The position numbers and the translations under genes were made by a program. From an uncultured Gammaproteobacteria bacterium (GTDB lineage: Bacteria; Pseudomonadota; Gammaproteobacteria; Steroidobacterales; Foliamicaceae), in the NCBI GenBank assembly GCA_951828235.1, contig OX639965.1, positions 1 through 64,000 on the forward strand: DNA of 64,000 bases. The letters run 5' to 3'. Positions 1 through 64,000 of the stretch are shown here, in pieces (position 1 is the first letter of the stretch; each line of letters begins with the position of its first letter). The notes below the pieces were generated by a model. The model did no database searches. It saw only the letters and a list, made by a program, of their open reading frames with translations, and was not told the origin of the DNA.

Positions 1-1
1 C

Positions 2-373
2 TCAAGCCACGCGGCTCGTGGCGAGACCCAAACGGAACTCGACGAGCTCATCGCGGATTGGACCGCGACCAAGGACGCCGCTGAGCTGGAGGCGCTGATG
101 TCGGAGCACGGCGTTCCGTCGGGCAAGATTTACCGGGCGCCGGAAATGCTTGAAGACGCGCACTTCAAGGCGCGCGAGGCCATTGTTTCGGTCATGCATC
201 CGAAATTCGGCGATTTGAAGATGCAGAATGTAGCGCCCAAGCTGTCGCTCACGCCCGGGCAGATCAGGACGCCGGCGCCGGAGATCGGACAGCACAACGA
301 CGAAATCTACCGCGGCCTGCTCGATTACGACGACGCCAGGCTCGCCGCGCTGAAGGAAGGGGGGATTATCTGA
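2..373 (+). CDS. CaiB/BaiF family CoA-transferase, C-terminal fragment
   Basis: The reading frame is open from the window edge and ends at TGA 371-373, so only the last ~123 residues of a class III CoA-transferase are present. The family moves CoA between carboxylic acids. The visible part has the usual C-terminal pattern: a DELIADW-type helix, then SEHGVPSGKIYRAPEM, then the stretch ending in PAPEIGQHNDEIYRGLL, which matches the 'P.LGqHt.eVL..LG' tail of the family. The catalytic Asp lies in the missing N-terminal part. The next gene starts 5 bp downstream, so the two are probably cotranscribed. The substrate cannot be told from this fragment. Confidence 0.85.
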   Translation, partial: SSHAARGETQTELDELIADWTATKDAAELEALMSEHGVPSGKIYRAPEMLEDAHFKAREAIVSVMHPKFGDLKMQNVAPKLSLTPGQIRTPAPEIGQHNDEIYRGLLDYDDARLAALKEGGII

Positions 374-378
374 CGATC

Positions 379-1002
379 ATGGTGGAACTCGACCAGGACT
401 ACAGCCAGGCCGGATTCGGCGGCTCGCTCAAGCCGGGACAAAGTCCCGCACTCCTTATCATCGACTTTGTTCGCGCCTACCTGGACCCCGAATGCTCGCT
501 CTATGCGGGCGTGGAGGAAGAACTTGCCCAGGCGGTAAACCTGCTGGGCGAGTGCCGCAAGGCGGGCATACCCGTTTTTCATACCTGCGTGGAATATGAC
601 GCCGCCGGTACGGAGGGCGGCGTGTTCTACCGCAAGGTGCCGGCCCTGGCCAATCTGGTCAAGGGGTCGCCGTACTGCGCCTTCGGCGAAGGCCTGGAGC
701 CTGCCGAGGGCGAAGTGGTGATCGTGAAGAAATACCCCAGTGCGTTCTTCGGCACCCACCTCGCGGCGACACTGTCCTCGCTGGGCGTCGACACGCTGCT
801 CATCTGCGGATTGACCACCAGCGGCTGCGTGCGCGCATCGGCCGTGGATGCGCTGCAGCACGGTTACATCCCGGTGGTGGTTCGCGAGGCCACCGGTGAC
901 CGCGACGACCGGCCGCACGAGGCGAACCTGTTCGACATCAGCAAGAAATTCGGCGAGGTCATCGGCATCGACCAGGCCCGCCAATACCTGGATTCACTAT
1001 GA
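379..1002 (+). CDS. Isochorismatase-family cysteine hydrolase
   Basis: A 207-residue protein of the usual length for the isochorismatase-like hydrolases (N-carbamoylsarcosine amidase, nicotinamidase and relatives). The catalytic triad is visible: Asp29 in LLIIDFVRAY, a Lys at 117/118 in VIVKKYPSAF, and Cys150 in GLTTSGCVRASAVDA. The TTSGCVRA block resembles N-carbamoylsarcosine amidohydrolase-type members more than true isochorismatases, but the substrate is unknown. It starts 5 bp after the CoA-transferase, and its stop overlaps the start of the VOC gene as ATGA at 999-1002. The three genes therefore look like one translationally coupled unit, perhaps for breakdown of an amide- or carbamoyl-containing compound (inference). 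Confidence 0.88.
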   Translation: MVELDQDYSQAGFGGSLKPGQSPALLIIDFVRAYLDPECSLYAGVEEELAQAVNLLGECRKAGIPVFHTCVEYDAAGTEGGVFYRKVPALANLVKGSPYCAFGEGLEPAEGEVVIVKKYPSAFFGTHLAATLSSLGVDTLLICGLTTSGCVRASAVDALQHGYIPVVVREATGDRDDRPHEANLFDISKKFGEVIGIDQARQYLDSL

Positions 1003-1862
1003 TCGGCCCGATCGCCTGCGTAACGATTGCCGCGCCCGATCTGGGCGCGATGGAAGAAGCCTACGAACTGTTGGGCTACCGCGCGACCGGCGGAGGCCGG
1101 GTCCCGGGGGAACTGGCGAAGTTCTGGGGCGCCGAGGCGGTCGAAGGCGCGCAGTTCCTGCTCATGGCGCCGGCCACCACGACCGGCTTTCATTTCCGGT
1201 TCGTGGAACAACCGGCAATGGAGGACTACGCCGCCTATCGCTGCTGGGGGTGGAACGCCGCCGAACTGATGGTCCAGGACACCGATGCGCTGGAGAAGCA
1301 ACTCCTGGGCACTCCCTTTCACATCCTGGGGCCGCCCGCCGACCTGTCCATCACCGACGCCATCCGCGCCATGCAGGTCCAGGGTCCCGCAAAAGAATTC
1401 CTTTACCTCACCATGTTCAAGCGCAGAACGGAATTCGACGTGCCCGAGGCCGTGGATTTCGTCGACCGCACCTTCATCGTGATCCTCGGCGGGCCCTCGG
1501 TGGAAATGCTGGGCGACGCCTGGGGCGAGCGCTTCGGACTGACCTACGGCGAACCCCGGCCGGTGCGGATCACGGTCATGGGGCAAGTTTACGGGCTGCC
1601 CTACGATCACCGCTTCATGCTGAGCACGATGAGCCTTGCCGGAAGCAACCTGATCGAACTCGACTCCATGCCGGAGAACGCCGAGCCGCGCCCTGTTCGC
1701 GACGGCTGGCTGCCGCCATCGATCAGCATGGTGAGCTTTGTTTCCGATTCGCTGGGAGAGCACACGCTGGCAGATCAGCAGGGCGCACCCTATTTCGGTC
1801 GCGAAGCCGGCATGTGGCGCGGTCCTGTCGGAGAGTGGGTGGAGCTGATCGCGCCCGCTTAA
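999..1862 (+). CDS. VOC (glyoxalase/dioxygenase-fold) superfamily protein
   Basis: A 287-residue protein that looks like two vicinal-oxygen-chelate modules. It opens with IACVTIAAPDLGAMEEAYELLGY, typical of a VOC N-terminal strand and helix, and ends with FGREAGMWRGPVGEWVELI, which resembles a second module with the closing Glu of a glyoxalase motif. Metal ligands are not obvious, so it could be an enzyme of the glyoxalase/extradiol type or a binding protein. The start overlaps the preceding stop (ATGA). It is probably the last gene of the small operon that begins with the CoA-transferase, since a structured 158-bp gap follows. Confidence 0.7.
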   Translation: MIGPIACVTIAAPDLGAMEEAYELLGYRATGGGRVPGELAKFWGAEAVEGAQFLLMAPATTTGFHFRFVEQPAMEDYAAYRCWGWNAAELMVQDTDALEKQLLGTPFHILGPPADLSITDAIRAMQVQGPAKEFLYLTMFKRRTEFDVPEAVDFVDRTFIVILGGPSVEMLGDAWGERFGLTYGEPRPVRITVMGQVYGLPYDHRFMLSTMSLAGSNLIELDSMPENAEPRPVRDGWLPPSISMVSFVSDSLGEHTLADQQGAPYFGREAGMWRGPVGEWVELIAPA

Positions 1863-1899
1863 GTCATCCGCGATCTCGTGCTATTCTCATTCAAGCCGT

Positions 1900-1983
1900 C
1901 CTGGGAGTGGGGGCATGTCCTCCACGGCATTGCCCTCACAGCGGTCCCGCCCTCCACGAAGGCGAGACGCCTTCGCTCCCAGG
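1900..1983. repeat. Short palindromic repeat with GGCG-AGA-CGCC hairpin
   Basis: In the gap before the methyltransferase, CCTGGGAG (1900-1907) pairs with CTCCCAGG (1976-1983). Directly inside the right arm is a perfect hairpin, CGAAGGCG-AGA-CGCCTTCG (1957-1975). The remainder (1908-1956) can form a weaker GGGCA/TGCCC stem. The same layout, closing arms plus an adjacent GGCG-AGA-CGCC hairpin, recurs at 46446-46500, and the bare hairpin recurs at 3527-3539 and inside the palindrome at 45104-45269. No T-run follows, so it does not look like a simple rho-independent terminator. Confidence 0.6.
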
Positions 1984-2020
1984 CGCAGACGACAGTTGAC
2001 GCTTACAGGAGGCATAAGAA

Positions 2021-3151
2021 ATGTTTCGAAACGTTCACGCCTTGACACCCGACGCCGATCACGATGAAGCCTCTCGCATGGACTTCGTCCGTGCTTTCCG
2101 GGCCCATCTGTCCGGCACCATCATGCCCGGCAACTTCTCGCTCTACGAAGAGAAGATCAAGCCGGCCATCGAAAAGGAAACAGGGCGGCCGCCGCAGCAT
2201 CGCGACGAAATTCGCAAGAAGATGAAACACGAACCGTACTACCAGATGTGGAGCGCGATGACACGGCGCAGCCAGGAGATGATGTGGGACGCCACGGTGG
2301 ATACCGTCGAACGGCAGCTTCCCGAAATGATCGAACGCTACCGCGCCACCAACGGCGATGCCGGCGGCAGCCTGACGCTGAATCCCGACCTTGAGATTCC
2401 ACGCTATCACTCGGTGCACGACATTCACATCCAGCCCGGCGGTTATCACACCGACCAGGTCCCCGACGACATCACGGCCGGCGCCCTCTACGAGACCGGC
2501 TTGCAGATGTACATGGCGGGAGGCTGGGGGCCGGAGGCGGATTTCCTGGGCCGCATGCTGTGCGAAGGCATGCGCGGAATCTGGCCGGATTTCAAGCCGC
2601 GCCGGATTCTCGACATGGGCTGCGGGGCGGGCAACAGCACGCTGCCCTGGGGCAGGGCGTTTCCCCAGGCGGAGTTGCACGCCATCGATGTGGGCGCGCC
2701 GATGTTGCGCTACGGTCACGTCAGGGCCGAGTCGCTGGGTGTGGCCGTTCACTTCAGCCAGCAGAATGCGGAATGCACGGATTACGACGATGGCAGTTTC
2801 GACCTGATCGTCTCGCACATCATGCTGCACGAAACGTCCAAGAAGGCCCTCCCGCGGATCTTCGCCGAAACGCGGCGGCTGCTGAGCAGCGGCGGGCGCA
2901 TGTTGCACTTCGACATCCCCCGCGGCGACACCCTCTTCGATCAGTTCATGCACGACTGGGAGAGCTACAACAACAACGAGTCCTTCGCCCGCTGCATGAC
3001 CGACATCGATCTCGTCGCCGAAGCGCGCAAGGCCGGCTGGCCCTCCGACGAAGTAGGACTGCAGCTGATGAAGCCCGAGCTGGATATCTCGCAGCGGAAT
3101 TACTCCAAGGAGGAGATGAGCTTCAAGGTCCTGGCCGGGACCCGGGCATGA
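2021..3151 (+). CDS. Class I SAM-dependent methyltransferase
   Basis: A 376-residue protein whose second half is a Rossmann-type methyltransferase. Motif I is ILDMGCGAGNSTLPWGRAF near residue 200, followed by the acidic motif II region AELHAIDVGAPML and DGSFDLIVSHIMLHETSK as the motif IV/V region. The first ~170 residues are a mostly helical extension I do not recognise. The start has a good ribosome site (AGGAGG ending about 8 bases before ATG 2021). It is translationally coupled to the next gene by an ATGA overlap at 3148. A small-molecule methyltransferase is likely; the substrate is unknown. Confidence 0.8.
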   Translation: MFRNVHALTPDADHDEASRMDFVRAFRAHLSGTIMPGNFSLYEEKIKPAIEKETGRPPQHRDEIRKKMKHEPYYQMWSAMTRRSQEMMWDATVDTVERQLPEMIERYRATNGDAGGSLTLNPDLEIPRYHSVHDIHIQPGGYHTDQVPDDITAGALYETGLQMYMAGGWGPEADFLGRMLCEGMRGIWPDFKPRRILDMGCGAGNSTLPWGRAFPQAELHAIDVGAPMLRYGHVRAESLGVAVHFSQQNAECTDYDDGSFDLIVSHIMLHETSKKALPRIFAETRRLLSSGGRMLHFDIPRGDTLFDQFMHDWESYNNNESFARCMTDIDLVAEARKAGWPSDEVGLQLMKPELDISQRNYSKEEMSFKVLAGTRA

Positions 3152-3516
3152 TCTCGGGCGAGGACGCGCCCCGCCTACGCCGCACCGCCAAGGGGAAGCG
3201 CCCGCGCTACTTCTCCGATCCTGCGGTCGACCGGCTGCTGGGTATCCTCATGACTCTGGTCGGGGAAGTGTCGGTGCTGCGCGACCGCCTGGACAGCGTG
3301 GAGCGGCTGATCGAGAAAGGCGGCCTCTTCAAGCAGGAGGACATCGACGGCTTTCAGCCGGACGAGGAGGCGGAAGCGGAAAGGGAGAACGCACGCCGCC
3401 GCTACGTGGAACGCGTCATGCGTGTGGTGCAAAACGAGTACGAAGAAACAACCCCGGTGGCCGCAATGCCGCCGGTCGCTGAAGTACACAGCCAGTTCGA
3501 GGAAGGCAAACTCTAA
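3148..3516 (+). CDS. Small coiled-coil protein of unknown function
   Basis: A 122-residue hypothetical protein that starts at the ATGA overlap with the methyltransferase stop. The N-terminus is basic (RLRRTAKGKRPRYF). It is followed by a heptad-like helix (DRLLGILMTLVGEVSVLRDRLDSVERLIEKGG) and a very acidic, charged second half (DEEAEAERENARRRYVERVMR). There is no signal peptide or membrane segment. The coupling and tight spacing suggest a partner of the methyltransferase, for example in oligomerisation; this is inference only. I do not recognise a family. Confidence 0.6.
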   Translation: MISGEDAPRLRRTAKGKRPRYFSDPAVDRLLGILMTLVGEVSVLRDRLDSVERLIEKGGLFKQEDIDGFQPDEEAEAERENARRRYVERVMRVVQNEYEETTPVAAMPPVAEVHSQFEEGKL

Positions 3517-3526
3517 TAAGTAAGGA

Positions 3527-3539
3527 AGGCGAGACGCCT
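3527..3539. repeat. Isolated AGGCG-AGA-CGCCT hairpin
   Basis: A small perfect hairpin with the same AGA loop as the repeats at 1957-1975 and 46475-46491. It sits between the convergent ends of the small coiled-coil gene and the ferredoxin gene. It may be a decayed copy of the same repeat or a bidirectional stem; no T-run follows on either side. Confidence 0.4.
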
Positions 3540-3564
3540 CCCATCCCGGACTCGCCGCAGGCGC

Positions 3565-3885
3565 TCAGGCTTCGTTATCCGCCGCGCGTAACTTCAGGCC
3601 GGCCAGGTCCGCCGTCATCTGGATCTGGCAGGTCAGCCGGCTGTTGGACTTGCGCTCGAGGGCGCAATCCAGCATGGCGTCTTCCATGTCGTCGATGGGG
3701 GGCAATTTGTCGACCCACTCCTCGTCGACATAGCTGTGGCAGGTGGCGCAGGCGCAGCAGCCGCCGCATTCCGCCACGATCCCCTCAACGTCGTTCTCCA
3801 GCGCAATCTCCATGAGAGTGCAGCCTTCCGGAACCTCGATATCGCGGGGATTCCCCTTGCAATCAACGAAATGCACCGTGGGCAT
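3565..3885 (-). CDS. 2Fe-2S ferredoxin, adrenodoxin/putidaredoxin type
   Basis: A 106-residue ferredoxin. The cluster ligands are C40-x5-C46-x2-C49 and C86 (CGGCCACATC ... LTCQI), the arrangement of vertebrate-type ferredoxins that serve P450s and Rieske oxygenases. Two extra cysteines (43 and 44) lie inside the first loop, which is unusual. It starts 34 bp after the TPR gene of the TonB operon but is probably functionally separate. No ferredoxin reductase is nearby. A possible client is the Rieske oxygenase at 48.8-50.1 kb, whose operon lacks an electron-transfer partner (inference). Confidence 0.92.
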   Translation of the reverse strand: MPTVHFVDCKGNPRDIEVPEGCTLMEIALENDVEGIVAECGGCCACATCHSYVDEEWVDKLPPIDDMEDAMLDCALERKSNSRLTCQIQMTADLAGLKLRAADNEA

Positions 3886-3918
3886 TGAAATACCCCTTCC
3901 TCAAACGTTTGTGGCGGG

Positions 3919-5250
3919 TCAGCCGCCGTACTGGGCCAGTCGGGCCTCGAGGTCGCTGCGCCGCTTGACCTCTCTCCTCAGGTAGTTCTGCCACTGTGTG
4001 GCGGTCCTGCGGGTGTCGCTGTCGCGCGCCGCCCGTGTGAAGGCATCGCTCGCATCGTCGAACTTTTCCTGTTCGAACAGGCACTGTCCCAGCAGCATAT
4101 AGGTCCTGCCCTCGCTATCCAGTTCCCCTGTCTGCAGGGCCTGGCGGGCCGCCGAAGCACAGTCGGCGTAATCGCTCAGGGCGTTATAGGTTTCCGCCAG
4201 CCGCACGTAGAGATCTCCCTTGTCCTCCATGTCCTCCTCGCTTTCGGCTGCCTTGCGCATTGGTTCAAGCGCCTTGCGGTCCTCCCGCGCCAGCTGCCAG
4301 GCTTGCGCCAGGATACGGTAATTCACAGCCGACTCTTCGATGGCTCCGCTGTCGAGCCCGTTCTGCATTACGACCGCCGCCTTGTAGGGGACTTCCGCCA
4401 GCATGAACAACTGGGCCATGGTCACCAGTTCGTTGCTCCTGTCCAGGAGGTCCTGTTCGTAGCAGCTCCAGAATGCGGCCAGTTGCCTGGGCTCATCCTC
4501 CACAATGGAATAAAGGCCCTGAACCTGCATCCAGTACTGCTTCTTGGGCCAGTTGGTCAGCAGTGTCTTGCTGACTTCCAGGGCCTCGTTGAATTCCTCC
4601 AGCTCCCAGTGCGCGGCCAGCAGATAGCGCCACCAGTTCTCCTCGACCTCGTTGCCCGTCTGCCTGGCCCTTTCTATCGCAAACTGTACGTTGTCCAGCG
4701 CATTGCGCCAATCCTCCATCTGGAAGTAGGCCATGGCCAGAAGCATGTAGTCCTTGGGAGCCGGACTCTCCTGGGAATCGATCCATCTGCGCGCAAAATT
4801 GACGGCCTCCGGATAGTTCTCCACCTGCATGTAGAGCTGCGACAGCGTTCTGATGGTCTGGTAATACAGGCCTTCCGGGATTTCCCCTGGGCCGCCGATC
4901 TCGATTACGCCGAGGAAGGATCGGATCGCGCTGGGAAAGTCTTCCTTTTCAATGTGAATAAAGCCGTAGAAATTGCTGGTCTGGGCGCGTTCGTAGGGCG
5001 TCAGGCCGCGAAGTTCGGTGATCTCCTGCAGCATTGCTTCCGCAGTGGCGTAGTCCTCGAGTTCCAGCGCCTCCTGCGCCCTGGAAAAACGCCTGTGCAC
5101 CCGTTCGCTCATGGCCTCGGTGCGCCGCGTCTTCTGCTCCTCCTGCTCTCCTTCCTGCGCCTGGGCGAATCCCGCCGGCGCAAGCAGCGCGAGGCCGACA
5201 AGCCCCGCGAAGATCATGTTGAACCTCGCGCTCACGGCGTCAATCTTCAA
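3919..5250 (-). CDS. Exported tetratricopeptide-repeat protein of the TonB cluster
   Basis: A ~443-residue protein with a signal peptide (hydrophobic MIFAGLVGLALLAPAGFAQA) followed by many helical TPR-like repeats, for example LNMAQLF/YKAAVVMQNGL and TYMLLGQCLFEQEKFDDASDAFTRA at the C-terminus. A TPR protein at the end of a DUF3450-ExbB-ExbB-ExbD-TonB operon is a recurring arrangement in gammaproteobacteria and is thought to work with the TonB motor in the periplasm. The start is uncertain: a TTG at 5250 overlaps the upstream tonB stop, while GTG 5235 and ATG 5217 are in-frame alternatives. The TTG and GTG starts give a more conventional charged n-region. Confidence 0.8.
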   Translation of the reverse strand: MKIDAVSARFNMIFAGLVGLALLAPAGFAQAQEGEQEEQKTRRTEAMSERVHRRFSRAQEALELEDYATAEAMLQEITELRGLTPYERAQTSNFYGFIHIEKEDFPSAIRSFLGVIEIGGPGEIPEGLYYQTIRTLSQLYMQVENYPEAVNFARRWIDSQESPAPKDYMLLAMAYFQMEDWRNALDNVQFAIERARQTGNEVEENWWRYLLAAHWELEEFNEALEVSKTLLTNWPKKQYWMQVQGLYSIVEDEPRQLAAFWSCYEQDLLDRSNELVTMAQLFMLAEVPYKAAVVMQNGLDSGAIEESAVNYRILAQAWQLAREDRKALEPMRKAAESEEDMEDKGDLYVRLAETYNALSDYADCASAARQALQTGELDSEGRTYMLLGQCLFEQEKFDDASDAFTRAARDSDTRRTATQWQNYLRREVKRRSDLEARLAQYGG

Positions 5251-5872
5251 TCTGGAAGGTTATCCTGTGCCGCAGCCCGGGAACGGCGATCGCCGTGCCG
5301 TTTACCACGCGCGGCTTGTACTTGAACTTGAGCAGCGCCTGCACGGAAGCTCGCTCGAACAAGGAACTCGTGCACTCGATGACGCTCACATCCGCGGTAG
5401 TTCCCAGCGGCGTAACGGTGAACTGGAGATCGCAGTAGCCTTCCAGCCCGCGTGACTGCGCCCGGCGCGGATACATGGGCGCCACCTTTACGATCGGCAG
5501 ATAATCGCCCTCGGCCAGGCTGAAATCGCCCAACTCGCTGTCCAGGCCCACATCCAGGTTCGGGTTCGGCGCCGAAACCGCCACGGCGGAGTCGAAGTCG
5601 GAATTGTCCATGTCCTGCTGAGGAAGGTCGGGGGGCTGGTCATCCACTTCGGGCGGCCGTTCGGGCTTCTCTTCCTTGCGCTCGATCGTTTCCTCTCTCT
5701 TTACACGCACGAAGTCCACGAATCGCGCATCGAGCGCCTCGGTGATCGCCGCCTGGCCGGTGGCGATCAGGAACTGCATGACCCACAGCAGGGACAGCGC
5801 GGCGAAACTTCCGATGGCCAAGGCCACGAAATAGCGCCCGACTCTCCGTTTGACTTGTTTCTGGTCTGTCAT
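5240..5872 (-). CDS. tonB: TonB-family energy transducer (copy 1)
   Basis: A 210-residue TonB. It has a cytoplasmic basic tip, one transmembrane helix (ALAIGSFAALSLLWVMQFLIATG), a charged and proline-rich linker (EEKPERPPEVDDQPPDLPQQ), and the C-terminal TonB domain with YPRRAQSRGLEGYCDLQFTV. It would carry ExbB/ExbD motor force across the periplasm to an outer-membrane receptor. It is paralogous to the next gene upstream: the C-terminal ~90 residues are nearly identical and the linkers differ. GGAGGTGGCAAG precedes the ATG at 5872. Two Cys in the C-terminal domain are shared with copy 2. Confidence 0.9.
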   Translation of the reverse strand: MTDQKQVKRRVGRYFVALAIGSFAALSLLWVMQFLIATGQAAITEALDARFVDFVRVKREETIERKEEKPERPPEVDDQPPDLPQQDMDNSDFDSAVAVSAPNPNLDVGLDSELGDFSLAEGDYLPIVKVAPMYPRRAQSRGLEGYCDLQFTVTPLGTTADVSVIECTSSLFERASVQALLKFKYKPRVVNGTAIAVPGLRHRITFQIED

Positions 5873-5888
5873 CTTGCCACCTCCACTG

Positions 5889-6512
5889 CTAATCTTCGAT
5901 TTCGAATGTAAACCTGTGTCTCAGGCCGGGCACGGCAATCGGCGTGCCGTCCACGACGCGAGGCTTGTAGGTAAATTTGCGCAAGGCCTGAACCGAATTG
6001 CGCTTGAACAAGGGGCTGCTGCATTCGATCACGCGCACGTTTGCCGTCGCACCCTGCGGAGTCACCGCAAACTCAAGATCGCAGTAGCCTTCCAGTCCAC
6101 GGGATTGGGCTCGCCGCGGATATACCGGCATCACCTTCATGATCGGTGCGAAGTCGCCCTCACCGGGGATCAGCATATCCAGTTGTTCAATGACCTCGCC
6201 CACTTCAGGTTCGGAAATCGCCGCCGACACGACCACTGCGGAAGAAACGCCCTGCCCGACAACAGATTGGGGCCGAACGGGTTTTTCGGGTGGGGGAAAA
6301 TTACAGTCAATAATTCCCGGGTCGTGAATCAATGAAGGGTCTCGGTCGACAGCCCCGGAGTATTCGAATCTCGTATCCACGGTAATCGCCGCCTGGCCGG
6401 AGGCGACAAGAAACTGCATCGCCCAAAACAGCGAGAAGACGCCGATGCAGCCCGCGGCCAGAGCCACAACATAACGCCCTGCGTTTCGCATGACTTGCTC
6501 CGGATCTTCCAT
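5889..6512 (-). CDS. tonB: TonB-family energy transducer (copy 2)
   Basis: A 207-residue paralogue of the downstream TonB. It starts MEDPEQVMRNAGRYVVAL, has one membrane helix (GCIGVFSLFWAMQFLVASG), a divergent linker and the YPRRAQSRGLEGYCDLEFAV TonB domain. I place the start at 6512 because GGAGG lies 7 bases before it; an ATG at 6536 is in frame but lies upstream of that ribosome site. The same ribosome-site-plus-start layout survives in the tonB relic at 8224-8262. The linker has lost the acidic/proline run seen in copy 1 and is shorter in prolines, so the two copies may reach different partners (inference). Confidence 0.88.
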   Translation of the reverse strand: MEDPEQVMRNAGRYVVALAAGCIGVFSLFWAMQFLVASGQAAITVDTRFEYSGAVDRDPSLIHDPGIIDCNFPPPEKPVRPQSVVGQGVSSAVVVSAAISEPEVGEVIEQLDMLIPGEGDFAPIMKVMPVYPRRAQSRGLEGYCDLEFAVTPQGATANVRVIECSSPLFKRNSVQALRKFTYKPRVVDGTPIAVPGLRHRFTFEIED

Positions 6513-6623
6513 TTTTCCGCCTCCTTCGCTGTTCATTACAAGCGAAGTCTACAGCTGTCCGCGCGTGGTGGCATACACCGCCGACGCCGCCCCTGGCGCG
6601 AACCGCCCCTGGCGCGGGCCGCG

Positions 6624-7034
6624 TCAGTCATCGCCGGCCGCAATCTTCACATCGAAGACGCCGGCTTGACGGGCAGCGTCCATGACGCCGACCAGGGTTT
6701 CCGTATACGCCCGCTTGTCCGGTCGAATGATAACCGAACCTTCGGGGTTCTCGGCATGCAGGCGCTCAATGTTCGCCCGCACCGCCCGTGGGTCCACGCG
6801 CCGCTTGGCGATCCAGATTTCGTTCGCCGCGCTGATAGCCACCAGGATATTGGCCTTCGCCGTAACCTGGTCAGGGGGCGCGTCGGGCCGGTTCACGTCG
6901 AGTCCGGCCTCCTTGATGAAGGAAGCCGTTACGATGAAGAAGATCAACATGATGAACACCATGTCCAGCATGGGCGTCAGGTTGATCTCCGTCTTGTCTT
7001 TTTCGCCTGCGGCTTGAATGATGGATCTGCGCAT
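6624..7034 (-). CDS. exbD: ExbD/TolR-type biopolymer transport protein (copy 2)
   Basis: A 136-residue ExbD. It has a cytoplasmic N-terminus, a single transmembrane helix with the motor Asp (INLTPMLDMVFIMLIFFIVTA) and a periplasmic domain. The start MRRSIIQAAGE at 7034 is chosen because it matches the other copy exactly. About 80% of positions are the same as in the ExbD at 8347-8757, so this is a recent duplicate. The IS630-type element sits 25 bp upstream of its start and separates it from the promoter-proximal genes, so its expression may depend on read-through or on the element. Confidence 0.92.
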   Translation of the reverse strand: MRRSIIQAAGEKDKTEINLTPMLDMVFIMLIFFIVTASFIKEAGLDVNRPDAPPDQVTAKANILVAISAANEIWIAKRRVDPRAVRANIERLHAENPEGSVIIRPDKRAYTETLVGVMDAARQAGVFDVKIAAGDD

Positions 7035-7056
7035 TGGTGCTTTCCCCAAGTAACCT

Positions 7057-8145
7057 CTAGTGTCGTGTCCCGGAAATACATAAGCAAAGTCGTTCGATTT
7101 TAGCGAGGATGGAATCGGCGGTGGCGACCCAGGCGAAGGGGCTGGCATGGGCATTGTAGTGTTCCACGAATTCGTTGATTTTGCGGGTCAGTTCCTTGAC
7201 GTTGGAGAACGAGCCGCGGCGGATGGCCTGTTGTGTAATGAGGCCGAACCAGCGTTCGACCTGGTTGATCCACGAGGCGTAGGTGGGCGTGTAATGCAGG
7301 GTGTATCGGGGGCGGCGGGCCAGCCACGCCTTGACCTTGGGATGCTTGTGGGTGGCGTAGTTGTCGACGATGAGATGGACATCGAGGTTTTTGGGCACGC
7401 TGGCGTCGATATGGCGCAGGAAGGCGAGGAACTCTTGGTGGCGGTGGCGCCGTTTGCACTGTGCGAGCACTTCGCCGGTGGCCACGTCGAGGGCGGCGAA
7501 CAGGGTGGTGGTGCCGTGGCGGACATAGTCGTGAGTGACGCCTTCGACGTAGCCGAGTCCCATGGGCAGCATGGGCTGGGTGCGCTGAAGGGCCTGGATT
7601 TGGCTTTTTTCGTCCACGCACAGCACCACGGCGTGATCAGGCGGGTTCAGATACAAGCCGACGATATCGCGCACTTTCTCGATGAAGAAGGGGTCGTTGG
7701 AGAGTTTGAAGTGGCGTTGGCGGTGCGGTTGCACGCCGAACAGGTCGAACCAGCGTTGCACGGTGGATTTGGAGATGCCGGTGTGCTCGGCCATGGCGCG
7801 CACGCTCCAGTGCGTGGCGTTGGGGGGCTGGGATTGAAGGGCGGTATTGATGACCTCCGCGACCCGCTCGTCTTCGTGGGCGCGCGGCCGTCCGGGGCGC
7901 AGTTGGTCGCGCAAGCCTTGAAGGCCCTGTTGCAGATAGCGGCGGCGCCATTTGCCGACGGTCATGGGGTTGAGTTTCATGCGCTTGGCGATGGAGGCGT
8001 TGGGTTCCCCATCGGCGCAGGCCAGCACGATCTGGGCTCTCCGCACGATGCCGTGAGGCAGCGAGCGGGAGCGGGCGATGCTCAGCAGTTGGTTCTTCTC
8101 GTCACGGTTCAAGGTGACAGAAGCAATAGGGCGGCCACGCGGCAT
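7057..8145 (-). CDS. IS630 family transposase (DDE type)
   Basis: A 362-residue transposase of full family length. The N-terminal half has two helix-turn-helix segments ([20 protein letters not shown] and [16 protein letters not shown]). The catalytic triad is D178 (LCVDEKSQ), D261 (LIVDNYATH) and E297 (NQVERWFG), the DDE set of IS630 with no missing residue. The frame runs through the left terminal repeat, and its TAG stop (7057-7059) is formed by the flanking CTAG target site, so termination depends on where the element lands. It should be active unless silent for other reasons. Confidence 0.95.
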
Positions 8146-8205
8146 GGGCGGACTCCGAAAATAAACACGCCCATTATTATATTACTTATTTACGGGACAG
8201 CACAC
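7060..8205 (-). mobile_element. IS630-type insertion sequence, intact, 1146 bp
   Basis: Terminal inverted repeats are visible: GTGTCGTGTCCCGGAAATA at the left end, and GTGTGCTGTCCCGTAAATA read inward from the right end (16 of 19 match). Both ends abut TA (7058-7059 and 8206-8207) within CTAG, the TA target duplication typical of the IS630/Tc1/mariner superfamily. One full-length transposase lies inside. The element sits between the two exbD copies in the same orientation as the operon, and the site it entered already contained a duplicated exbD-tonB segment. Confidence 0.92.
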
Positions 8206-8223
8206 TAGCGTGGGTATTCGGCG

Positions 8224-8262
8224 TCAGCGATCCATGGTCCGTTGTTCTTCAGGGCCTTCCAT
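8224..8262 (-). pseudogene. Vestigial start of a third tonB copy
   Basis: Downstream of exbD copy 1 there is a GGAGG, a 7-base spacer and an ATG at 8262. It encodes 12 codons beginning MEGPEEQ and ends at TGA 8224-8226. This mirrors the MEDPEQ start and ribosome site of tonB copy 2. The neighbouring spacer, including the shared GTTACAAGCGAAGTCTAC / ATTACAAGCGAAGTCTAC segment, also matches that upstream of copy 2. I read it as the stump of a tonB gene that followed exbD copy 1 before deletion and IS insertion. It is too short to be functional. Confidence 0.65.
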
Positions 8263-8346
8263 TCCCTCGCCTCCTCCGCCCCGTTACAAGCGAAGTCTAC
8301 GCCTGCCCGCACAAGGTGCTGCGGTTCGCCCCCGGCGTAAATCGCG

Positions 8347-8757
8347 TCAGTCATCGCTGGCCGCTATCGACACGTTGAAGACACCGGCCTGACGGGCGGA
8401 ATCCATGACTCCGACCAGGGTTTCCGTGTACGCCCGCTTGTCTGCCTGAATAATAACCGAACCCTCCGGGTTCTCCGCGTGCAGGCGCTCTATGTTGGCC
8501 CGCACCGCCCTTGGATCAATGCGCCGCCTGTCGATCCAGATCTCGTTCGACGCGCTGATGGCCACCAGGATGTTGGCCTTCTCCTGCCGCACGGCGGTGG
8601 GGGCGTCGGGCCGGTTCACGTCGATCCCGGCCTCCTTGATGAAGGAAGCCGTGACGATGAAAAAGATCAGCATGATGAACACCACGTCCAGCATGGGCGT
8701 GAGGTTGATCTCGGCCTTGGCTTCTTCCCCGGCGGCCTGAATGATGGATCTGCGCAT
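8347..8757 (-). CDS. exbD: ExbD/TolR-type biopolymer transport protein (copy 1)
   Basis: A 136-residue ExbD with INLTPMLDVVFIMLIFFIVTA as its single membrane helix and motor Asp, then a periplasmic domain ending SIAASDD. It lies 41 bp after exbB, so this is the promoter-proximal ExbD and the likely original partner. It differs from copy 2 mainly in the linker after the membrane helix (NRPDAPTAVRQEKANI versus NRPDAPPDQVTAKANI). Its function would be the proton-driven stator pair with ExbB that energises TonB. Confidence 0.93.
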   Translation of the reverse strand: MRRSIIQAAGEEAKAEINLTPMLDVVFIMLIFFIVTASFIKEAGIDVNRPDAPTAVRQEKANILVAISASNEIWIDRRRIDPRAVRANIERLHAENPEGSVIIQADKRAYTETLVGVMDSARQAGVFNVSIAASDD

Positions 8758-8798
8758 TAGTGCTTACTCCAGTTAATCCCTTGCGTGCGGACCAGGTC

Positions 8799-9329
8799 TC
8801 AGTGATCCATTGTCAGGTGCTCTTCCAGGTCCTCCACCTCGCGGTCGGCGCGCCGAGTGAGGTAGGTGGTCCAGAAGACTCCCGAAAGGGCGCCCACCAT
8901 GCCCGCCATGGTGGGGATTGTTGCCTTGGATACGCCGGACGCCATGGAACGCGGGTTGCCGCTGCCGGCAATCGCCATGACGTCGAACACTTCGATCATT
9001 CCGGTTACGGTGCCCAACAGCCCCAACAGCGGACAAAGCGCCACCAGCGTCTGCACGATCGGCAGCGAGCGGCTCACGGCCATCTTGAATTCCGAGATCA
9101 TTCGATCGCGGATCTGGTGGGCCTCCCAGGACTGGCGTTCGTTACGCGCTTCCCATTCATCGTAGATGGCGCTGCGCCGGTTCTTCAGCTCCACCTGGTA
9201 GAACACCAGCCGTTCGAAGACCAGCATCCACATCAGGAAGATGGTCAGTGCTATCAGGAACAGGACATCTCCGCCCAGTTCCATGAAATCGCGGATCGCC
9301 TCGAACGCGTCGTAGAACCAGCTAAACAT
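8799..9329 (-). CDS. exbB: MotA/TolQ/ExbB proton channel protein (short ExbB)
   Basis: A 176-residue ExbB-type protein. The N-terminal membrane helix is DVLFLIALTIFLMWMLVFERL. The cytoplasmic loop is followed by two more membrane spans with the conserved VALCPLLGLLGTVTGMIEVFDVMA block and the MAGMVGALSGVFWTTYL helix. I use the ATG at 9329; a TTG two codons earlier is in frame but unnecessary. It lies between the long TtpC-like ExbB and exbD copy 1. The spacing (42 bp on each side) and order match the ttpC-exbB2-exbD2-tonB2 layout known in Vibrio. Confidence 0.92.
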   Translation of the reverse strand: MFSWFYDAFEAIRDFMELGGDVLFLIALTIFLMWMLVFERLVFYQVELKNRRSAIYDEWEARNERQSWEAHQIRDRMISEFKMAVSRSLPIVQTLVALCPLLGLLGTVTGMIEVFDVMAIAGSGNPRSMASGVSKATIPTMAGMVGALSGVFWTTYLTRRADREVEDLEEHLTMDH

Positions 9330-9371
9330 GGTCAACGAATCCGGTCAGTCAAATCCCCCGACTCCGCGGCG

Positions 9372-10748
9372 CTAGGCCGGCGCCTTGTGCTGTGCTTCCG
9401 AATGTTCGGCCACGATGCCGGTGCTCTGCTCCTGCAGGATCTGCACGATGCGGCGGCTGCGCCCGCTCACAACGGTATGCAGCAGCACCATGGGTATCGC
9501 AACGCTCAGGCCCAACACTGTAGTGACCAGCGCCTGCGAAATGCCGCCCGCCATCAGCTTGGGATCGCCGGTGCCGTAAAGCGTGATCGCCTGGAAGGTC
9601 TTGATCATTCCGGTTACGGTGCCCAGCAGTCCCATCAGCGGCGCCACTACGGAGATGATCTGTATGAACAGCAAGGCCCGATTCAGCTTGGGCGTTTCCT
9701 TGAAGATGGCCTCGCCAAGCTTGAGTTCCAGCGTCTCCGTGTCCACGTCCTTGTTGTCGTGGTATACCGCGAGCACCCGTCCGAGCGCATTGTCGTCGGA
9801 AGGCGTGGAGCTTCGAAGCTGCGCCGTTACCTTGCGGCTGGCCAGCGACAAGTTCACCAGTCGTTCCAGTGAAATCAGGAGTCCGATGATGCCCAGGGCG
9901 ATAATTAGATAACCCACCAGGGCGCCCTGCTGTATACGCTCCACCAGGTTCGGGCGGCCGACCAGGGAGTTGAGCACGCCGCCCAGCGTCGGGTCCAGTC
10001 CGAACCGCACGACATCACCGGAATCCGCGCCGAGAAGGTCTTCCGTGCTGCCGGTAAAGCGGCCGGCCTCAGGCTGGCGGCCCAACTCGGTCACGTTGCC
10101 GGTTTCCTGGCGATAAGTCAGGTACTTGCCGTCGGACACGATATTGAACAGGCCGACCCGCACCACTTCGGTCGGCTCACGTTCGCCGCCCAGCGAGATG
10201 ACATCCGTGTTGAAACGGACGACTTTCGCCGACTCGGTCATTTCCCGCTGCAGCTCCCACCACAGCTGCTCCATTTCGTCTATGGAAGGCAACTCGATTC
10301 CCGATCCCAGCTTCTCCACGAGCGAAGTCAGGAATGCCGATCGTTCCGGGTACTGCACATTGGTAACCGAGGATTCGAACTTGGACCGCGCATCGCCGGC
10401 GACCTGCTGGGTTACGCCGAACAGTTCCTTCAGTGCGCCAAGCCGTTCGTCGCGGGTCTGCTTCAGCGCCGCGATGCGGCGCTCGTTCTCGCCGTAGGCG
10501 TTCTCGAGGCGCTGACTGCGGCGCTCCTCCGCGGTCTTTTCCGCATTCGCCTCGTCCAGCAGCCGTTGCTGCTCTCCACGAGCCTGGCGGAATTGCTCCT
10601 CGCGGGTGCGCATTTCCTCGTTATCGCGGACGGCGCCCTGCTCCACCAGGCGCAGCAGTTCGTCCAGCGTAAGGGCTTCCTGCGCCTGCACGGGTACCGC
10701 AAGCAGCAGGCCCAGCATCGAGCCGGCAATTGTTCTTGTCATCGTCAT
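9372..10748 (-). CDS. Long ExbB-type protein (TtpC-like)
   Basis: A 458-residue MotA/TolQ/ExbB protein with an N-terminal signal peptide (MTMTRTIAGSMLGLLLAVPVQA), a periplasmic coiled coil of ~100 residues (EEQFRQARGEQQRLLDEANAEK onward) and a further periplasmic region. The three-helix ExbB core lies at the C-terminus, with VVAPLMGLLGTVTGMIKTFQAI near residue 375. This layout is that of TtpC, the extra component of Vibrio TonB2 systems that is needed for transport of some iron-siderophores. Its stop is 42 bp before exbB, and its start is one base after the DUF3450 stop, so these genes are coupled. Confidence 0.9.
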   Translation of the reverse strand: MTMTRTIAGSMLGLLLAVPVQAQEALTLDELLRLVEQGAVRDNEEMRTREEQFRQARGEQQRLLDEANAEKTAEERRSQRLENAYGENERRIAALKQTRDERLGALKELFGVTQQVAGDARSKFESSVTNVQYPERSAFLTSLVEKLGSGIELPSIDEMEQLWWELQREMTESAKVVRFNTDVISLGGEREPTEVVRVGLFNIVSDGKYLTYRQETGNVTELGRQPEAGRFTGSTEDLLGADSGDVVRFGLDPTLGGVLNSLVGRPNLVERIQQGALVGYLIIALGIIGLLISLERLVNLSLASRKVTAQLRSSTPSDDNALGRVLAVYHDNKDVDTETLELKLGEAIFKETPKLNRALLFIQIISVVAPLMGLLGTVTGMIKTFQAITLYGTGDPKLMAGGISQALVTTVLGLSVAIPMVLLHTVVSGRSRRIVQILQEQSTGIVAEHSEAQHKAPA

Positions 10749-11513
10749 TTATCCAGCCTCCGGCGCGGCGACAGGCAGCAGCAACAGGTCAGGGGCAACC
10801 TGCTTGCGCGCGACCCGCAGGCCCTGGCGCACCTGGTTGCGGTAACTGCCGTCCAGATCGACCCAGGACCTGGAATCGTGGTCCCACATGCGCGTCGCGC
10901 TCAGGTCCGCGGTCTGATAAACAAGCGAAACGCGGCCGATGCGCAGCACATCCACTTCCAGCGTTCCGCCTTCATGGTCCACCGAGGCCTTGTAGGCTTC
11001 AATGGTGCGTCCATAGTCGTTCTCGATCTGGTATGCCTCGAGAACCTTGCGGAATTTCTCGGCAACCGTGACGTCCTCGCGCTCCATCAGCTCATAGAGT
11101 TCGCCTACCCGGCTGCGGCGCTCATCCAGCAGGAAGGGCGAATCCGCCTCGACGAACATGTCCAGCGACTCGATCATGCGCACCATCAGCGGCAGCATCT
11201 GGCGGCCGGTTGCCTCGACTTCGTCGATGGCCTGGTTCAACTTGCCGATATCGCTTTCCTGCCGGTCGATCTGCCGCTGCATCAGCGTATTGAAGACCTT
11301 CAGACCTTCGAGTTCCTTCAGCACCCGCTTGTATTCCGTCTCCAGCGAGTCCGTCTCCTTGACAATGTCGTCGATCCGATTCTGGGATTGCCTGCCGGCC
11401 TCCGCCCGATCGGCCTGAACGTCCTCGATCTCCTCCAGCGTCGTGGCTCCCGCCAGCGCGGCTGCAGCCAGCAGCGCCCCGGCGCACAACGACCCCCTAA
11501 GAATTGGCTTCAT
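10749..11513 (-). CDS. DUF3450 family exported coiled-coil protein
   Basis: A 254-residue protein with a signal peptide (ILRGSLCAGALLAAAALAGA) and a long coiled coil (VKETDSLETEYKRVLKELEGLK ...), then a small C-terminal domain with RVSLVYQTADLSATRMWDH. DUF3450 proteins are regularly encoded first in TonB/ExbB operons of this type, but their biochemical role is not known. ATG 11513 is preceded by GGGGAGC. An open frame extends further upstream but lacks a ribosome site and would bury the signal peptide. It is the first gene of the operon running to 3919. Confidence 0.88.
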   Translation of the reverse strand: MKPILRGSLCAGALLAAAALAGATTLEEIEDVQADRAEAGRQSQNRIDDIVKETDSLETEYKRVLKELEGLKVFNTLMQRQIDRQESDIGKLNQAIDEVEATGRQMLPLMVRMIESLDMFVEADSPFLLDERRSRVGELYELMEREDVTVAEKFRKVLEAYQIENDYGRTIEAYKASVDHEGGTLEVDVLRIGRVSLVYQTADLSATRMWDHDSRSWVDLDGSYRNQVRQGLRVARKQVAPDLLLLPVAAPEAG

Positions 11514-11595
11514 CAAGAGCTCCCCTTGTACATCCCAAAGCAGGTACATGACCACCAGGCGGGTTCCAAGAGACCGGCCTGATGCAAGGCACGGG

Positions 11596-11604
11596 ATATT
11601 AGCA
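11596..11604 (-). promoter_or_regulatory. Candidate extended -10 promoter for the TonB operon
   Basis: On the minus strand TGC-TAATAT (11604-11596) forms an extended -10 element about 80 bp before the DUF3450 start. I see no convincing -35 box at the right spacing. It is placed in the 235-bp divergent gap shared with the leu leader. Confidence 0.3.
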
Positions 11605-11712
11605 CAGCTTGGACTTGACGCGTTTTTCGTGAGCGTGACAGCGGGGCGCGGCAAGGGCCCTAATTTGCAGCCCCGTTCTGGCCGGTCGCCTGTCCCTCCG
11701 CCCGCGCCGGCC

Positions 11713-11740
11713 TTGACATGCGGGCTGCATGGCGCATAAT
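11713..11740 (+). promoter_or_regulatory. Sigma-70 promoter of the leu-his unit
   Basis: A perfect -35 box TTGACA (11713-11718), a 16-bp spacer and CATAAT (11735-11740; 5 of 6 to consensus) precede the leader peptide. The expected transcription start is near 11747, only about two bases before the leader ATG (11749), so the leader would be translated from an almost leaderless mRNA. This is one of the strongest promoter matches in the window. Confidence 0.75.
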
Positions 11741-11748
11741 CCGCGCAC

Positions 11749-11853
11749 ATGAACGTTCGCCGCCCAGCCCTGAGGCTCCACGCAGCCGCTATTGGCCTGC
11801 GTCCGGCTGCGCTCGCACTGCTTGCGGGGCACCTAAAGCGGGGTAAGGAATAG
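11749..11853 (+). CDS. Candidate leucine leader peptide (LeuL-like), 34 aa
   Basis: A short ORF directly after the promoter, from ATG 11749 to TAG 11851-11853. It holds seven Leu in 34 residues (positions 8, 10, 17, 22, 24, 25, 29), with the run LALLAGHL near the end, plus one Ile. The final codons (CTA AAG CGG GGT) contain the antiterminator strand of the attenuator downstream. Leader peptides like this sense charged tRNA-Leu by ribosome stalling. There is no recognisable Shine-Dalgarno sequence, consistent with leaderless initiation. The Leu enrichment is moderate because Ala is also frequent, so the call rests on position and on the alternative RNA fold. Confidence 0.6.
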   Translation: MNVRRPALRLHAAAIGLRPAALALLAGHLKRGKE

Positions 11854-11918
11854 GCCCGGGCAACTGAAAACGCCTCTTTTCGAACCCCGCTAACCGAACA
11901 CCGGATGCGGGGTTTTTT
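11837..11918 (+). terminator. Transcription attenuator upstream of leuA
   Basis: The terminator is AACCCCGC (11883-11890) paired with GCGGGGTT (11907-11914), followed by a T-run (11913-11918). A competing strand AGCGGGGT (11837-11844), inside the last codons of the leader ORF, is exactly complementary to ACCCCGCT (11884-11891) and would block the terminator. The logic fits classical attenuation. A ribosome stalled at the Leu codons leaves 11837-11844 free to form the antiterminator. A ribosome that reaches the TAG covers that strand, so the terminator forms. leuA starts 36 bp after the T-run. Confidence 0.75.
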
Positions 11919-11953
11919 CTGTGGGCATACCACGACCTCATGAGAACCTCAAT

Positions 11954-13537
11954 ATGAACCAGCAAGCCGATAAGGATCGCGTTCGCATTTTCGACACCAC
12001 CTTGCGCGACGGCGAACAAGCGCCTGGCTGCAGCATGACGCTGCGCGAGAAGCTCAAGGTGGCGCGGGCGCTCCGTGACATGCGGGTCGACATCATCGAG
12101 GCCGGCTTTGCCGCGGCCTCGCCGGGTGACTTCGAATCCGTGCGGGAAGTTGCCAGCACGATCAAGGGGGTCACGATCTGTTCGCTGGCGCGCTGCCACG
12201 AAGGCGACATCGAGCAGGCTGCCAGGGCCCTGGAACCGGCGGCCCGCAAGCGTATCCACGTGTTCGTCGCGACCAGCGAGATACACCGCAAGTTCAAGCT
12301 GGAAATGGAGCGCGAGGAAGTCCTGCGCCGCGCGGTGGAGGGCGTGCGCCTGGCCAGGCAGGCCTGCGACGACGTGGAGTTCTCTCCCGAGGACGCCTCG
12401 CGCACCGAGCCTGAGTTCCTGACCGAAATCGTCAGCGCGGTCGTGGAGGCTGGCGCCACCACGGTCAATATTCCCGACACCGTGGGTTACGCGATGCCGG
12501 AGCAGTTCAAGGAGCTGTTCGAGCATCTGCGCGCCACGGTTCCCGGTATCGAGGACGTGGTGTTGAGCGCCCACTGCCACGACGACCTTGGCCTTTCGGT
12601 CGCCAACAGCCTGGCGGCCGTGGCGGGCGGCGCCCGGCAGATCGAATGCACCGTCAACGGGATCGGCGAGCGCGCCGGCAACTGCTCCCTGGAAGAGGTG
12701 GTCATGGCGCTCAAGGTGCGCGCCGATTTCTTCGGCCTGAAGACCGGGATTGAGACCACCGGACTCTACCCCGCCAGCCGGCTGGTCTCCAGCGTCACCG
12801 GCATGCACCCGCCGCGCAACAAGGCCATCGTGGGCAAGAACGCCTTCGCGCACGAAGCGGGCATTCATCAGCACGGCATGCTCAAGCACTCCCAGACCTA
12901 CGAGATCATGCGTCCCGAGTCGGTGGGCATGCACCGCTCCAACCTGGTGCTGGGCAAGCACTCCGGGCGGCACGCCTTCCGCGACCGCACCCGCCAGCTC
13001 GGTTTCGAACTGAGCGAGGACCAGCTGAACCGGGCGTTCATCGAATTCAAGAAACTGGCCGACCGCAAGAAGGATCTGTTCGACGCAGACATCGAGGCCC
13101 TGATCGTGCACAAGGACAGCGCCGCGATGGGCCCCTGGCGCTTGCGCGAACTGCGCATCAACACCGGTGGCAGCACCCTGGCGGTGGCGGCCGTGCGCCT
13201 GGAACACGACAGCGGGGAACAGCGCGACGAGGCGGCCGTGGGCGACGGTCCGATCGACGCCACCTTCAAGGCGCTGGAACGGGCAACCGAAATGAGCGTC
13301 GAACTGATCCACTTCGACGTGCGCAGCGTCACGACGGGCGAGGATGCACAGGGCGAGGCCACCGTTACGGCACGCTGGGGCGACTCCTCGTATCGCGGCC
13401 GCGCCGTCAGCACCGACATCGTGGAAGCCGGCGCCGAAGCCCTGCTGGAAGTGCTCAACCGTGTGCTGCGCGCCAAGGCGCGGCTGGATTCCGGAAAAGC
13501 CGCCAAACGGGGGCCGCGCAGGCGCCTTGGGCCGTAA
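11954..13537 (+). CDS. leuA: 2-isopropylmalate synthase
   Basis: A 527-residue LeuA that condenses acetyl-CoA with 2-oxoisovalerate, the first committed step of leucine synthesis. It shows the N-terminal FDTTLRDGEQAPGCSM substrate/metal motif, the HxH metal ligands in LSAHCHDDLGLSVANS, and GIGERAGNCSLEEV. The C-terminal regulatory LeuA dimer domain (from ~residue 390) binds leucine for feedback inhibition. ATG 11954 is preferred to a GTG at 11921 that overlaps the attenuator T-run. A five-codon ORF (11940-11957) ends in an ATGA overlap with this start and may help initiation, as the ribosome site is weak. Confidence 0.95.
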   Translation: MNQQADKDRVRIFDTTLRDGEQAPGCSMTLREKLKVARALRDMRVDIIEAGFAAASPGDFESVREVASTIKGVTICSLARCHEGDIEQAARALEPAARKRIHVFVATSEIHRKFKLEMEREEVLRRAVEGVRLARQACDDVEFSPEDASRTEPEFLTEIVSAVVEAGATTVNIPDTVGYAMPEQFKELFEHLRATVPGIEDVVLSAHCHDDLGLSVANSLAAVAGGARQIECTVNGIGERAGNCSLEEVVMALKVRADFFGLKTGIETTGLYPASRLVSSVTGMHPPRNKAIVGKNAFAHEAGIHQHGMLKHSQTYEIMRPESVGMHRSNLVLGKHSGRHAFRDRTRQLGFELSEDQLNRAFIEFKKLADRKKDLFDADIEALIVHKDSAAMGPWRLRELRINTGGSTLAVAAVRLEHDSGEQRDEAAVGDGPIDATFKALERATEMSVELIHFDVRSVTTGEDAQGEATVTARWGDSSYRGRAVSTDIVEAGAEALLEVLNRVLRAKARLDSGKAAKRGPRRRLGP

Positions 13538-13594
13538 AATCGCGGCGAGCCGCAGTTTTCGGCGATTCCTTCACCTACTGGAGATCCCAAAGTC

Positions 13595-14533
13595 ATGAGC
13601 GCACAAGCGGAATGGATCTGGCACGACGGCGAAATCAAGCCGTACATGGAGGCCCAGACGCACGTCATGACGCACGCGCTGCACTACGGCACCTCGGTTT
13701 TCGAGGGCATTCGCTGTTACGCAAGCCACCTGGGGCCGGTAATTTTCCGGCTGCGTGCGCATACCCGGCGAATGTACAACTCGGCCAAGATTTACCGGCT
13801 TAAGATTCCGTACACGCCGGACGAAGTGAACGACGCCTGTCGCCAGGTCATTGCCCGCAACCAGCTGTTTGAAGGCGCGTACATCCGTCCGATAGCATTT
13901 CGCGGCGCCGGCGACCTCAGAATCCTGCCGTCGGCCAGCGTTCCGGTGCATGTTGCGGTCGCCGCCTGGCAATGGGGTTCGTACCTGGGCGGTACGGACG
14001 ACGGCGTGGACGTATGCTGCACATCCTGGCAACGGGTGGCGCCCAATACCGTGCCTGCATTGGCCAAGGCGGGCGGAAATTACCTTTCGAGCGTTCTGGT
14101 CACGCTTGAAGCCCAGGAGAACGGCTACGTCGAAGGACTCGCAATGACCCATGACGGACTGGTCAGCGAAGGCGCGGGCGAAAACGTCTTCGTGGCGGTG
14201 GCCGGCAAGCTCTACACCCCACCCTACTCCGCCTCCATCCTGCCTGGGATTACCCGCGACACGGTGATCAAGCTGGCCAGAGGGTTGGGTATTGCAGTGA
14301 TCCAAGAGGCCCTGCCGCGCGAGGTGCTCTACATCGCGGACGAAGTGTTCCTGGCGGGCACGGCGGCGGAAATCACGCCGGTTCGCAGCCTGGACCGCCT
14401 GACCATCGGAAACGGCAAGCCCGGCGAGCTGACCCGGGCCCTGCAGGACGCGTTTTTCGGGCTGTTCGACGGGCGCACGGCCGACCCACGCGGATGGCTG
14501 GAGCCGGTGGAAGGCATCGAGCAGGAGGACTGA
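13595..14533 (+). CDS. ilvE: Branched-chain amino acid aminotransferase
   Basis: A 312-residue class IV PLP aminotransferase that performs the last step of leucine, valine and isoleucine synthesis. Visible features are the [16 protein letters not shown] start of the family, IRPIAFRG, the PLP lysine in [13 protein letters not shown], and the [12 protein letters not shown] and [13 protein letters not shown] blocks that bind the cofactor phosphate. Start ATG 13595 follows GGAG by about 10 bases. It lies between leuA and leuC, so the leucine pathway from condensation to transamination is in one transcription unit. No deviation from the family is seen. Confidence 0.93.
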
Positions 14534-14538
14534 TCAAG

Positions 14539-15945
14539 ATGCCGGAACAGACCCTGCTCTCAAAGATCTGGGACGCGCACGAAGTCGTCCCCGAAACGCC
14601 GGACACGCCGGCGGTGCTCTACATCGACCTGCACCTGGTGCACGAGGTCACGACGCCGCAGGCCTTCGACGTCCTGCGCGCGAGCGGACTGCCGGTGCGC
14701 CGGCCGGACCGCACGCTGGCGACCATGGACCACTCGACGCCGACGGAGCCGGCTTCCACCCTGGAGGAACTGGAGAAGGTAGCGCTGCCCGCGGCGGCCG
14801 CCCAGGTCCGCGCCATGATTGAGAACTGCGAGGAGTTCGGCGTGGAGCTGCGCGGGCTGGACAGTCCGGAACGCGGAATCGTGCACGTTGTGGGCCCCGA
14901 GCAGGGCGCCACCTGGCCCGGGCACACGGTGGTTTGCGGAGACAGCCACACCAGTACTCACGGCGCCTTCGGCGCGCTGGCCTTCGGCATCGGCACCACC
15001 GAGGTGGGCCACGTGCTTGCCACGCAGTGCCTGCTGCAGCGCAGGCCGGGGGCGCTGGCGGTAAACGTGAGCGGCCGCCTGGGTCCCGGCGTGACTTCCA
15101 AGGACCTGATCCTGGCGATCATCCGCAAACTGGGCGTTGGCGGCGGAACCGGGCGGGTCCTGCAGTATCGCGGCGAAACCATCCGGGCGCTGACCATGGA
15201 GCAGCGCATGACCATGTGCAACATGAGCATCGAGGCCGGCGCCCGCGCCGGCATGGTGGCCCCGGACGACACGGCCTACGAATGGCTGTACGGGCGCCCC
15301 ATGGCGCCGGCCGGCGCCGAATGGGACGCTGCGCTTGCCGGCTGGCGCGAACTCGAGGACCGCGGCCATGCGGAGTTCGAAGGGGAAGTGAGCCTGGATG
15401 CCGGCCAACTACGCCCGATGGTGACCTACGGCACCAATCCCGGAATGTCGGCGCAGATCGACGAACCGGTGCCCGGAAGCGGCGTTCCCGCCATCGACAA
15501 GGCGCTGGCCTACATGGGCGTGGAGCCGGGCAAACCGTTGCAGGGACGCGAGGTGGACATCGTGTTTCTCGGCAGCTGCACCAATTCCCGGATGAGCGAC
15601 CTGCGCTCCGCCGCGGAACTGATGCGCGGACGCCGGGTGGCGGACAGCGTGCGCATGCTGGTGGTGCCGGGATCGCAGATCGTAAAGCGCGAGGCCGAGG
15701 CCGAGGGCCTGCACGAGGTTTTCCTGTCGGCGGGCGCCGAATGGCGCGAAGCCGGCTGCTCGATGTGCATCGGCATGAACGGCGACACGGTGGGCGCCGG
15801 AAAACTCTGCGTCAGCACCAGCAACCGCAACTTCGAAGGCCGGCAGGGACCGGGCGCGCGCACCGTCCTGGCCAGCCCGCTGACCGCTGCGGCCAGCGCC
15901 ATACGGGGCCGCGTGGCGGACCCGCGCGAGCTGATGGACGGCTGA
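14539..15945 (+). CDS. leuC: 3-isopropylmalate dehydratase large subunit
   Basis: A 468-residue aconitase-family protein of normal LeuC length. The 4Fe-4S cluster ligands are in [13 protein letters not shown] and SMCIGMNGD (the C...CxxC pattern: the GSCTNS Cys, then C-S-M-C). The N-terminal DHSTPT and [30 protein letters not shown] blocks are typical. ATG 14539 is chosen because AGGAGG lies 12 bases upstream; an earlier frame start has no ribosome site. It works with LeuD to isomerise 2- to 3-isopropylmalate. Confidence 0.96.
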
Positions 15946-15958
15946 GCGAGGGAGCGTC

Positions 15959-16531
15959 ATGGAAAAAATCATCCGCATCCAGTCGCGCACGGTCGTCCTC
16001 GATATCGACAACGTCGACACCGACCAGATCATTCCCGCGCGCTACCTCACGACCACCGGGCGCGACGGCCTGGGAGAGGCGGCCTTCCATGACTGGCGGT
16101 ACGCCAAGAGCGGGGAGCTCAACCCCGATTTCGTGCTCAACCACGCGGAGAACCGGGGCCGCACCATCCTGATCGCGGGCGACAACTTCGGTTGCGGCTC
16201 CTCCCGTGAACATGCCCCGTGGGCACTGCTGGACATCGGGCTCAAGGCCGTGATCAGCACCAGCATCGCCGACATCTTCCGCAACAACTCGCTCAAGAAC
16301 GGCTTCGTTCCGGTCGTGATCGATGAGAAGCCCCACCGCTGGCTGCTGGCCAACCCGGGAGCGGAAATCGCGATCGACCTGGAGCAGGCGCAGGTCGAAC
16401 TTCCCGACGGGCCGCCCTGCCCGTTCGAGATTGACCGTTTCGCGCGCTACTGCCTGATGAATGGCGTCGATCAACTCGGTTACCTGCTTCAGCAGAGCGA
16501 CCGGATCAGCGCCTGGGAGGCCAGCCATTGA
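15959..16531 (+). CDS. leuD: 3-isopropylmalate dehydratase small subunit
   Basis: A 190-residue LeuD with the swivel-domain motif FGCGSSREHAPWAL, NVDTDQIIPARYL near the N-terminus and IFRNNSLKNGFVPV. It is the partner of LeuC, 13 bp downstream of it, with a GGAG ribosome site before ATG 15959. The stop TGA overlaps the TTG start of leuB (TTGA at 16528-16531). Length is slightly short of the E. coli 201 residues, which is normal for the family. Confidence 0.95.
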   Translation: MEKIIRIQSRTVVLDIDNVDTDQIIPARYLTTTGRDGLGEAAFHDWRYAKSGELNPDFVLNHAENRGRTILIAGDNFGCGSSREHAPWALLDIGLKAVISTSIADIFRNNSLKNGFVPVVIDEKPHRWLLANPGAEIAIDLEQAQVELPDGPPCPFEIDRFARYCLMNGVDQLGYLLQQSDRISAWEASH

Positions 16532-17589
16532 CGTCCCTCATTGCCGTTCTTCCCGGCGACGGAATCGGGCCGGAGGTCATGTGCGCGGGCCTGCGCGTGC
16601 TGCGGGCCACGGCTGCCCGGAATTCGCTGGATATTGAAACGCGCGAAGCGCCGTTCGGCGGCAGCGCGCTCGAACAGCTCGGCAATCCCTTCCCCGCTGC
16701 AACGCGCGACCTGTGCCTTGAGGCCGACGCGGTACTGCTGGGCGCGGTCGGCCTTCCGGGCCCGCCGCCGGCGGATCCGGCCCTGCGCCCGGAACAGGGC
16801 CTGCTGAATCTGCGCGCGCTGCTCGGCGTCTACGCCAACCTTCGCCCGATACGGCCCTTGCCGGGCGCTACCGACGCCTCGCCGCTACGCGCGGACAAGC
16901 TGGCCGACGTGGACCTGATCGTCGTGCGGGAGCTCACCGGCGGCGTCTATTTCGGCGACAAGCAGGAAGGCGACGACAAGGCCAGCGACCTGTGCAGCTA
17001 CAGCAGCGAAGAAGTCGAGCGGGTCGTACGCTATGCCGCGGACCTCGCGCGCAACCGCCGCGGCCGGGTGACTTCCATCGACAAGGCCAACGTTCTGGCC
17101 ACCTCGCGCCTGTGGCGGACGGTTACGAGCCGCGTCATGGCCGACGAGTTTCCGGAAATCGAACTTGAGCATCTGCTGGTGGACGCCGCGGCGATGCGTC
17201 TGCTGACCCACGCCGCCCGGTTCGACGTCCTGGTGACCGAAAACATGTTCGGCGACATCCTCACTGACGAAGCTTCGGTACTGACCGGCTCGCTGGGAAT
17301 GGCGCCTTCGGCGTCCGTCGGAGAAGGCCGGCGGGCCCTGTACGAACCCATTCACGGCACCGCGCCGGATATCGAGGGCCGCAACGTGGCGAACCCCTGC
17401 GGCATGATCCTTTCCGTAGCGATGATGCTGGAATTGAGTCTGGACAGCCCCCGGGCCGCGCGTGAGGTCGAAGCGGCAGTCGCCGCCGCCATCGCCGACA
17501 ACGTGCGCACGGCGGACATTGCGGGCGAAGGGCCGGCCGCGTCAACGGAAGAATTCACCGACGCGGTGCTGGACCGCCTGAAACCATGA
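16528..17589 (+). CDS. leuB: 3-isopropylmalate dehydrogenase
   Basis: A 353-residue isocitrate/isopropylmalate dehydrogenase. It opens with LIAVLPGDGIGPEVM. The substrate-binding region VVRELTGGVYFG, the VTSIDKANVLATSRLWR motif and the metal and NAD region FDVLVTENMFGDILTDEAS then GSLGMAPSASVG are all present. The start is a TTG that overlaps the leuD stop, so translation is probably coupled; no upstream alternative exists without a deep overlap. The stop overlaps the hisG start as ATGA (17586-17589), linking the leucine and histidine sections. Confidence 0.96.
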   Translation: MTSLIAVLPGDGIGPEVMCAGLRVLRATAARNSLDIETREAPFGGSALEQLGNPFPAATRDLCLEADAVLLGAVGLPGPPPADPALRPEQGLLNLRALLGVYANLRPIRPLPGATDASPLRADKLADVDLIVVRELTGGVYFGDKQEGDDKASDLCSYSSEEVERVVRYAADLARNRRGRVTSIDKANVLATSRLWRTVTSRVMADEFPEIELEHLLVDAAAMRLLTHAARFDVLVTENMFGDILTDEASVLTGSLGMAPSASVGEGRRALYEPIHGTAPDIEGRNVANPCGMILSVAMMLELSLDSPRAAREVEAAVAAAIADNVRTADIAGEGPAASTEEFTDAVLDRLKP

Positions 17590-18491
17590 CATCGAAATGG
17601 AAGCGCAGCGAGCGCGTACAGATCGCAGTACAGAAGTCCGGCCGGCTCACCGAACACTCACTGGCGCTGCTGAAGCGCTGCGGCCTGCGGCTCACGCAAG
17701 GCGCCGACGAACTGCTGGTGGTGGCGGAAAACATGCCCGTGGACGTGCTGCTGGTGCGCGACGACGAGATTCCGGGCCTGGTGCGCGACGGCGCCTGCGA
17801 CCTGGGCGTCGTCGGCCTGAACGTGGCCGAGGAGCAGCGGCTGGGGCTGGAGAGCGGCCAACCCGCCCCCGCGAGCATCCGCAGCCTGGCGTTCGGCGAT
17901 TGCCGCCTGTCGATGGCCTATCCCAGGGACGGCGAGGCGCGTCGGGTCGGCGATCTTGAGGGTCTGCGCGTCGCTACGAGCTACCCGCGTCTGACCGCAC
18001 AGTTCCTTGCCGGAGCCGGCGTGGATGCGGAAGTTGTCCCTTTCTCCGGCGCCGTGGAACTGGCGCCGCGCCTGGGCCGCGCCGAAGCCATCTGCGATCT
18101 GGTTTCCAGCGGCAAGACACTGGCGGCCAACGAGCTCAGGGAAGGCGAAACAGTGCTGGAGAGCCGCGCAACGCTGCTCCTTAGCCCCGCTGAATTACCG
18201 GCCGCGCGCAGGGACACGGTCGAACTGCTCAAGCGCCGCATGGACGGCGTCATGCAGGCCCGCGAAACCAAGTACATCATGCTGCACGCACCGCGCGCCG
18301 CGCTGGCCACCATCGCGCAGCTGCTTCCCGGATCCGAGGCCCCCACCATCATGCCCCTGGAAGGGCGCGATGACCGCGTGGCCGTGCATGCGGTTTGCCG
18401 GGAAAGCGTCTTTTGGGAGACGCTGGAGGCCCTCAAGGATGCGGGCGCCAGTTCCGTGCTGGTATTGCCGGTGGAGAAGATGCTGGAATGA
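17586..18491 (+). CDS. hisG: ATP phosphoribosyltransferase (long form)
   Basis: A 301-residue HisG, catalysing ATP + PRPP to phosphoribosyl-ATP, the first and feedback-controlled step of histidine synthesis. The N-terminal QIAVQKSGRLTEHSLALLKRCG and the PRPP loop AICDLVSSGKTLAANELRE are present. The C-terminal ~75-residue ACT-like domain (KYIMLHAPRAALATIAQLLPG...TIMPLEG) marks the homohexameric long form with its own histidine regulation, so no hisZ is needed. It is coupled by ATGA overlaps to leuB upstream and hisD downstream. Confidence 0.96.
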   Translation: MTSKWKRSERVQIAVQKSGRLTEHSLALLKRCGLRLTQGADELLVVAENMPVDVLLVRDDEIPGLVRDGACDLGVVGLNVAEEQRLGLESGQPAPASIRSLAFGDCRLSMAYPRDGEARRVGDLEGLRVATSYPRLTAQFLAGAGVDAEVVPFSGAVELAPRLGRAEAICDLVSSGKTLAANELREGETVLESRATLLLSPAELPAARRDTVELLKRRMDGVMQARETKYIMLHAPRAALATIAQLLPGSEAPTIMPLEGRDDRVAVHAVCRESVFWETLEALKDAGASSVLVLPVEKMLE

Positions 18492-19798
18492 CGCCGATCC
18501 CGCCTCTCTACCACTGGAACGGCTTGGACCGGCAACAGCGTCGATCGGTCCTCGAGCGTCTGGCCGCTCCCGCCGACCCTGCGCTGGCGGCGCGCGTGAA
18601 GGACATCATGGAGCAGGTGCGCACCGGCGGCGACCAGGCGCTCAAGAGGCTGGAAGCGGAGCTGGACGGCGTGGAACTCGACGGGATCGAAGCCGGCGAA
18701 AAGGAGATCGCGGAGGCCGGCGATCTCCTTACTGGACGACAGCGCGACGCGATTCACACCGCACTGGAGAACATTCGCGCCTGCCACGCGGCCCAGAAGC
18801 CCGGGGACACCCGCACCGAGCCGGTTCCCGGTGTGGTTTGCGAGCAGCGATATCGTCCCTTGCATGCGGTCGGCTTGTACGTGCCGGCCGGCTCCGCCCC
18901 CCTGCCCTCCACGGCCATGATGCTGGCCGCGCCGGCGCAGTTGGCCGGCTGCCAGCAACGTATTCTTTGCGCGCCGCCCGCCGCCGACGGCAACATCGAC
19001 CCGGCGATCCTTTACGTGGCGCAACAATGTGAAGTGCACCGCGTGTTCAAGCTGGGTGGGGCCCAGGCAATCGCTGCGATGGCCTACGGCACCCAAAGCG
19101 TCCCCCGGGTCGACAAGATCTTCGGGCCCGGCAGCCGTTGGGTTGCCGCAGCCAAGCAGCGGGCGGCGATGGAGCCGGGCGGACCGGCGCAGGATCTCCC
19201 CGCGGGCCCGACCGAGGCCATGGTCATTGCCGACCACAGCGCAAACGCCGAATTCGTCGCTCTGGACCTGCTGAGCCAGGCCGAACACGGAGAGGACGCA
19301 CACGTACTGCTGCTTTGCCTGGACGAGAAGCTGGCCACGGCGGTCCAGGAAGCCATCGCCGGCCAGTTGCGCACCCTACCCCGCACCGACGTGCTGGAGA
19401 AATCGCTGTCGTCCGGCGCCTTGCTGGTCGTGGATTCCCTGGATATGGCCGTCGAATTGGCCAATCGCTACGCTCCCGAGCACCTGCTTCTGCAGGTCGC
19501 GGACCCGCGCTCGCTGATGGCGACAATCCGCAATGCGGGCGCCGTGTTTCTCGGGCCCTGGTCGCCGGAATCCAGCGGCGATTACTGCAACGGCGCCAAT
19601 CACGTGCTGCCCACCTATGGAAGCGCCCGCTGGGCCAGCGGCCTTGGGCTTGCCGATTTCTACAAGCGCATCAGCGTTCAGGAACTTACGCAGGAGGGCC
19701 TGGGGAGCATTGCGGGCTCCATTGCCACGCTGGCCCGCACCGAGGGACTGGAAGCCCACGCGCGCGCCGCGGAAGTGCGCCGGAGGCTGGAACCATGA
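18488..19798 (+). CDS. hisD: Histidinol dehydrogenase
   Basis: A 436-residue HisD that performs the last two oxidations to histidine. Motifs include [17 protein letters not shown]-type sequence ([17 protein letters not shown]), [14 protein letters not shown], the [10 protein letters not shown] block, [13 protein letters not shown] with zinc ligands Gln and His, and APEHLLLQ plus GANHVLPT toward the end. The start at ATG 18488 overlaps the hisG stop. An upstream in-frame ATG would lie inside hisG and is not favoured. The stop overlaps the start of the amidohydrolase gene. Confidence 0.95.
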
Positions 19799-21090
19799 AA
19801 CAGGAATACCTTCGTGCCGGCGGCAAGAGGCTGAAGCGCTCCCTGCCGTCGGCCCTGGTGCTGGGACTGCTCGCCGTCACGGCGTCGGCGGACTCCACGG
19901 TGCTGCGTTGCGGAACGCTGGTCGATGTCGAGCGCCGGCAACTGGTTCGGCAGCAGGACATCCTCGTTGACGACGGCGTCATAGCAGCCGTCGGGTCCGA
20001 GCTTGCCGAGCCGGACGGCGCCACCGTCATCGACCTCGGCGGGCATTACTGCCTGCCCGGCCTGATCGACGCGCACACGCACCTGATGCCCGGCGGGAGC
20101 GGCCTGAATTCTTCCAGCGCCGAAAAAACACTGATCGCGCTCAAGAACGCGCAGACGATGCTGCAGCATGGCTATACGACCCTGCGCATACCGGGTGACG
20201 GCGACATCGGCTTCGGATCCATCGCCCTGCGCGACGCGATCGCCGAGGGCCTGTTCACGGGCCCCCGAATGCAGGTGGCGCCGCACTTTCTTTGCCCGCT
20301 CGGTGGGCATTGCGACCGCAACGCCCTCGCTGCGGACAGCGGGGTGCCGACGGCGGCGCATGTCATCGCGGCCGGCGAAGACGCGGCCCGCGAGGCGGTA
20401 CGCCGCGAACTCAAGTACGGAGCGGACTGGATCAAGGTGCATGCGACTGGCGGCATCATGTCCACTGGCGACGATCCTTGGGTACAGGCGTTCACCGACG
20501 CCGAGCTCGCCGCCTTCTCCGACGAAACCCACCGTCACGGCAAGAAGATCACCGCGCACATTCACGGGGCAGGCGCGGTCAAGTCCGCGGTTCGGGCCGG
20601 CTTCGACAGCGTGGAGCACGGCACGCTGATGGATGACGAGGCCATCGAGATGATGGTCGAGTCGGGAACCTGGCTGGTGCCGACCGTCTATGTGCTCGAT
20701 TACCTGGTGGAGAGTACGCAATCGCGCCGGATCACGCCTGAAATCATGGCCAAGGCCCGAGCCGTCGCGAAAATCAGGGACGTCAGCTTCAGGAAAGCCT
20801 ATGAGGCAGGCGTCAGGATGGCCGTGGGCTCGGACCAGGTTTTCCCCCACCGGCACTCCGCCAGGGAGTTCGCCGCGCTGGTCAGACAAGGCGTGACACC
20901 GATGGACGCCATCGTCATGGGAACGATCAACGGCGCCACGCTGCTCGGTCTTGAAGACGAAATCGGCAGCGTCGCGGTGGGCAAGCAGGCCGACATCATC
21001 GCCGTGCCCGGCAACCCGCTGGAAGACATTTCGGTCCTGGAAAAAGTCGAGTTCGTGACGCTCGGCGGCCGGATCTTCCGCAACGACTGA
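19795..21090 (+). CDS. Exported metal-dependent amidohydrolase
   Basis: A 431-residue amidohydrolase of the imidazolonepropionase-like group (COG1228). Metal ligands and active site: HTH in [13 protein letters not shown], the carboxylated Lys candidate in [12 protein letters not shown], His in [14 protein letters not shown], His in FDSVEHGTL, and Asp in [14 protein letters not shown]. An N-terminal hydrophobic stretch after basic residues ([22 protein letters not shown]) indicates export. Related exported enzymes cleave Xaa-Arg/Lys dipeptides. Its start overlaps the hisD stop by ATGA, so it is made with the his genes, but it has no known histidine-synthetic role. It may recycle peptides, possibly His-containing (inference). 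Confidence 0.85.
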
Positions 21091-21117
21091 GCACCGCGCC
21101 GGAAACCGGGCCGGCCC

Positions 21118-22857
21118 TCAATCCGCGAAGAATGGATGGCCGGCCACCGGCGGGCGCGGCATATTCCCCGAAGGCTTGCGCAGGGTCAACTCGTCGAACA
21201 GCAGGTCCGGAACCGATACGCTTACAAAATTTCCCCAGAAATCTGGAATGCCCGATTGAAAGCCGGATCCCGGCGAGGGATAGATGAATGTGTACAGCGT
21301 TGATGAATCCGAGGCGGCGACGATTTCCTTGAACATGGAATCCGCGATTCCCGAGAATTCCGCGGCTTGCATCAGTTCCTCGCGTCCGTCCCGATAGACC
21401 TTGTAGGCCAGGGTGGCGTCGTCGACGCCGGACTTCGATCCGGACGCATTGGAACCAGAAACCGGCGGCGGCCGATACCCGGGGTTGCCGAGCCGCCTGA
21501 TGACGACTCCGAACTCCGCCTGCCTTTCTTCAACCAGTAACATCAACTCGGCGAGCATCTCTTCGCGGCTCAAGCCTCGCCGCGAAGTTACGAGCAGGTT
21601 GCTCGGCGCCGCTCTCCGACCGCGCCGGTTACCGGTGCTGGCGTTCACACCCCGCACCGGGTTTCGCGTCGTGAGCAGCGTCTTGAGGACGCCGTTCTCC
21701 ACAAGGGACGTGGACCCGGCCGAGATCGCCTCGTCGTCGACGGCATAGCCGCCAAGGAAACCTTCACTTCCGAGCGTGGCGTCGTCTCTCACGCTCAAGC
21801 CCCTTGCCATCACCCGCGCTCCGAGTTTGTCCGTAAACGGGTTCTCCGTCTCGCCGGTAGAAACAGAAACGCCTGGCGGAAGGTCCTTGAATGGCGCGCG
21901 GGTCCCCACCATTCTCGGCGCCAGCAATTGCGCGACCAGCTCCGCCGCCGCCTGTCCTTCGAACAGCACCGGCCCGATATAGTTGTCGATTGAGGCGGCG
22001 GACCGCCGCGCGGCAAGCCCCTGCCCCATCGCGGTCACGCGGGCGGTCAAGTCTTCCTGGCCGGCGATTTCATCCCAGGATGCTCCGTATGCCGCCACGA
22101 AATCGCTCAGGACTGAACCGTCGGGCGCCTGTGTATGGGCCACCACGTTCAGGTAGGCTGCAGGATCGTTGCGGATAAAGGACGAGCCTTCGCTGTTCAC
22201 GTAGTACGTCCGCCGGTAGCGAACGGCGGCCCGCGCCCCGGACTCCATGACGTGCGGCATCCCCGTAAACAAACCCGACAGGCGCCGCACGAGCGATTGA
22301 ACTTCCGTCAGTGGCGGCAAGCGACGGTCCGGCTCTTCGATGTAGACGTACGGTTCCGCGGGGCTCAAGTCGCCGAGTTCCTCGGAGGCTGTCTGGCTCT
22401 TGAAGGCCGCTCTCTTTGCGGCCAGACTTTCCAGCGCTTTCTTGTAGGCAGTATCCGTCGCGAGCCAGATCTGCCGCCGCAATTCGACCATGTCGTCTTC
22501 AAGCGGCAACAACGCGGTGGTCGGCGAAAAACGGTCCCACAAGGACAGTGACAGGAAGTTCGTATTGTCGAAAGAAGAATCACCGACGCGCACTTCCACC
22601 GTCAGTCGCCGCGTGCGCCTGGCCAGGCTTGGCAACAGTGCGCCGAAGCTGGCCTGGGTACCCATACGCTCGGTATCCCGAACGGTGTAAGAGACAAAAT
22701 AGGGGGCCTCCAGGTCCTCCATTCGAAGCTCCGCGACCGTGCGCGCCAGTTCGTCCCGCATGGCCCGCATGAGCGCATCCTCGCCCGACGCCGCCAAAGC
22801 GGGCAATGAAAGACAGAAGACGAAACCGAATATTGCCCAACGCAATGGCATCTTCAT
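21118..22857 (-). CDS. Exported TldE/PmbA-like protein (no HExxxH)
   Basis: A 579-residue protein with a signal peptide (LRWAIFGFVFCLSLPALA) and the TldD/PmbA fold. Where its neighbour has EASGVFFHEILGH, this one reads EGQAAAELVAQLLAP, so the metal-binding HExxxH is gone. It therefore corresponds to the non-catalytic TldE/PmbA subunit. The C-terminal region lacks the metal Cys too. It is the downstream member of a two-gene minus-strand pair, 26 bp after the tldD-like gene. Cytoplasmic TldD/TldE is a heterodimeric protease, so this looks like an exported version of that pair. Substrate unknown. Confidence 0.82.
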   Translation of the reverse strand: MKMPLRWAIFGFVFCLSLPALAASGEDALMRAMRDELARTVAELRMEDLEAPYFVSYTVRDTERMGTQASFGALLPSLARRTRRLTVEVRVGDSSFDNTNFLSLSLWDRFSPTTALLPLEDDMVELRRQIWLATDTAYKKALESLAAKRAAFKSQTASEELGDLSPAEPYVYIEEPDRRLPPLTEVQSLVRRLSGLFTGMPHVMESGARAAVRYRRTYYVNSEGSSFIRNDPAAYLNVVAHTQAPDGSVLSDFVAAYGASWDEIAGQEDLTARVTAMGQGLAARRSAASIDNYIGPVLFEGQAAAELVAQLLAPRMVGTRAPFKDLPPGVSVSTGETENPFTDKLGARVMARGLSVRDDATLGSEGFLGGYAVDDEAISAGSTSLVENGVLKTLLTTRNPVRGVNASTGNRRGRRAAPSNLLVTSRRGLSREEMLAELMLLVEERQAEFGVVIRRLGNPGYRPPPVSGSNASGSKSGVDDATLAYKVYRDGREELMQAAEFSGIADSMFKEIVAASDSSTLYTFIYPSPGSGFQSGIPDFWGNFVSVSVPDLLFDELTLRKPSGNMPRPPVAGHPFFAD

Positions 22858-22883
22858 GAGCGCACCAGCCTCACTGAATCAGG

Positions 22884-24593
22884 CTAACCTGGATCGGCGG
22901 GTTCGAGCGGCGGCGGCAGCAGCGGGGGACGGTCCTGGGACTTGGATTTTTTCTGCACTTCGATCTGGGAAACGAGTATGGAAGGCGAGGCCGCGGAAAC
23001 CGGCACTGCGCCCGACTCGGCGCCGCAGATGCCGTTGAATACCGCAACCTGGTCGTCCCCCGCCACCACGCGGCTCAAGGTGGTCAATGGCGTGCCGATC
23101 AGGTCCACGCCCCGAACCAGTTCCTCGCTTCCGTCGGGATATACCCGGTAGACCACCAGCGGCGTTACGTTGAACGAATTGGGCAAAATGCGGCCAGTGG
23201 TCGTGAAACCGCCCTGGATCTGCTCGAAGCGCAGCCCGAAGGGCTTGCCCTCCCTTTCTATATCCGCAACCAGCCGCGCGTTCAGTTCCTGCCTGGAAAG
23301 CGGCTCGGCTACTTCCACAATCAGATTGGACTGCCTTGAGACGGTCTTGTGGCCGGGCTCCTTGCGACCGTGTCCATTGGAGGAAGCAAACCCGTCGATG
23401 GGAGAGCGCGACATGAGAAAGTTCCTGAGTATCCCGTCTTCAATGACTGTCACGCGCCGGGCTTCGATGCCCTCGTTGTCGAAACGATAGGCGCCGGCCA
23501 GATCGGTTTTCCCGTAGTGCCAGACCGTGGGATCGAAGTAGACCGAAAAGCTTTCCGGCAGCAGGCGCGCGCCGACCTGTTTCCTGAACGTCTGGCCTTC
23601 AGACTCGCTCTTTTGCCTGTGCCCTTCGACCCGATGACCCAGGATCTCGTGAAAGAACACGCCGCTGGCTTCTCCTGCCAGGATCGCCGGCCCCGTATAG
23701 GGATCCACCAGCGGCGCCTCTCGAAGCGCAAGCAGAGTGGCGATCATTTCGGCAACGTCCTGTTCCACGGTCCGGTCGTCGGGGAGCCCGGCCGGATTGA
23801 GCGCGAAATAGCTCAGGTAAAGCGGCAGTTCCATGCCGTCGTCGGCCTTGGTCCGGGCGGAAACAAAGAGCCTGTAGGCCGTCTGCGAGGATCGCAGCGC
23901 CGAATCCTCGCTGTTGACAAACCAGCGCGTCTCCACTGCGGCTTCGAACCGGGCCCTGCCGTCGTAAATCTCTCCGTGTTCGGCAAACGGGGCCGTATAG
24001 CGCTCCACTTTCCCTTGCCACTGACTCAAGTCCGCCTCAAGCGGAGGCATCGCCTCGACCATCCTGAACGCCGGCGCGGGAGAGAAGTCGCCGGCCTTGT
24101 CCTCTTTTTCCACCTTTACCTGCACGTCGGTCTCAACGCGGGTGAACCGCTCCAGCGCGCGCTTGTAGTGCTTGTCGGTGTGCGACCAGAGCACTGCGCG
24201 CATCGCATTGGCGTCATCTTCAACGGGAACCTGGACAGCAGTCTCGGGAGCTATGCGAAAAAACACCCGTTGATCGCGTAGCCGGCGAGTATTGTCGAGT
24301 TCGTAATCGCCTACTCGCAGATCGATGTCGAGTGTGCGCATGTGCCCCTTGTCACTTGCCGTCAATGCGCCGAACTCGGCGGCAACGACGAAACCCCTGG
24401 TTTCGGTAATCTCGTAGCTGAGGAAATAAGGAGGCACTTCCTCGTTCCCGAGCGCCTGCATGGAGCGGTCGAGTTCCGTCCGCATCGCCTGGAGCAGGAC
24501 ATCTTCCTGGGCCTTCAGAGGAAACCCGGTAAGCGCGAGAACGCCAAGATAGGCGGTCATCAAACGCCGCGCATGGGGGGGAGGCGAATTCAT
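22884..24593 (-). CDS. Exported TldD-like metallopeptidase
   Basis: A 569-residue TldD-family peptidase. An n-region HARR and the hydrophobic AYLGVLALTGFPLKA indicate a signal peptide when translation starts at 24593. The metal site HEILGH (residues 315-320, HExxxH) is intact, and a Cys in FNGICGAESGAVPVS sits where E. coli TldD has its third ligand. It is encoded just upstream of the TldE-like gene on the same strand. The gene pair divides the his genes: it lies between the amidohydrolase and hisC, which read in the other direction. ATG 24560 is an alternative start. Confidence 0.85.
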   Translation of the reverse strand: MNSPPPHARRLMTAYLGVLALTGFPLKAQEDVLLQAMRTELDRSMQALGNEEVPPYFLSYEITETRGFVVAAEFGALTASDKGHMRTLDIDLRVGDYELDNTRRLRDQRVFFRIAPETAVQVPVEDDANAMRAVLWSHTDKHYKRALERFTRVETDVQVKVEKEDKAGDFSPAPAFRMVEAMPPLEADLSQWQGKVERYTAPFAEHGEIYDGRARFEAAVETRWFVNSEDSALRSSQTAYRLFVSARTKADDGMELPLYLSYFALNPAGLPDDRTVEQDVAEMIATLLALREAPLVDPYTGPAILAGEASGVFFHEILGHRVEGHRQKSESEGQTFRKQVGARLLPESFSVYFDPTVWHYGKTDLAGAYRFDNEGIEARRVTVIEDGILRNFLMSRSPIDGFASSNGHGRKEPGHKTVSRQSNLIVEVAEPLSRQELNARLVADIEREGKPFGLRFEQIQGGFTTTGRILPNSFNVTPLVVYRVYPDGSEELVRGVDLIGTPLTTLSRVVAGDDQVAVFNGICGAESGAVPVSAASPSILVSQIEVQKKSKSQDRPPLLPPPLEPADPG

Positions 24594-24788
24594 AGGACGA
24601 TCACTAGCATATCGGTTCAGCCCCAGAATGAATATAGCACATTCCACGGCGCGTCGGACGGGTTCGGGCGATGCCGACGCGCAGCGTGAGAAACGCCTCG
24701 GAGCGGCAGGAAATTTACAATTATTACAGCGTCTTATGGTACCATTCGCGCTTTGCGTGCGCACTCCGGGAATCAGGTACAAGAACCG

Positions 24789-25850
24789 ATGAGCTGGATC
24801 ACATCATTGGCGCGGGAAGCCGTGCAGAAGGGTCGGGCCTACAAGGCGCCGACAACGCCGAGCCTGGCCCGGCTGCACGCCAACGAATTGCCCTGGGCGC
24901 CCGATTACGACCCGGCGCCGGGCAAGCTCAACTATTACCCGCTCCTGTACCCTGCGGAGCTGACCGAACGCATGGCCGAACACTACGGCGTGCGGCCGGA
25001 GGAAGTTTCCGTGACCCGCGGCAGCAGCGAGGGCATCGACTGCCTGTACCGGGCCTTCTGCGAATCCGGGCGGGACAGTGCGATCTTCTGTCCTCCGTCA
25101 TTCGAGATGTTTCGCTGGTACGGCCGCTTGCAGGGCGCGCGGGTCCTCGAAGTCCCCTTGCGGGCCGAAGACGGCTTCTCGCTCGACGTGCCGGCCATCA
25201 AGGCGGTCTGGTCCGATGATGTAAAGCTCCTGATCCTGTGTTCCCCGAATAACCCCACGGGCAATCTGATGGACCCGGATGACCTCCTGGAACTGGTGGA
25301 ACACGCTCGGGGAAGAACGGTCGTGGTGCTTGATGCCGCCTACTGCGAGTTCGCGGGCCAGAACCCGGGCGCCGAGTGGATCACGGCCCACCCGCACGTC
25401 GTGGTCCTGCGCACGGTTTCGAAGGCCCTGGGGTTGGCTGGAGTGCGCTGCGGCGCCTTGATTGCCTGCCCGGAGATTATCGGGCTGATCCGCCGCGTAC
25501 AATCGCCCTACAGTTTCTCCGCCCTGTGCGAGCACACCGTGCTTGAGGCCCTGAAGCCGGAAAACCTGGCCAGGATGCAAGGCCGCACGGCACTTGTCAT
25601 CAAGGAGCGCGAACGCCTCGGCCCACAGCTTGCGGATCTTCCCCAGGTAACGACCGTGTATCCCAGCCGCACCAACTTCGTGTTACTCAAAGTCGCCGAC
25701 GCCGATGGCTTCACCGCCGCGGCCCGCGACGGCGGCTACCTGCTGCGCAGAATTCCCGATGAACCGGGGCTTGAGTCCTGCGTGCGCATAACGCTGGGCA
25801 CGCCGGAGCAGAACGACGGCCTGCTGGCGACGCTAAGGGCGGCGGCATGA
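24789..25850 (+). CDS. hisC: Histidinol-phosphate aminotransferase
   Basis: A 353-residue class I/II PLP aminotransferase. The family N-terminus LARLHANELPWAP, VTRGSSEGIDCLYRAFC, LCSPNNPTGNLMD, VVLDAAYCEF and the PLP lysine in LRTVSKALGLAGVRCGALIA are all present. It converts imidazole-acetol phosphate to histidinol phosphate. ATG 24789 is preferred to an in-frame TTG at 24753. It heads the second his segment (hisC-B-H-A-F) and is divergent from the tldD-like gene; the ~195-bp gap is locally AT-rich (24710-24745) and should hold its promoter. The stop overlaps hisB as ATGA. Confidence 0.94.
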   Translation: MSWITSLAREAVQKGRAYKAPTTPSLARLHANELPWAPDYDPAPGKLNYYPLLYPAELTERMAEHYGVRPEEVSVTRGSSEGIDCLYRAFCESGRDSAIFCPPSFEMFRWYGRLQGARVLEVPLRAEDGFSLDVPAIKAVWSDDVKLLILCSPNNPTGNLMDPDDLLELVEHARGRTVVVLDAAYCEFAGQNPGAEWITAHPHVVVLRTVSKALGLAGVRCGALIACPEIIGLIRRVQSPYSFSALCEHTVLEALKPENLARMQGRTALVIKERERLGPQLADLPQVTTVYPSRTNFVLLKVADADGFTAAARDGGYLLRRIPDEPGLESCVRITLGTPEQNDGLLATLRAAA

Positions 25851-26914
25851 GCGCGCGCATCGCATTCGTGGACCGTGACGGCACCCTGATCGAGGAGCCG
25901 ACCGACTTCCAGGTCGACAGCCTTGCGAAGCTCAGGCTGGCGCAAGGCGTCGTGCCCGCGCTACGGAAATTGCAGGATGCCGGCTTCGAACTGGTGATGG
26001 TCAGCAACCAGGACGGGCTCGGCACCGACAGCTTCCCACAGGAAGACTTCGACGGCCCGCACGAATTCCTGATGACGCTGCTCGCCTCCCAGGGGATCGA
26101 AATTGCCGAGGTCTTCGTTTGTCCGCACGTTGCCGAAGACGGCTGCGAGTGCCGCAAACCGCGCACCGGCCTGGTGAACGAGTTCATGCGCACGCGACCG
26201 GTGGATCGCGACGCCAGCGTGATGATCGGCGACCGTGACACCGACATGCAGTTCGCCGACAACCTGGGCGTACGTGGCTTCCGGGTCGACGCCGGGCAAC
26301 CGGGTAGTTGGGAGCAACTCGTCCGCGAGATCGTCGATGCGCCGCGGATCGGCCGCGTGCGCCGCAAGACCCGCGAGACGGACCTGATCGTGGAAGTCGA
26401 TCTCGACGCACCGCCCGGAGCCGAAGTGGCCACCGGAATCGGTTTCTTCGACCACATGCTGGAGCAGCTGGCCAAGCACGGCGGCTTCGGGCTCAAGCTC
26501 AACTGCAAGGGCGATCTGGAGGTGGACGAGCATCACACTGTCGAGGACTGTGCCCTGGCGCTGGGCGCAGCCCTGAAGGACGCGCTCGGCGACCGGCGGG
26601 GGATCAGCCGCTTCGCTTCCGAGCTGCCCATGGACGAAGCCGACGTCAAGGTCCTGCTGGACCTGTCCGGGCGCCCGTGGCTCAAGTTCAGGGGCAAATT
26701 CGCACGCGAGAGCGTCGGTGGACTGCCGACCGAACTGGTCGAGCATTTCTTCCGTTCGCTGGCGGAGGCCAGCGGCGCCACGCTGCATATCCGAGTGCGC
26801 GGCGAGAACACCCACCACATGATCGAGTCCTGCTTCAAGGGCGTGGGAAGGGCCCTGCGCCAGGCGATTGCGCGCGAGGGAGGCGGCATTCCCAGCACCA
26901 AGGGCGTCCTGTGA
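25847..26914 (+). CDS. hisB: Bifunctional histidinol-phosphatase / imidazoleglycerol-phosphate dehydratase
   Basis: A 355-residue fusion. Residues 1-~165 are a HAD-type phosphatase (FVDRDGTLIEEP; MVSNQDGLGT; CECRKPRTGLV; MIGDRDTDMQFA), and the rest is IGP dehydratase (TGIGFFDHMLEQLAKHGGFGL; EVDEHHTVEDCALALG; RGENTHHMIESCFKGVGRALRQA). This fused form is typical of gammaproteobacteria. A CECRKP zinc-type loop is partly kept. The start overlaps hisC (ATGA), and the TGA stop overlaps a GTG at 26911, the apparent original hisH start. Confidence 0.96.
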   Translation: MSARIAFVDRDGTLIEEPTDFQVDSLAKLRLAQGVVPALRKLQDAGFELVMVSNQDGLGTDSFPQEDFDGPHEFLMTLLASQGIEIAEVFVCPHVAEDGCECRKPRTGLVNEFMRTRPVDRDASVMIGDRDTDMQFADNLGVRGFRVDAGQPGSWEQLVREIVDAPRIGRVRRKTRETDLIVEVDLDAPPGAEVATGIGFFDHMLEQLAKHGGFGLKLNCKGDLEVDEHHTVEDCALALGAALKDALGDRRGISRFASELPMDEADVKVLLDLSGRPWLKFRGKFARESVGGLPTELVEHFFRSLAEASGATLHIRVRGENTHHMIESCFKGVGRALRQAIAREGGGIPSTKGVL

Positions 26915-26994
26915 ACGCGGATGCGGCCCGGGTGGACCGGGACGTGGCGCTGGTGCCGTGTCACGCCCGTATCGGCGCATCAGAGCGCGCCTGA
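26911..26994 (+). pseudogene. Displaced original 5' end of hisH (27 codons)
   Basis: A GTG at 26911 overlaps the hisB stop as GTGA, the usual coupling in this operon. It encodes a peptide whose residues 8-15, VDRDVALV, look like the first strand of HisH just before the DCGGAN motif. The frame then enters the palindromic element at 26953 and stops at 26992-26994. In the present hisH, the element's right arm supplies RDTALV directly before DCGGAN. I infer that the ancestral hisH ran from here into 27220 and was split by the insertion. Confidence 0.6.
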
Positions 26995-27214
26995 CGTGTC
27001 CCTGCAAGGCGCAGGCGGCATGGAATACTCGCTGTATTGCAAACGGCTGCAACGCAGCAGGGGCGCGTCAGGCGCGCTCCCGAAGGGCGTGTCTCCCGTT
27101 GCCCGCGGCCGCGTTGCGCCCCATGGCAATGGGAGGCGCCATTCCCGGCGGGACGCGTCTTGCCGCGAACAACGGGAGACACGCTGATGCGCCGATACGG
27201 GCGTGACACGGCAC
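26953..27214. repeat. 262-bp palindromic element with three-way-junction fold (MITE-like)
   Basis: Perfect 30-bp terminal inverted repeats, 26953-26982 and 27185-27214, enclose two further stem-loops. Stem 2: 26983-27005 with 27057-27079, 21 Watson-Crick pairs and two G-U pairs. Stem 3: 27087-27101 with 27170-27184, 15 pairs. Stem 2 abuts the left arm and stem 3 abuts the right arm, with 7 bases between them, so the whole unit folds as a three-way junction. The outer ends read GTGCCGTGTCACG inward, similar to the IS630 ends (GTGTCGTGTCCCG). The right flank is TA, the left flank TG. No protein is encoded wholly inside. Confidence 0.8.
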
Positions 27215-27801
27215 TAGTGGATTGCGGCGGCGCCAACATTGCGTCCCTGCGGTTCGCCCTTGAGCGCCTGGGCGTGCAGGCGCACTTCACGCGCGACGCC
27301 CGCAGGATCGAAGCCGCGGAGCGGGTACTCCTGCCGGGCGTAGGCGCCGCCGGGGCCGGCATGGGAAGGCTGGCCGACGCGGGCCTCCTGGAGCTCATAC
27401 CCCGCCTGACGCAACCCGTGCTGGGTATCTGCCTGGGGATGCAGTTGCTCTATGAGGGCTCCAGCGAGGACGATACGCCCTGCCTTGCCGTCATACCCGG
27501 TCTGGTTGAGCTGCTCGAAGCTTCTCCCGAGCACACCATCCCGCACATGGGGTGGAACCAGGTGGATCGGCGCGCGGATTCGCGCCTGTTCGACGGCATC
27601 CCGGACGGTTCCTGGTTCTACTTCGTTCACAGCTACGCCGCATCGCCCGGCGAGCACTGTGTGGGCGACACCGAGCATGGCCGCCGCTTCGCTTCTGTCG
27701 TAAACAGGAACAATTTCTTCGGCGTGCAGTTTCACCCGGAACGTTCGGGGCGGCACGGGCAGCGCCTGCTGAAGAATTTCCTTGAACTTCCGTGGAACTG
27801 A
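27187..27801 (+). CDS. hisH: Imidazole glycerol phosphate synthase, glutamine amidotransferase subunit
   Basis: A 204-residue HisH that supplies ammonia to HisF. The class I amidotransferase triad is present: Cys in VLGICLGMQLLYEG, His and Glu in FGVQFHPERSG. The oxyanion region is LPGVGAAGAGM. The start codon ATG 27187 and its ribosome site (GGGAG) lie inside the palindromic element, and the first residues MRRYGRDTALV are encoded by the element's right arm. The core domain from DCGGANIASLRFAL is intact, so the protein is probably functional with a substituted N-terminus. The stop overlaps the hisA GTG start. Confidence 0.93.
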   Translation: MRRYGRDTALVDCGGANIASLRFALERLGVQAHFTRDARRIEAAERVLLPGVGAAGAGMGRLADAGLLELIPRLTQPVLGICLGMQLLYEGSSEDDTPCLAVIPGLVELLEASPEHTIPHMGWNQVDRRADSRLFDGIPDGSWFYFVHSYAASPGEHCVGDTEHGRRFASVVNRNNFFGVQFHPERSGRHGQRLLKNFLELPWN

Positions 27802-28526
27802 TACCTTCGATCGACCTGATGGGCGGACGGGTGGTGCGCCTGCACCGCGGCCGCTTCGATGACGCGGTCTTTTATTCGCACGGCGCCCTGGAACTGGCCC
27901 GGAACTGGTCGCGCCTGGGCGCCCGCAGCCTCCATGTGGTCGATCTCGACGGCGCACGTTCGGGGCAAAGGGAAAACGCCGCCATTGTTTCCCGCGTCGT
28001 GGCGGAGACATCGCTCGCCGTTCAGGTGGGCGGCGGCATACGCGACGGCGAATCCCTGGACGCGGTCTTCGCGAGCGGAGCAAAGCGGGCGGTGAGCGGC
28101 AGTGCGCTCGCGGAGGATCCTTCTCGGGCGGGCCGCTGGGTGAAACGCTACGGTTCCGGTCGCCTGGTCGCGGCACTGGACGTGCGTGCCGGCAACCAAC
28201 CCGAAGTGCTGACCCGGGGGTGGGTGCGCGAGAGCGGCCACTCCCTGTGGGAACTGCTGAATCTGCTCCTGGACCAGGGACTCCGATGGTTTCTGTGCAC
28301 CGATGTCAGCCGTGACGGCATGCTCAGCGGCCCGAATACGGACCTGTACGCCGAGTGCGTTGAGCGCGCGCCGACGGCCTCGTTCATCGCCTCCGGCGGC
28401 GTATCGCGGGCGGATGACCTCAAGGCGCTGGCCGACACCGGCGTGGCGGCGGCGGTCTCCGGCAAGGCCCTGCTGGAAGGGCGCATCAGCGCCGAGGAAG
28501 CCGAACAGTGCTGGCGCGGCGGATAA
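27792..28526 (+). CDS. hisA: ProFAR isomerase
   Basis: A 244-residue (beta/alpha)8 barrel that isomerises ProFAR to PRFAR. Catalytic Asp8 lies in [15 protein letters not shown], and the second catalytic Asp in [16 protein letters not shown]. Phosphate-binding loops are [14 protein letters not shown] and [11 protein letters not shown]. It starts at GTG 27792, overlapping the end of hisH by 10 bp, and its end overlaps the hisF start (GTG 28508). No unusual residue is seen. Confidence 0.95.
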
Positions 28527-29275
28527 TCCCCTGCCTCGACGTGCGCGACGGCCTGGTCGTCAAGGGCGTGCGTTTCCGCGGGCACCGCGTGATGGGCGAG
28601 ATCATGGACCTGGCGCGCCGTTACCGCGAGGAACACGCCGACGAAGTCGTGTTCTACGACATCACCGCCAGTCCGCACGGCCGTTCCGTGGACCGAAGCT
28701 GGATTCTGCGCGTGGCGGAGGTACTGGACATTCCCTTCTGCGTGGCCGGCGGCATCCGCGATGTCGCGGGGGCCGAGGAAGTACTGATGAACGGCGCCGA
28801 CAAGATCTCCGTCAACAGCCCGGCGCTGGCCGATCCTGACCTGATCGGCGAACTGGCCCGCCGCTTCGGCTCGCAATGCGTGGTGGTGGGAGTCGACAGC
28901 AGCGGTGGCGACGGCCGGTGGCGGGTGCATGAGCTGACCGGCGACCCGTCGCTCAGCCGCGAGGCCGGGCGCGATACGCTGGACTGGGTCCGCGAAGTCC
29001 AGGATCGGGGCGCGGGCGAAATCGTGCTCAACTGCATGAACATGGACGGCGTGCGGCAGGGCTATGACGTCGAACAGCTGTGCGCGGTGCGCGACTGCTG
29101 CAGCGTCCCGCTGATCGCCTCCGGCGGCGCCGGGGCCCCGGACCACTTCGTCGAAGTCTTTCGCCGGGCGCGCGTGGACGGCGCGCTGGCCGCGACCGTA
29201 TTTCACTCAGGACAGATCGCGATCCCCGATCTCAAGGAGTACCTGGCCACCCGCGACGTGGCGGTGCGCGAATAG
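28508..29275 (+). CDS. hisF: Imidazole glycerol phosphate synthase, cyclase subunit
   Basis: A 255-residue HisF barrel. Catalytic residues are in [20 protein letters not shown] (Asp12) and [17 protein letters not shown] (second Asp; E. coli has ...LNCMDQDG). The phosphate sites [15 protein letters not shown] and [13 protein letters not shown] are present. It forms the HisH-HisF complex, with ammonia channelled through the barrel. The start is GTG, overlapping hisA by 19 bp. It is convergent with hisE, with 3 bp between the two stops. Confidence 0.95.
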
Positions 29276-29278
29276 GGG

Positions 29279-29581
29279 TCAGCGGCGGGAGCGCAGTTCC
29301 TCCAGGACCTCGGCGAGCGAAACGCCGGAGCCTTCAAGCAGCACCAGCAGGTGATAGATCACGTCGGCCGCCTCGGCGCGTACCGCCCGCGGGTCGCCGC
29401 CAGCCGCCGCCAGCGCCAGTTCCACCGATTCCTCGCCGAATTTCTGCGCCACCCGCTGAATGCCTTCGCCCAGCAGTCTTGCCGTGTAGCTTTCTTCCGG
29501 CGCCGCCCCGGCGCGCGAGCGGATAACCGCTTCAAGCTCCAGTAGGAAGTCCGCCGAAGCGCCTCTGCCTTCGATGTTCAC
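29279..29581 (-). CDS. hisE: Phosphoribosyl-ATP pyrophosphatase
   Basis: A 100-residue HisE of the MazG-like all-alpha fold, hydrolysing PR-ATP to PR-AMP. The metal-binding motif is QKFGEESVELALAAAGGD with EAADVIYHLLVLL. It is separate from hisI, unlike the HisIE fusion of enterobacteria, and lies on the strand opposite to the rest of the his genes. Its GTG start overlaps the stop of the lysC-lysA fusion (GTGA, 29578-29581), so its translation should be coupled to a lysine-pathway gene. hisI is not in this window. Confidence 0.93.
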   Translation of the reverse strand: MNIEGRGASADFLLELEAVIRSRAGAAPEESYTARLLGEGIQRVAQKFGEESVELALAAAGGDPRAVRAEAADVIYHLLVLLEGSGVSLAEVLEELRSRR

Positions 29582-32166
29582 TCAATCACCTCCTCCGCGG
29601 CGGGTTCCCGCAGGTTGTAATTCGAGGCCATTACACGGCCGTAGGCGCCGGCGTTGGCGAACAGCAGCACGTCGCCCTCGCGGCACTCGGGCAGCATGCG
29701 ATCGCGAGCCAGCACGTCGCCGCTCTCGCAGATCGGGCCGACCACGTTCACCAGCCGCGTCGCCGGTTCCTCCAGTCTGCTGAGGTTGTGCACCTCGTGG
29801 TAGGAACCATAAAGCGCCGGGCGTATCAGCGAGTTCATCCCGGTTTCCACGCCCACGTAGCGGGCGCCGCTCTTGCCCTTGACCTGGGTGACCCGCGCCA
29901 GCAGCACGCCGGCCTCGGCCACGACATAGCGGCCGGGTTCGAGCCAGAAATCCAGTTCGCGGGGCGCGTTTTCGCGGCAGCGCGCCAGGTCCCTGTCCAG
30001 CTCCGCAAGGTCCAGGCCACGCTCGCCGCCGTGCTGGGGTACGCCCAGTCCGCCGCCGAGATTGATCACGCGGACATCCGGAAAGTGCTCCAGGCACTCG
30101 AGCAGCGTCTGCGCGATCGGGGACCAGGCGCCGGGATCCATCACGCCGCTTCCCATATGGGCATGCAGCCCGGTAACCCGAGCGCCGGCCGCGGACGCGG
30201 CCTCGGCCGCGCGCCGCACTTCGAATAACGGAACCCCGAACTTGGAATGCACGCCGGCAGTGCGAACGTGCCGGTGCAGCCCGCGCCCGACACCGGGGTC
30301 CAGGCGAACGAACAGGTCCTTTCCGGCGAACAAATCCGGCCATTCCAGCAGCACGCCGAGGTTGTCCACCGTCAACTGAACGCCGGCTTCCAGTGCCTCG
30401 CCGTACTCGGACCGCGGCGCGAAGTTTGGGGTAAAGAGGATGCGTCCCGGATCGAGCTCCGGGAGCAGCTCGCGCAGCAGCCGAATCTCTCCGGGCGACA
30501 CGCACTCGAACTCCAGGCCGCTGTCGCGTACGCGCCTGAGCACGCCGGGATTCGGGTTGGCCTTGATCGCGTAGTAGACGCGATCTATCGATTCCATGCC
30601 CTTGAGCCGCTCCGCCTGCTCCGCCACACGGTCAAGACTGTAGGCATAGGTCGCGCCCCGCTCCGCCGCAAGCTTCAACAGTTCGGCGCGCCGCTCGACC
30701 CACCATGGCGCGTCGGCGCCGGCGGACGCGACGGGCGCCGGCTCGGTCAGTTCCTCCCAGGCGGGACCGAACAGTTCGTCGCTGGCCTCCGGCACGATCA
30801 GCCGCCCATGCAGACGCTGCGCCAGCCTGCGGGCCTGTGCCGGCTCCACCACGAAGCTGATGTTCAGATCGCTGGCCGCCTGGCTCAACAGGTGAATCGG
30901 CTGTTCGCGAAACGCCTCCAGCGCCGGCCCGACATCGTGCAGGACCGCCCGGATGCGCCGTCCGACGAGCGTCACTACGCTGGTATTGGTAGTGACCTTC
31001 ACCTGGCCTATGCGCTCCAGCTCGGCCCGCAGCCGGGCCATCAGCGCGGGGGTGAGCGCCTCGGGATCGGTATCCAGCGTAACGGTCACGTTGCTTTCCG
31101 AAGTGGAAACCAGGTCCACGGAAAGCCCGAGGTCGCCGAAGCAGGTGAACACGTCCTTCAGAAAGCCGACCCGCCGCCACATGCCCAGCGTTTCCAGCGA
31201 CACCAGCGGGACGCCGCTGCGCAGCATGACCGCCTTGACCCTGGCGCTGTCCGGTTCCTCGGCCGGACCCACGCTGGTGCCGGGCAGCTCGGGATGCAGC
31301 GTGGACCGCACGGTCATGCCGATGCGGCTGTCGCGCAGCGGGGCGATCGACAGCGGATGCAACACGCCGCCACCGGACGTCGCGATCTCCTGCGCTTCGG
31401 CGTAACTGAGCCTGCGCAGCAGCCGCGCGCCGCTGATCACCCTGGGATCGGCGCTGAAAATGCCGGGCACGTCAGTCCAGATTTCAAGGCGCTCAGCGCC
31501 GATGGATGCGGCCAGCGCGGCCGCCGAAACGTCCGAACCGCCCCTTCCGAGCAGCACTTCCTCGCCTTCGCCGTTGCGGGCGATATAACCCTGTGTCAAC
31601 GGCACTCCCGGAAGACTCTCGAGTAACGCAGCTGCTTCGGGATCGTGCTCGTGCTCGCAAACGGCGTGCAGCATGGATTCGCGTTCGCTGGCCCAGTCCC
31701 GCGCCGTTGCCCGCAGCAACCTCGCCGGATTCACCGGGGAAATCCGGATGCCCTTGCGTTCCAGCACCGACGCTGCAAGCCGCCCGGCAAGCCGTTCGCC
31801 CAGCGCCAGCACCTTGACCCGCGCCCGGTAGCCCGCCTCGCCGGTCAACGCTATGCCGCGGAGCAACTGCGCGAGGTCTTCCAGATCCGGTCCCAGGCAG
31901 CCGTCCGCATCGTCGATATTCATTTCCCGGGCCAGCTCGCGATGCCGATCGCCCAACTCCTTCTCAAGGCCCCCATGCTCGTCGCGCCGCGCCAGCTCGA
32001 TCAGGGCTTCCAGGTCGTCGGTAACGCCGGCCACGGCCGAATGCACCACGATGGGCCTTGCGCCCTGCTCGCGACGGCGGCGCACCAAGCGCGCGATCGT
32101 GTCCCAGCCGGCAGCCGTGGCCACGCTGGCGCCGCCGAACTTGAGCACTACCCAGGGCGCGCTCAT
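29578..32166 (-). CDS. lysAC: Bifunctional aspartate kinase / diaminopimelate decarboxylase
   Basis: An 862-residue fusion of the first and last enzymes of lysine synthesis. Residues 1-~290 are aspartokinase (VVLKFGGASVATA; GRGGSDVSAAALAAS), and ~310-460 hold ACT regulatory domains (VSLETLGMWRRVGFLKDVF, then LVSTSESNVTVTLD). From ~490 onward it is DAP decarboxylase: PLP Lys in YYAIKANPNPGVL, HAHMGSGVMDP, NLGGGLG, and the Cys-Glu of the neighbouring active site in VGPICESGDVLARDR. Fusions like this are known in Xanthomonas and relatives. Its start overlaps the upstream flavoprotein stop (ATGA), and its stop overlaps hisE. Confidence 0.95.
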   Translation of the reverse strand: MSAPWVVLKFGGASVATAAGWDTIARLVRRRREQGARPIVVHSAVAGVTDDLEALIELARRDEHGGLEKELGDRHRELAREMNIDDADGCLGPDLEDLAQLLRGIALTGEAGYRARVKVLALGERLAGRLAASVLERKGIRISPVNPARLLRATARDWASERESMLHAVCEHEHDPEAAALLESLPGVPLTQGYIARNGEGEEVLLGRGGSDVSAAALAASIGAERLEIWTDVPGIFSADPRVISGARLLRRLSYAEAQEIATSGGGVLHPLSIAPLRDSRIGMTVRSTLHPELPGTSVGPAEEPDSARVKAVMLRSGVPLVSLETLGMWRRVGFLKDVFTCFGDLGLSVDLVSTSESNVTVTLDTDPEALTPALMARLRAELERIGQVKVTTNTSVVTLVGRRIRAVLHDVGPALEAFREQPIHLLSQAASDLNISFVVEPAQARRLAQRLHGRLIVPEASDELFGPAWEELTEPAPVASAGADAPWWVERRAELLKLAAERGATYAYSLDRVAEQAERLKGMESIDRVYYAIKANPNPGVLRRVRDSGLEFECVSPGEIRLLRELLPELDPGRILFTPNFAPRSEYGEALEAGVQLTVDNLGVLLEWPDLFAGKDLFVRLDPGVGRGLHRHVRTAGVHSKFGVPLFEVRRAAEAASAAGARVTGLHAHMGSGVMDPGAWSPIAQTLLECLEHFPDVRVINLGGGLGVPQHGGERGLDLAELDRDLARCRENAPRELDFWLEPGRYVVAEAGVLLARVTQVKGKSGARYVGVETGMNSLIRPALYGSYHEVHNLSRLEEPATRLVNVVGPICESGDVLARDRMLPECREGDVLLFANAGAYGRVMASNYNLREPAAEEVIE

Positions 32167-33569
32167 GAGCTCAGTACCTTGCCGGGGTTCATGATCCCGC
32201 TCGGATCCAGGACGCGCTTGAGCGCACGCATCACCTGGAGTTTCACCGGATCTCCGAGCCGTTCCAGTTCGTCTTTCAGCAGCACCCCCACGCCGTGTTC
32301 GGCGCTGAAGCTGCCGTCCATGGACCAGGCCAGCTCACGAAGTTCGGCGCTCAGCAGCCGGCCCTGCTCGGAGAAGCGGTCCGGGTCGATGTCCCGCGGA
32401 CAGGGAACGGAATAATGCAGGTTGCCGTCGCCCACGTGCCCGAACGGCAGCGCCTCCGCGCCGGGAAGGCGTTCGCGGCAAACCTCGCGCGCCGAATCGA
32501 GGAACTCGGCAATGCGTTCCGGCGGCACGGCCAGGTCGTGGCGCAAGGCCGGGCCCGATCGCCGCATCGCCTCGGGAACGCCATGGCGCAGGCGCCAGAT
32601 CGCATCGCGCTGCGCTTCGCTGACCGCGCATACGGCGTCGAGCAACTCGCCGCGCTCGCGGGCCGACTCAAGGAACTCGGTGAAACGTTCGGCCAGCAGA
32701 GATTCCTCACCGGCGCCGGCCAGTTCCACGCACAGCAGCCAGGGCGCATCGATGCCCCCGGGAATCGGGACGTCCTCCAGGTGCTCCTCGCAAAGCCGCG
32801 CCGCGCCGCGTGAAATCAGTTCGAAGGCGTTGAGCTCCTCTCCAAGCGCCGACTGCGCCGTACGAAAGAGCGAGACGGCCTGATCGGCCGTGGCCACGCC
32901 CAGGAGCGCGGTAATCCATGCCTTTGGACGCGGGTACAGGCGCAGCGTCGCCGCGGTGATGACGCCCAGGGTCCCTTCCGACCCGATGAAGAGTTGTTTG
33001 ACGTCATAGCCGGTATTGTCCTTGGCCAGCGGCTTCAGATCGGACAGTACCCGGCCGTCGGGCAGCGCGACTTCCAGCCCCAGCACCATCTGGCGCGCCA
33101 TGCCGTAGCGCAGTACGTGAATACCGCCGGCGTTGGTGGCCAGCACTCCGCCCAGTTGGCAACTGCCCTCCGAACCCAGGCTCAGGGGAAACAGGCAGCC
33201 CGCCTCATCGGCGCGTTCCTGCAGCGTGGCCAGCACGCAGCCGGCCTCGGCCGTCAGGCTGCCGGCGCCGAGCTCGCGCACCCGCCGCTGCCGGTGCAGG
33301 CTGAGCAGAATCTCGTTCGCCTTCGAATGCGTGCCACCGCACAGCCCGGTGCGGCCGCCCACCGGCACCACGCCGACGCCCCGGGCATTGCAGGAGGAAA
33401 GAACGCGGGCGGTCTCGCCGGCGTCCTTCGGTGCTACCAGCAGCCGCGACCTGCCGCGGTAGCGCCCGCGCGGCTCTTCCAGATAGGGCTCAAGCAGCGC
33501 AGCGTCGGCAACGCAATGCCGCTCGCCGACTATTGAGGCAAGCTCGCGGTGGACGGTCTGCGCATTCAT
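32163..33569 (-). CDS. FAD-linked D-2-hydroxyacid dehydrogenase-like oxidoreductase
   Basis: A 468-residue VAO-type flavoprotein of the GlcD/D-2-hydroxyglutarate dehydrogenase group. The FAD-binding block is VVPVGGRTGLCGGTHS, with LGSEGSCQLGGVLATNAGG and IGSEGTLGVITAATLRLYP. The metal-substrate site is ALPFGHVGDGNLHYSV, and SFSAEHGVGVLLKDEL plus DPSGIMNPGKVL close the domain. A D-2-hydroxyglutarate substrate would fit a neighbourhood of amino acid synthesis, because some SerA enzymes make it, but this is inference. It is coupled by overlap to the lysC-lysA gene and to the membrane protein upstream (33566-33569). Confidence 0.88.
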   Translation of the reverse strand: MNAQTVHRELASIVGERHCVADAALLEPYLEEPRGRYRGRSRLLVAPKDAGETARVLSSCNARGVGVVPVGGRTGLCGGTHSKANEILLSLHRQRRVRELGAGSLTAEAGCVLATLQERADEAGCLFPLSLGSEGSCQLGGVLATNAGGIHVLRYGMARQMVLGLEVALPDGRVLSDLKPLAKDNTGYDVKQLFIGSEGTLGVITAATLRLYPRPKAWITALLGVATADQAVSLFRTAQSALGEELNAFELISRGAARLCEEHLEDVPIPGGIDAPWLLCVELAGAGEESLLAERFTEFLESARERGELLDAVCAVSEAQRDAIWRLRHGVPEAMRRSGPALRHDLAVPPERIAEFLDSAREVCRERLPGAEALPFGHVGDGNLHYSVPCPRDIDPDRFSEQGRLLSAELRELAWSMDGSFSAEHGVGVLLKDELERLGDPVKLQVMRALKRVLDPSGIMNPGKVLSS

Positions 33570-34627
33570 GGCTCATCCCGGGTTTCCGGCGGCGAGAATT
33601 CCTCTTCGAACAGTCGCCAGGAAACAAAGAACAGCGCCGCCAGGACCGGCCCGATGACCAGTCCGGAAAACCCGAACACCGACAGTCCGCCGAGCGTGGC
33701 CAGCAAAATGACGTAGTCCGGCAACTGCGCGGTGCGTCCAACCAGCATGGGCCGCAGCAGGTTGTCCGCCAGCCCCACCACAAGCACCCCAACGATGACC
33801 AGGATCAGTCCCTGTACCCACATGCCGGAGGCGAACAGCCAGATTGCAATCGGCGCCCACACCAGGCCGGGCCCCACCGCGGGAATGACCGACAGAACCC
33901 CCATGAGCACTCCGAGAAGGACCGGGCTGCCGATGCCCAGAAGCGCCAGCGTAATGCCGCCGAGTCCGCCCTGCACGGCGCCGATCGCGATCAGGGAAGT
34001 TACGCTCACCCGCGACACGGTCGCGAACTGGCCCAGCAACTCGTATTCGCGCTCATCGCCCAGCGGCAGGATGCGGACCAGCGAGTCGACGAGTTTCTCG
34101 CCGTCGCGCACGAAGAAGAACAGCAGGTAAAGCATGACCGCCAGTTGCAGCATCAGCTTGAGTGCGCCCTGCCCGGCGGCCACCAGCCCGGTGGCCGCAT
34201 AACGGGCGGCGTTGCCGACCATGGAGGTCAATCCGGAACGCAACTTTTCGAAATCCAGGCCGAAGTTGTCCAGGACCTCCCGCACCCAGGGCAGCCAGGA
34301 GCCGAGCGTATCCAGGACCGCCCCCGGGTCCAGCACACCCCGCTCGACGGCGGCGTAGAACTGGCTGGCCTCGCGCACCACCGCCCAGCCCAGCAGCAGC
34401 ACCGGCGCCACCACGCCGGCCAGCACGATCACCAGAATAATGGCGGCGGCCAGCGACCTCCGGCCCCACATGCGTGGCAGGAGGCGCCGGTACAGCCCGT
34501 GAAACAGGATCGCCAGCACCGCGGCCCAGAAGACCGCGAGCAGGAGGTCGGTCAGCAGCAGGACGAACGCCGCAGTGACTGCGGCCACCAGCACTAACAG
34601 GGAACTACGCTGCACTACTTGGCGCAT
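33566..34627 (-). CDS. AI-2E/PerM family membrane protein
   Basis: A 353-residue polytopic protein of the AI-2E transporter (PerM) family, with about seven or eight hydrophobic segments. Paired helices at the N-terminus (SSLLVLVAAVTAAFVLLLTDLLLAVFWAAVL), a central amphipathic region, then the family block LLGIGSPVLLGVLMGVLSVIPAVGPGLVWAP and IGPVLAALFFVSWR are present. ATG 34627 is used; an earlier in-frame start would run into the tRNA gene. Members export signals or ions in different species, so no substrate is assigned. The gene ends by overlapping the flavoprotein start. Confidence 0.87.
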   Translation of the reverse strand: MRQVVQRSSLLVLVAAVTAAFVLLLTDLLLAVFWAAVLAILFHGLYRRLLPRMWGRRSLAAAIILVIVLAGVVAPVLLLGWAVVREASQFYAAVERGVLDPGAVLDTLGSWLPWVREVLDNFGLDFEKLRSGLTSMVGNAARYAATGLVAAGQGALKLMLQLAVMLYLLFFFVRDGEKLVDSLVRILPLGDEREYELLGQFATVSRVSVTSLIAIGAVQGGLGGITLALLGIGSPVLLGVLMGVLSVIPAVGPGLVWAPIAIWLFASGMWVQGLILVIVGVLVVGLADNLLRPMLVGRTAQLPDYVILLATLGGLSVFGFSGLVIGPVLAALFFVSWRLFEEEFSPPETRDEP

Positions 34628-34654
34628 GATGGAAACGAAGACGAGTAACGAAAA

Positions 34655-34731
<77 letters not shown>

Positions 34732-34765
34732 GACCGGGTGCAGATTCTATCGCGTGGCGGCCGCG

Positions 34766-35122
34766 CTAGCGAAGCAAACGGTGCAGTTCCTCCAGCTCGA
34801 CACGCATCTGGCGCACGAATTGCTTCAGATGACTCTGGTCCTGACGCGAATCCTCTCCTTCCAGGCGCTGGCGGGCGCCGGCCAGCGTATAGCCTTCAAC
34901 CTGCAGCAGATGCCGGATCTGGCGGATCAGCATGATGTCCTGCGGTTGATAGTATCGGCGTCCGCCGCGCCGCTTGGTGGGGTTGAGTTGCGGGAATTCC
35001 TTCTCCCAGTAGCGCAGCACATGTTGCTCCACTTGGCAAAGCGTGCTGGCCTCGCCGATGGTAAAGAGGCGTTTCGCCGGAATCGGCGGTAGCTTCAGGT
35101 CCCGGTCAATCTGGTCCAGCAC
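34766..35122 (-). CDS. MerR family transcriptional regulator
   Basis: A 118-residue MerR-type protein. The winged helix is [27 protein letters not shown], with [33 protein letters not shown], then a short coiled-coil tail. There is no ligand-binding Cys cluster or larger sensor domain. It starts at GTG 35122, overlapping the end of ihfA by 17 bp. Genes of this type stand after ihfA and before tRNA-Pro in many gammaproteobacteria; its regulon is unknown. Confidence 0.9.
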
Positions 35123-35411
35123 CCGCTTCCACCAGCTGCCTCAGTTTCTGGCCCGCGGAAAAAGTCACTACTCTGCGTACGCTGATCGGAATGCTCTCCC
35201 CGGTGCGCGGATTGCGGCCGGGCCGCTCGCCCTTGTCGCGCAGGTCGAAATTGCCGAAACCCGATATCTTCACGCGGTTGCCGTCGACCAGCGCGTCGCT
35301 GATGCTCTCGAACACCGCATTGACGACCATCGCGCTCTCCTGCTTGCTCATGCCGATATTGGCGTGCAGGGAGCTGACGATCCCGGCGCGGGTAAGCATG
35401 TTTCGTTTCAT
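35106..35411 (-). CDS. ihfA: Integration host factor subunit alpha
   Basis: A 101-residue HU/IHF-family DNA-bending protein. The typical [32 protein letters not shown] helices lead to [30 protein letters not shown], where the arm contains the conserved Pro (RNPRTGE). It begins at ATG 35411, overlapping the pheT stop, and partly overlaps the merR-like gene. The gene order pheT-ihfA-merR supports the alpha-subunit call over beta or HU. Confidence 0.93.
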
Positions 35412-37441
35412 TTCCGAACGCCGAGCCCAAACTTCTCCACGAGAAGGGACACGACCTTCCCAACGGTGCGGTCCACTTCCCGGTCGGTAAGTGTGCGCGA
35501 AATTGACTGAAAAATCAAGCCTAAACCAACGCTTCTTGCATCAGAGTTCAAACTCTTCCGGTCCTCGTACAGATCAAAAACGATCACCTCGCGCAACAAT
35601 TCGCCGGCCTCCGCGCGGATGGCGATCGTGAGATCGCCCACATTCACCGCGGGCGGCACGACCAGGGAAAGATCGCGGCGCACGGCCGGATAGCGGGAAA
35701 CCGTGGTAACCCGGGCAGGACGGGACTTCAGCACAGCATCCAGACGCAGCGCAAACAGCTGCGCCGCCGGGCTCCCCTCGGCAAGTTCGGGATGCAGCTC
35801 ACCCAGGCAGCCCACTTCATCCTCGCCGCGAAGAATCCTGACCGCGCGTCCGGGGCGCAGGGCGGGATGTGCGGCCGTCCGAAAATCGAATTCCCCGCCG
35901 GGATCACCCATTCCGAGGATGGCCTCCACGTCGCCACGCGCGTCGAAAAAATCCGCGTCGCGCCTGCGAGCGCCCCACTGTTCCGGCATCGCCCCGCCCG
36001 CCAGCAACCCGGCCAGCCAGGTTTCCTCGCGGATGTCGTCCGGCGCACCGGAAAAGCAAACGCCGATTTCAAACAGGCGGGCGTCCGCGGCCCCCCGGTC
36101 GCGATTGGCCCGGTAATTGCGCAGCAGTCCCGGCCACAGCGACCGGCGCAATACCGACAGTTCTCCGGACAGCGGATTGGCCAGCTCGAGCTCCTTCCCG
36201 GCGGAATGAAACAGTTTGTGCGATTCCTCGTCCAGGAAGCTGTAGTTCAGGCACTCGTAGTAGCCGCGATCGACCAGCAGCGCCCGCACCCGATCCGGAT
36301 CGAGTTCAAGCTCGGTGGCCGCGGACGGATGGGCGCTCCATTTCGCCGGGATCTCGGGAATGTTCTCGTAGCCGTGAACGCGCGCGATCTCCTCCACCAG
36401 GTCCGCTTCATTGGCCACATCGAACCGGAACGAGGGCGGCGATACCCGCCAGCCCCGCTCGTGGGCTTCCACGGTCATGGTCAGACGGCGCAGAATGCCG
36501 GACACGTCCTCGTCCGGCAACGCCACCCCCAGCAGCGCGGCCAGCCGCTCCCGCCTCAGCTCGATTGGCTTGCGCGGCGGCAGGTGGCCCTCGGCCAGCG
36601 AATCGATCACCGGCCCCGGCGTCCCGCCTGCCGCCTTGAGTATCAGTTCGGTCGCGCGCTCGATGGCTTCGACCTGGCCGGACGGGTCCACGCCGCGCTC
36701 GAACCGCAGGGAAGCTTCCGTCTGCAGCCCCAGCCTGCGGGCCCTTCCGGCAACGGCGGCGGGCGCAAAGAACACCGACTCCAGCAGCACACCGGAGGTG
36801 TCGTCGCCGACGGCGCTGCCGAGCCCGCCCATGATGCCGGCGGCGGCCACCGCCCGCTTTTCGTCGGCGATCACCAGCACGTCGGAATCCAGTTGCAGCT
36901 CGCTCCCGTCCAGGAGAGTCAGCGACTCCCCCTGCTCCGCCCAGCGTGCGCAGAGATCGCCGTCCAGACGCCTGAGGTCGTAGGCGTGCATCGGCTGACC
37001 CATTTCGAGCATGACATAGTTGGTGACGTCCACCAGCAGGTGCTGCGGCCGTTCCCCGGCGGCGGCAAGCCTTTGCCGGACGAACCCGGGCGTTTCGGCG
37101 GAGGGGTCGAAATCTTCGATCACGCGGCCGGCAAAGCGCGGGCAAGCCTCCGGCGCAAGCAGCCTCAATTCCCTGCGCGCATCGCCTTGCGCGGCAATCG
37201 CCTTCACGTCGTTTGCCGCAAGAGTCGCCGAAAACAGCGCCGAAACCTCGCGCGCCACGCCCCGGACCGAGAAGCAGTCGGCCCGATTGGGCGTCAGCGC
37301 GAGCTCGAGAACGCGTGATCCATCGGGCCCGGAAGCAAGGCCGTCGACTTCCACGCCGGCCATGGTCAGCTGGTGGGCCAGGACCTCGTCGTCCACCTCC
37401 GGATCACACCACTCGCGCAGCCATGCAATATCGATCTTCAT
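35408..37441 (-). CDS. pheT: Phenylalanyl-tRNA synthetase beta chain, lacking EMAP-like domain
   Basis: A 677-residue PheT, against about 795 in E. coli. After the normal start [29 protein letters not shown]-type sequence (residues 1-~37), it goes straight to [23 protein letters not shown], which in E. coli lies after residue 150. The intervening ~110-residue OB-fold (EMAP/Arc1-like, B2) domain is absent, without frameshift. B3/B4 editing ([19 protein letters not shown]), B5, catalytic-like core and the C-terminal anticodon-binding domain ([14 protein letters not shown]) remain. It overlaps both pheS (37438-37441) and ihfA. Confidence 0.93.
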
Positions 37442-38424
37442 GGCGCGAACTGTCCCAGGAACCGGGTGTCGTTTTCGAAAAAGCGGCGAATGTCTCTTAC
37501 GCCGTAGCGCAGCATGGCCATGCGTTCCACGCCCATGCCGAAGGCATAGCCGGTATGACGCTCCGGATCCACTCCCCCGTAGCGCAGCACTTCCGGGTGC
37601 ACCATTCCGCAGCCGAGAATCTCAAGCCAGCCGCCCTCGCCCCAGCGAACGTCCATTTCGGCGGAAGGCTCGGTAAAGGGAAAGTACGACGCGCGGAACC
37701 GTACCTCCACCTTGCGCTCGAAGAAACGTTCGGCGAATTCATGCAGCAGCGACTTCAGGTTCGCAAGGCTCACGCCCTCGTCGACCGCCAGTCCCTCGAC
37801 CTGGTGAAAAACCGGCGTATGCGTCTGGTCGGAGTCGCGCCGGAACACCCTGCCCAGGGATATGACCTTAAGCGGCGCCCCCTCGGCCAGCATGGTCCGT
37901 ATCTGCACCGGAGAGGTATGGGTGCGAAGCAGCATGCCGGACGGCAGGTAAAAGGTGTCGTGCATGGCCCTGGCCGGATGGTTTTCGGGCATGTTCAGCG
38001 CGGTGAAATTGTGGAACTCGTCTTCCACCTCCGGCCCGGAGCGGGCGCTGAAACCGGCGCCGGTAAGGATGTCGCGAATCCTCCGGATGGTGCGCGTGAT
38101 CGGATGCTGCGCGCCCGGCCGGATGCCGCGTCCCGGCAGCGTCACGTCGATGCCGCCGGCCTTCAGTTCCTCGTCCAGGCGACGATCGCCCAGGGCCTGC
38201 TTGCGCGCCTGGATTGCGGCGCCTAACGCGTTCTTGGCTTCGTTGACCGCCCTGCCCGCCGCCGGTCGCTCGCCGGGCGGCAATGAACCCAGCGCCTTGA
38301 GTTGCGCGGTAATCTCGCCCTTGCGTCCCAGCAGCCGGACCCGGAGCTTTTCCAGCACGTCCGGCGTGGCGGCGGATTCAATTTCCGCGAGCGCCTCGCG
38401 AACCCTTTTCTGAAGCTCCCCCAT
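37438..38424 (-). CDS. pheS: Phenylalanyl-tRNA synthetase alpha chain
   Basis: A ~328-residue class II synthetase subunit. An N-terminal coiled coil is followed by the catalytic domain: motif 2 [49 protein letters not shown] and motif 3 [10 protein letters not shown]-type ([16 protein letters not shown]). ATG 38424 aligns best with known PheS starts; an in-frame TTG at 38439 adds five residues. It is coupled to pheT by a four-base overlap. rplT lies 48 bp upstream. No phe leader peptide is visible in that short gap. Confidence 0.95.
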
Positions 38425-38472
38425 GAGTGCCGCATCCAACGGCTAGACGAACACCAGTGTCGTGTCAGCCGG

Positions 38473-38823
38473 TCAAGCCGCCGCAGCGCGCTTCGCCAAA
38501 TCGGCAAACGCCTCCTGGTAATGGACCGCGATATGGGCCAGGACCTTGCGGTCCAGCTCGATTTCCGCCTTGCGCAATCCGCTCATGAAACGGCTGTAGG
38601 ACATGCCGTGCTGGCGCGCCGCGGCGTTGATGCGCACGATCCACAGCGCGCGAAAATTGCGTTTGCGCTGACGCCGGTCCCGGTAGGCGTATTGACCGGC
38701 CTTGGTGACGGCCTGGCGCGCTACCCGGTAGGAGCGGCTGCGCGCGCCCTGGTAGCCCTTGGCCTTCTTCAGGACCTTCTTGTGCCTTGCATGCGTGGTG
38801 ACGCCACGTTTGACCCTGGCCAT
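38473..38823 (-). CDS. rplT: 50S ribosomal protein L20
   Basis: A 116-residue L20: [26 protein letters not shown]-type N-terminus, then [23 protein letters not shown] and a C-terminal region that in E. coli also represses its own operon by binding the mRNA. It stands between rpmI and pheS in the standard order. Length and sequence look fully normal. Confidence 0.98.
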
Positions 38824-38889
38824 ATTGAATTCCGCCTCTGAATCGTTTCCGGTGGGTGTGCTGGCCGCCTGCGGTGAGCCGGAACCCGT

Positions 38890-39087
38890 CTACGCGTAAG
38901 GGAGAAGCCGCTTGGCGTTCTCCACGTCCGCTTTGGCTACCGTCGCCGGGGAGCCCAGCTTGCGCTTGCGCTTGCTGCTCTTCTTGGTGAGGATGTGGTT
39001 GAGATGCGAGCGCGCCCTCTTGAACGAACCGCCCCCGGTTCGCTTCAGGCGCTTGGCCGCACCGCGATTGGTTTTCTGCTTTGGCAT
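38890..39087 (-). CDS. rpmI: 50S ribosomal protein L35
   Basis: A 65-residue L35, very basic: [23 protein letters not shown] followed by [17 protein letters not shown]. It follows infC by 25 bp and precedes rplT by 66 bp. In E. coli, rpmI and rplT are repressed by L20 through a pseudoknot near the rpmI start; I could not establish an equivalent fold here. Confidence 0.98.
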
Positions 39088-39112
39088 ATCGTCTTTAAGG
39101 CTCTCAATCGGC

Positions 39113-39634
39113 TCAATTCTTCTTGCGCGGCGCCATCACCATCGTCAGCTGCCGTCCTTCCAGTTTCGGCTCCTGCTCCACCATTGCGACTTCGCTGAGG
39201 TCGTCGCGCACCCGCTCCAGCAACTTCGCTCCCAGGTCCTGGTGCACCATTTCCCGTCCTCGGAAGCGCAAGGTGATCTTGGTCTTGTCGCCGTGCTCGA
39301 GAAACCGCAGCACGTTGCGCAACTTGACGTCGTAATCACCCTTGTCCGTGCCGGGCCGCAGCTTGATCTCCTTGACCTGAATCTGCTTCTGCCGCTTCCT
39401 AGCCGCGTGAGCCCGCTTGTTCTGCTCAAATACGTAACGGCCGTAGTCGAGTATCTTGCAAACGGGCGGGGTGGCGTTGGGGTCCACTTCCACGAGGTCC
39501 AGACCTCGTTCCTGGGCAGTACGAAGCGCATCCTCGCGTTTCATGACGCCGATCTGTTTGGAATCTTCGCCGATTACGCGAAGCTCGTAGGCTTCGATCT
39601 CCTCGTTGCGAAGAATCCGCTTCTTTTGAGCGAT
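39113..39634 (-). CDS. infC: Translation initiation factor IF-3 (AUC start)
   Basis: A 173-residue IF-3. The C-domain ([19 protein letters not shown]) and N-domain ([22 protein letters not shown]) are complete. The first ATG (39544) would cut off the N-domain strands. In frame upstream lie [21 protein letters not shown] and no ATG, GTG or TTG at a sensible place. GGAGG occurs 8 bases before an ATC at 39634, so initiation at AUC is the best reading; a second ATC two codons earlier (39640) is too close to the ribosome site. Rare start codons in infC allow IF-3 to repress its own translation. Confidence 0.9.
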
Positions 39635-39690
39635 ATTGATATCCTCCGGGCAGCTAAGTTTTCATCAACCCCTTGCAGAGCGTCCTTGCT

Positions 39691-41586
39691 TCAAGCCGCA
39701 ACCCCGGCCATGAAATCATCCAGAGACATGGCGCCGAGATCGCCGTCCTCGCGGGACCGCACGGCTACATTGCCCTCCTGCGCCTCACGATCACCGAGAA
39801 CCAGGAGGTAGGGAACACCCTGCAAAGTGTGGTCGCGGATTTTATAGCCTATCGTTTCGCTTCTCAAGTCGGCCTCGGCACGCAATCCCGCGTCCTGCAA
39901 GGCATTCAGCACCTGCCGGGCATAGGTCTCCTGGCGCTCGGTAATGGCCAGCACGACCGTCTGCACCGGCGCCAGCCAGAACGGAAACTTGCCGGCATAG
40001 TGCTCGATGAGAATGCCGAAGAAACGTTCCAGCGAGCCCAGCAGGGCCCGGTGAATCATGATCGGGCGCCGACGCGCGCCGTCGGCGGCCACGTATTCGA
40101 GATCGAAGCGTTCCGGTAGATTGAAGTCGAGCTGCACTGTCGAGCACTGCCATTCGCGGCCGATGGCGTCCTGGATCTTGATGTCGATCTTGGGGCCGTA
40201 GAAGGCGCCCCCGCCCGGATCGACCTCAAAGCTCATCTGCTTTTCCCGTAGCGCCGACTCCAGCGCGGCGGTCGCCCGGTCCCAGATTTCCGGCGTGCCG
40301 ACGGCCTTTTCGGGTCGGGTCGCCAGCACCGTTTTGAGGTCCTCGAAACCGAACGCGCCGAAGATTTCCAGCGCCAGGTCAAGGATGCGCAGGATTTCCT
40401 CGGTGATCTGGTCCTCGGTGCAAAAGACATGGGCGTCGTCCTGGGTGAAGCCGCGCACCCGCATGAGACCGTGCAGCGCGCCCGACATCTCGCGCCGGTA
40501 AACGGTCCCCAGCTCCGCCCAGCGCAGCGGCAGTTCGCGGTGCGATCGCAGCCGGTTGCGGTAGATGAGAATGTGAAAGGGGCAATTCATTGGCCGCAAC
40601 TGGTAGCCCCTGCCCTCCTCCTCCACCGGCGAATACATCGACTCGCGGTAAAAGTCGGTGTGGCCGGAGCGGTCCCAGAGGTCCTCCAGAGCGATATGCG
40701 GCGTGTACAGCAATTCGTAGCCGGCCCGCCCGTGCCGCTCGCGCCAGAAGTCCTCGATCACCCGCCGGATACGGGCGCCCTTCGGATGCCAGAACACCAG
40801 CCCGCCGCCGGCGTCCTCCTGGATGCTGAACAGGTCGAGGTCCGTGCCGATGCGGCGATGGTCGCGCCTGGCGGCTTCTTCCAGGCGCTTGAGATAGGCC
40901 TTCAGCGACCTGGAATCGGCCCAGGCGGTGCCGTAGATGCGCCGAAGCTGCTCGTTGGAAGAGTCCCCGCGCCAGTAGGCGCCGGCGGTGCGGGTCAGCT
41001 TGAAGGCCTTGAGGTGCCCGGTGGACGGCACATGCGGGCCGCGGCAGAGGTCCTTCCAATCGCCCTGGCCGTACAGCGTGATGGCCTCGTCAGCGGGAAT
41101 GCCGGCGATGATTTCGGCCTTGTAGTGTTCGCCGATGGACTTGAAGAACTCCACGGCCTCATCGCGGGCAACGGTCTCGCGCAACACCGGCAAATCGGCC
41201 TTCGCCAGCTCCTTCATGCGCTTCTCGATGTGCTCGAGGTCTTCCGGAGTGAAACCGCGCTCGTAGGAAAAATCGTAGTAGAAGCCGTCCTCGATCACCG
41301 GCCCGATGGTCACCTGGGCGCCGGGGAAAAGCTCCTGCACGGCCTGCGCCAGCAGGTGCGCGGTGGAATGCCGCAGTATCTCCAGGCCGTCAGCGTCCCT
41401 GGAGGTGACGATCGCGACATCGGCATCGTTCTCGATGCGGAAATCGGTGTCCACGAGCTGCCCGCCGACCCGCCCGGCCAGCGCCGCCCGCGCCAGACCG
41501 GGGCCGATATCGGCGGCCACTTCGACCACGCTGGGAGGCTCGTCGTAGGAGCGGCGGCTGCCATCGGGAAGCGTAATTTCGGGCAT
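39691..41586 (-). CDS. thrS: Threonyl-tRNA synthetase
   Basis: A 631-residue ThrRS. The N-terminal TGS domain ([20 protein letters not shown]) leads into an editing domain with [17 protein letters not shown] and the later [10 protein letters not shown] (zinc-like editing Cys/His). The class II core has [12 protein letters not shown] (zinc Cys), [10 protein letters not shown] and [24 protein letters not shown] (motif 3). The anticodon-binding domain closes with [24 protein letters not shown] 41586 is chosen; the frame stays open upstream, but that sequence is unlike ThrS. It is first in the thrS-infC-rpmI-rplT-pheST-ihfA series. Confidence 0.97.
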
Positions 41587-41606
41587 CCGGCGATTGTACG
41601 GGAGAT

Positions 41607-41696
41607 GCGCCGGCGCAGTTCCATCCCTGGCTGCGCCGGCGCTCGCTCGGGCCCCTGCGTCATGGGGCCCCGGGTTCCCCCGCCGCTTTGGGGGGA
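41607..41696 (-). promoter_or_regulatory. Three strong hairpins upstream of thrS
   Basis: In the 118-bp gap between the Spy-like gene and thrS there are three consecutive stems. They are GCGCCGGCGCAG/CTGCGCCGGCGC (41607-41618 with 41631-41642, 12 bp perfect), GGGCCCC/GGGGCCC (41649-41655 with 41664-41670) and TCCCCC/GGGGGA (41676-41681 with 41691-41696). No T-run follows. They could be a thrS leader, as ThrRS in E. coli binds stem-loops in its own leader, or serve the end of the upstream gene. The role is unproved. Confidence 0.4.
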
Positions 41697-41704
41697 GGAG
41701 GGGT

Positions 41705-42196
41705 CTATTCTTCGGCGGCGGGGTCTTCTGATTGTTCCTTTTCTTGGCGGTGCAGACGCCTGGACATCTGCCTTCCGCGGTCCATGCCGCGGCCACGGTT
41801 CATGCCGCGGCCGAAGCTTCTTCCCTGAGCGCCGCGCCGCATGATCGCGCGTTTTCTCATGCCCTCGCGCCTTTCGGAGAGCTGCGCGTTCTGCTCGTCG
41901 GTCAGCACTGCGGAGAGCCGCTCCCGGGTGGACTCGTTGATCGACTTGATCTCCTGCCACCGGGCCCGGCGTTGCTCAAGGGCCGCCTTGCGCTCTTCCC
42001 TTGACTGCTCCCTCAAGGCTTCTCGCTGCGTCTGCGCCTCGGCAAAAATCTCGTTCACCTGCGCCGTCTGCTCGTCGGTAAGCTCCAGCATCTCGCCGAG
42101 CCTGTCGGTCCGCTGGGCAGCGGGATCGTGGGCCTGGGCGGCGGTGGCGCCGAACGCCAGCAGCAGCGCTGCGAACGTCGTCAGAATCTTCCTCAT
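41705..42196 (-). CDS. Periplasmic Spy/CpxP-like LTxxQ protein
   Basis: A 163-residue exported protein. The signal peptide is [21 protein letters not shown]. The mature part is helical and highly charged, with two LTxxQ-type motifs, [14 protein letters not shown] and [18 protein letters not shown], as in Spy and CpxP. The C-terminus is an Arg/Gly/Met-rich tail ([18 protein letters not shown]), not seen in Spy. It could act as a periplasmic chaperone or metal-stress protein. The ribosome site AGGGAG lies about 10 bases before ATG 42196. It stands upstream of thrS on the same strand. Confidence 0.8.
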
Positions 42197-42345
42197 CGGT
42201 CTGTCTCCCTTCTAGAGCTTGTGGCCATGACGGCCTCTGTCGCTTTATGGATGCCGCAAACCGCAAGACGGTTGCGTTGGCATTGCAACTTCCCGAACTC
42301 GAGGTGGGGATGCCCAAACCCTGTCTGGCGCAGAAGGCCCTGCAG

Positions 42346-43134
42346 CTATGGATCAGAGGCGATCAGGGCCAGGACGCGGAGGGGGCTGCCGGAGCCCTCT
42401 TCGAGTTTCAGTGGAGCCGTTATCAGCACCGCCCCGGTCGCGGGCAGGCGATCCAGGTTGTTGAGGCATTGCAGGCCGTACTTGCCGGCGCCGTGCATGT
42501 AGTAATGGCAGGGGAAAGGCGGGTTCAGGCGCTGCGCCTGGCCGCTGTCGGTGCCGATGGTCTCGGTGCCGAAACCCAGCACGTCGCGCTCTTCGACCAG
42601 GAAGCGGACGCAGCCCACGTCCGGCCCCGGCGTGTGCTGGCCGATCTCGTCGTAGTTCTGAAACGCCACCGGATCATTCACCCGTCGCGCCCAGCCGGTG
42701 CGCATCAGCACCCAGGCGCCCGCGGGGATCCGGCCGTGCTCCGCCTCCCAATCCTCGAGGCGGCCGCGGGTCAGCAGGAAGTCGGCGTCCCGTTCGGCGT
42801 CCTCGGCGCAGTCCACCACGCAGGCCGGGGCGATCATGTGCTCCGGCGGAATCGTGTCCACCGTGTTGTTGGGCAGCTCGCGCCCGGATACCCAGTGGAT
42901 GGGCGCATCGAAGTGCGTTCCCGTGTGTTCGCAAAGCGTGAAGTTGTTCCAGTACCAGGCGGGACCGCGGCCGTCGTAGCGTGAAATCTCTTCACTCCGG
43001 TACGGCAGCGCCTGGCCCATTTCCGGCGGCAGGCTGAGCTGGGGGAAGGACGCGTTCAGTGTGTGCGTCAGGTCGACGACCCTGAGCTTGTCCGCGGCGA
43101 TGCCCGCCAACAGATCCTGTAGCAGGTCGTTCAA
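42346..43134 (-). CDS. Cyclase-family (kynurenine formamidase-like) metal hydrolase
   Basis: A ~262-residue hydrolase of the cyclase/KynB family. The metal site is CEHTGTHFDAPIHW (HxGTHxDxPxH), and typical features PAGAWVLMRTGW and FGTETIGTDSG are present. The frame opens further upstream, but a TTG at 43134 overlapping the SDR stop (TTGA) gives a coupled start like that of leuB, and is preferred. Family members hydrolyse formamides, lactones or cyclic amides. As the last gene of the Rieske oxygenase operon it may open a ring or lactone intermediate (inference). Confidence 0.82.
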   Translation of the reverse strand: MNDLLQDLLAGIAADKLRVVDLTHTLNASFPQLSLPPEMGQALPYRSEEISRYDGRGPAWYWNNFTLCEHTGTHFDAPIHWVSGRELPNNTVDTIPPEHMIAPACVVDCAEDAERDADFLLTRGRLEDWEAEHGRIPAGAWVLMRTGWARRVNDPVAFQNYDEIGQHTPGPDVGCVRFLVEERDVLGFGTETIGTDSGQAQRLNPPFPCHYYMHGAGKYGLQCLNNLDRLPATGAVLITAPLKLEEGSGSPLRVLALIASDP

Positions 43135-43859
43135 AGCGTCAGCGAACCGACGGAGGTGCCGCCGCAAACGTACAGTGTCTGCCCGGTCACGAAACCGCTG
43201 GCGCGGTCCAGGAAGAACATGGCGGCCCGGGCGACGTCCTCTGGACGGCCCAGGCGACCCAGGGGGATCGACGAGGCCAGGCGGCTGGCGCGTTCGCTTC
43301 CGGGACGGACGACGTCATCGAACATTTCGGTGTCGGCGATCGGCCCCGGCAGAATGACGTTCGCGGTCACCTTCAGCGGCGCGAGTTCCAGCGCCCAGGT
43401 TCGCGCCAGGCCCAGCATCCCGGCCTTGGTGGATGCGTACGCAGTTCGCCCGGCCAGCCCCACGACCGCCCGGCTGGACATGAGCACGATGCGGCCCCAG
43501 CCGGCCTCGCGCATGCAGTCCAGATTGGCCTGCACCATCGCCACCGCGGCGCCCATGTGCAGGCGGGACAGTGCATCCATGTCGTCCTGGGTGACTTCCG
43601 GCAGCGGCCTTTCGCGGATCACGCCCGCGTTGTGCACCAGGCAGTTGGCGGGGAAACCCTCGGCAGCTTCCCGGAAGGCCTGGCGGGTCGCATCCGGATC
43701 GGCAAGGTCCACCGCGACGGACTTCACGCGGGGCGATTCCGCCGCTGCCGGGCGGCGGGAAAAACAAACGACCTCCGAGCCCTGCTCCGCGAGCATCTTG
43801 ACCAGGCAGGCACCGATTCCGGAACTGGCGCCGGTAAGCCACACGCGCGGCGCGCTCAT
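43131..43859 (-). CDS. Short-chain dehydrogenase/reductase
   Basis: A 242-residue classical SDR: cofactor motif VWLTGASSGIGACL, NAGVIRER, catalytic Ser in VLMSSRAVV and YASTK (YxxxK), then PGPIADTEMF and the C-terminal GFVTGQTLYVCGG of the 3-ketoacyl-ACP/CoA reductase type. RRP after the second strand suggests NADP preference (weak inference). ATG 43859 overlaps the upstream fusion gene's stop by ATGA. Its stop overlaps the cyclase start. It is part of the 42.3-50.1 kb operon. Confidence 0.9.
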   Translation of the reverse strand: MSAPRVWLTGASSGIGACLVKMLAEQGSEVVCFSRRPAAAESPRVKSVAVDLADPDATRQAFREAAEGFPANCLVHNAGVIRERPLPEVTQDDMDALSRLHMGAAVAMVQANLDCMREAGWGRIVLMSSRAVVGLAGRTAYASTKAGMLGLARTWALELAPLKVTANVILPGPIADTEMFDDVVRPGSERASRLASSIPLGRLGRPEDVARAAMFFLDRASGFVTGQTLYVCGGTSVGSLTL

Positions 43860-45100
43860 TGCGCCTCCAGCGCCAGTTCGCGCTCCAGCACCTTGGGGTT
43901 GTCGCGCCAGCGCTCGACCCATTCGCGGGCCACGTCCCCCGGATAGAGGTCTTCGACACCGTCGCGCAGGCCGAGGACAATGTCCCGGGCCAGCCTTTCC
44001 GGCGCCAGCTTGGGCGGCGGCATGGGCTGGTTCCATTCCTCGTCCACGGGACCTGGGAACACGTTCATTACGCGGATGCCGGAATCCTGCATTTCCGCGC
44101 GCAGGCACTGCGAAAGCGAAAGCGCCGCTGCCTTGGATGCCGAATAGGTGCCGTGCGGGGGATAGTTGCTCAAGGCATACACGCTCAGCACGTTGACCCA
44201 GGCCGCCGCCGATGCGCCCCCATCGGCGGCGCGGGACCGCATTGCGGGGCCGAAGGCCTGAGCCAGCCGCAACAGGCCCAGGTAGTTGACTTCCATCTCT
44301 CGCCGGGCAAGCTCGGCGCCGGCCCGGGTCGCGATTCCTTCCGTACGGTGCACCTCGGCATTGTTGATGAGAATGTCGACCCGTGCGCCGATCTCCGCCC
44401 CGATGCGCATGACGCCGCGTTCGTCCGTCAGGTCCAGCGGCACGACCGTTACCTGCGGCAGCTTCCCGACCGCTTCCTGCCCATCGTATTTCTTCCAGGG
44501 CTCGGCCTGGCCCACCCAGATCACCGCCGCGCCGGCCTCCGCAAGCTCGTGAACCAGCGCCTGGCCCACCCGGCTCTTGCCGTCCGTCACCAGGACCTTG
44601 CGGAACCTGGGATCGCAAGAAAATTCGCCGTTCCGTGGATCTGTGCTCATGTCTCGTGTATCGCCGGTGGGCAGCGCCACCAGCACGCCTCTTCCCGCCT
44701 TGTCCAGTTTAGCCGTTACCCGCACCGGCGCGGGCGGTGGCGGGCATTCCTGGTGCAGGTGAGCCACCACTACCGGTCCCTCCTCGAGGCGCAACAGCCC
44801 CAGGCGCCAGGGAAGGCGCTCGCGGTAAAACGGATCGTTGCTGTGATGCAGCTTCGTGTGGGTCAGGAGTTCCCCCCGGCCCGACATCGGCGTCCACAAC
44901 AATTCCCCGGAGAGGCAGGCGCGGCAACTGTCCACCGGCGGATACTGCACCTGCCCGCATTCCTCGCAACGCTGCAAGGCGAAACGCCCTTCGGCCGCCT
45001 GCGCAGTCAGGCCCAGGGCGGCGCGGCTGCGCGGCATGGGCGGCGTCAGCGGCTGCCGAGTGCGCAGGACAGGGTTCTTGAGCCTGGGTCTTGAAGACAT
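43856..45100 (-). CDS. DUF35 (zinc ribbon/OB-fold) - SDR fusion protein
   Basis: A 414-residue fusion. Residues ~25-150 are a DUF35-type acyl-CoA-binding module: a zinc ribbon CEECGQVQYPPVDSCRAC followed by an OB fold (GELLTHTKLHHSNDPFYRE ... VVAHLHQE). Residues ~165-405 are an SDR domain with YSASKAAAL (YxxxK) and VNVLSVYALS. Its nucleotide loop is degenerate (VLVTDGKSRVGQAL instead of TGxxxGxG), and NNAEVH replaces NNAG. DUF35 proteins normally stand alone as partners of a thiolase, which is the next gene upstream here. The SDR part may be weakly active or structural (inference). Confidence 0.82.
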   Translation of the reverse strand: MSSRPRLKNPVLRTRQPLTPPMPRSRAALGLTAQAAEGRFALQRCEECGQVQYPPVDSCRACLSGELLWTPMSGRGELLTHTKLHHSNDPFYRERLPWRLGLLRLEEGPVVVAHLHQECPPPPAPVRVTAKLDKAGRGVLVALPTGDTRDMSTDPRNGEFSCDPRFRKVLVTDGKSRVGQALVHELAEAGAAVIWVGQAEPWKKYDGQEAVGKLPQVTVVPLDLTDERGVMRIGAEIGARVDILINNAEVHRTEGIATRAGAELARREMEVNYLGLLRLAQAFGPAMRSRAADGGASAAAWVNVLSVYALSNYPPHGTYSASKAAALSLSQCLRAEMQDSGIRVMNVFPGPVDEEWNQPMPPPKLAPERLARDIVLGLRDGVEDLYPGDVAREWVERWRDNPKVLERELALEAQ

Positions 45101-45103
45101 TTT

Positions 45104-45269
45104 CTAGCGGCCCGTGGCGGAACCCCGCGTCGCACCGAGACTGGCGAGACGCCCGCCTGGCAAGGCGCGAGGAGCGAGAATATTTGACATATTTGAGCGA
45201 CAAGCAACGCTGTCCAGGCGGGATGGATCGCCAGTCGAATGCAGCGGGGCTTTTGCCACGGGCTGCTAG
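45104..45269. repeat. 166-bp imperfect palindrome with CTAG ends
   Basis: The whole gap between the thiolase-like gene and the DUF35-SDR gene is a long hairpin. Nested arms: CTAGCGGCCCGTGGC (45104-45118) with GCCACGGGCTGCTAG (45255-45269, 14 of 15), then CCCCGC/GCGGGG, GACTGGCGA/TCGCCAGTC and CCCGCCTGG/CCAGGCGGG, with an AT-rich tip (TATTTGACATATTTG). Both outer ends are CTAG, the same target context as the IS630-type element, so it may be a related non-autonomous element. Its right end supplies the TAG stop of the thiolase gene. Confidence 0.7.
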
Positions 45270-46429
45270 GGGCGCGCAAGAACCGCGGCGGCGCTGCAGA
45301 GTCCGCGATCGTAGTTGATCATGCCGAACCCGGAGACCGCGCCATGCGTAGCGTCCGCTACCTGCCTGCCGAGCGGGCGGCGCAAGAGCTGGCGCATGGC
45401 CTCGACGAGCCCGAGGAAGCCTCCTGCCGCCCCTGCCTGGCCCATCGATAGCTGTCCGCCGCAGGTGTTCAGCGGGCAGTCGCCGTCATAGGCGAATTCG
45501 TGCTCGCGGACAAAGGCCGCACCCTCTCCGGACGGACAGAAGCCCAGTTCCTCGATCTGCATCAGCGTAATCACGGGATAGTCGTCGTAGGCCTGGAAAA
45601 AGTCCATGTCGTCGGGCCCCACGCCGGACTGCTCCCACAGTTCATCGCGATCGGCCTCCCAGCCACCGCGCACCTGCACCGGGTCGTCCGGAAAGGCGTT
45701 GTGCCGTTCGATCGCGCCCAGCAGCCGCACGGATTCCAGCCCCAGGGCATCGGCGCGCTCCGCAGTCATGACCAGGTAGGCGTCCGCTCCGGCACACGGC
45801 ATGACACAGTCGAACAGGCGCAGCGGTTCGGCAATCATTCGCGCGCCGAGATAGTCATCGAGGTCGAGCGGCTTGCGGAGTAACGCATACGGATTGTCCA
45901 TGGCATTGCGCCGCTGGGCCACGCACAGCTTGCCGAAATCCTCCCGTTGCACTCCGAACTCCCGCATCCACCAGTCGGTGATGAAGGCGAAGCTGGCGTT
46001 GGGGCCGCCCGACCCATACGGATATACGGCATCCTGGGCGAAGCGGCTGAAGGTTGACAGGGTGCGCCGGAAGGTGTCCACATGATTCGTGTCGCCGGCG
46101 ATGCAGGCGACGATTTCCGCGTCGCCCGACTGTACCGCGCGCGCGGCCCGCCTCAGGCAGACGACGCCGGAAGCGCCGCCCATGGGCACATGGTCCAGCC
46201 AGCGCAGCGACATTCCCAGGTGCTGCGTCAGGCCGACCGCGGTGTCCGGGGCGAGGGTGAAGCTGGATATGCCCAGGCCTTCGATGTCGTCCTTGTTTAG
46301 CCCGGTATCCTTCAGCAGCCCCGCCAGGGCCCGGGCGATCCACCAGTGCGCGTCGCGAGTGGAGTAGCGCCGGTAGGGCACGGTCACCGGCGCGACCAGT
46401 GCGACGCCTTTGTAATCTTGACGGGTCAT
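45266..46429 (-). CDS. Thiolase-like protein (SCP-x/DUF35-partner type)
   Basis: A 387-residue thiolase-fold protein. The N-terminal half has HVPMGGASGVVCLRRAARAVQSGDAEIVACIAG, where the usual nucleophile position is not a clear Cys. The C-terminal half has NTCGGQLSMGQAGAAGGFLGLVEAMRQL, where the usual Gly-His-Pro is Gly-Gln-Ala. Such variants pair with DUF35 proteins, and some act as C-C lyases or aldolases on CoA thioesters. The start overlaps the acyl-CoA ligase stop (ATGA), and its stop codon lies in the end of the palindrome at 45104-45269. Confidence 0.82.
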   Translation of the reverse strand: MTRQDYKGVALVAPVTVPYRRYSTRDAHWWIARALAGLLKDTGLNKDDIEGLGISSFTLAPDTAVGLTQHLGMSLRWLDHVPMGGASGVVCLRRAARAVQSGDAEIVACIAGDTNHVDTFRRTLSTFSRFAQDAVYPYGSGGPNASFAFITDWWMREFGVQREDFGKLCVAQRRNAMDNPYALLRKPLDLDDYLGARMIAEPLRLFDCVMPCAGADAYLVMTAERADALGLESVRLLGAIERHNAFPDDPVQVRGGWEADRDELWEQSGVGPDDMDFFQAYDDYPVITLMQIEELGFCPSGEGAAFVREHEFAYDGDCPLNTCGGQLSMGQAGAAGGFLGLVEAMRQLLRRPLGRQVADATHGAVSGFGMINYDRGLCSAAAVLARP

Positions 46430-48141
46430 GTTGCGCGCGAGGCCACCTGGGAGGGAGGGAGGGACGCCTTCGTGGAGGGCGAGACGCCCTCGCTCGCAGG
46501 GTTCGGCGAAGGCCGCTTCATTGCGCGCGTGTCCACGCAGTCGCCGCGCTCTCTCAATTCCGCGGCCAATGACTTCAGCGCCGCCCTGTCCAGCTTTTCC
46601 GTGGTGGTGTGGGGCAAGTCATCCACAAACGTAACGTACCCGGGCGCCTTGAAGTAGGCGAGCCGCGTGAGGCAATACCGCACCAGCGTTTCCGCCAGCG
46701 ACTCCGCCTCGCCGGCTTCCCCGCTTCCGCCTTTGGGTCTTATGCAGGCGAAGACTTCATCCCCGCGTATTTCGTCAGGCACCGCCACAACGCCCGCTTC
46801 GGCAACGGCATCGTGGCCGGCCAGGATTCCTTCCACCTCCACGGCGGCGATGTTCTCGCCGCTTCGTCGGATCATGTTGCTCTTGCGGTCGATGAAATGC
46901 ATGTCGCCATCGGCGTCGCGCGCCACGATGTCGCCGGTATGGAACCATCCGCCCTCCCAGGCCGCTTCGGTGGCTGCAGCGTTCTTGAAATAACCCGAGA
47001 AAAAACCCAGCCGGGGGTCGCTGCCCGCATGGCGCACCCACATCTCGCCCGGCTGGTCCGCGGGCGCTTCTTTCGCCTCGTCATCGACGATGCGAACGTC
47101 CACCGCCGGCAATGGCCGGCCGAAACAGGCCGTTCCGCGCTTGCGCGGCTCGTGGTTCGCGATCATCGCGGCGCTCGCACCGGTTTCGGTCATCGCCCAG
47201 GCCTCCACCAACGGGAACCCGAAGCGCTCCTCGAACGGCACGTGCTGGCGGCTGCCGACGCCGGCCCCGAACCCGAAACGCACGCTGTGCCGGCGCTCCA
47301 GCGGATCTTCCTCCAGCTTGAGCAGGATCGCCGGCATCACGCCCAGGTAATGAACGATGGTCGCGCCCGATTCCCTGACTTCCCGCCACCAGCTATGCGG
47401 GTGAAACCGGTCCAGGGGAACAATGCAGCCTCCGTTGGCCAGCATGACCATGGTCGAGCAGGCCATCGCGTTCATGTGGTGCATGGGCAGCGGCGTGATC
47501 AGGCAATCCCCTGCCTTGTCCAGCGCGCACAAGCCGCCCAGCGCCGTGTACCAGTCGCCGATGATCGTGAAATAGCGGTTGCCAAGCATGCAGCCCTTGG
47601 GCTTCCCCGTGGTGCCCGAGGTATACAGGAGCGCGCATTCGCGATCGGCGGCATCCTCAGGTTGCCGACCGACCCCGGACCGCGATCGCAGTCGCGGCAA
47701 CTCCTCGCCGGGCGCGCACACCGGCACGTTAAGCCCTTCCTGCCGCACCACCGCCTGCAATTCGTCCACGCGCTCCGGCAAGGCGATCACCAGCCGTGCT
47801 TCACTGTGCGCCAGCGCATAGCCAAGCTCCGCGGAGCGCCAGGCCGGATTCAGCGGCGCGGCCGATATGCCCAGCGCGTTCAGCGCCAGCCAGTGCAGAA
47901 ACATCTCCGGGCGGTTCTCCAGCAGCAGCGCCACGCGTTGCGGAGCGCCGTCCGCCAGGCTCTCGAATTCGTTGATAAGCGCCTGGGTGCGATCCCACGC
48001 CTGCGCATAGCTCAGATCGCCTGGCTCGATCCCCGTACGCTCAGCCGTGTCCCGGGTAATCCGCAAGAACGGCTTTTCGCCGTGCCGTCGAGATGCCTCC
48101 TCGAGGCCCCGCGCCACGGTGCCCGAGGCCGCGATGCTCAC
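46426..48141 (-). CDS. Acyl/aryl-CoA ligase (AMP-forming)
   Basis: A ~571-residue ANL-superfamily enzyme. P-loop LLYTSGTTGKPKGCML, AWAMTETGASA, GWFHTGDIVARD, IDRKSNMIRRSGENIAAVEVE and the catalytic Lys region TTEKLDRAALK are intact. It activates a carboxylic acid to its CoA thioester. GTG 48141 overlaps the stop of the oxygenase beta gene (GTGA). The last ~30 residues (from RPSPNPASEGVSPSTK) are low-complexity and are partly encoded by the palindromic repeat at 46446-46500. The substrate may be an aromatic or terpenoid acid, judged from the neighbouring oxygenase (inference). Confidence 0.9.
   Translation of the reverse strand: MSIAASGTVARGLEEASRRHGEKPFLRITRDTAERTGIEPGDLSYAQAWDRTQALINEFESLADGAPQRVALLLENRPEMFLHWLALNALGISAAPLNPAWRSAELGYALAHSEARLVIALPERVDELQAVVRQEGLNVPVCAPGEELPRLRSRSGVGRQPEDAADRECALLYTSGTTGKPKGCMLGNRYFTIIGDWYTALGGLCALDKAGDCLITPLPMHHMNAMACSTMVMLANGGCIVPLDRFHPHSWWREVRESGATIVHYLGVMPAILLKLEEDPLERRHSVRFGFGAGVGSRQHVPFEERFGFPLVEAWAMTETGASAAMIANHEPRKRGTACFGRPLPAVDVRIVDDEAKEAPADQPGEMWVRHAGSDPRLGFFSGYFKNAAATEAAWEGGWFHTGDIVARDADGDMHFIDRKSNMIRRSGENIAAVEVEGILAGHDAVAEAGVVAVPDEIRGDEVFACIRPKGGSGEAGEAESLAETLVRYCLTRLAYFKAPGYVTFVDDLPHTTTEKLDRAALKSLAAELRERGDCVDTRAMKRPSPNPASEGVSPSTKASLPPSQVASRAT
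46446..46500. repeat. Second copy of the short palindromic repeat
   Basis: CCTGGGAG (46446-46453) and CTCGCAGG (46493-46500, 7 of 8 complementary) bracket the perfect hairpin GAGGGCG-AGA-CGCCCTC (46475-46491). The segment CGCCTTCGTGGAGGGCG is shared with the copy at 1900-1983 in inverted orientation. This copy lies inside the coding end of the acyl-CoA ligase gene and encodes part of its Ser/Pro-rich tail, so the repeat appears to have extended the protein. Confidence 0.6.
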
Positions 48142-48626
48142 AGGAAAAGCTGTATCGACGGCAGCGCCGCGTCGCGGTTCAACAGTTCGATGCGCTTGAC
48201 CGCGATCCTGATTTGACCGTCTTCCCGGCGCAATGTGTGATGCGCCACGCCTCCCAGCGTGAACTGCTCGTCCAGCCGGGATTCGAGGTAGACGAAGGGC
48301 GTGCGCAGTTCGTATTCCTGTGCCTCGTCGTCGCTCCGCACGGTTTCGGGACGCTGCAGGACGTGCTGGCAAAAGCTCGGCTGCTGCTGCGAATGCGACA
48401 GCGGGTTCTTCAGCCGCTCGATGCGCACCTTGAGCAGGAACTTGTCCTCGCAGAACAGCGAAGTGTGGCTGTGCGGATCCGGCTGACCCCGCACCAGCGG
48501 CATCCAGTACAGCGCGTCCTCCGCAAACAGCTCGTACCACTCGTCCAGCCGCTTCTCATCGATCAGCCGCGCCTCCCGATACACAAACCGCACCAACTCC
48601 CCCTCCCCCGGTCCTCGGCCCTTCAT
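48138..48626 (-). CDS. Ring-hydroxylating dioxygenase beta subunit
   Basis: A 162-residue small subunit of the SnoaL-like cystatin fold: FVYREARLIDEKRLDEWYELFAEDALYWMPL is the family signature, and the C-terminus has VKRIELLNRDAALPSIQLFL. It is structural in alpha3beta3 oxygenases. It lies downstream of the alpha gene on the same strand, across a 143-bp gap that is mostly the palindrome 48653-48762. Its stop overlaps the ligase start. Confidence 0.9.
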   Translation of the reverse strand: MKGRGPGEGELVRFVYREARLIDEKRLDEWYELFAEDALYWMPLVRGQPDPHSHTSLFCEDKFLLKVRIERLKNPLSHSQQQPSFCQHVLQRPETVRSDDEAQEYELRTPFVYLESRLDEQFTLGGVAHHTLRREDGQIRIAVKRIELLNRDAALPSIQLFL

Positions 48627-48652
48627 ACCTTAATCACCCGGCGCCGGCGTGA

Positions 48653-48762
48653 GCCTGCTCTCCGCCCCCTGTCTCGCGGGAGTGTCGGCGACAGGGAAGT
48701 CGCCGCCAAGCCCCATGGATGGGTTCATGCGTCTCCCGCGAGACAGGGGGCGGAGAGCAGGC
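48653..48762. repeat. 110-bp palindromic element with a 30-bp perfect stem
   Basis: A perfect 30-bp inverted repeat (48653-48682 with 48733-48762, starting GCCTGCTCTCCGCCCCCTG) encloses two small stems: GGCGAC/GTCGCC (48687-48692 with 48699-48704) and CCCAT/ATGGG near 48712-48723. The architecture, a long perfect closing stem plus two internal hairpins, resembles the element in hisH, but the sequence differs. It fills the space between the oxygenase alpha and beta genes. No T-run follows, so a role in mRNA processing or stability, or a transposable origin, is more likely than termination. Confidence 0.75.
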
Positions 48763-48769
48763 GGGATCG

Positions 48770-50098
48770 TCATGCGGCGGCCTTAGGCGGAAGCATGTAT
48801 TTGAGCCAGGCGCGCATCTGGCCGCGCATCGACACCTCGCTCGTGCCGTTGTAAACGCCGGCGATGCCCTCGTTCTCGGCAGTGTCGTAGTTGCGATGCA
48901 GGCTCACCCACTCGTTGCCCTCCGCATGCAGCCCCTTCTGTATCTCGCTGTAGCAGTGCAAATCGTCGTGCCCGACCACCGAAGTGGGGGCATTGATCAG
49001 CCGCGAATACGTCATCGTGCGCTTGAGCAGCTCTTCGGGCGCGCCCGCCAGGCGAAACGTCCAGCTTTCCAGCACCGTCCTGTTCGCCGCCAGCGGCCGG
49101 GCCACGCGAATCGCCTGGATCGCGCCTTTGATCGTGAGGCTGGGGAAGTAAACCGTGTTGTGGCGGTTTTCGCCCAGGATGGCGCGGGCGCGATCCTCGC
49201 CGTAGGTCTCGAACATTTGCCGCTCGTATTCCGCCACCGCCGAGTACTTCGAGTGGATCGAGAACTTCACGCCCGTGTACGAGTGGCCGTTCTCGTAGAT
49301 CCTCACGCCCATCCCGTCGAAGAAGTCGTAGTCGTTCACGAAGGGCGCAAACTGCTGCACCACCATCGGCGGGGTCCCGTCGTCGCCCTCCTCCTCCCAA
49401 AGCCGCTTGGCGATACCCGCCGAGGACTGGTGCGCCACCATCGGGTGCATGGCGTCATTGAGGTTCTCCACGAACATCTTCCAGTTGCAGTCGTGGTCAT
49501 AGCGCAGCACGCCGCCGGCGATCTCCAGCCGTCCCTCCGGCGAGCGGTCGGCCATATTGTCGATGGAGCTCAGCGAATCGCCGAAATACTCGCGAAAATC
49601 CGGGCCCTCGTTGCTCAGGCGCACGAACACAAAGCCGCGGTAGATCTCCACGTTGGGTACCTGCGCCAGTCCCTGCCAGTGGGCCGAATCGGAAATGTTC
49701 GTTTCCCGGTAGCCGCCCTTCAGCGGAACGGTCCTCAGGCTGCCGTCGAGGCGATAGGTCCAGCCGTGGTACGGACACCGCAGCGTGCTTCCGCAATTTC
49801 CTTCGACCGCACTGACCACCCGGGTGCCCTTGTGCGCGCAGCGGTTCAGGAAAACGCGAACTTCCCCGTCGCGGCCCCGCAGCATGACCAGCGGCGAGCC
49901 GGCGATTTCCGCGGTATAGAAGTCGCCCGGCTTCGGAACCTGACTGTCGTGACCCATGTAGATCCAAGTGTTGCGCCACAGGCGCTCAAGTTCCAGCCCG
50001 TAGAGTTCCTCGGAGATATACAGGTCGCGATGCACGGCGTCGGGCCGGACCAGGGCACGCAGGGACTGAGGATCGCTTGCGTAGTGCTTACCGTTCAC
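48770..50098 (-). CDS. Rieske non-heme iron oxygenase alpha subunit
   Basis: A 442-residue catalytic subunit. The Rieske 2Fe-2S site is NRCAHKGTRVV ... RCPYHGWTYRLDG (CxH ... CxxH). The mononuclear iron site is ENLNDAMHPMVAH, with the bridging Asp two residues before the first His and a later Asp expected near the C-terminal third. It would cis-dihydroxylate or monooxygenate a ring substrate. It starts at GTG 50098. The operon holds no ferredoxin or reductase, so electrons must come from elsewhere, possibly the ferredoxin at 3565-3885 (inference). It is first in the operon running to 42346. Confidence 0.93.
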   Translation of the reverse strand: MNGKHYASDPQSLRALVRPDAVHRDLYISEELYGLELERLWRNTWIYMGHDSQVPKPGDFYTAEIAGSPLVMLRGRDGEVRVFLNRCAHKGTRVVSAVEGNCGSTLRCPYHGWTYRLDGSLRTVPLKGGYRETNISDSAHWQGLAQVPNVEIYRGFVFVRLSNEGPDFREYFGDSLSSIDNMADRSPEGRLEIAGGVLRYDHDCNWKMFVENLNDAMHPMVAHQSSAGIAKRLWEEEGDDGTPPMVVQQFAPFVNDYDFFDGMGVRIYENGHSYTGVKFSIHSKYSAVAEYERQMFETYGEDRARAILGENRHNTVYFPSLTIKGAIQAIRVARPLAANRTVLESWTFRLAGAPEELLKRTMTYSRLINAPTSVVGHDDLHCYSEIQKGLHAEGNEWVSLHRNYDTAENEGIAGVYNGTSEVSMRGQMRAWLKYMLPPKAAA

Positions 50099-50113
50099 CG
50101 TTAAGAACCAGGA

Positions 50114-50162
50114 GGCTCCGATAGTGGAATTCTATGCGTACGCACGCTCACAAATCGGAGCC
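50114..50162. promoter_or_regulatory. Inverted repeat upstream of the oxygenase operon
   Basis: GGCTCCGAT (50114-50122) and ATCGGAGCC (50154-50162), 9 bp perfect and 31 bp apart, lie just upstream of the oxygenase alpha start. They could be an operator or a leader stem. No regulator gene is adjacent. Confidence 0.35.
50122..50132. repeat. Left copy of 11-bp direct repeat flanking the AbiE pair
   Basis: TAGTGGAATTC occurs here and again, in the same orientation, at 51954-51964, bracketing exactly the toxin-antitoxin pair. The flanking bases differ. It may be an insertion footprint, or coincidence. Confidence 0.4.
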
Positions 50163-50276
50163 CCGGATAACAGCGGAAAAATACCACCGCGTGCCTGACG
50201 GTCTGTCCTCGCGACGCTCTCAGTATGCCGTAACCGAAGCGGCGACAAACAGGCACAAGTGATTGAGGAGTCAGCG

Positions 50277-51302
50277 TCATAATGCCTTCAAGCTGTTGGC
50301 GCGGCTCTCAATGTCGGCACACTGCTCCATAAGCGCATCGAACGGTTCTCCCTCGTCAAGCAGCATGCCATCGGCCTGCATTCTTGCGTAATCGTCCGCG
50401 AGCACCGCATGCGCCGTCCCGGACGGGATGAGTCGCAAGCCACCGGACACCGCCGCCTCATAGTCGATCCGCTCGCCGCGGGCATCGTTTTCGGTGAAAA
50501 ACATGGTCTTGTGGCGGGCGACGGAGCCGGCGAGTTCACGGTCGGCCAATGCGCTCGCTACAATCCCGGCTTCGTCGAGCCGCGCAAGATCGTGCCAGTG
50601 CCGCGAAAGACGTTCGCCACGCCGCCGTTCCTGGCGGCAATAGACGTGAATGGCAGTCGCCTTCTCCCAGAACGTTCGCTCCGCCAGCATGGCGCAGGGG
50701 CGTGTCTCGGGAAACATGAGATCGGGCAGAAACGCCGCCGCGTCGCAGACGACAGGCCTGCTCGCATGCGGGTCGCCGGTTGATCGAGCGCCGAATTCGA
50801 GCTTGACCTCTGGCCGCACAAAGTCGATTTCCTCAAACAGCGACTCGTATCGAACGAAGAGTCGGTCCTCGTCGGCGTGCACGTCCGCAGTGAAACCGGC
50901 GTTCGCCAGTCCTTTCCTCACAACCGGCAAAGCCTGGTCCCGGACCCATTCATCGAGGCGTGCGCGGATTGCGCGCGTCCAGCGCTTCTGCTGACTGCGC
51001 GTGGGTGGAAGCGCCTCGTCGCCAGTGTCCGCCACCAGGTCCGGCGCGAACGCCCGGATGTCGTAGGTGATGTCGACATCTTCGGAGAATCGTCGGATCG
51101 CTTGCCACACCTTGGACAGCGAAGTGCCGCCCTTGAAGATCAAGTGCTCCGCAAAGGGCGCGTGGAACAAAACGCCGAGTGTTGCGACAACCCAGATGTC
51201 CTTCTCCAGCAGATGCGCCTTGTGGACGCTGGCGCGTTCCACGACCTCCAGAGCATCGCGACGTTCGGTGTCCGACAGGTCCTGGTAGCGTGCTTCAGCC
51301 AT
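50277..51302 (-). CDS. AbiEii-type nucleotidyltransferase toxin
   Basis: A 341-residue member of the AbiEii/AbiGii toxin family (DUF1814), a type IV toxin-antitoxin nucleotidyltransferase. The NTase motif is LIFKGGTSLSKVWQAIRRFSEDVDITYD, containing G-T-S and the Asp pair in EDVDI. A downstream Lys/Asp region EKDIWVVATLG and the charged KATAIHVYCRQE are also typical. AbiEii proteins block growth during phage infection, and relatives modify tRNA. The gene overlaps its antitoxin by 8 bp (51295-51302), which supports joint expression. Confidence 0.9.
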   Translation of the reverse strand: MAEARYQDLSDTERRDALEVVERASVHKAHLLEKDIWVVATLGVLFHAPFAEHLIFKGGTSLSKVWQAIRRFSEDVDITYDIRAFAPDLVADTGDEALPPTRSQQKRWTRAIRARLDEWVRDQALPVVRKGLANAGFTADVHADEDRLFVRYESLFEEIDFVRPEVKLEFGARSTGDPHASRPVVCDAAAFLPDLMFPETRPCAMLAERTFWEKATAIHVYCRQERRRGERLSRHWHDLARLDEAGIVASALADRELAGSVARHKTMFFTENDARGERIDYEAAVSGGLRLIPSGTAHAVLADDYARMQADGMLLDEGEPFDALMEQCADIESRANSLKAL

Positions 51303-51891
51303 GCGGCAGACGCGCGCTGACAGGTTCGGCTATCCAGTTCGGCATCAACGCGCGCGCGATCGAAAGCTCGTTGAGATCTTCCGCGGAGAGCGTCGGCAAA
51401 ACTGTCTCCAAGCCGTCCTCGACTTCCTCGGGGCCGAGCCATGCCAGGGCGCGGATGACGTTTCCCGCCGTGCGGTGCGGCGCCGCCAGTTGCCAGCGCG
51501 GAGCGTGGCGCAGTTCGACCTCGTGTGCCCCGAAATGCAACCGGCGGCTGGGACCCGACGTAAGATAGACCATCCGGACGGGATTCTGGGTGGTCAGGCC
51601 CAGACAGTTGGCTGCGGACCCGCCGCACGGCACGACCGTCTCACCCCATAGCCCGGACAGCGCCGCGAGCGCCTGGCCGATTCTGGGCCCCCTTACACCG
51701 AAACGGGTCTCGACAAGGCGCATGTACACGCCCTGGCAGATGCGCATAAGCTTGCCGGAACGGGCGAGGCGCGACAATGCTTGGTCCACCGCCGCGCGTT
51801 TTCCGAGGTGAAGCAACGCACCCGGACACAGCGGCGTGGCCTCCGGAAGGCTTTCGGCGTGCGCCATGATGCGCTGTGGGAGGCTGCGCAT
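51295..51891 (-). CDS. AbiEi-type antitoxin
   Basis: A 198-residue protein of the AbiEi/DUF6088 kind. The N-terminal winged helix is HLGKRAAVDQALSRLARSGKLMRICQGVYMR, a DNA-binding domain used for autoregulation in AbiE systems. The C-terminal part (PNWIAEPVSARLPHG) follows a mixed alpha/beta domain. ATG 51891 follows AGGAG by 10 bases. It precedes the toxin in the usual antitoxin-first order. The upstream gap (51892-52084) is divergent with the serine hydrolase gene. Confidence 0.87.
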   Translation of the reverse strand: MRSLPQRIMAHAESLPEATPLCPGALLHLGKRAAVDQALSRLARSGKLMRICQGVYMRLVETRFGVRGPRIGQALAALSGLWGETVVPCGGSAANCLGLTTQNPVRMVYLTSGPSRRLHFGAHEVELRHAPRWQLAAPHRTAGNVIRALAWLGPEEVEDGLETVLPTLSAEDLNELSIARALMPNWIAEPVSARLPHG

Positions 51892-51953
51892 GGACTGTGT
51901 CTCCTATCGTGATGTCAGAAATCTATGGACCAGAATACCATCACTCGGCGTCG

Positions 51954-51964
51954 TAGTGGAATTC
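51954..51964. repeat. Right copy of 11-bp direct repeat flanking the AbiE pair
   Basis: TAGTGGAATTC, identical to 50122-50132 and 1832 bp away. It lies about 60 bp upstream of the antitoxin start and could also be part of its promoter region. Confidence 0.4.
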
Positions 51965-52084
51965 ACGGGTGACACGGGCACTCGCGGTTCGCTATAGCCC
52001 GGGGGCGCCTGGTGTCGTTCGTGAATGGCCCGTCGAACCGACGGATATGATTACGCCTCTTTGGCTTCTCTGAAAGTTCGCACC

Positions 52085-53266
52085 ATGAAGAGACTGCTGC
52101 GCGCAATTGGATTGGCGCTGGCGTGGGCGGCAGGCGGAATTGTCGGCTTGCTGGCGCTGCTGGCACTGGGTTTCCTGGTCGCCAAGCCCACGGAAACCGT
52201 TCGCTTCTTCGGGCAGTTCGCCGGCAAGCGGCCCGGCCACATGCAGCTGGTGCCGGGAAGCCCCGAAACACCCCTGCCGAAAGCCTCGTTAGGCGAGAGC
52301 GCCCTGTCCATCGAGAGCCTGCAGGCGGCGCTGGACTACGGCGCCGAGACCGGCTCCGATGCGCTGATCGTATGGCGCAGCGGTCGGATTCAGCTTGAGC
52401 ACTACTACGAAGGCGCGAACGAAAACACGCTCACTTCAACACAGTCCATGCACAAGTCGGTGGTCGCCCTTCTCGTGGGAGTCGCCATCGCCGACGGACA
52501 CATTGCCTCGGCGGACGATCCCGTCAGCTATTACCTTCCCGAGTGGGCTGGCGACGAGCGCTCGGCGATCACGATTCGCCAGGCGCTCTGGCAAAGCAGC
52601 GGGATTGATTTCCCCACCTTTGCCTTCGGCAGCCTGGGGCCGATGATGGGCCTGCTGATCGGCCAGGACATGCGCCCGACCACTCTGGCGCAAACGGCGG
52701 TGGAGCCGCCGGCCACGAGCTTCGAATACAACAGCATCAATCCGCTGATCCTCGGCCTGGTGATCGAAAACGCCACGGAGCGCCCGTACACGGACTATCT
52801 TTCGGAGGCGCTCTGGAAGCCGCTGGGGGCCGGCGACGCCTGGGTGCAGATGGATACCGCGGGCGGCATGGCGCGCAGTTACTGCTGCCTCGACATTCCC
52901 GCGCGCGGTTGGCTGCGGCTGGGCCTGCTGCACCTCGACAACGGCCACGCGAACGGCCGGCAGGTGGTGCCGGAGGAATGGATCGCGGCAATCCGCACGC
53001 CCGGGCCCAACAATCCGAACTACGGCTTCCTGACGTGGCTCGGCAACGAACACGTCGAGCAGCGCGTCTACAACTCCAAGGCCACGCTGCGGGGCTATCA
53101 TTCCGAGCCGTTTGCGGCCGATGACGTGGCCTATTTCGACGGTTTCGGCGGGCAGCGCGTATATATCATTCCGAGCGCCGACATGGTGATCGTGCGCACC
53201 GGCGCGCTGGCGACCGATTGGGACGACGCGCGTCTTCCCAATCTTTTGCTGGCGGGGCTGAAATGA
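52085..53266 (+). CDS. Membrane-anchored serine hydrolase (beta-lactamase/CubicO type), paralogue 1
   Basis: A 393-residue penicillin-binding-protein-like hydrolase. An N-terminal basic segment and one hydrophobic helix (GIVGLLALLALGFLV) anchor it. The nucleophile motif SxxK is S121-M-H-K124. The second motif is FEYNSINPLILGLVI, with Tyr kept. RGYHSEPFAADDVAYFDGFGGQRVYIIP near the C-terminus is shared with both paralogues. ATG 52085 is preferred to an upstream in-frame ATG because it gives a clean anchor. It is the first of a cluster of three paralogues. An esterase or amidase is more likely than a true beta-lactamase. Confidence 0.85.
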   Translation: MKRLLRAIGLALAWAAGGIVGLLALLALGFLVAKPTETVRFFGQFAGKRPGHMQLVPGSPETPLPKASLGESALSIESLQAALDYGAETGSDALIVWRSGRIQLEHYYEGANENTLTSTQSMHKSVVALLVGVAIADGHIASADDPVSYYLPEWAGDERSAITIRQALWQSSGIDFPTFAFGSLGPMMGLLIGQDMRPTTLAQTAVEPPATSFEYNSINPLILGLVIENATERPYTDYLSEALWKPLGAGDAWVQMDTAGGMARSYCCLDIPARGWLRLGLLHLDNGHANGRQVVPEEWIAAIRTPGPNNPNYGFLTWLGNEHVEQRVYNSKATLRGYHSEPFAADDVAYFDGFGGQRVYIIPSADMVIVRTGALATDWDDARLPNLLLAGLK

Positions 53267-53280
53267 AAGGGAGCAAGCCA

Positions 53281-54579
53281 ATGAAAAAAATGCTGGGGAT
53301 TTCCGCCGCGGCGCTGCTCGCGGCAGGCGCGATGGCCGCCGAAGGGCAGCCGAATACGCAAATGACGCCCGAGGATATCCAGGCCCGGGTGGACTGGGTC
53401 AACGAGGTGGAGGCGCAGGATTTTCATTTCTGGCGGCGCTGGCGTGACCAGCCCGACCAGACTGCTTTCCGCCAGCCCCAGACCTGGTACAACCCCATGA
53501 TCCTGGTGGATGGGGGCGTTTCGCAGCCGTTCTTGCCAAGCGCCGAACCGGGCGAGCCGGCCACCATCGACTCGGGGGCGATCGCCGCTGCTTCCGGCTA
53601 TGCGATGGAACGCGAAACGCAGGCCTTCATGATCTATCACAAGGGCAAGATCCGTCATGCCGAGTTCATGGAAGGATTTCACGAGAGTTCGCCGATCAGT
53701 TCCCATTCCTGGGTGAAGACCCTGCACGGAATCGTCGCCGGCTTTGCCCTGGCTGACGGCGACATCGAGAGCCTCGACGACCCGGTCGAAAACTACATCC
53801 AGGAATGGAAGGGCGATCCGCGCGGGCAGATCACGGTGCGCCAGGTGCTGCATAACACGACCGGCCTGGAGCTTCCGTTCGGCGAGCGCGGTCAGGGGCC
53901 GCAGCCGTACTCCAAAAGCATGCAGCTGGTGGAGGGGACCGACATTTACGGCACCGTGCTCTCGTTCGAGCTGGTAGACGAACCGGGCAAGACCTTTGCG
54001 CACAACAATCCCAATACACAGCTCGCCGGCATGATCATTCACCGGGCCACCGGCAGGAACTTCGCTCACTACCTGGGGGAGAAGCTCTGGCGGCCCATGG
54101 GCGCGCAGCGCGGCGCCATGCGCCTGGACGGCCTTGAGGGCAATGTCATCTCGTATTGCTGCTTTCTGTCGGCACCGGCGGACTGGATGCGGGTGGCCCA
54201 CTTGCTGATGAACGATGGGCGGCTGCCCGACGGCACGCAACTGCTTCCGGACGGCTGGGTGGATGAGATGCTCACCGGCTCGGAACCCAACCCGAACTAC
54301 GGTTTTCAGATCTGGACCGACACGGTCTTCATGGAGCGGCGCCCCTACTACCCGAGCATGCCCCCGAACTTCGCCAACTATCACTCGGAGCCCTTTGCCG
54401 TTGACGACCTGTTTTACCTGGACGGCGGGGGCAAGGTGCGGGTCTGGATCAGCCCCGGGCTGGACCTCATCGTGCTGCGGATGGGCTACCCGCCGCCCCG
54501 CGACAAGGGCTTCGACGAAGCCTTCATTCCCAATATGATCATTCGCGGGATTCTTCAGGTTGAACGGCCGCCTGAATGA
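53281..54579 (+). CDS. Exported serine hydrolase, paralogue 2
   Basis: A 432-residue exported hydrolase. ATG 53281 follows GGGAG and gives a signal peptide (KKMLGISAAALLAAGAMA). SxxK is S143-W-V-K146. At the second motif it reads FAHNNPNTQLAGMII, so His replaces the usual Tyr. The shared C-terminal block is NYHSEPFAVDDLFYLDGGGKVRVWISPG. An ATG at 53263 overlapping the upstream stop is possible but would displace the signal peptide. It is coupled to the DUF1801 gene by an ATGA overlap. Confidence 0.83.
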   Translation: MKKMLGISAAALLAAGAMAAEGQPNTQMTPEDIQARVDWVNEVEAQDFHFWRRWRDQPDQTAFRQPQTWYNPMILVDGGVSQPFLPSAEPGEPATIDSGAIAAASGYAMERETQAFMIYHKGKIRHAEFMEGFHESSPISSHSWVKTLHGIVAGFALADGDIESLDDPVENYIQEWKGDPRGQITVRQVLHNTTGLELPFGERGQGPQPYSKSMQLVEGTDIYGTVLSFELVDEPGKTFAHNNPNTQLAGMIIHRATGRNFAHYLGEKLWRPMGAQRGAMRLDGLEGNVISYCCFLSAPADWMRVAHLLMNDGRLPDGTQLLPDGWVDEMLTGSEPNPNYGFQIWTDTVFMERRPYYPSMPPNFANYHSEPFAVDDLFYLDGGGKVRVWISPGLDLIVLRMGYPPPRDKGFDEAFIPNMIIRGILQVERPPE

Positions 54580-55004
54580 CGAGAAGCCAGAACAAGACAC
54601 GTCAAACCAGCGCCAGCGTCGATGCGTTCCTGGCTGCCATCGAAAACGAGCGCCGGCGGGAAGACGCACGAAGGGTCAAGTCGATGATGGAGCGGATCAC
54701 CGGCTGGGAGCCGAAAATGTGGGGGCCGAGCATTGTCGGCTTTGGCGAATATCACTATCGGTACGACAGCGGCCGCGAAGGGGACTTTCTCGTCACCGGT
54801 TTCTCGCCGCGCAAGAAAGCGCTTACCATCTACATCATGCCGGGGTTCACGCGCTACGACGCGTTGATGGTGAGGCTGGGCAAGTTCAAGACCGGCAAAT
54901 CCTGTCTTTACATCAACAAACTCGACGACGTGGATCTTTCCATACTGGAAGAACTCATCGGGTCATCGGTGAAATACATGGTCGGGAAATACGGAGCGAC
55001 ATGA
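54576..55004 (+). CDS. DUF1801 domain protein
   Basis: A 142-residue protein of the YdhG-like DUF1801 family: VDAFLAAIENERRREDARRV, EPKMWGPSIVGFGEYHYRY, FSPRKKALTIYIMPGF and KSCLYINKLDDVDLSILEELI are the family landmarks. No enzymatic role is known for the family. It has no signal peptide, so it acts in the cytoplasm, unlike its exported neighbours. It starts by ATGA overlap with paralogue 2, and the cytochrome gene follows one base after its stop. Confidence 0.88.
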   Translation: MTRSQNKTRQTSASVDAFLAAIENERRREDARRVKSMMERITGWEPKMWGPSIVGFGEYHYRYDSGREGDFLVTGFSPRKKALTIYIMPGFTRYDALMVRLGKFKTGKSCLYINKLDDVDLSILEELIGSSVKYMVGKYGAT

Positions 55005-55005
55005 T

Positions 55006-55824
55006 ATGAAACGCGTCGCAGCGCTCATCGCCCTTGCCGCCATCGTCTGGCAGCTGCCGACTTCCCCCGCCGGGGCGCAGGAGCGTCTCACGCGCGAGAC
55101 GCTCGCCGGGGCCGACTACGTAAGAGGACGCCTCGCCTTTCAGCAACGCTGCAGCGCCTGCCACACGCTGGCCGAAGACGCCTTGCACCTGGCCGGGCCC
55201 AACCTGTGGCAGGTGATCGGCCGGACCGCCGGCTCGCGGGAGGAATTCAGCTATTCCGAAACGCTCAAGAAGGTTGAATTTGCCTGGACGCCGGACCGGG
55301 TGGACGACTGGCTCGCCAACCCCGACGGCTACCTGCCCGGCAACACCATGCTCATTCCCGAACCGGTACCCGACCGCGACCGCCTGGCCATGATCTCGTT
55401 CATGATGATGGAAACGGGCGGCGCGGACTGGCCACGTCCGGAAATCGACATTGCCGCCCTCGAAACGCCCAGGGGCCATTCGCCCGCCGAGCGCTTTCCG
55501 AGCTTCTGGAACCACCTGATGCACAACACCACCCACTACCGCTGGGTGGACGAGGAGCAGGAATTCGCCTTTGACGCCTATTTCAACAAGGACGGCTCGG
55601 TCAACTCCAGCATGGAAGGCGTGGACGGGTTCTGGCACATCGATGACCGCGACTTCTTCTGCTACGCCCTGCAGGGACTTCCCATAAGACCAAACTACTT
55701 CGTCCAGTGCTTCCCGGTCGCGGCCATGGCCATTCCGCGCTTTTCCGAGCAATTGTGGCAGTCGCCCATGTACGGCGGGGCGATTCTCTACGGCGGAATA
55801 CTGCCCGGGCGGCCCACGAAATAA
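55006..55824 (+). CDS. Exported c-type cytochrome with unknown C-terminal domain
   Basis: A 272-residue protein. The signal peptide ends near SPAGAQ. A class I cytochrome c domain covers ~30-135: heme motif C49-S-A-C52-H53, GPNLWQVIGRTAG, and the axial Met in LPGNTMLIP. Residues ~150-272 form a second domain I do not recognise (SFWNHLMHNTTHYRWVDEEQ; HIDDRDFFCYALQG), rich in aromatic residues and His. It lies between the serine hydrolases and may accept electrons from a periplasmic dehydrogenase, but none is encoded nearby. Confidence 0.82.
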   Translation: MKRVAALIALAAIVWQLPTSPAGAQERLTRETLAGADYVRGRLAFQQRCSACHTLAEDALHLAGPNLWQVIGRTAGSREEFSYSETLKKVEFAWTPDRVDDWLANPDGYLPGNTMLIPEPVPDRDRLAMISFMMMETGGADWPRPEIDIAALETPRGHSPAERFPSFWNHLMHNTTHYRWVDEEQEFAFDAYFNKDGSVNSSMEGVDGFWHIDDRDFFCYALQGLPIRPNYFVQCFPVAAMAIPRFSEQLWQSPMYGGAILYGGILPGRPTK

Positions 55825-55837
55825 TCAAGGAGACACC

Positions 55838-57124
55838 ATGCTCAAACGCATACTCAGAGGACTTGCCAAGACCGGCAAGTGGATTCTGATCGTCATCGCA
55901 GTGATCGGCATTCTGTTTTTTCTGCCTGCGCGGTTCGGCTGGTACGGCATCTACGCCAAGCGCTACGCCATCTCGCTGACCGGCAATCCCATGAGCCCCG
56001 CGCGCGCCTGGTACGACCCGCAGGAGCTTGTGGCCGGCGGCGACACGATCCCGCTGGAGGCCTGGCCGGAGGCGGATAACCCGATCGATCCCGCCGTCTA
56101 CCGGGAAGCGGCCACGTGGGCCGGGCAGCAGGACAGCGATTCGCTGGTGGTGCTCTACAAGGGGCGGCTGGCCCATGCCAGTTACTTCAACGACCAGACC
56201 GCGGAGTCCGAATTCAGCACCCATTCGCTGACCAAGGTCCTGACTTCGATAATGGTGGGCCACGCCATCGCCGACGGCCACATGGAGTCGGTCGATCAGC
56301 CGGCGGCGGATTTCCTCCCGGAATGGGACACGGACGAACGCCGCGCCATTACCGTCCGCGACCTTCTGAACATGGCCGGGGGCCTTGAGGAGACGTTCGC
56401 CTTCTATCCGGGCTCGGCGCGCCTGGCGCGGACCATGGGTACCGACATCGTCACCGCCAACCTGGACGTAGGCATCTACGCGCCGCCGGGAACGGCCTTC
56501 TCGCACGCCAATCCCAACAGCCAGGTGGCCGGAATCCTGGTGGAGCGCGCTACGGGCAAGCGCTTTGCCGACTACCTTTCGGAAAAGCTCTGGGCGCCGC
56601 TGGGGCTGCGCGATGGCTGGCTTCTTCTGGACCGGGAAGACGGCATGGTACATACCGACTGCTGCATGTGGACCGCGATCGAGGACTGGGCGCGGATCGG
56701 CCAGGCCCTGATGCAGAACGGCTGCTACGCGGGCCAACAGGTGATTCCGGAAGGCTGGGTGGATGAAATGACCAAGCCGTCGGCGGCCAACGAGAACTAC
56801 GGCATGCAGCTCTGGCTGGGGACCTCGCATGAGCCCCTGCGCAAGTACGATCCGGGTATCGAGTTCATGGGCAACCTGCACTCGGAGCCGTTCGTGGCCC
56901 GCGACGTCTTCTTCCTCGACGGCGCCGGCGACCAGCGGCTGTACATGATTCCTTCGCGGGAACTCGTGATTCTGCGCACCGGCAAGGACGGGCCGGAATG
57001 GGACGACGCCGTGCTGCCCAATCTGTTTACGGTGGCGGTGGACTCGTTCAGCGGCCAGTCACCGGACACCTGGCCGACGCGCGCCGACCTGAACGCCGCC
57101 TGCCTGAACTCCACCGCTACCTGA
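55838..57124 (+). CDS. Membrane-anchored serine hydrolase, paralogue 3
   Basis: A 428-residue hydrolase with an N-terminal anchor (KWILIVIAVIGILFFLPARFG). SxxK is S130-L-T-K133. The second motif reads FSHANPNSQVAGILV, with His in place of Tyr as in paralogue 2. The C-terminal block is NLHSEPFVARDVFFLDGAGDQRLYMIP. AAGGAG precedes ATG 55838. Paralogues 1, 2 and 3 share overall domain order, a DCC/YCC motif (RSYCCLD, ISYCCFL, HTDCCMW) and the HSEPF block, so they arose by duplication. Confidence 0.85.
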   Translation: MLKRILRGLAKTGKWILIVIAVIGILFFLPARFGWYGIYAKRYAISLTGNPMSPARAWYDPQELVAGGDTIPLEAWPEADNPIDPAVYREAATWAGQQDSDSLVVLYKGRLAHASYFNDQTAESEFSTHSLTKVLTSIMVGHAIADGHMESVDQPAADFLPEWDTDERRAITVRDLLNMAGGLEETFAFYPGSARLARTMGTDIVTANLDVGIYAPPGTAFSHANPNSQVAGILVERATGKRFADYLSEKLWAPLGLRDGWLLLDREDGMVHTDCCMWTAIEDWARIGQALMQNGCYAGQQVIPEGWVDEMTKPSAANENYGMQLWLGTSHEPLRKYDPGIEFMGNLHSEPFVARDVFFLDGAGDQRLYMIPSRELVILRTGKDGPEWDDAVLPNLFTVAVDSFSGQSPDTWPTRADLNAACLNSTAT

Positions 57125-57157
57125 GCGGCTCACTTCAACGTAGCGGCTCTGATCAAA

Positions 57158-57406
57158 GTGGCTGAGACTGCGAGGCAGGCCGGCGTTTCGCCACGCGCCT
57201 ACGACGCGCTTCCCGCGTCGATGCGAGATGACGTACACACCCTGCGGTCTCTGCTGGGAAAAGTAATCGCCGAGGACCGCAGCGCAGAATTCGTGGACCG
57301 GATCGAAGAGATTCGGGCTCTTGCCAAACGCGCGCGAAGAACACCTGAAACGGCTGATTGCGGAAATCCAGCACACCGACGAGGTTCGCCAACGGCGTCC
57401 TTCGCC
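57158..57406 (+). pseudogene. Possible relic of a phosphoenolpyruvate carboxylase N-terminus
   Basis: The 373-bp gap before the sugar regulator encodes, from a GTG at 57158, MRDDVHTLRSLLGKVI then FVDRIEEIRALAKRAR. This resembles the first helices of PEP carboxylase (LRxLVxxLGxxLGEVI...VExIRxLAKxAR). Near 57330-57345 the likely homology moves to another frame (REEHLKRLIAEIQHTDEV), implying a frameshift, and the rest of the gene is missing. The second frame stays open into the regulator gene. The resemblance is by eye over ~60 residues, so the identification is tentative. Confidence 0.4.
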
Positions 57407-57444
57407 GCTGGACGAGGCAAAGTGGGGGTTCGGCACGTCAGTTG

Positions 57445-57471
57445 TGAAAGCAAACGAAAACGATTACGATT
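57445..57471 (+). promoter_or_regulatory. Candidate AgaR operator upstream of the regulator gene
   Basis: Phased direct repeats GAAAG-CAAACGAAAACGATTACGATT, with CGAAA/CGATT units about every 6 bases, lie 27 bp before the regulator start. DeoR-family AgaR operators are built from repeated A-rich CGAAA-type units. This would give autoregulation. Confidence 0.5.
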
Positions 57472-57497
57472 CCGCAACTCCGCCTCGAGAATTATCG

Positions 57498-58277
57498 ATG
57501 CTAACCCTGATCGAACGACGCAGCGAAATTGTCCGGCTGACAGAGACAAGGGGCAAAGTTAATGTCGGGGAGTTGGTCAGGCAACTCCAAGTCTCAGCCG
57601 TTACGATTCGCAACGATCTCAACGCGTTAAGCAAAAAAGGGCTGGTAGTGCGTTCCCGGGGCGGGGCGATAGCAAGCACCCGGCTGGCACGTGAACTGTC
57701 CGTCCAGGAAAAGTACAAGGAAAACCTGCCCATCAAGCGGCGCCTCGGGAAAGCCGTAGCCGACCTTATCGACGAGGAGGTGCGGAGCATCCTGTTCGAC
57801 TCCGGCACCACGACCGAAGAAGTAGCGCTGTGTCTTGTCGGGCGCTCCAACCTTACTGTGATGACCAACGGGCTCAACGTCGCGTCCGCACTGGCGAGCG
57901 CTGAGGGCATCGATCTACTGGTGACAGGCGGTATGCTGCGAAAGAAATCCATGTCGTTCTATGGAAGGCAGGCCGAAGAAAGCCTCCGTTTTTTTCATTT
58001 TGACCGCCTGATTCTCGGGACTGACGGCATTGACACGAAAGTGGGAGTTACGACGCACTTTGAGCCCGAGGCCAGCTTGAATCGTGTGATGCGAAGCGTA
58101 GCCACTCAAGTCATACTGGTAGCGGACTCCTCCAAATTCGGCAAACGCGGGCCGCACGTCATATGCCGGCATACCGACATCGACATGCTTGTGACGGATA
58201 ACGGCATCGCCGCGGACACCTTAAAGACGCTGCTTGATGCCGGCGTAGATGTACGCGTAGTCAGTGACCCACCGTAA
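57498..58277 (+). CDS. agaR: DeoR family regulator of amino-sugar catabolism (AgaR-like)
   Basis: A 259-residue DeoR-type repressor. The N-terminal HTH is TLIERRSEIVRLTETRGKVNVGELVRQLQVSAVTIRNDL followed by GLVVRSRGGAI. The sugar-phosphate effector domain has ILFDSGTTTEEVALCL, MTNGLNVASAL, VTGGMLRKKSMSFYG and LVADSSKFGKRG. ATG 57498 is the family start; the frame stays open upstream only by chance or through the relic. It heads the amino-sugar locus and probably responds to a phosphorylated amino sugar. Confidence 0.87.
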   Translation: MLTLIERRSEIVRLTETRGKVNVGELVRQLQVSAVTIRNDLNALSKKGLVVRSRGGAIASTRLARELSVQEKYKENLPIKRRLGKAVADLIDEEVRSILFDSGTTTEEVALCLVGRSNLTVMTNGLNVASALASAEGIDLLVTGGMLRKKSMSFYGRQAEESLRFFHFDRLILGTDGIDTKVGVTTHFEPEASLNRVMRSVATQVILVADSSKFGKRGPHVICRHTDIDMLVTDNGIAADTLKTLLDAGVDVRVVSDPP

Positions 58278-58303
58278 GCGGAGCGGCCGCCGCGGCGATT
58301 TTC

Positions 58304-58352
58304 CTTTCGCAAGTTTATGATTTGCCGTTAACGAAAGGTTGTAAAATATAAA
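58304..58352 (+). promoter_or_regulatory. Candidate AgaR half-sites and promoter before the transporter
   Basis: CTTTCG (58304-58309) and CGAAAG (58332-58337) form an inverted pair in an AT-rich stretch, followed by TATAAA (58347-58352) as a possible -10. A -35 is not clear (TTGCCG 58322-58327 is 19 bp away). It lies in the 230-bp gap between agaR and the transporter gene and is a plausible control point for the catabolic genes. Confidence 0.4.
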
Positions 58353-58507
58353 TCTTTGGTGTTATGCTTCCGGTTAGTTGTGCAGGACGAACTGAAGCAG
58401 TCCCTCTGACCGGCTGACAGGCGCAATTCGGAGGATTCGGGAGCCCGGCTTCGGGACACTCCCGCAAGACCCGGCGGCACATTGCCAACCACCAGCCAGG
58501 CTGATTC

Positions 58508-59830
58508 ATGACACTGGGCAGCAGGAACAGAACCAACACGGTGGCCATGCTGATCATCGGTGGCCTTTTTTTCATATTCGGATTCGTTACCTGGCTGAAT
58601 GGTGCTCTGATCCCATTCCTTGCGATTGCGTGCGAGTTGAGTCACATGCAGGCGTATCTCGTTACTCTCTCCTTTTACATCGCCTACACTGTCATGGCTT
58701 TGCCGATGTCCCTGGTGTTGCGCCGAACCGGGTATAAAAGCGGTTTGGCCCTCGGCTTCCTGCTGATGGTCGCCGGGGCGCTGGTTTTTGTTCCCGCCGC
58801 CCTGCTACGCACTTACAGCCTGTTCCTCGCCGGCCTGTTCGTGCTGGGCACCGGCCTGGCTATTCTCCAGACTGCCGCCAACCCCTACGTAGTGCTGATC
58901 GGCCCGGCTCGAACCGCGGCGGTCCGAATCAGCCTCATGGGTTTACTCAACAAGGGCGCGGGGATTATCGCTCCCTTGGCGTTTACCGCCCTGGTGCTGA
59001 CTGATGTGTCCCGGTTCGACGAAGCGCTCCTGAATTCACTTTCACCCGCAGAAAAACTGCTCCAACTTCGTGAACTTTCGGCTCGGCTCATTGAGCCTTA
59101 CCTCATCATGGCCGGGATTCTGCTGTTGCTGGCAGCCTATATCAGGTTCTCTCCGTTGCCTGTTCCCGAATTTCCCGATGAGGGCAGATCCGGCGGGCAG
59201 CGGCGCAGTATTTTGCGTTACCCCAACTTGGTTCTCGGCGTAGTCGCACTCTTCTTCTATATGGGAGCAGAGGTAGTGGCCGGCGATACGATCGGCCTCT
59301 TTGGCCGCGATCTGGGCGTCTCGCACTTCGGTCAGCTTACCGCATACACGATGGCGTTCATGATGCTCGGCTACCTGCTGGGCATCATCGTTATCCCGCG
59401 CTGGATAACCCAGGAAAAAGCACTGTCGGCATCGGCGGGCTTAGGTATCTTGATGTCCGTCCTGGCGCTGACCGGGAACCTGGATTCGGATCGGGTCTGG
59501 TCGGTCACGCTCGCGTGGACGGGATTCGGGGCCATTCCCGACGCTGTCCTGTTTGTTGCGCTGTTCGGTTTGGCCAACGCGCTTATGTGGCCGGCCATCT
59601 GGCCGATGGCTTTGCGTGGCTTGGACAAGAACGACACCGGAACAGGTTCGGCGTTGCTCATCATGGCCATTGCCGGAGGAGCCATCATGCCGATCGTGTT
59701 CGGGTGGATTGCCGATTCTTCCACAGACCCCCGCGCCGGTTACGGAATCATGATTCCCTGTTACCTTTTCGTTCTCTATTACTCGGTGGCGGGACACAAA
59801 CTTGACCGCTGGCCATCACGAACACGCTGA
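58508..59830 (+). CDS. agaP: MFS amino-sugar transporter (NagP/FucP-like)
   Basis: A 440-residue, 12-helix permease of the FucP/NagP branch of the major facilitator superfamily. The family start is MLIIGGLFFIFGFVTWLNGALIPFL. LQTAANPYVVLIG and the second-half FFYMGAEVVAGDTIGLFGRDLG, plus LANALMWPAIWPMAL, are family motifs. It would import N-acetylgalactosamine or N-acetylglucosamine across the inner membrane by proton symport. The gene context (AgaZ, AgaS) favours GalNAc. The symbol is assigned by analogy with the Shewanella pathway. Confidence 0.8.
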   Translation: MTLGSRNRTNTVAMLIIGGLFFIFGFVTWLNGALIPFLAIACELSHMQAYLVTLSFYIAYTVMALPMSLVLRRTGYKSGLALGFLLMVAGALVFVPAALLRTYSLFLAGLFVLGTGLAILQTAANPYVVLIGPARTAAVRISLMGLLNKGAGIIAPLAFTALVLTDVSRFDEALLNSLSPAEKLLQLRELSARLIEPYLIMAGILLLLAAYIRFSPLPVPEFPDEGRSGGQRRSILRYPNLVLGVVALFFYMGAEVVAGDTIGLFGRDLGVSHFGQLTAYTMAFMMLGYLLGIIVIPRWITQEKALSASAGLGILMSVLALTGNLDSDRVWSVTLAWTGFGAIPDAVLFVALFGLANALMWPAIWPMALRGLDKNDTGTGSALLIMAIAGGAIMPIVFGWIADSSTDPRAGYGIMIPCYLFVLYYSVAGHKLDRWPSRTR

Positions 59831-59842
59831 GGGAAACGCTTG

Positions 59843-61144
59843 ATGGCCGCCGAGGATACCTTGAACGAGGTTCTGGATATTCTGACAGAAAATCAGCGCG
59901 GGCGCCCCGTGGGTATCTACTCCGTGTGCACTGCCCATCCCCTGGCGCTGGAAGCGGCCATGATCCAGGCAAAAAGGGATCAAAGACCGCTGGTAGTCGA
60001 GGCAACCGCCAACCAAGTCAACCAGTTCGGTGGGTACACAGGGATGCGCCCGGATGATTTCCTGCCGTTCATTGCCCGGATTGCCGATCACGCAGGACTC
60101 TCGCTCGACCGGATCGTGCTGGGCGGAGATCACCTGGGACCGGTATGCTGGACCCGCGACAAGTCGGACGCGGCAATGGCCAAAGCGCGCGACCTGGTGA
60201 TGAGATACGTGGACGCGGGCTTTCTGAAGATCCATCTCGATACCAGCATGGCCTGCGCAGACGACACCGAACACCCGGGCGACGCAATAGTGGCCGAGCG
60301 CGCGGCGGAACTCTGCGAAGCGGCCGAACGGGCCGCGGACGCCCGCCGAATGAGCGCACGGCCGGTTTACGTAATAGGCACCGAAGTGCCCGCGCCGGGA
60401 GGGGCCAGGGACCCCGTCGAAAAGATTGCGGTTACTACGCCGGACCGTGCGAAGCGGACCATCGACGTACACCGGACGGCGTTTGCCGACCGTGGCCTTT
60501 CCGGCGTGTGGCCACGGGTAATCGGACTTGTCGTACAACCGGGTGTGGAATTCAACCACTCCTCGGTTCACGCTTACGATCCCGGCAGCGCGGGGAAACT
60601 CAGCCAGGCGTTGAATGATCTGCCGGGGCTCGTCTATGAAGCGCATTCAACGGACTATCAGCGTCCGGAATCCTATCGCGCGATGCTCCGCGATCACTTT
60701 GCGATTCTGAAAGTGGGCCCGCAACTTACATTTGCGGTCCGCGAAGCACTGTTCGCGCTAAGCGCGATCGAAGCGGAACTGCTCGGTGAAAGCGCATCGT
60801 CCGGACTGCGCGCCGTATGCGAGCAGGCCATGCGACATAGCCCGGCGCAGTGGATGAGTCACTATCCGCAACAGGAGCCTCAAGCCAGATGGTACCGGCG
60901 ATACAGTTACAGTGATCGTATCCGATACTACTGGAATTGCCCGGAAGTTTCCGAGGCGGTCAAGCAATTGTTCAGCAATCTTTCAGGTACTCGCATTCCC
61001 TTGCCATTGCTGAGCCAGTACCTGCCTTTCCAGTACCAGGCCGTGCGTCGCGGAGAACTGGCCCCGGCGCCTCGCGACCTCGTCATTTACCAGGCGTTGC
61101 AGGTCGCGTCCAGATATTCGAACGCATGCCGGGGCATCGCGTAG
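59843..61144 (+). CDS. agaZ: Tagatose-1,6-bisphosphate aldolase subunit AgaZ/KbaZ/GatZ
   Basis: A 433-residue member of the GatZ/KbaZ/AgaZ family: GIYSVCTAHPLALEAAMIQAK, VEATANQVNQFGGYTGMRPDDF, LGGDHLGPVCW, HLDTSMAC, FEAHSTDYQ (here VYEAHSTDYQ), AILKVGPQLTFAVREALFAL are family landmarks. These proteins support or catalyse tagatose-bisphosphate aldolase activity, the last step of GalNAc breakdown to triose phosphates. ATG 59843 is used; a TTG lies one codon before. No separate class II aldolase (KbaY/AgaY) is seen in the window. Confidence 0.9.
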   Translation: MAAEDTLNEVLDILTENQRGRPVGIYSVCTAHPLALEAAMIQAKRDQRPLVVEATANQVNQFGGYTGMRPDDFLPFIARIADHAGLSLDRIVLGGDHLGPVCWTRDKSDAAMAKARDLVMRYVDAGFLKIHLDTSMACADDTEHPGDAIVAERAAELCEAAERAADARRMSARPVYVIGTEVPAPGGARDPVEKIAVTTPDRAKRTIDVHRTAFADRGLSGVWPRVIGLVVQPGVEFNHSSVHAYDPGSAGKLSQALNDLPGLVYEAHSTDYQRPESYRAMLRDHFAILKVGPQLTFAVREALFALSAIEAELLGESASSGLRAVCEQAMRHSPAQWMSHYPQQEPQARWYRRYSYSDRIRYYWNCPEVSEAVKQLFSNLSGTRIPLPLLSQYLPFQYQAVRRGELAPAPRDLVIYQALQVASRYSNACRGIA

Positions 61145-61190
61145 TGGACTCAGGTTTACGACTCCCGCCATTCGGCGGCCGGGCACGGGG

Positions 61191-62384
61191 ATGAGCGCAG
61201 GCGTGGACCGATACCTGGGGCTTGAGAGCAGCCTGCTCATGAACAGGAGCAGCCTTTGGACGGCGCGCGAAATCTGCCAGCAGCCGCGCGTCTGGCGTGA
61301 GGCGCACGCCCGGATCATCGAATCACGGCAGACAATTGATGATTGGCTGGCGCCCAGGCTCGCGGCGCCCAATCTGCGGATTCTTTTGTGCGGGGCGGGA
61401 ACTTCCGCCTACATCGGTGACACGGTTGCAGCCTGGCTGCGGAAACAACGCCGTAATTCGACGGGCCGCCAGATTGCGTCCGTAAGCACCACGGACCTGG
61501 CCGCCGACCCGGCTCAATATCTGCTGGATGACATCCCGACACTCATGATCTCGTTCGCACGCTCCGGCGACAGCCCGGAAAGCGTGGCGTGCATCGAGCT
61601 TGCGAACCAACTGCTGTCCCACTGTCATCACCTGATACTGACCTGTAACCCGGAGGGCCGCCTGGCGGCATGCGCGCGAGAACACAGGAACATGCTGTGC
61701 CTGACGATGCCCGAGGAAACCAACGACCGTAGTTTCGCCATGACGAGCAGCTATACAGCAATGCTGGTGTCGTGCCTGAGCATTTTCACGCCGAATCGGA
61801 GTCAATTGGAGCGGGTAGCCCACTGGACCGAAGAGCTGCTTGACAGCGGCGCCGCAGGCGTCGCGAGCCTGGCGCAGCGTGATTTTCGCCGCCTCGCAGT
61901 GCTGGGCGCCGGCTGCCTGTTGGGCGCCGCCAAAGAAGCGGCGCTGAAGTGCCTGGAGTTGACCGCGGGCGGCGTGGTCGCGATTTATGACTCGCCACTG
62001 GGGTTTCGGCACGGACCGAAAATCATCATTGACGATTCCACCCTTGTCGTTCACCTGAAGTCCGGTGACCGGCACACGTCATTGTACGACGAGGATCTTC
62101 TCGCTGAACTGCGCAGGGACGGCCGTTGCGCGGCAATAGTGGAATTGAGCCCGACTGCGCTGGCGGGGCAAACGCGGCCACAGGAAACGGGCGCGTCCCC
62201 CCTGGACGACGTTTGGCTGTCCCTGGTCTATTCGGTCTATTGCCAGATGCTCGCGTTCCACAAAGCCATGGCGCTGGGCGTTGCGGCGGACAGCCCCTGT
62301 CCATCCGGAGAAGTCAATAGAGTGGTTAACGGGGTCAGGATATATCCCTTCAAGCGGCCGGACGAATTTGAGGTGGGCGTCTGA
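61191..62384 (+). CDS. agaS: SIS-domain galactosamine-6-phosphate deaminase/isomerase (AgaS)
   Basis: A 397-residue double-SIS protein: ILLCGAGTSAYIGDTVAAWL, MISFARSGDSPESVACIELA (phosphate site), AVLGAGCLLGAAKEAALKCLELTAG and SPLGFRHGPKIIID (catalytic Glu/His region). AgaS deaminates galactosamine-6-phosphate to tagatose-6-phosphate. There is no glutaminase domain, which separates it from GlmS. It follows agaZ by 46 bp and precedes the kinase by 2 bp. GGGG before ATG 61191 is a modest ribosome site. Confidence 0.9.
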   Translation: MSAGVDRYLGLESSLLMNRSSLWTAREICQQPRVWREAHARIIESRQTIDDWLAPRLAAPNLRILLCGAGTSAYIGDTVAAWLRKQRRNSTGRQIASVSTTDLAADPAQYLLDDIPTLMISFARSGDSPESVACIELANQLLSHCHHLILTCNPEGRLAACAREHRNMLCLTMPEETNDRSFAMTSSYTAMLVSCLSIFTPNRSQLERVAHWTEELLDSGAAGVASLAQRDFRRLAVLGAGCLLGAAKEAALKCLELTAGGVVAIYDSPLGFRHGPKIIIDDSTLVVHLKSGDRHTSLYDEDLLAELRRDGRCAAIVELSPTALAGQTRPQETGASPLDDVWLSLVYSVYCQMLAFHKAMALGVAADSPCPSGEVNRVVNGVRIYPFKRPDEFEVGV

Positions 62385-62386
62385 CA

Positions 62387-63307
62387 TTGCTCTACGGTCT
62401 GGACATCGGTGGCACCAAGTCGGAGTTCGCTGTCTTCGACCATGATCTGAACCGCGCCCACACACACCGAATCGCCACACCGACAGGCGATTATGACGAA
62501 TTTCTGCGGACAATCAGCGATGTCGTTGTACGAGCCGACGCTCAATTCGGGTCGGTGGGATCCGTCGGCGTCGGGCTGCCGGGCATCGTCGATCAGACCG
62601 GCAGGTCCTTTTCGGCAAATGTCCCGTGCCTTACCGGTCGTAACGTTAAGGCCGGACTGTCCCGGGCCTTGGGCCGGGAGGTCGCCGTTATCAATGACGG
62701 CCGAGCTTTCGCCTTATCGGAGGCTAACGGAGGCGCCGCCAGCAACCATGAGCGCGTTATCGGCGCGATCCTGGGTACGGGCGCCGTGGGCGGCTACTGT
62801 GTGCGCGGGCAGTTGCAGACCGGCAGAGACGGAGTGGCGGGCGAATGGGGGCACTTGCCGATCGCGGCTACCGTGCTGGAGCGTCACGCCCTGCCTCTTT
62901 ACCGCTGCGGCTGCGGCGCCTCCGGGTGCATAGAGTGTTATGTATCCGGCCCAGGATTCTCGCGAATATACAAGCACCTGACAGAGTCCCGCCTGTCGGC
63001 CCTGGAAATCGTTCGCTGCATGCGCGAAGGCGCGGAGTCCTGCGCGAAGGTGTTCGACATCTGGATCGACTGTCTGGCCAGTTGTTTTTCCCAACTGATA
63101 CTTCACGTCAATCCCGATATTATCGTCATCGGTGGTGGATTGTCCCGTATTTCTGAACTCTACGATCGCCTGCCTCAGGTCTTGTCCGTTCATTTGTTCG
63201 GCGACATCCAACCGCCCGCGATCGTGCCGGCAAGGTACGGCGATGCCAGCGGCGTGCGGGGCGCGGCCATAGTCGGCGCCCGGAATTCCGGAACCGCTAC
63301 CGTCTAA
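62387..63307 (+). CDS. agaK: ROK family amino-sugar kinase
   Basis: A 306-residue ROK kinase. The ATP site is YGLDIGGTKSEFAVFD; the catalytic Asp is in VINDGRAFALSEAN; GAILGTGAVGGY binds phosphate; AGEWGHLPI and the zinc motif CGCGASGCIECYVSG are typical of N-acetylglucosamine/N-acetylgalactosamine kinases. It would phosphorylate the imported N-acetyl amino sugar at C6. The start is TTG 62387, with GAGGTGG about 10 bases upstream and no other usable start. The GlcNAc-kinase assignment cannot be excluded. Confidence 0.88.
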   Translation: MLYGLDIGGTKSEFAVFDHDLNRAHTHRIATPTGDYDEFLRTISDVVVRADAQFGSVGSVGVGLPGIVDQTGRSFSANVPCLTGRNVKAGLSRALGREVAVINDGRAFALSEANGGAASNHERVIGAILGTGAVGGYCVRGQLQTGRDGVAGEWGHLPIAATVLERHALPLYRCGCGASGCIECYVSGPGFSRIYKHLTESRLSALEIVRCMREGAESCAKVFDIWIDCLASCFSQLILHVNPDIIVIGGGLSRISELYDRLPQVLSVHLFGDIQPPAIVPARYGDASGVRGAAIVGARNSGTATV

Positions 63308-63408
63308 GCCGCACTGTTACCGCACCTGTGCTTCGTGACGCTTCGGCAGGCTGTAGCGATCCTTCCGTTCGTTACCTGAAGAAATGCGAACGACACAAAC
63401 ATAGAACG

Positions 63409-64000
63409 ATGCAAACTACGGCTTTGACCAATGCCACGGTATTCACAGGCGAGACGGTGCATGAGAACTGCTCGATTGTCATCGAGCGGGGGATCGTCAG
63501 GCGCCTATTGTTGAATGGTTGCTATACGGAGGGTACAGCGGCTGTAACTGACGTTAAGGGCCGCGTCCTGGCGCCGGGTTTCATTGATATGCAGGTAAAC
63601 GGTGGAGGCGGCGTACTGTTCAATAATACGCCCACCGTGGAATCTCTGCGCATAATGGGAAACGCACATTCGAGGTTCGGCACCACCGCCTTCCTGCCCA
63701 CCCTGATCAGCGACCATTACGAGGTAATGCGCGCCGGGCTGGACGCCGTCCGGCGAGCAAACCAGGAAGCAGTACCGGGTGTGCTGGGCATTCACCTGGA
63801 AGGGCCATTCCTCAGCGCGGAGCGGAGAGGCGTTCACGACGCCACCCGATTCAGGACGATTGACGACGAAGCGATGGAAATCATCACGTCGCTGAGGCCG
63901 GACCTGGTGACCTTGATAACTCTGGCGCCGGAAATGACAACGCCGGACGTCATCGCTCGCCTCTGCAGCGCCGGCGTGATCGTGTTTATGGGACATTCCG
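63409..64000 (+). CDS. nagA: N-acetylhexosamine-6-phosphate deacetylase (partial)
   Basis: An amidohydrolase-fold deacetylase, cut by the window end after ~197 residues. From ATG 63409 it shows LAPGFIDMQVNGGGGVLFNN (NagA-type replacement of HxH), FGTTAFLPTLISD, GIHLEGPFLSAERRGVHD with the metal Glu, and a His in the final FMGHS. It removes acetate from GalNAc-6-P or GlcNAc-6-P before AgaS. It lies 101 bp after the kinase. AgaA and NagA cannot be told apart from this part; context favours a GalNAc role. Confidence 0.88.
   Translation, partial: MQTTALTNATVFTGETVHENCSIVIERGIVRRLLLNGCYTEGTAAVTDVKGRVLAPGFIDMQVNGGGGVLFNNTPTVESLRIMGNAHSRFGTTAFLPTLISDHYEVMRAGLDAVRRANQEAVPGVLGIHLEGPFLSAERRGVHDATRFRTIDDEAMEIITSLRPDLVTLITLAPEMTTPDVIARLCSAGVIVFMGHS

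Follow-up and report, generated by a model that had tools for sequence, protein, structure and literature searches.

The DNA analyzed here, to which we refer as the window, is a stretch of 64,000 nt from contig OX639965.1 of assembly GCA_951828235.1, which derives from an uncultured Gammaproteobacteria bacterium (Steroidobacterales; Foliamicaceae). All features described below lie on its plus strand unless noted otherwise. The leuA gene for 2-isopropylmalate synthase (11954-13537), recognized by homology and by protein relatives in the same position, is followed by genes for an IlvE-like class IV branched-chain aminotransferase (13595-14533; Pfam PF01063), leuC (14539-15945; PF00330), leuD (15959-16531; PF00694), leuB (16528-17589; PF00180), hisG (17586-18491; PF01634/PF08029) and, as the last co-directional gene, hisD (18467-19798, with an approximate start; PF00815). 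The leuB and hisG genes overlap by 4 nt, and the order leuA-ilvE-leuC-leuD-leuB-hisG-hisD is shared by six other genomes of the genus; the leu-his unit named in the initial annotation of this DNA is thus real as a gene arrangement. In two genomes of the genus (L114 and L116), hisCBHA comes directly after hisD, and hisG-hisD-hisC-hisB are contiguous. The his operon of a related family likewise lies behind leuB, 0.9-2 kb away. Within the window, two long minus-strand ORFs (21118-22857 and 22884-24782) part hisD from hisC between positions 19798 and 24782. From the co-directional gene order, the overlap between leuB and hisG, and the conserved arrangement, we infer co-transcription into hisGD; read-through from the leucine attenuator described below is therefore likely.

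The region in front of leuA carries a sigma-70-type promoter (11713-11740) with a TTGACA box (11713-11718), a 16 nt spacer and a CATAAT box (11735-11740). Its description as near-consensus was borne out: it matches the consensus at 11 of 12 positions and is the sole promoter-like site in the 1.6 kb between positions 11000 and 12600 (mean of 0.1 in shuffled sequences). Promoters were recognized by consensus only throughout this study. Eight nucleotides past the promoter begins a leader ORF of 34 codons (MNVRRPALRLHAAAIGLRPAALALLAGHLKRGKE*; 11749-11853), which contains seven Leu codons, among them the putative sensing codons of an LALL run (codons 22-25; 11812-11823). The leader ORF is followed by an intrinsic terminator (11882-11918) consisting of AACCCCGC, a 16 nt loop and GCGGGGTT with a TTTT tract; written with its T-run it reads AACCCCGC...GCGGGGTTTTTT, and its loop holds a small CCG/CGG inner stem. 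Our automatic terminator scan did not detect this structure because the 16 nt loop exceeds the length that the scan allows. An antiterminator 5' arm (AGCGGGGT; B strand; 11837-11844) is located within leader codons 30-32 and is a perfect complement of ACCCCGCT (C strand; 11884-11891), a segment that can pair either with B to form the antiterminator or with the downstream arm D to form the terminator; pairing, consensus folding and conservation all point to this arrangement. The B:C stem reaches further, into the region of the stop codon. The pattern AGCGGGGT..ACCCCGCT..GCGGGG occurs once in the 64-kb window and in none of 100 shuffles. There is weak support for an upstream hairpin that may form within the leader ORF (11805-11833): it appears in MFE and consensus folds, and the outlier species of the genus cannot form several of its pairs. 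The fold of the leader as a whole was no more stable than that of shuffled sequences (z -0.45), and since this difference is not significant we left whole-leader stability out as evidence. All of the elements that had been proposed for 11713-11918 were present where they had been placed, correct to the base.

We compared the window species with seven genomes of the genus whose LeuA proteins are 90-95% identical. In the aligned upstream regions, the TTGACA box, the 16-nt spacing, the CATAAT box, the start and frame of the leader ORF, the B and C strands and the terminator were found in all eight species; the conservation of leader ORF and alternative stems, which the initial annotation had named as a check, was thereby borne out. 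The consensus-fold alignment covers the leader and the antiterminator stems only, as the relatives in it end before the terminator. Conservation sets in abruptly at TTGACA: in the 100 nt that precede this box, 93% of the positions vary among the eight species, in comparison with 42% of the promoter, 50% of codons 1-16, 35% of codons 17-34 and 61% of the segment from the stop codon to C. The terminator varies least within the leader region, at 9 of 37 positions (24%). Codons 2-16 change most often at third positions, which points to translation, while codons 17-34 conserve their third positions too, which points to constraint on the RNA.

The leader start is kept in the eight species, and no indel shifts the frame; one species stops two codons later. 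Leu8, Leu10, Leu17 and Leu25 are invariant. The seven Leu codons counted in the initial annotation are present, but one of them, the CTA codon for Leu29, is found only in the window species; six relatives have Arg (CGA) and the outlier has Gln at this position, so that codon 29 is not a conserved sensing codon. A ribosome stalled there would cover B. The leader Leu codons disfavor CTG, the favorite of the genome: 73 of 95 are non-CTG, compared with 244 of 549 in leuA (odds ratio 4.1; p 4e-9, an optimistic value because related species are not independent). The Leu run of the window genus is short (LALL) and is reduced to scattered Leu codons in the genus outlier (L010/L035; GLRALARGRLAKR), where the stop codon comes two codons later and the promoter, B, C and the terminator are kept; its leader is possibly a weakened attenuator. 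Seven Leu residues in 34 codons are by themselves weak evidence, and the comparative data carry the case.

We therefore turned to the regions upstream of leuA in the same order and in 80 GTDB loci. Where leuA opens the operon, a leader and the same type of terminator (AACCCCGCAC...GCGGGGTTTTT) are also found outside the genus, namely in two other families of the order (L011 and L012; L021 and L025), in a Chromatiales MAG (L040) and a related Gammaproteobacteria MAG (L039), in a Rhodanobacteraceae MAG (L102), in Dyella nitratireducens (L104) and D. japonica (L107), in a Lysobacteraceae isolate (L106), in Dokdonella (L109) and in Arenimonas oryziterrae (L112). Leu, Val and Ile residues form runs at the ends of these leaders, for example LALLL, LVLLLLL, LLLIDLLLL, LDLLL and LVLVLLI, and independent leaders with longer runs occur in other families (e.g., MSYTTVFQTIADRAPGVGRILVLLLLLASREKRWCGHQTG and MSQRNSHDRIAEPIRPPTVAGLLRLRTNLLLALVLVLLITNGGAG). 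Seen against these stronger runs, the weaker LALL of the window genus makes sense. In the leaders of L104, L107, L112 and L109, an invariant GGAGGTGCGGG stands directly before the stop codon, with GGTGCGGG as the B strand; the GGAGG within it looks like a ribosome-binding site, yet the leader stop comes next. At loci without a leader, other genes lie directly upstream of leuA (by eye, the apparent 3' ends of ilvC or ilvA), and the absence of a leader is expected there. In the window species' own genome, we found no local leader before ilvB or trpE.

RNA polymerase normally starts about 7 nt past the -10 box. The distance between this box and the leader ATG is 8 nt in the window and 7 nt in two relatives, so that the 5' untranslated region of the leader should comprise 0-2 nt, with transcription predicted to start at 11747-11749; position 11747 is two bases before the ATG, as had been proposed. 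The initial annotation had called such a leaderless start unusual for an attenuator. The same promoter spacing recurs in comparable leuA leaders: the arrangement TTGACA-N16-18-(-10 box)-N6-8-ATG followed by an ORF of 20-60 codons was found in 22 of 106 leuA upstream regions, each time with a perfect TTGACA, and did not occur in a reversed control. Four of the 22 duplicate genomes of the genus that the count already includes. When the 100 nt ahead of each leader ATG were searched for their best promoter, all lineages but L021/L025 gave a TTGACA box with 6-8 nt between -10 box and ATG. Hence, the leaderless start predicted from promoter spacing looks conserved among the 22 leaders. The L021/L025 leader (MISNTIRHSAALLLIDLLLLSRRHAGT) has the terminator, no TTGACA promoter at leaderless spacing and a perfect B:C match of only 5 bp, and may represent either a leadered variant or a different antiterminator. 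TTGACA promoters with a -10 box 5-9 nt before an ATG number 13 in the window species' own genome and 3 in the control, which suggests that leaderless initiation is used by this organism and that the genes concerned probably give rise to other leaderless mRNAs. Such sites in the genome (G000) lie at 2277200 (L123), 194033 (L124), 782287 (L127) and 2755455 (L129), among others; judged by eye, the genes behind them include an apparent gene for ribosomal protein S20 and several antitoxin-like genes.

The register of the B:C pairing differs by lineage: it is AGCGGGGT:ACCCCGCT in the window genus, GTCGGGTGCGG:CCGCACCCGAC in L011, GGGAAGCGGG:CCCGCTTCCC in L040 and GGTGCGGG:CCCGCACC in Dyella and its relatives. 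That the register shifts between lineages while complementarity is kept argues for selection on the pairing. The longest perfect B:C match is significant in part only, with a p value of about 0.02 in the window against shuffles of the GC-rich leader and values from <0.001 to 0.2 in other lineages, and when partners were swapped between lineages, native pairs could not be told cleanly from foreign ones by their perfect matches. Gapped duplex energies for shuffled and swapped B:C pairs proved noisy because bulged pairings add energy, and the longest perfect match was used in their place. The case for an antiterminator strand that is freed by a stalled ribosome and competes for the 5' arm of the terminator draws its strength from all lineages pooled.

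How the position of the ribosome would bear on this competition was modeled by folding the RNA ahead of it for each A-site codon, with the front edge of the ribosome set 15 nt from the P site. In equilibrium folds that include the complete terminator, the window favors B:C when Leu24 or Leu25 occupies the A site, and C:D from codon 27 onward. Such equilibrium folds give a clear switch in the close relatives of the window species and not in most other lineages; in several relatives C:D wins over B:C at every ribosome position, so that antitermination there would need B:C to form first. With D not yet transcribed, as would be the case at the moment of decision, C is captured by the leader side in the other lineages up to the codon that directly follows the hydrophobic run, and the window species keeps C occupied to codon 32, past the expected switch; in these model folds the delay is apparently due to an extra GGGC after the stop codon. 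Across 15 leaders, counted with footprints of 13, 15 and 17 nt, the ten codons up to the switch hold 60-68 Leu, compared with 26.7 in shuffled leaders (p < 0.001).

Collectively, these data support the earlier reading of the locus as a leucine attenuator: its parts are conserved in the genus, stronger Leu runs occur in other families, and the geometry of stems and ribosome fits. The parts, their conservation and the fit between stall site and stems are established from the sequence and its comparison. A short ORF with codons for the amino acid of the pathway precedes a conserved intrinsic terminator that lies ahead of the first structural gene, and the leuA leader very probably functions as a ribosome-mediated transcription attenuator that senses the supply of leucyl-tRNA and controls leuA-ilvE-leuC-leuD-leuB and, via read-through, hisG-hisD. 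In the mechanism that we propose, RNA polymerase would start about two bases before the leader ATG, and a 70S ribosome would probably initiate on the leaderless message. With charged Leu-tRNA in ample supply, the ribosome would pass LALL, reach the stop codon and cover B, whereupon C would pair with D and transcription would end at the T-run. When Leu-tRNA is short, it would stall at codons 22-25 with its front edge just upstream of B; B:C could then pair, the terminator would be blocked and the operon transcribed.

The same device might instead sense branched-chain amino acids in general, Leu together with Val and Ile. The leaders of Dyella, Arenimonas and their relatives do mix these residues (LVLVLLI), and the operon includes a branched-chain aminotransferase gene; in the window genus, however, it is LALL that stands just before the switch, two species lack the only central Ile (codon 15) and Val3 varies, so we regard this broader specificity as unlikely. 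Less probable still is a transcript that begins further upstream and has a normal ribosome-binding site. That the promoters at the leuA leaders were called by consensus leaves some room for it, but no Shine-Dalgarno-like sequence precedes the leader ATG, and both the sharp onset of conservation at TTGACA and the 6-8 nt spacing in all 22 comparable loci speak against it.

Two readings that dispense with the ribosome as the sensor are each very improbable. A plain terminator behind a chance ORF, acting as a promoter-proximal terminator or yielding a small RNA, would agree with the modest Leu content of the genus leader and with the RNA of about 170 nt that the terminator alone would release; it does not accord with an ORF kept in frame in eight species with invariant Leu codons, with long Leu runs at the same place elsewhere, or with the position of B just past the Leu codons. 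The unusual conservation of third positions in codons 17-34 indicates that RNA structure matters, as it would if a riboswitch or an RNA-binding protein controlled antitermination via the B, C and D stems. But B and the stems already explain the conserved RNA, the placement of the Leu run would be left unexplained, and no Rfam family matches the leader or its relatives: a search of the window at gathering and permissive thresholds returned no meaningful match, and eight related loci had no family match at the gathering score. Leucine attenuation by a translating ribosome accordingly remains the reading that we prefer, and we regard the stretch as a real, classical Leu attenuator whose leader peptide is probably leaderless.

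In the leu operon of enterobacteria (leuL-leuABCD; Rfam Leu_leader), a Leu-rich leader peptide that uses less common Leu codons is combined with mutually exclusive antiterminator and terminator structures. The present locus resembles this system in each of these traits and in its position before leuA; it differs in lacking a ribosome-binding site before the leader and in lacking an Rfam match, so that by sequence it falls outside the described Leu leader family, and its operon holds ilvE and runs on into hisGD. The mechanism is classical; less usual are the absence of a ribosome-binding leader and the presence of histidine genes downstream. No leaderless attenuator from Gammaproteobacteria turned up in our literature search; Vitreschak et al. 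2004 (cited in PMC10117765), reportedly the main comparative study of proteobacterial attenuators, lay outside this search, and we therefore claim no priority for the leader peptides. Leaderless leaders are known from other bacteria. In Sinorhizobium meliloti, the trpL RNA begins at the leader AUG, the terminated RNA (rnTrpL) is a small leaderless mRNA, and translation of the leader has been seen by Ribo-seq (PMC7298713, PMC10117765); trpL has the kind of leaderless start that is predicted here and differs in its amino acid (tryptophan), its gene (trpE), its occurrence in Alphaproteobacteria and its leader of 14 codons. The leuL1 (leuA) and leuL2 (leuS) leaders of Streptomyces lividans are leaderless Leu leader peptides, as predicted here; leuL2 is followed by a hairpin resembling an intrinsic terminator, whereas leuL1 differs from the present locus in lacking a typical terminator (PMC8079986). 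Identity with the actinobacterial LEU element of leuA, a pseudoknot in which a Leu codon run pairs with the leuA Shine-Dalgarno box and no terminator is involved (PMC1262725), was ruled out by the intrinsic terminator 35 nt before leuA. The passage of PMC9031893 that cites Canestrari et al. (2020) describes leaderless polycysteine short ORFs before a biosynthetic operon in mycobacteria; these Cys leaders have a leaderless sensing ORF of the kind predicted here and differ in amino acid, in their occurrence in Actinobacteria and in having no obvious terminators (PMC1262725).

Tentatively, and at slightly less than an even chance, we propose that leaderless leaders are the general, possibly ancestral form of leuA attenuation in several gammaproteobacterial lineages, including Dyella, Dokdonella and Arenimonas, and that in the window genus histidine genes have come under the control of this Leu attenuator, which would make histidine synthesis responsive to leucine supply. 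Should the leaderless start prove correct, attenuation would need no ribosome-binding site and would rely on 70S initiation at the 5' end of the RNA, and leucine synthesis would be tied to conditions that favor leaderless translation. The released RNA of roughly 170 nt would, like rnTrpL, be a small mRNA that is itself leaderless; in Sinorhizobium both rnTrpL and its peptide act in trans. The same layout in cultured Dyella and Arenimonas makes these predictions testable at the bench, and the link to hisGD offers a testable case in which the attenuator of one amino acid may drive the genes of another pathway.
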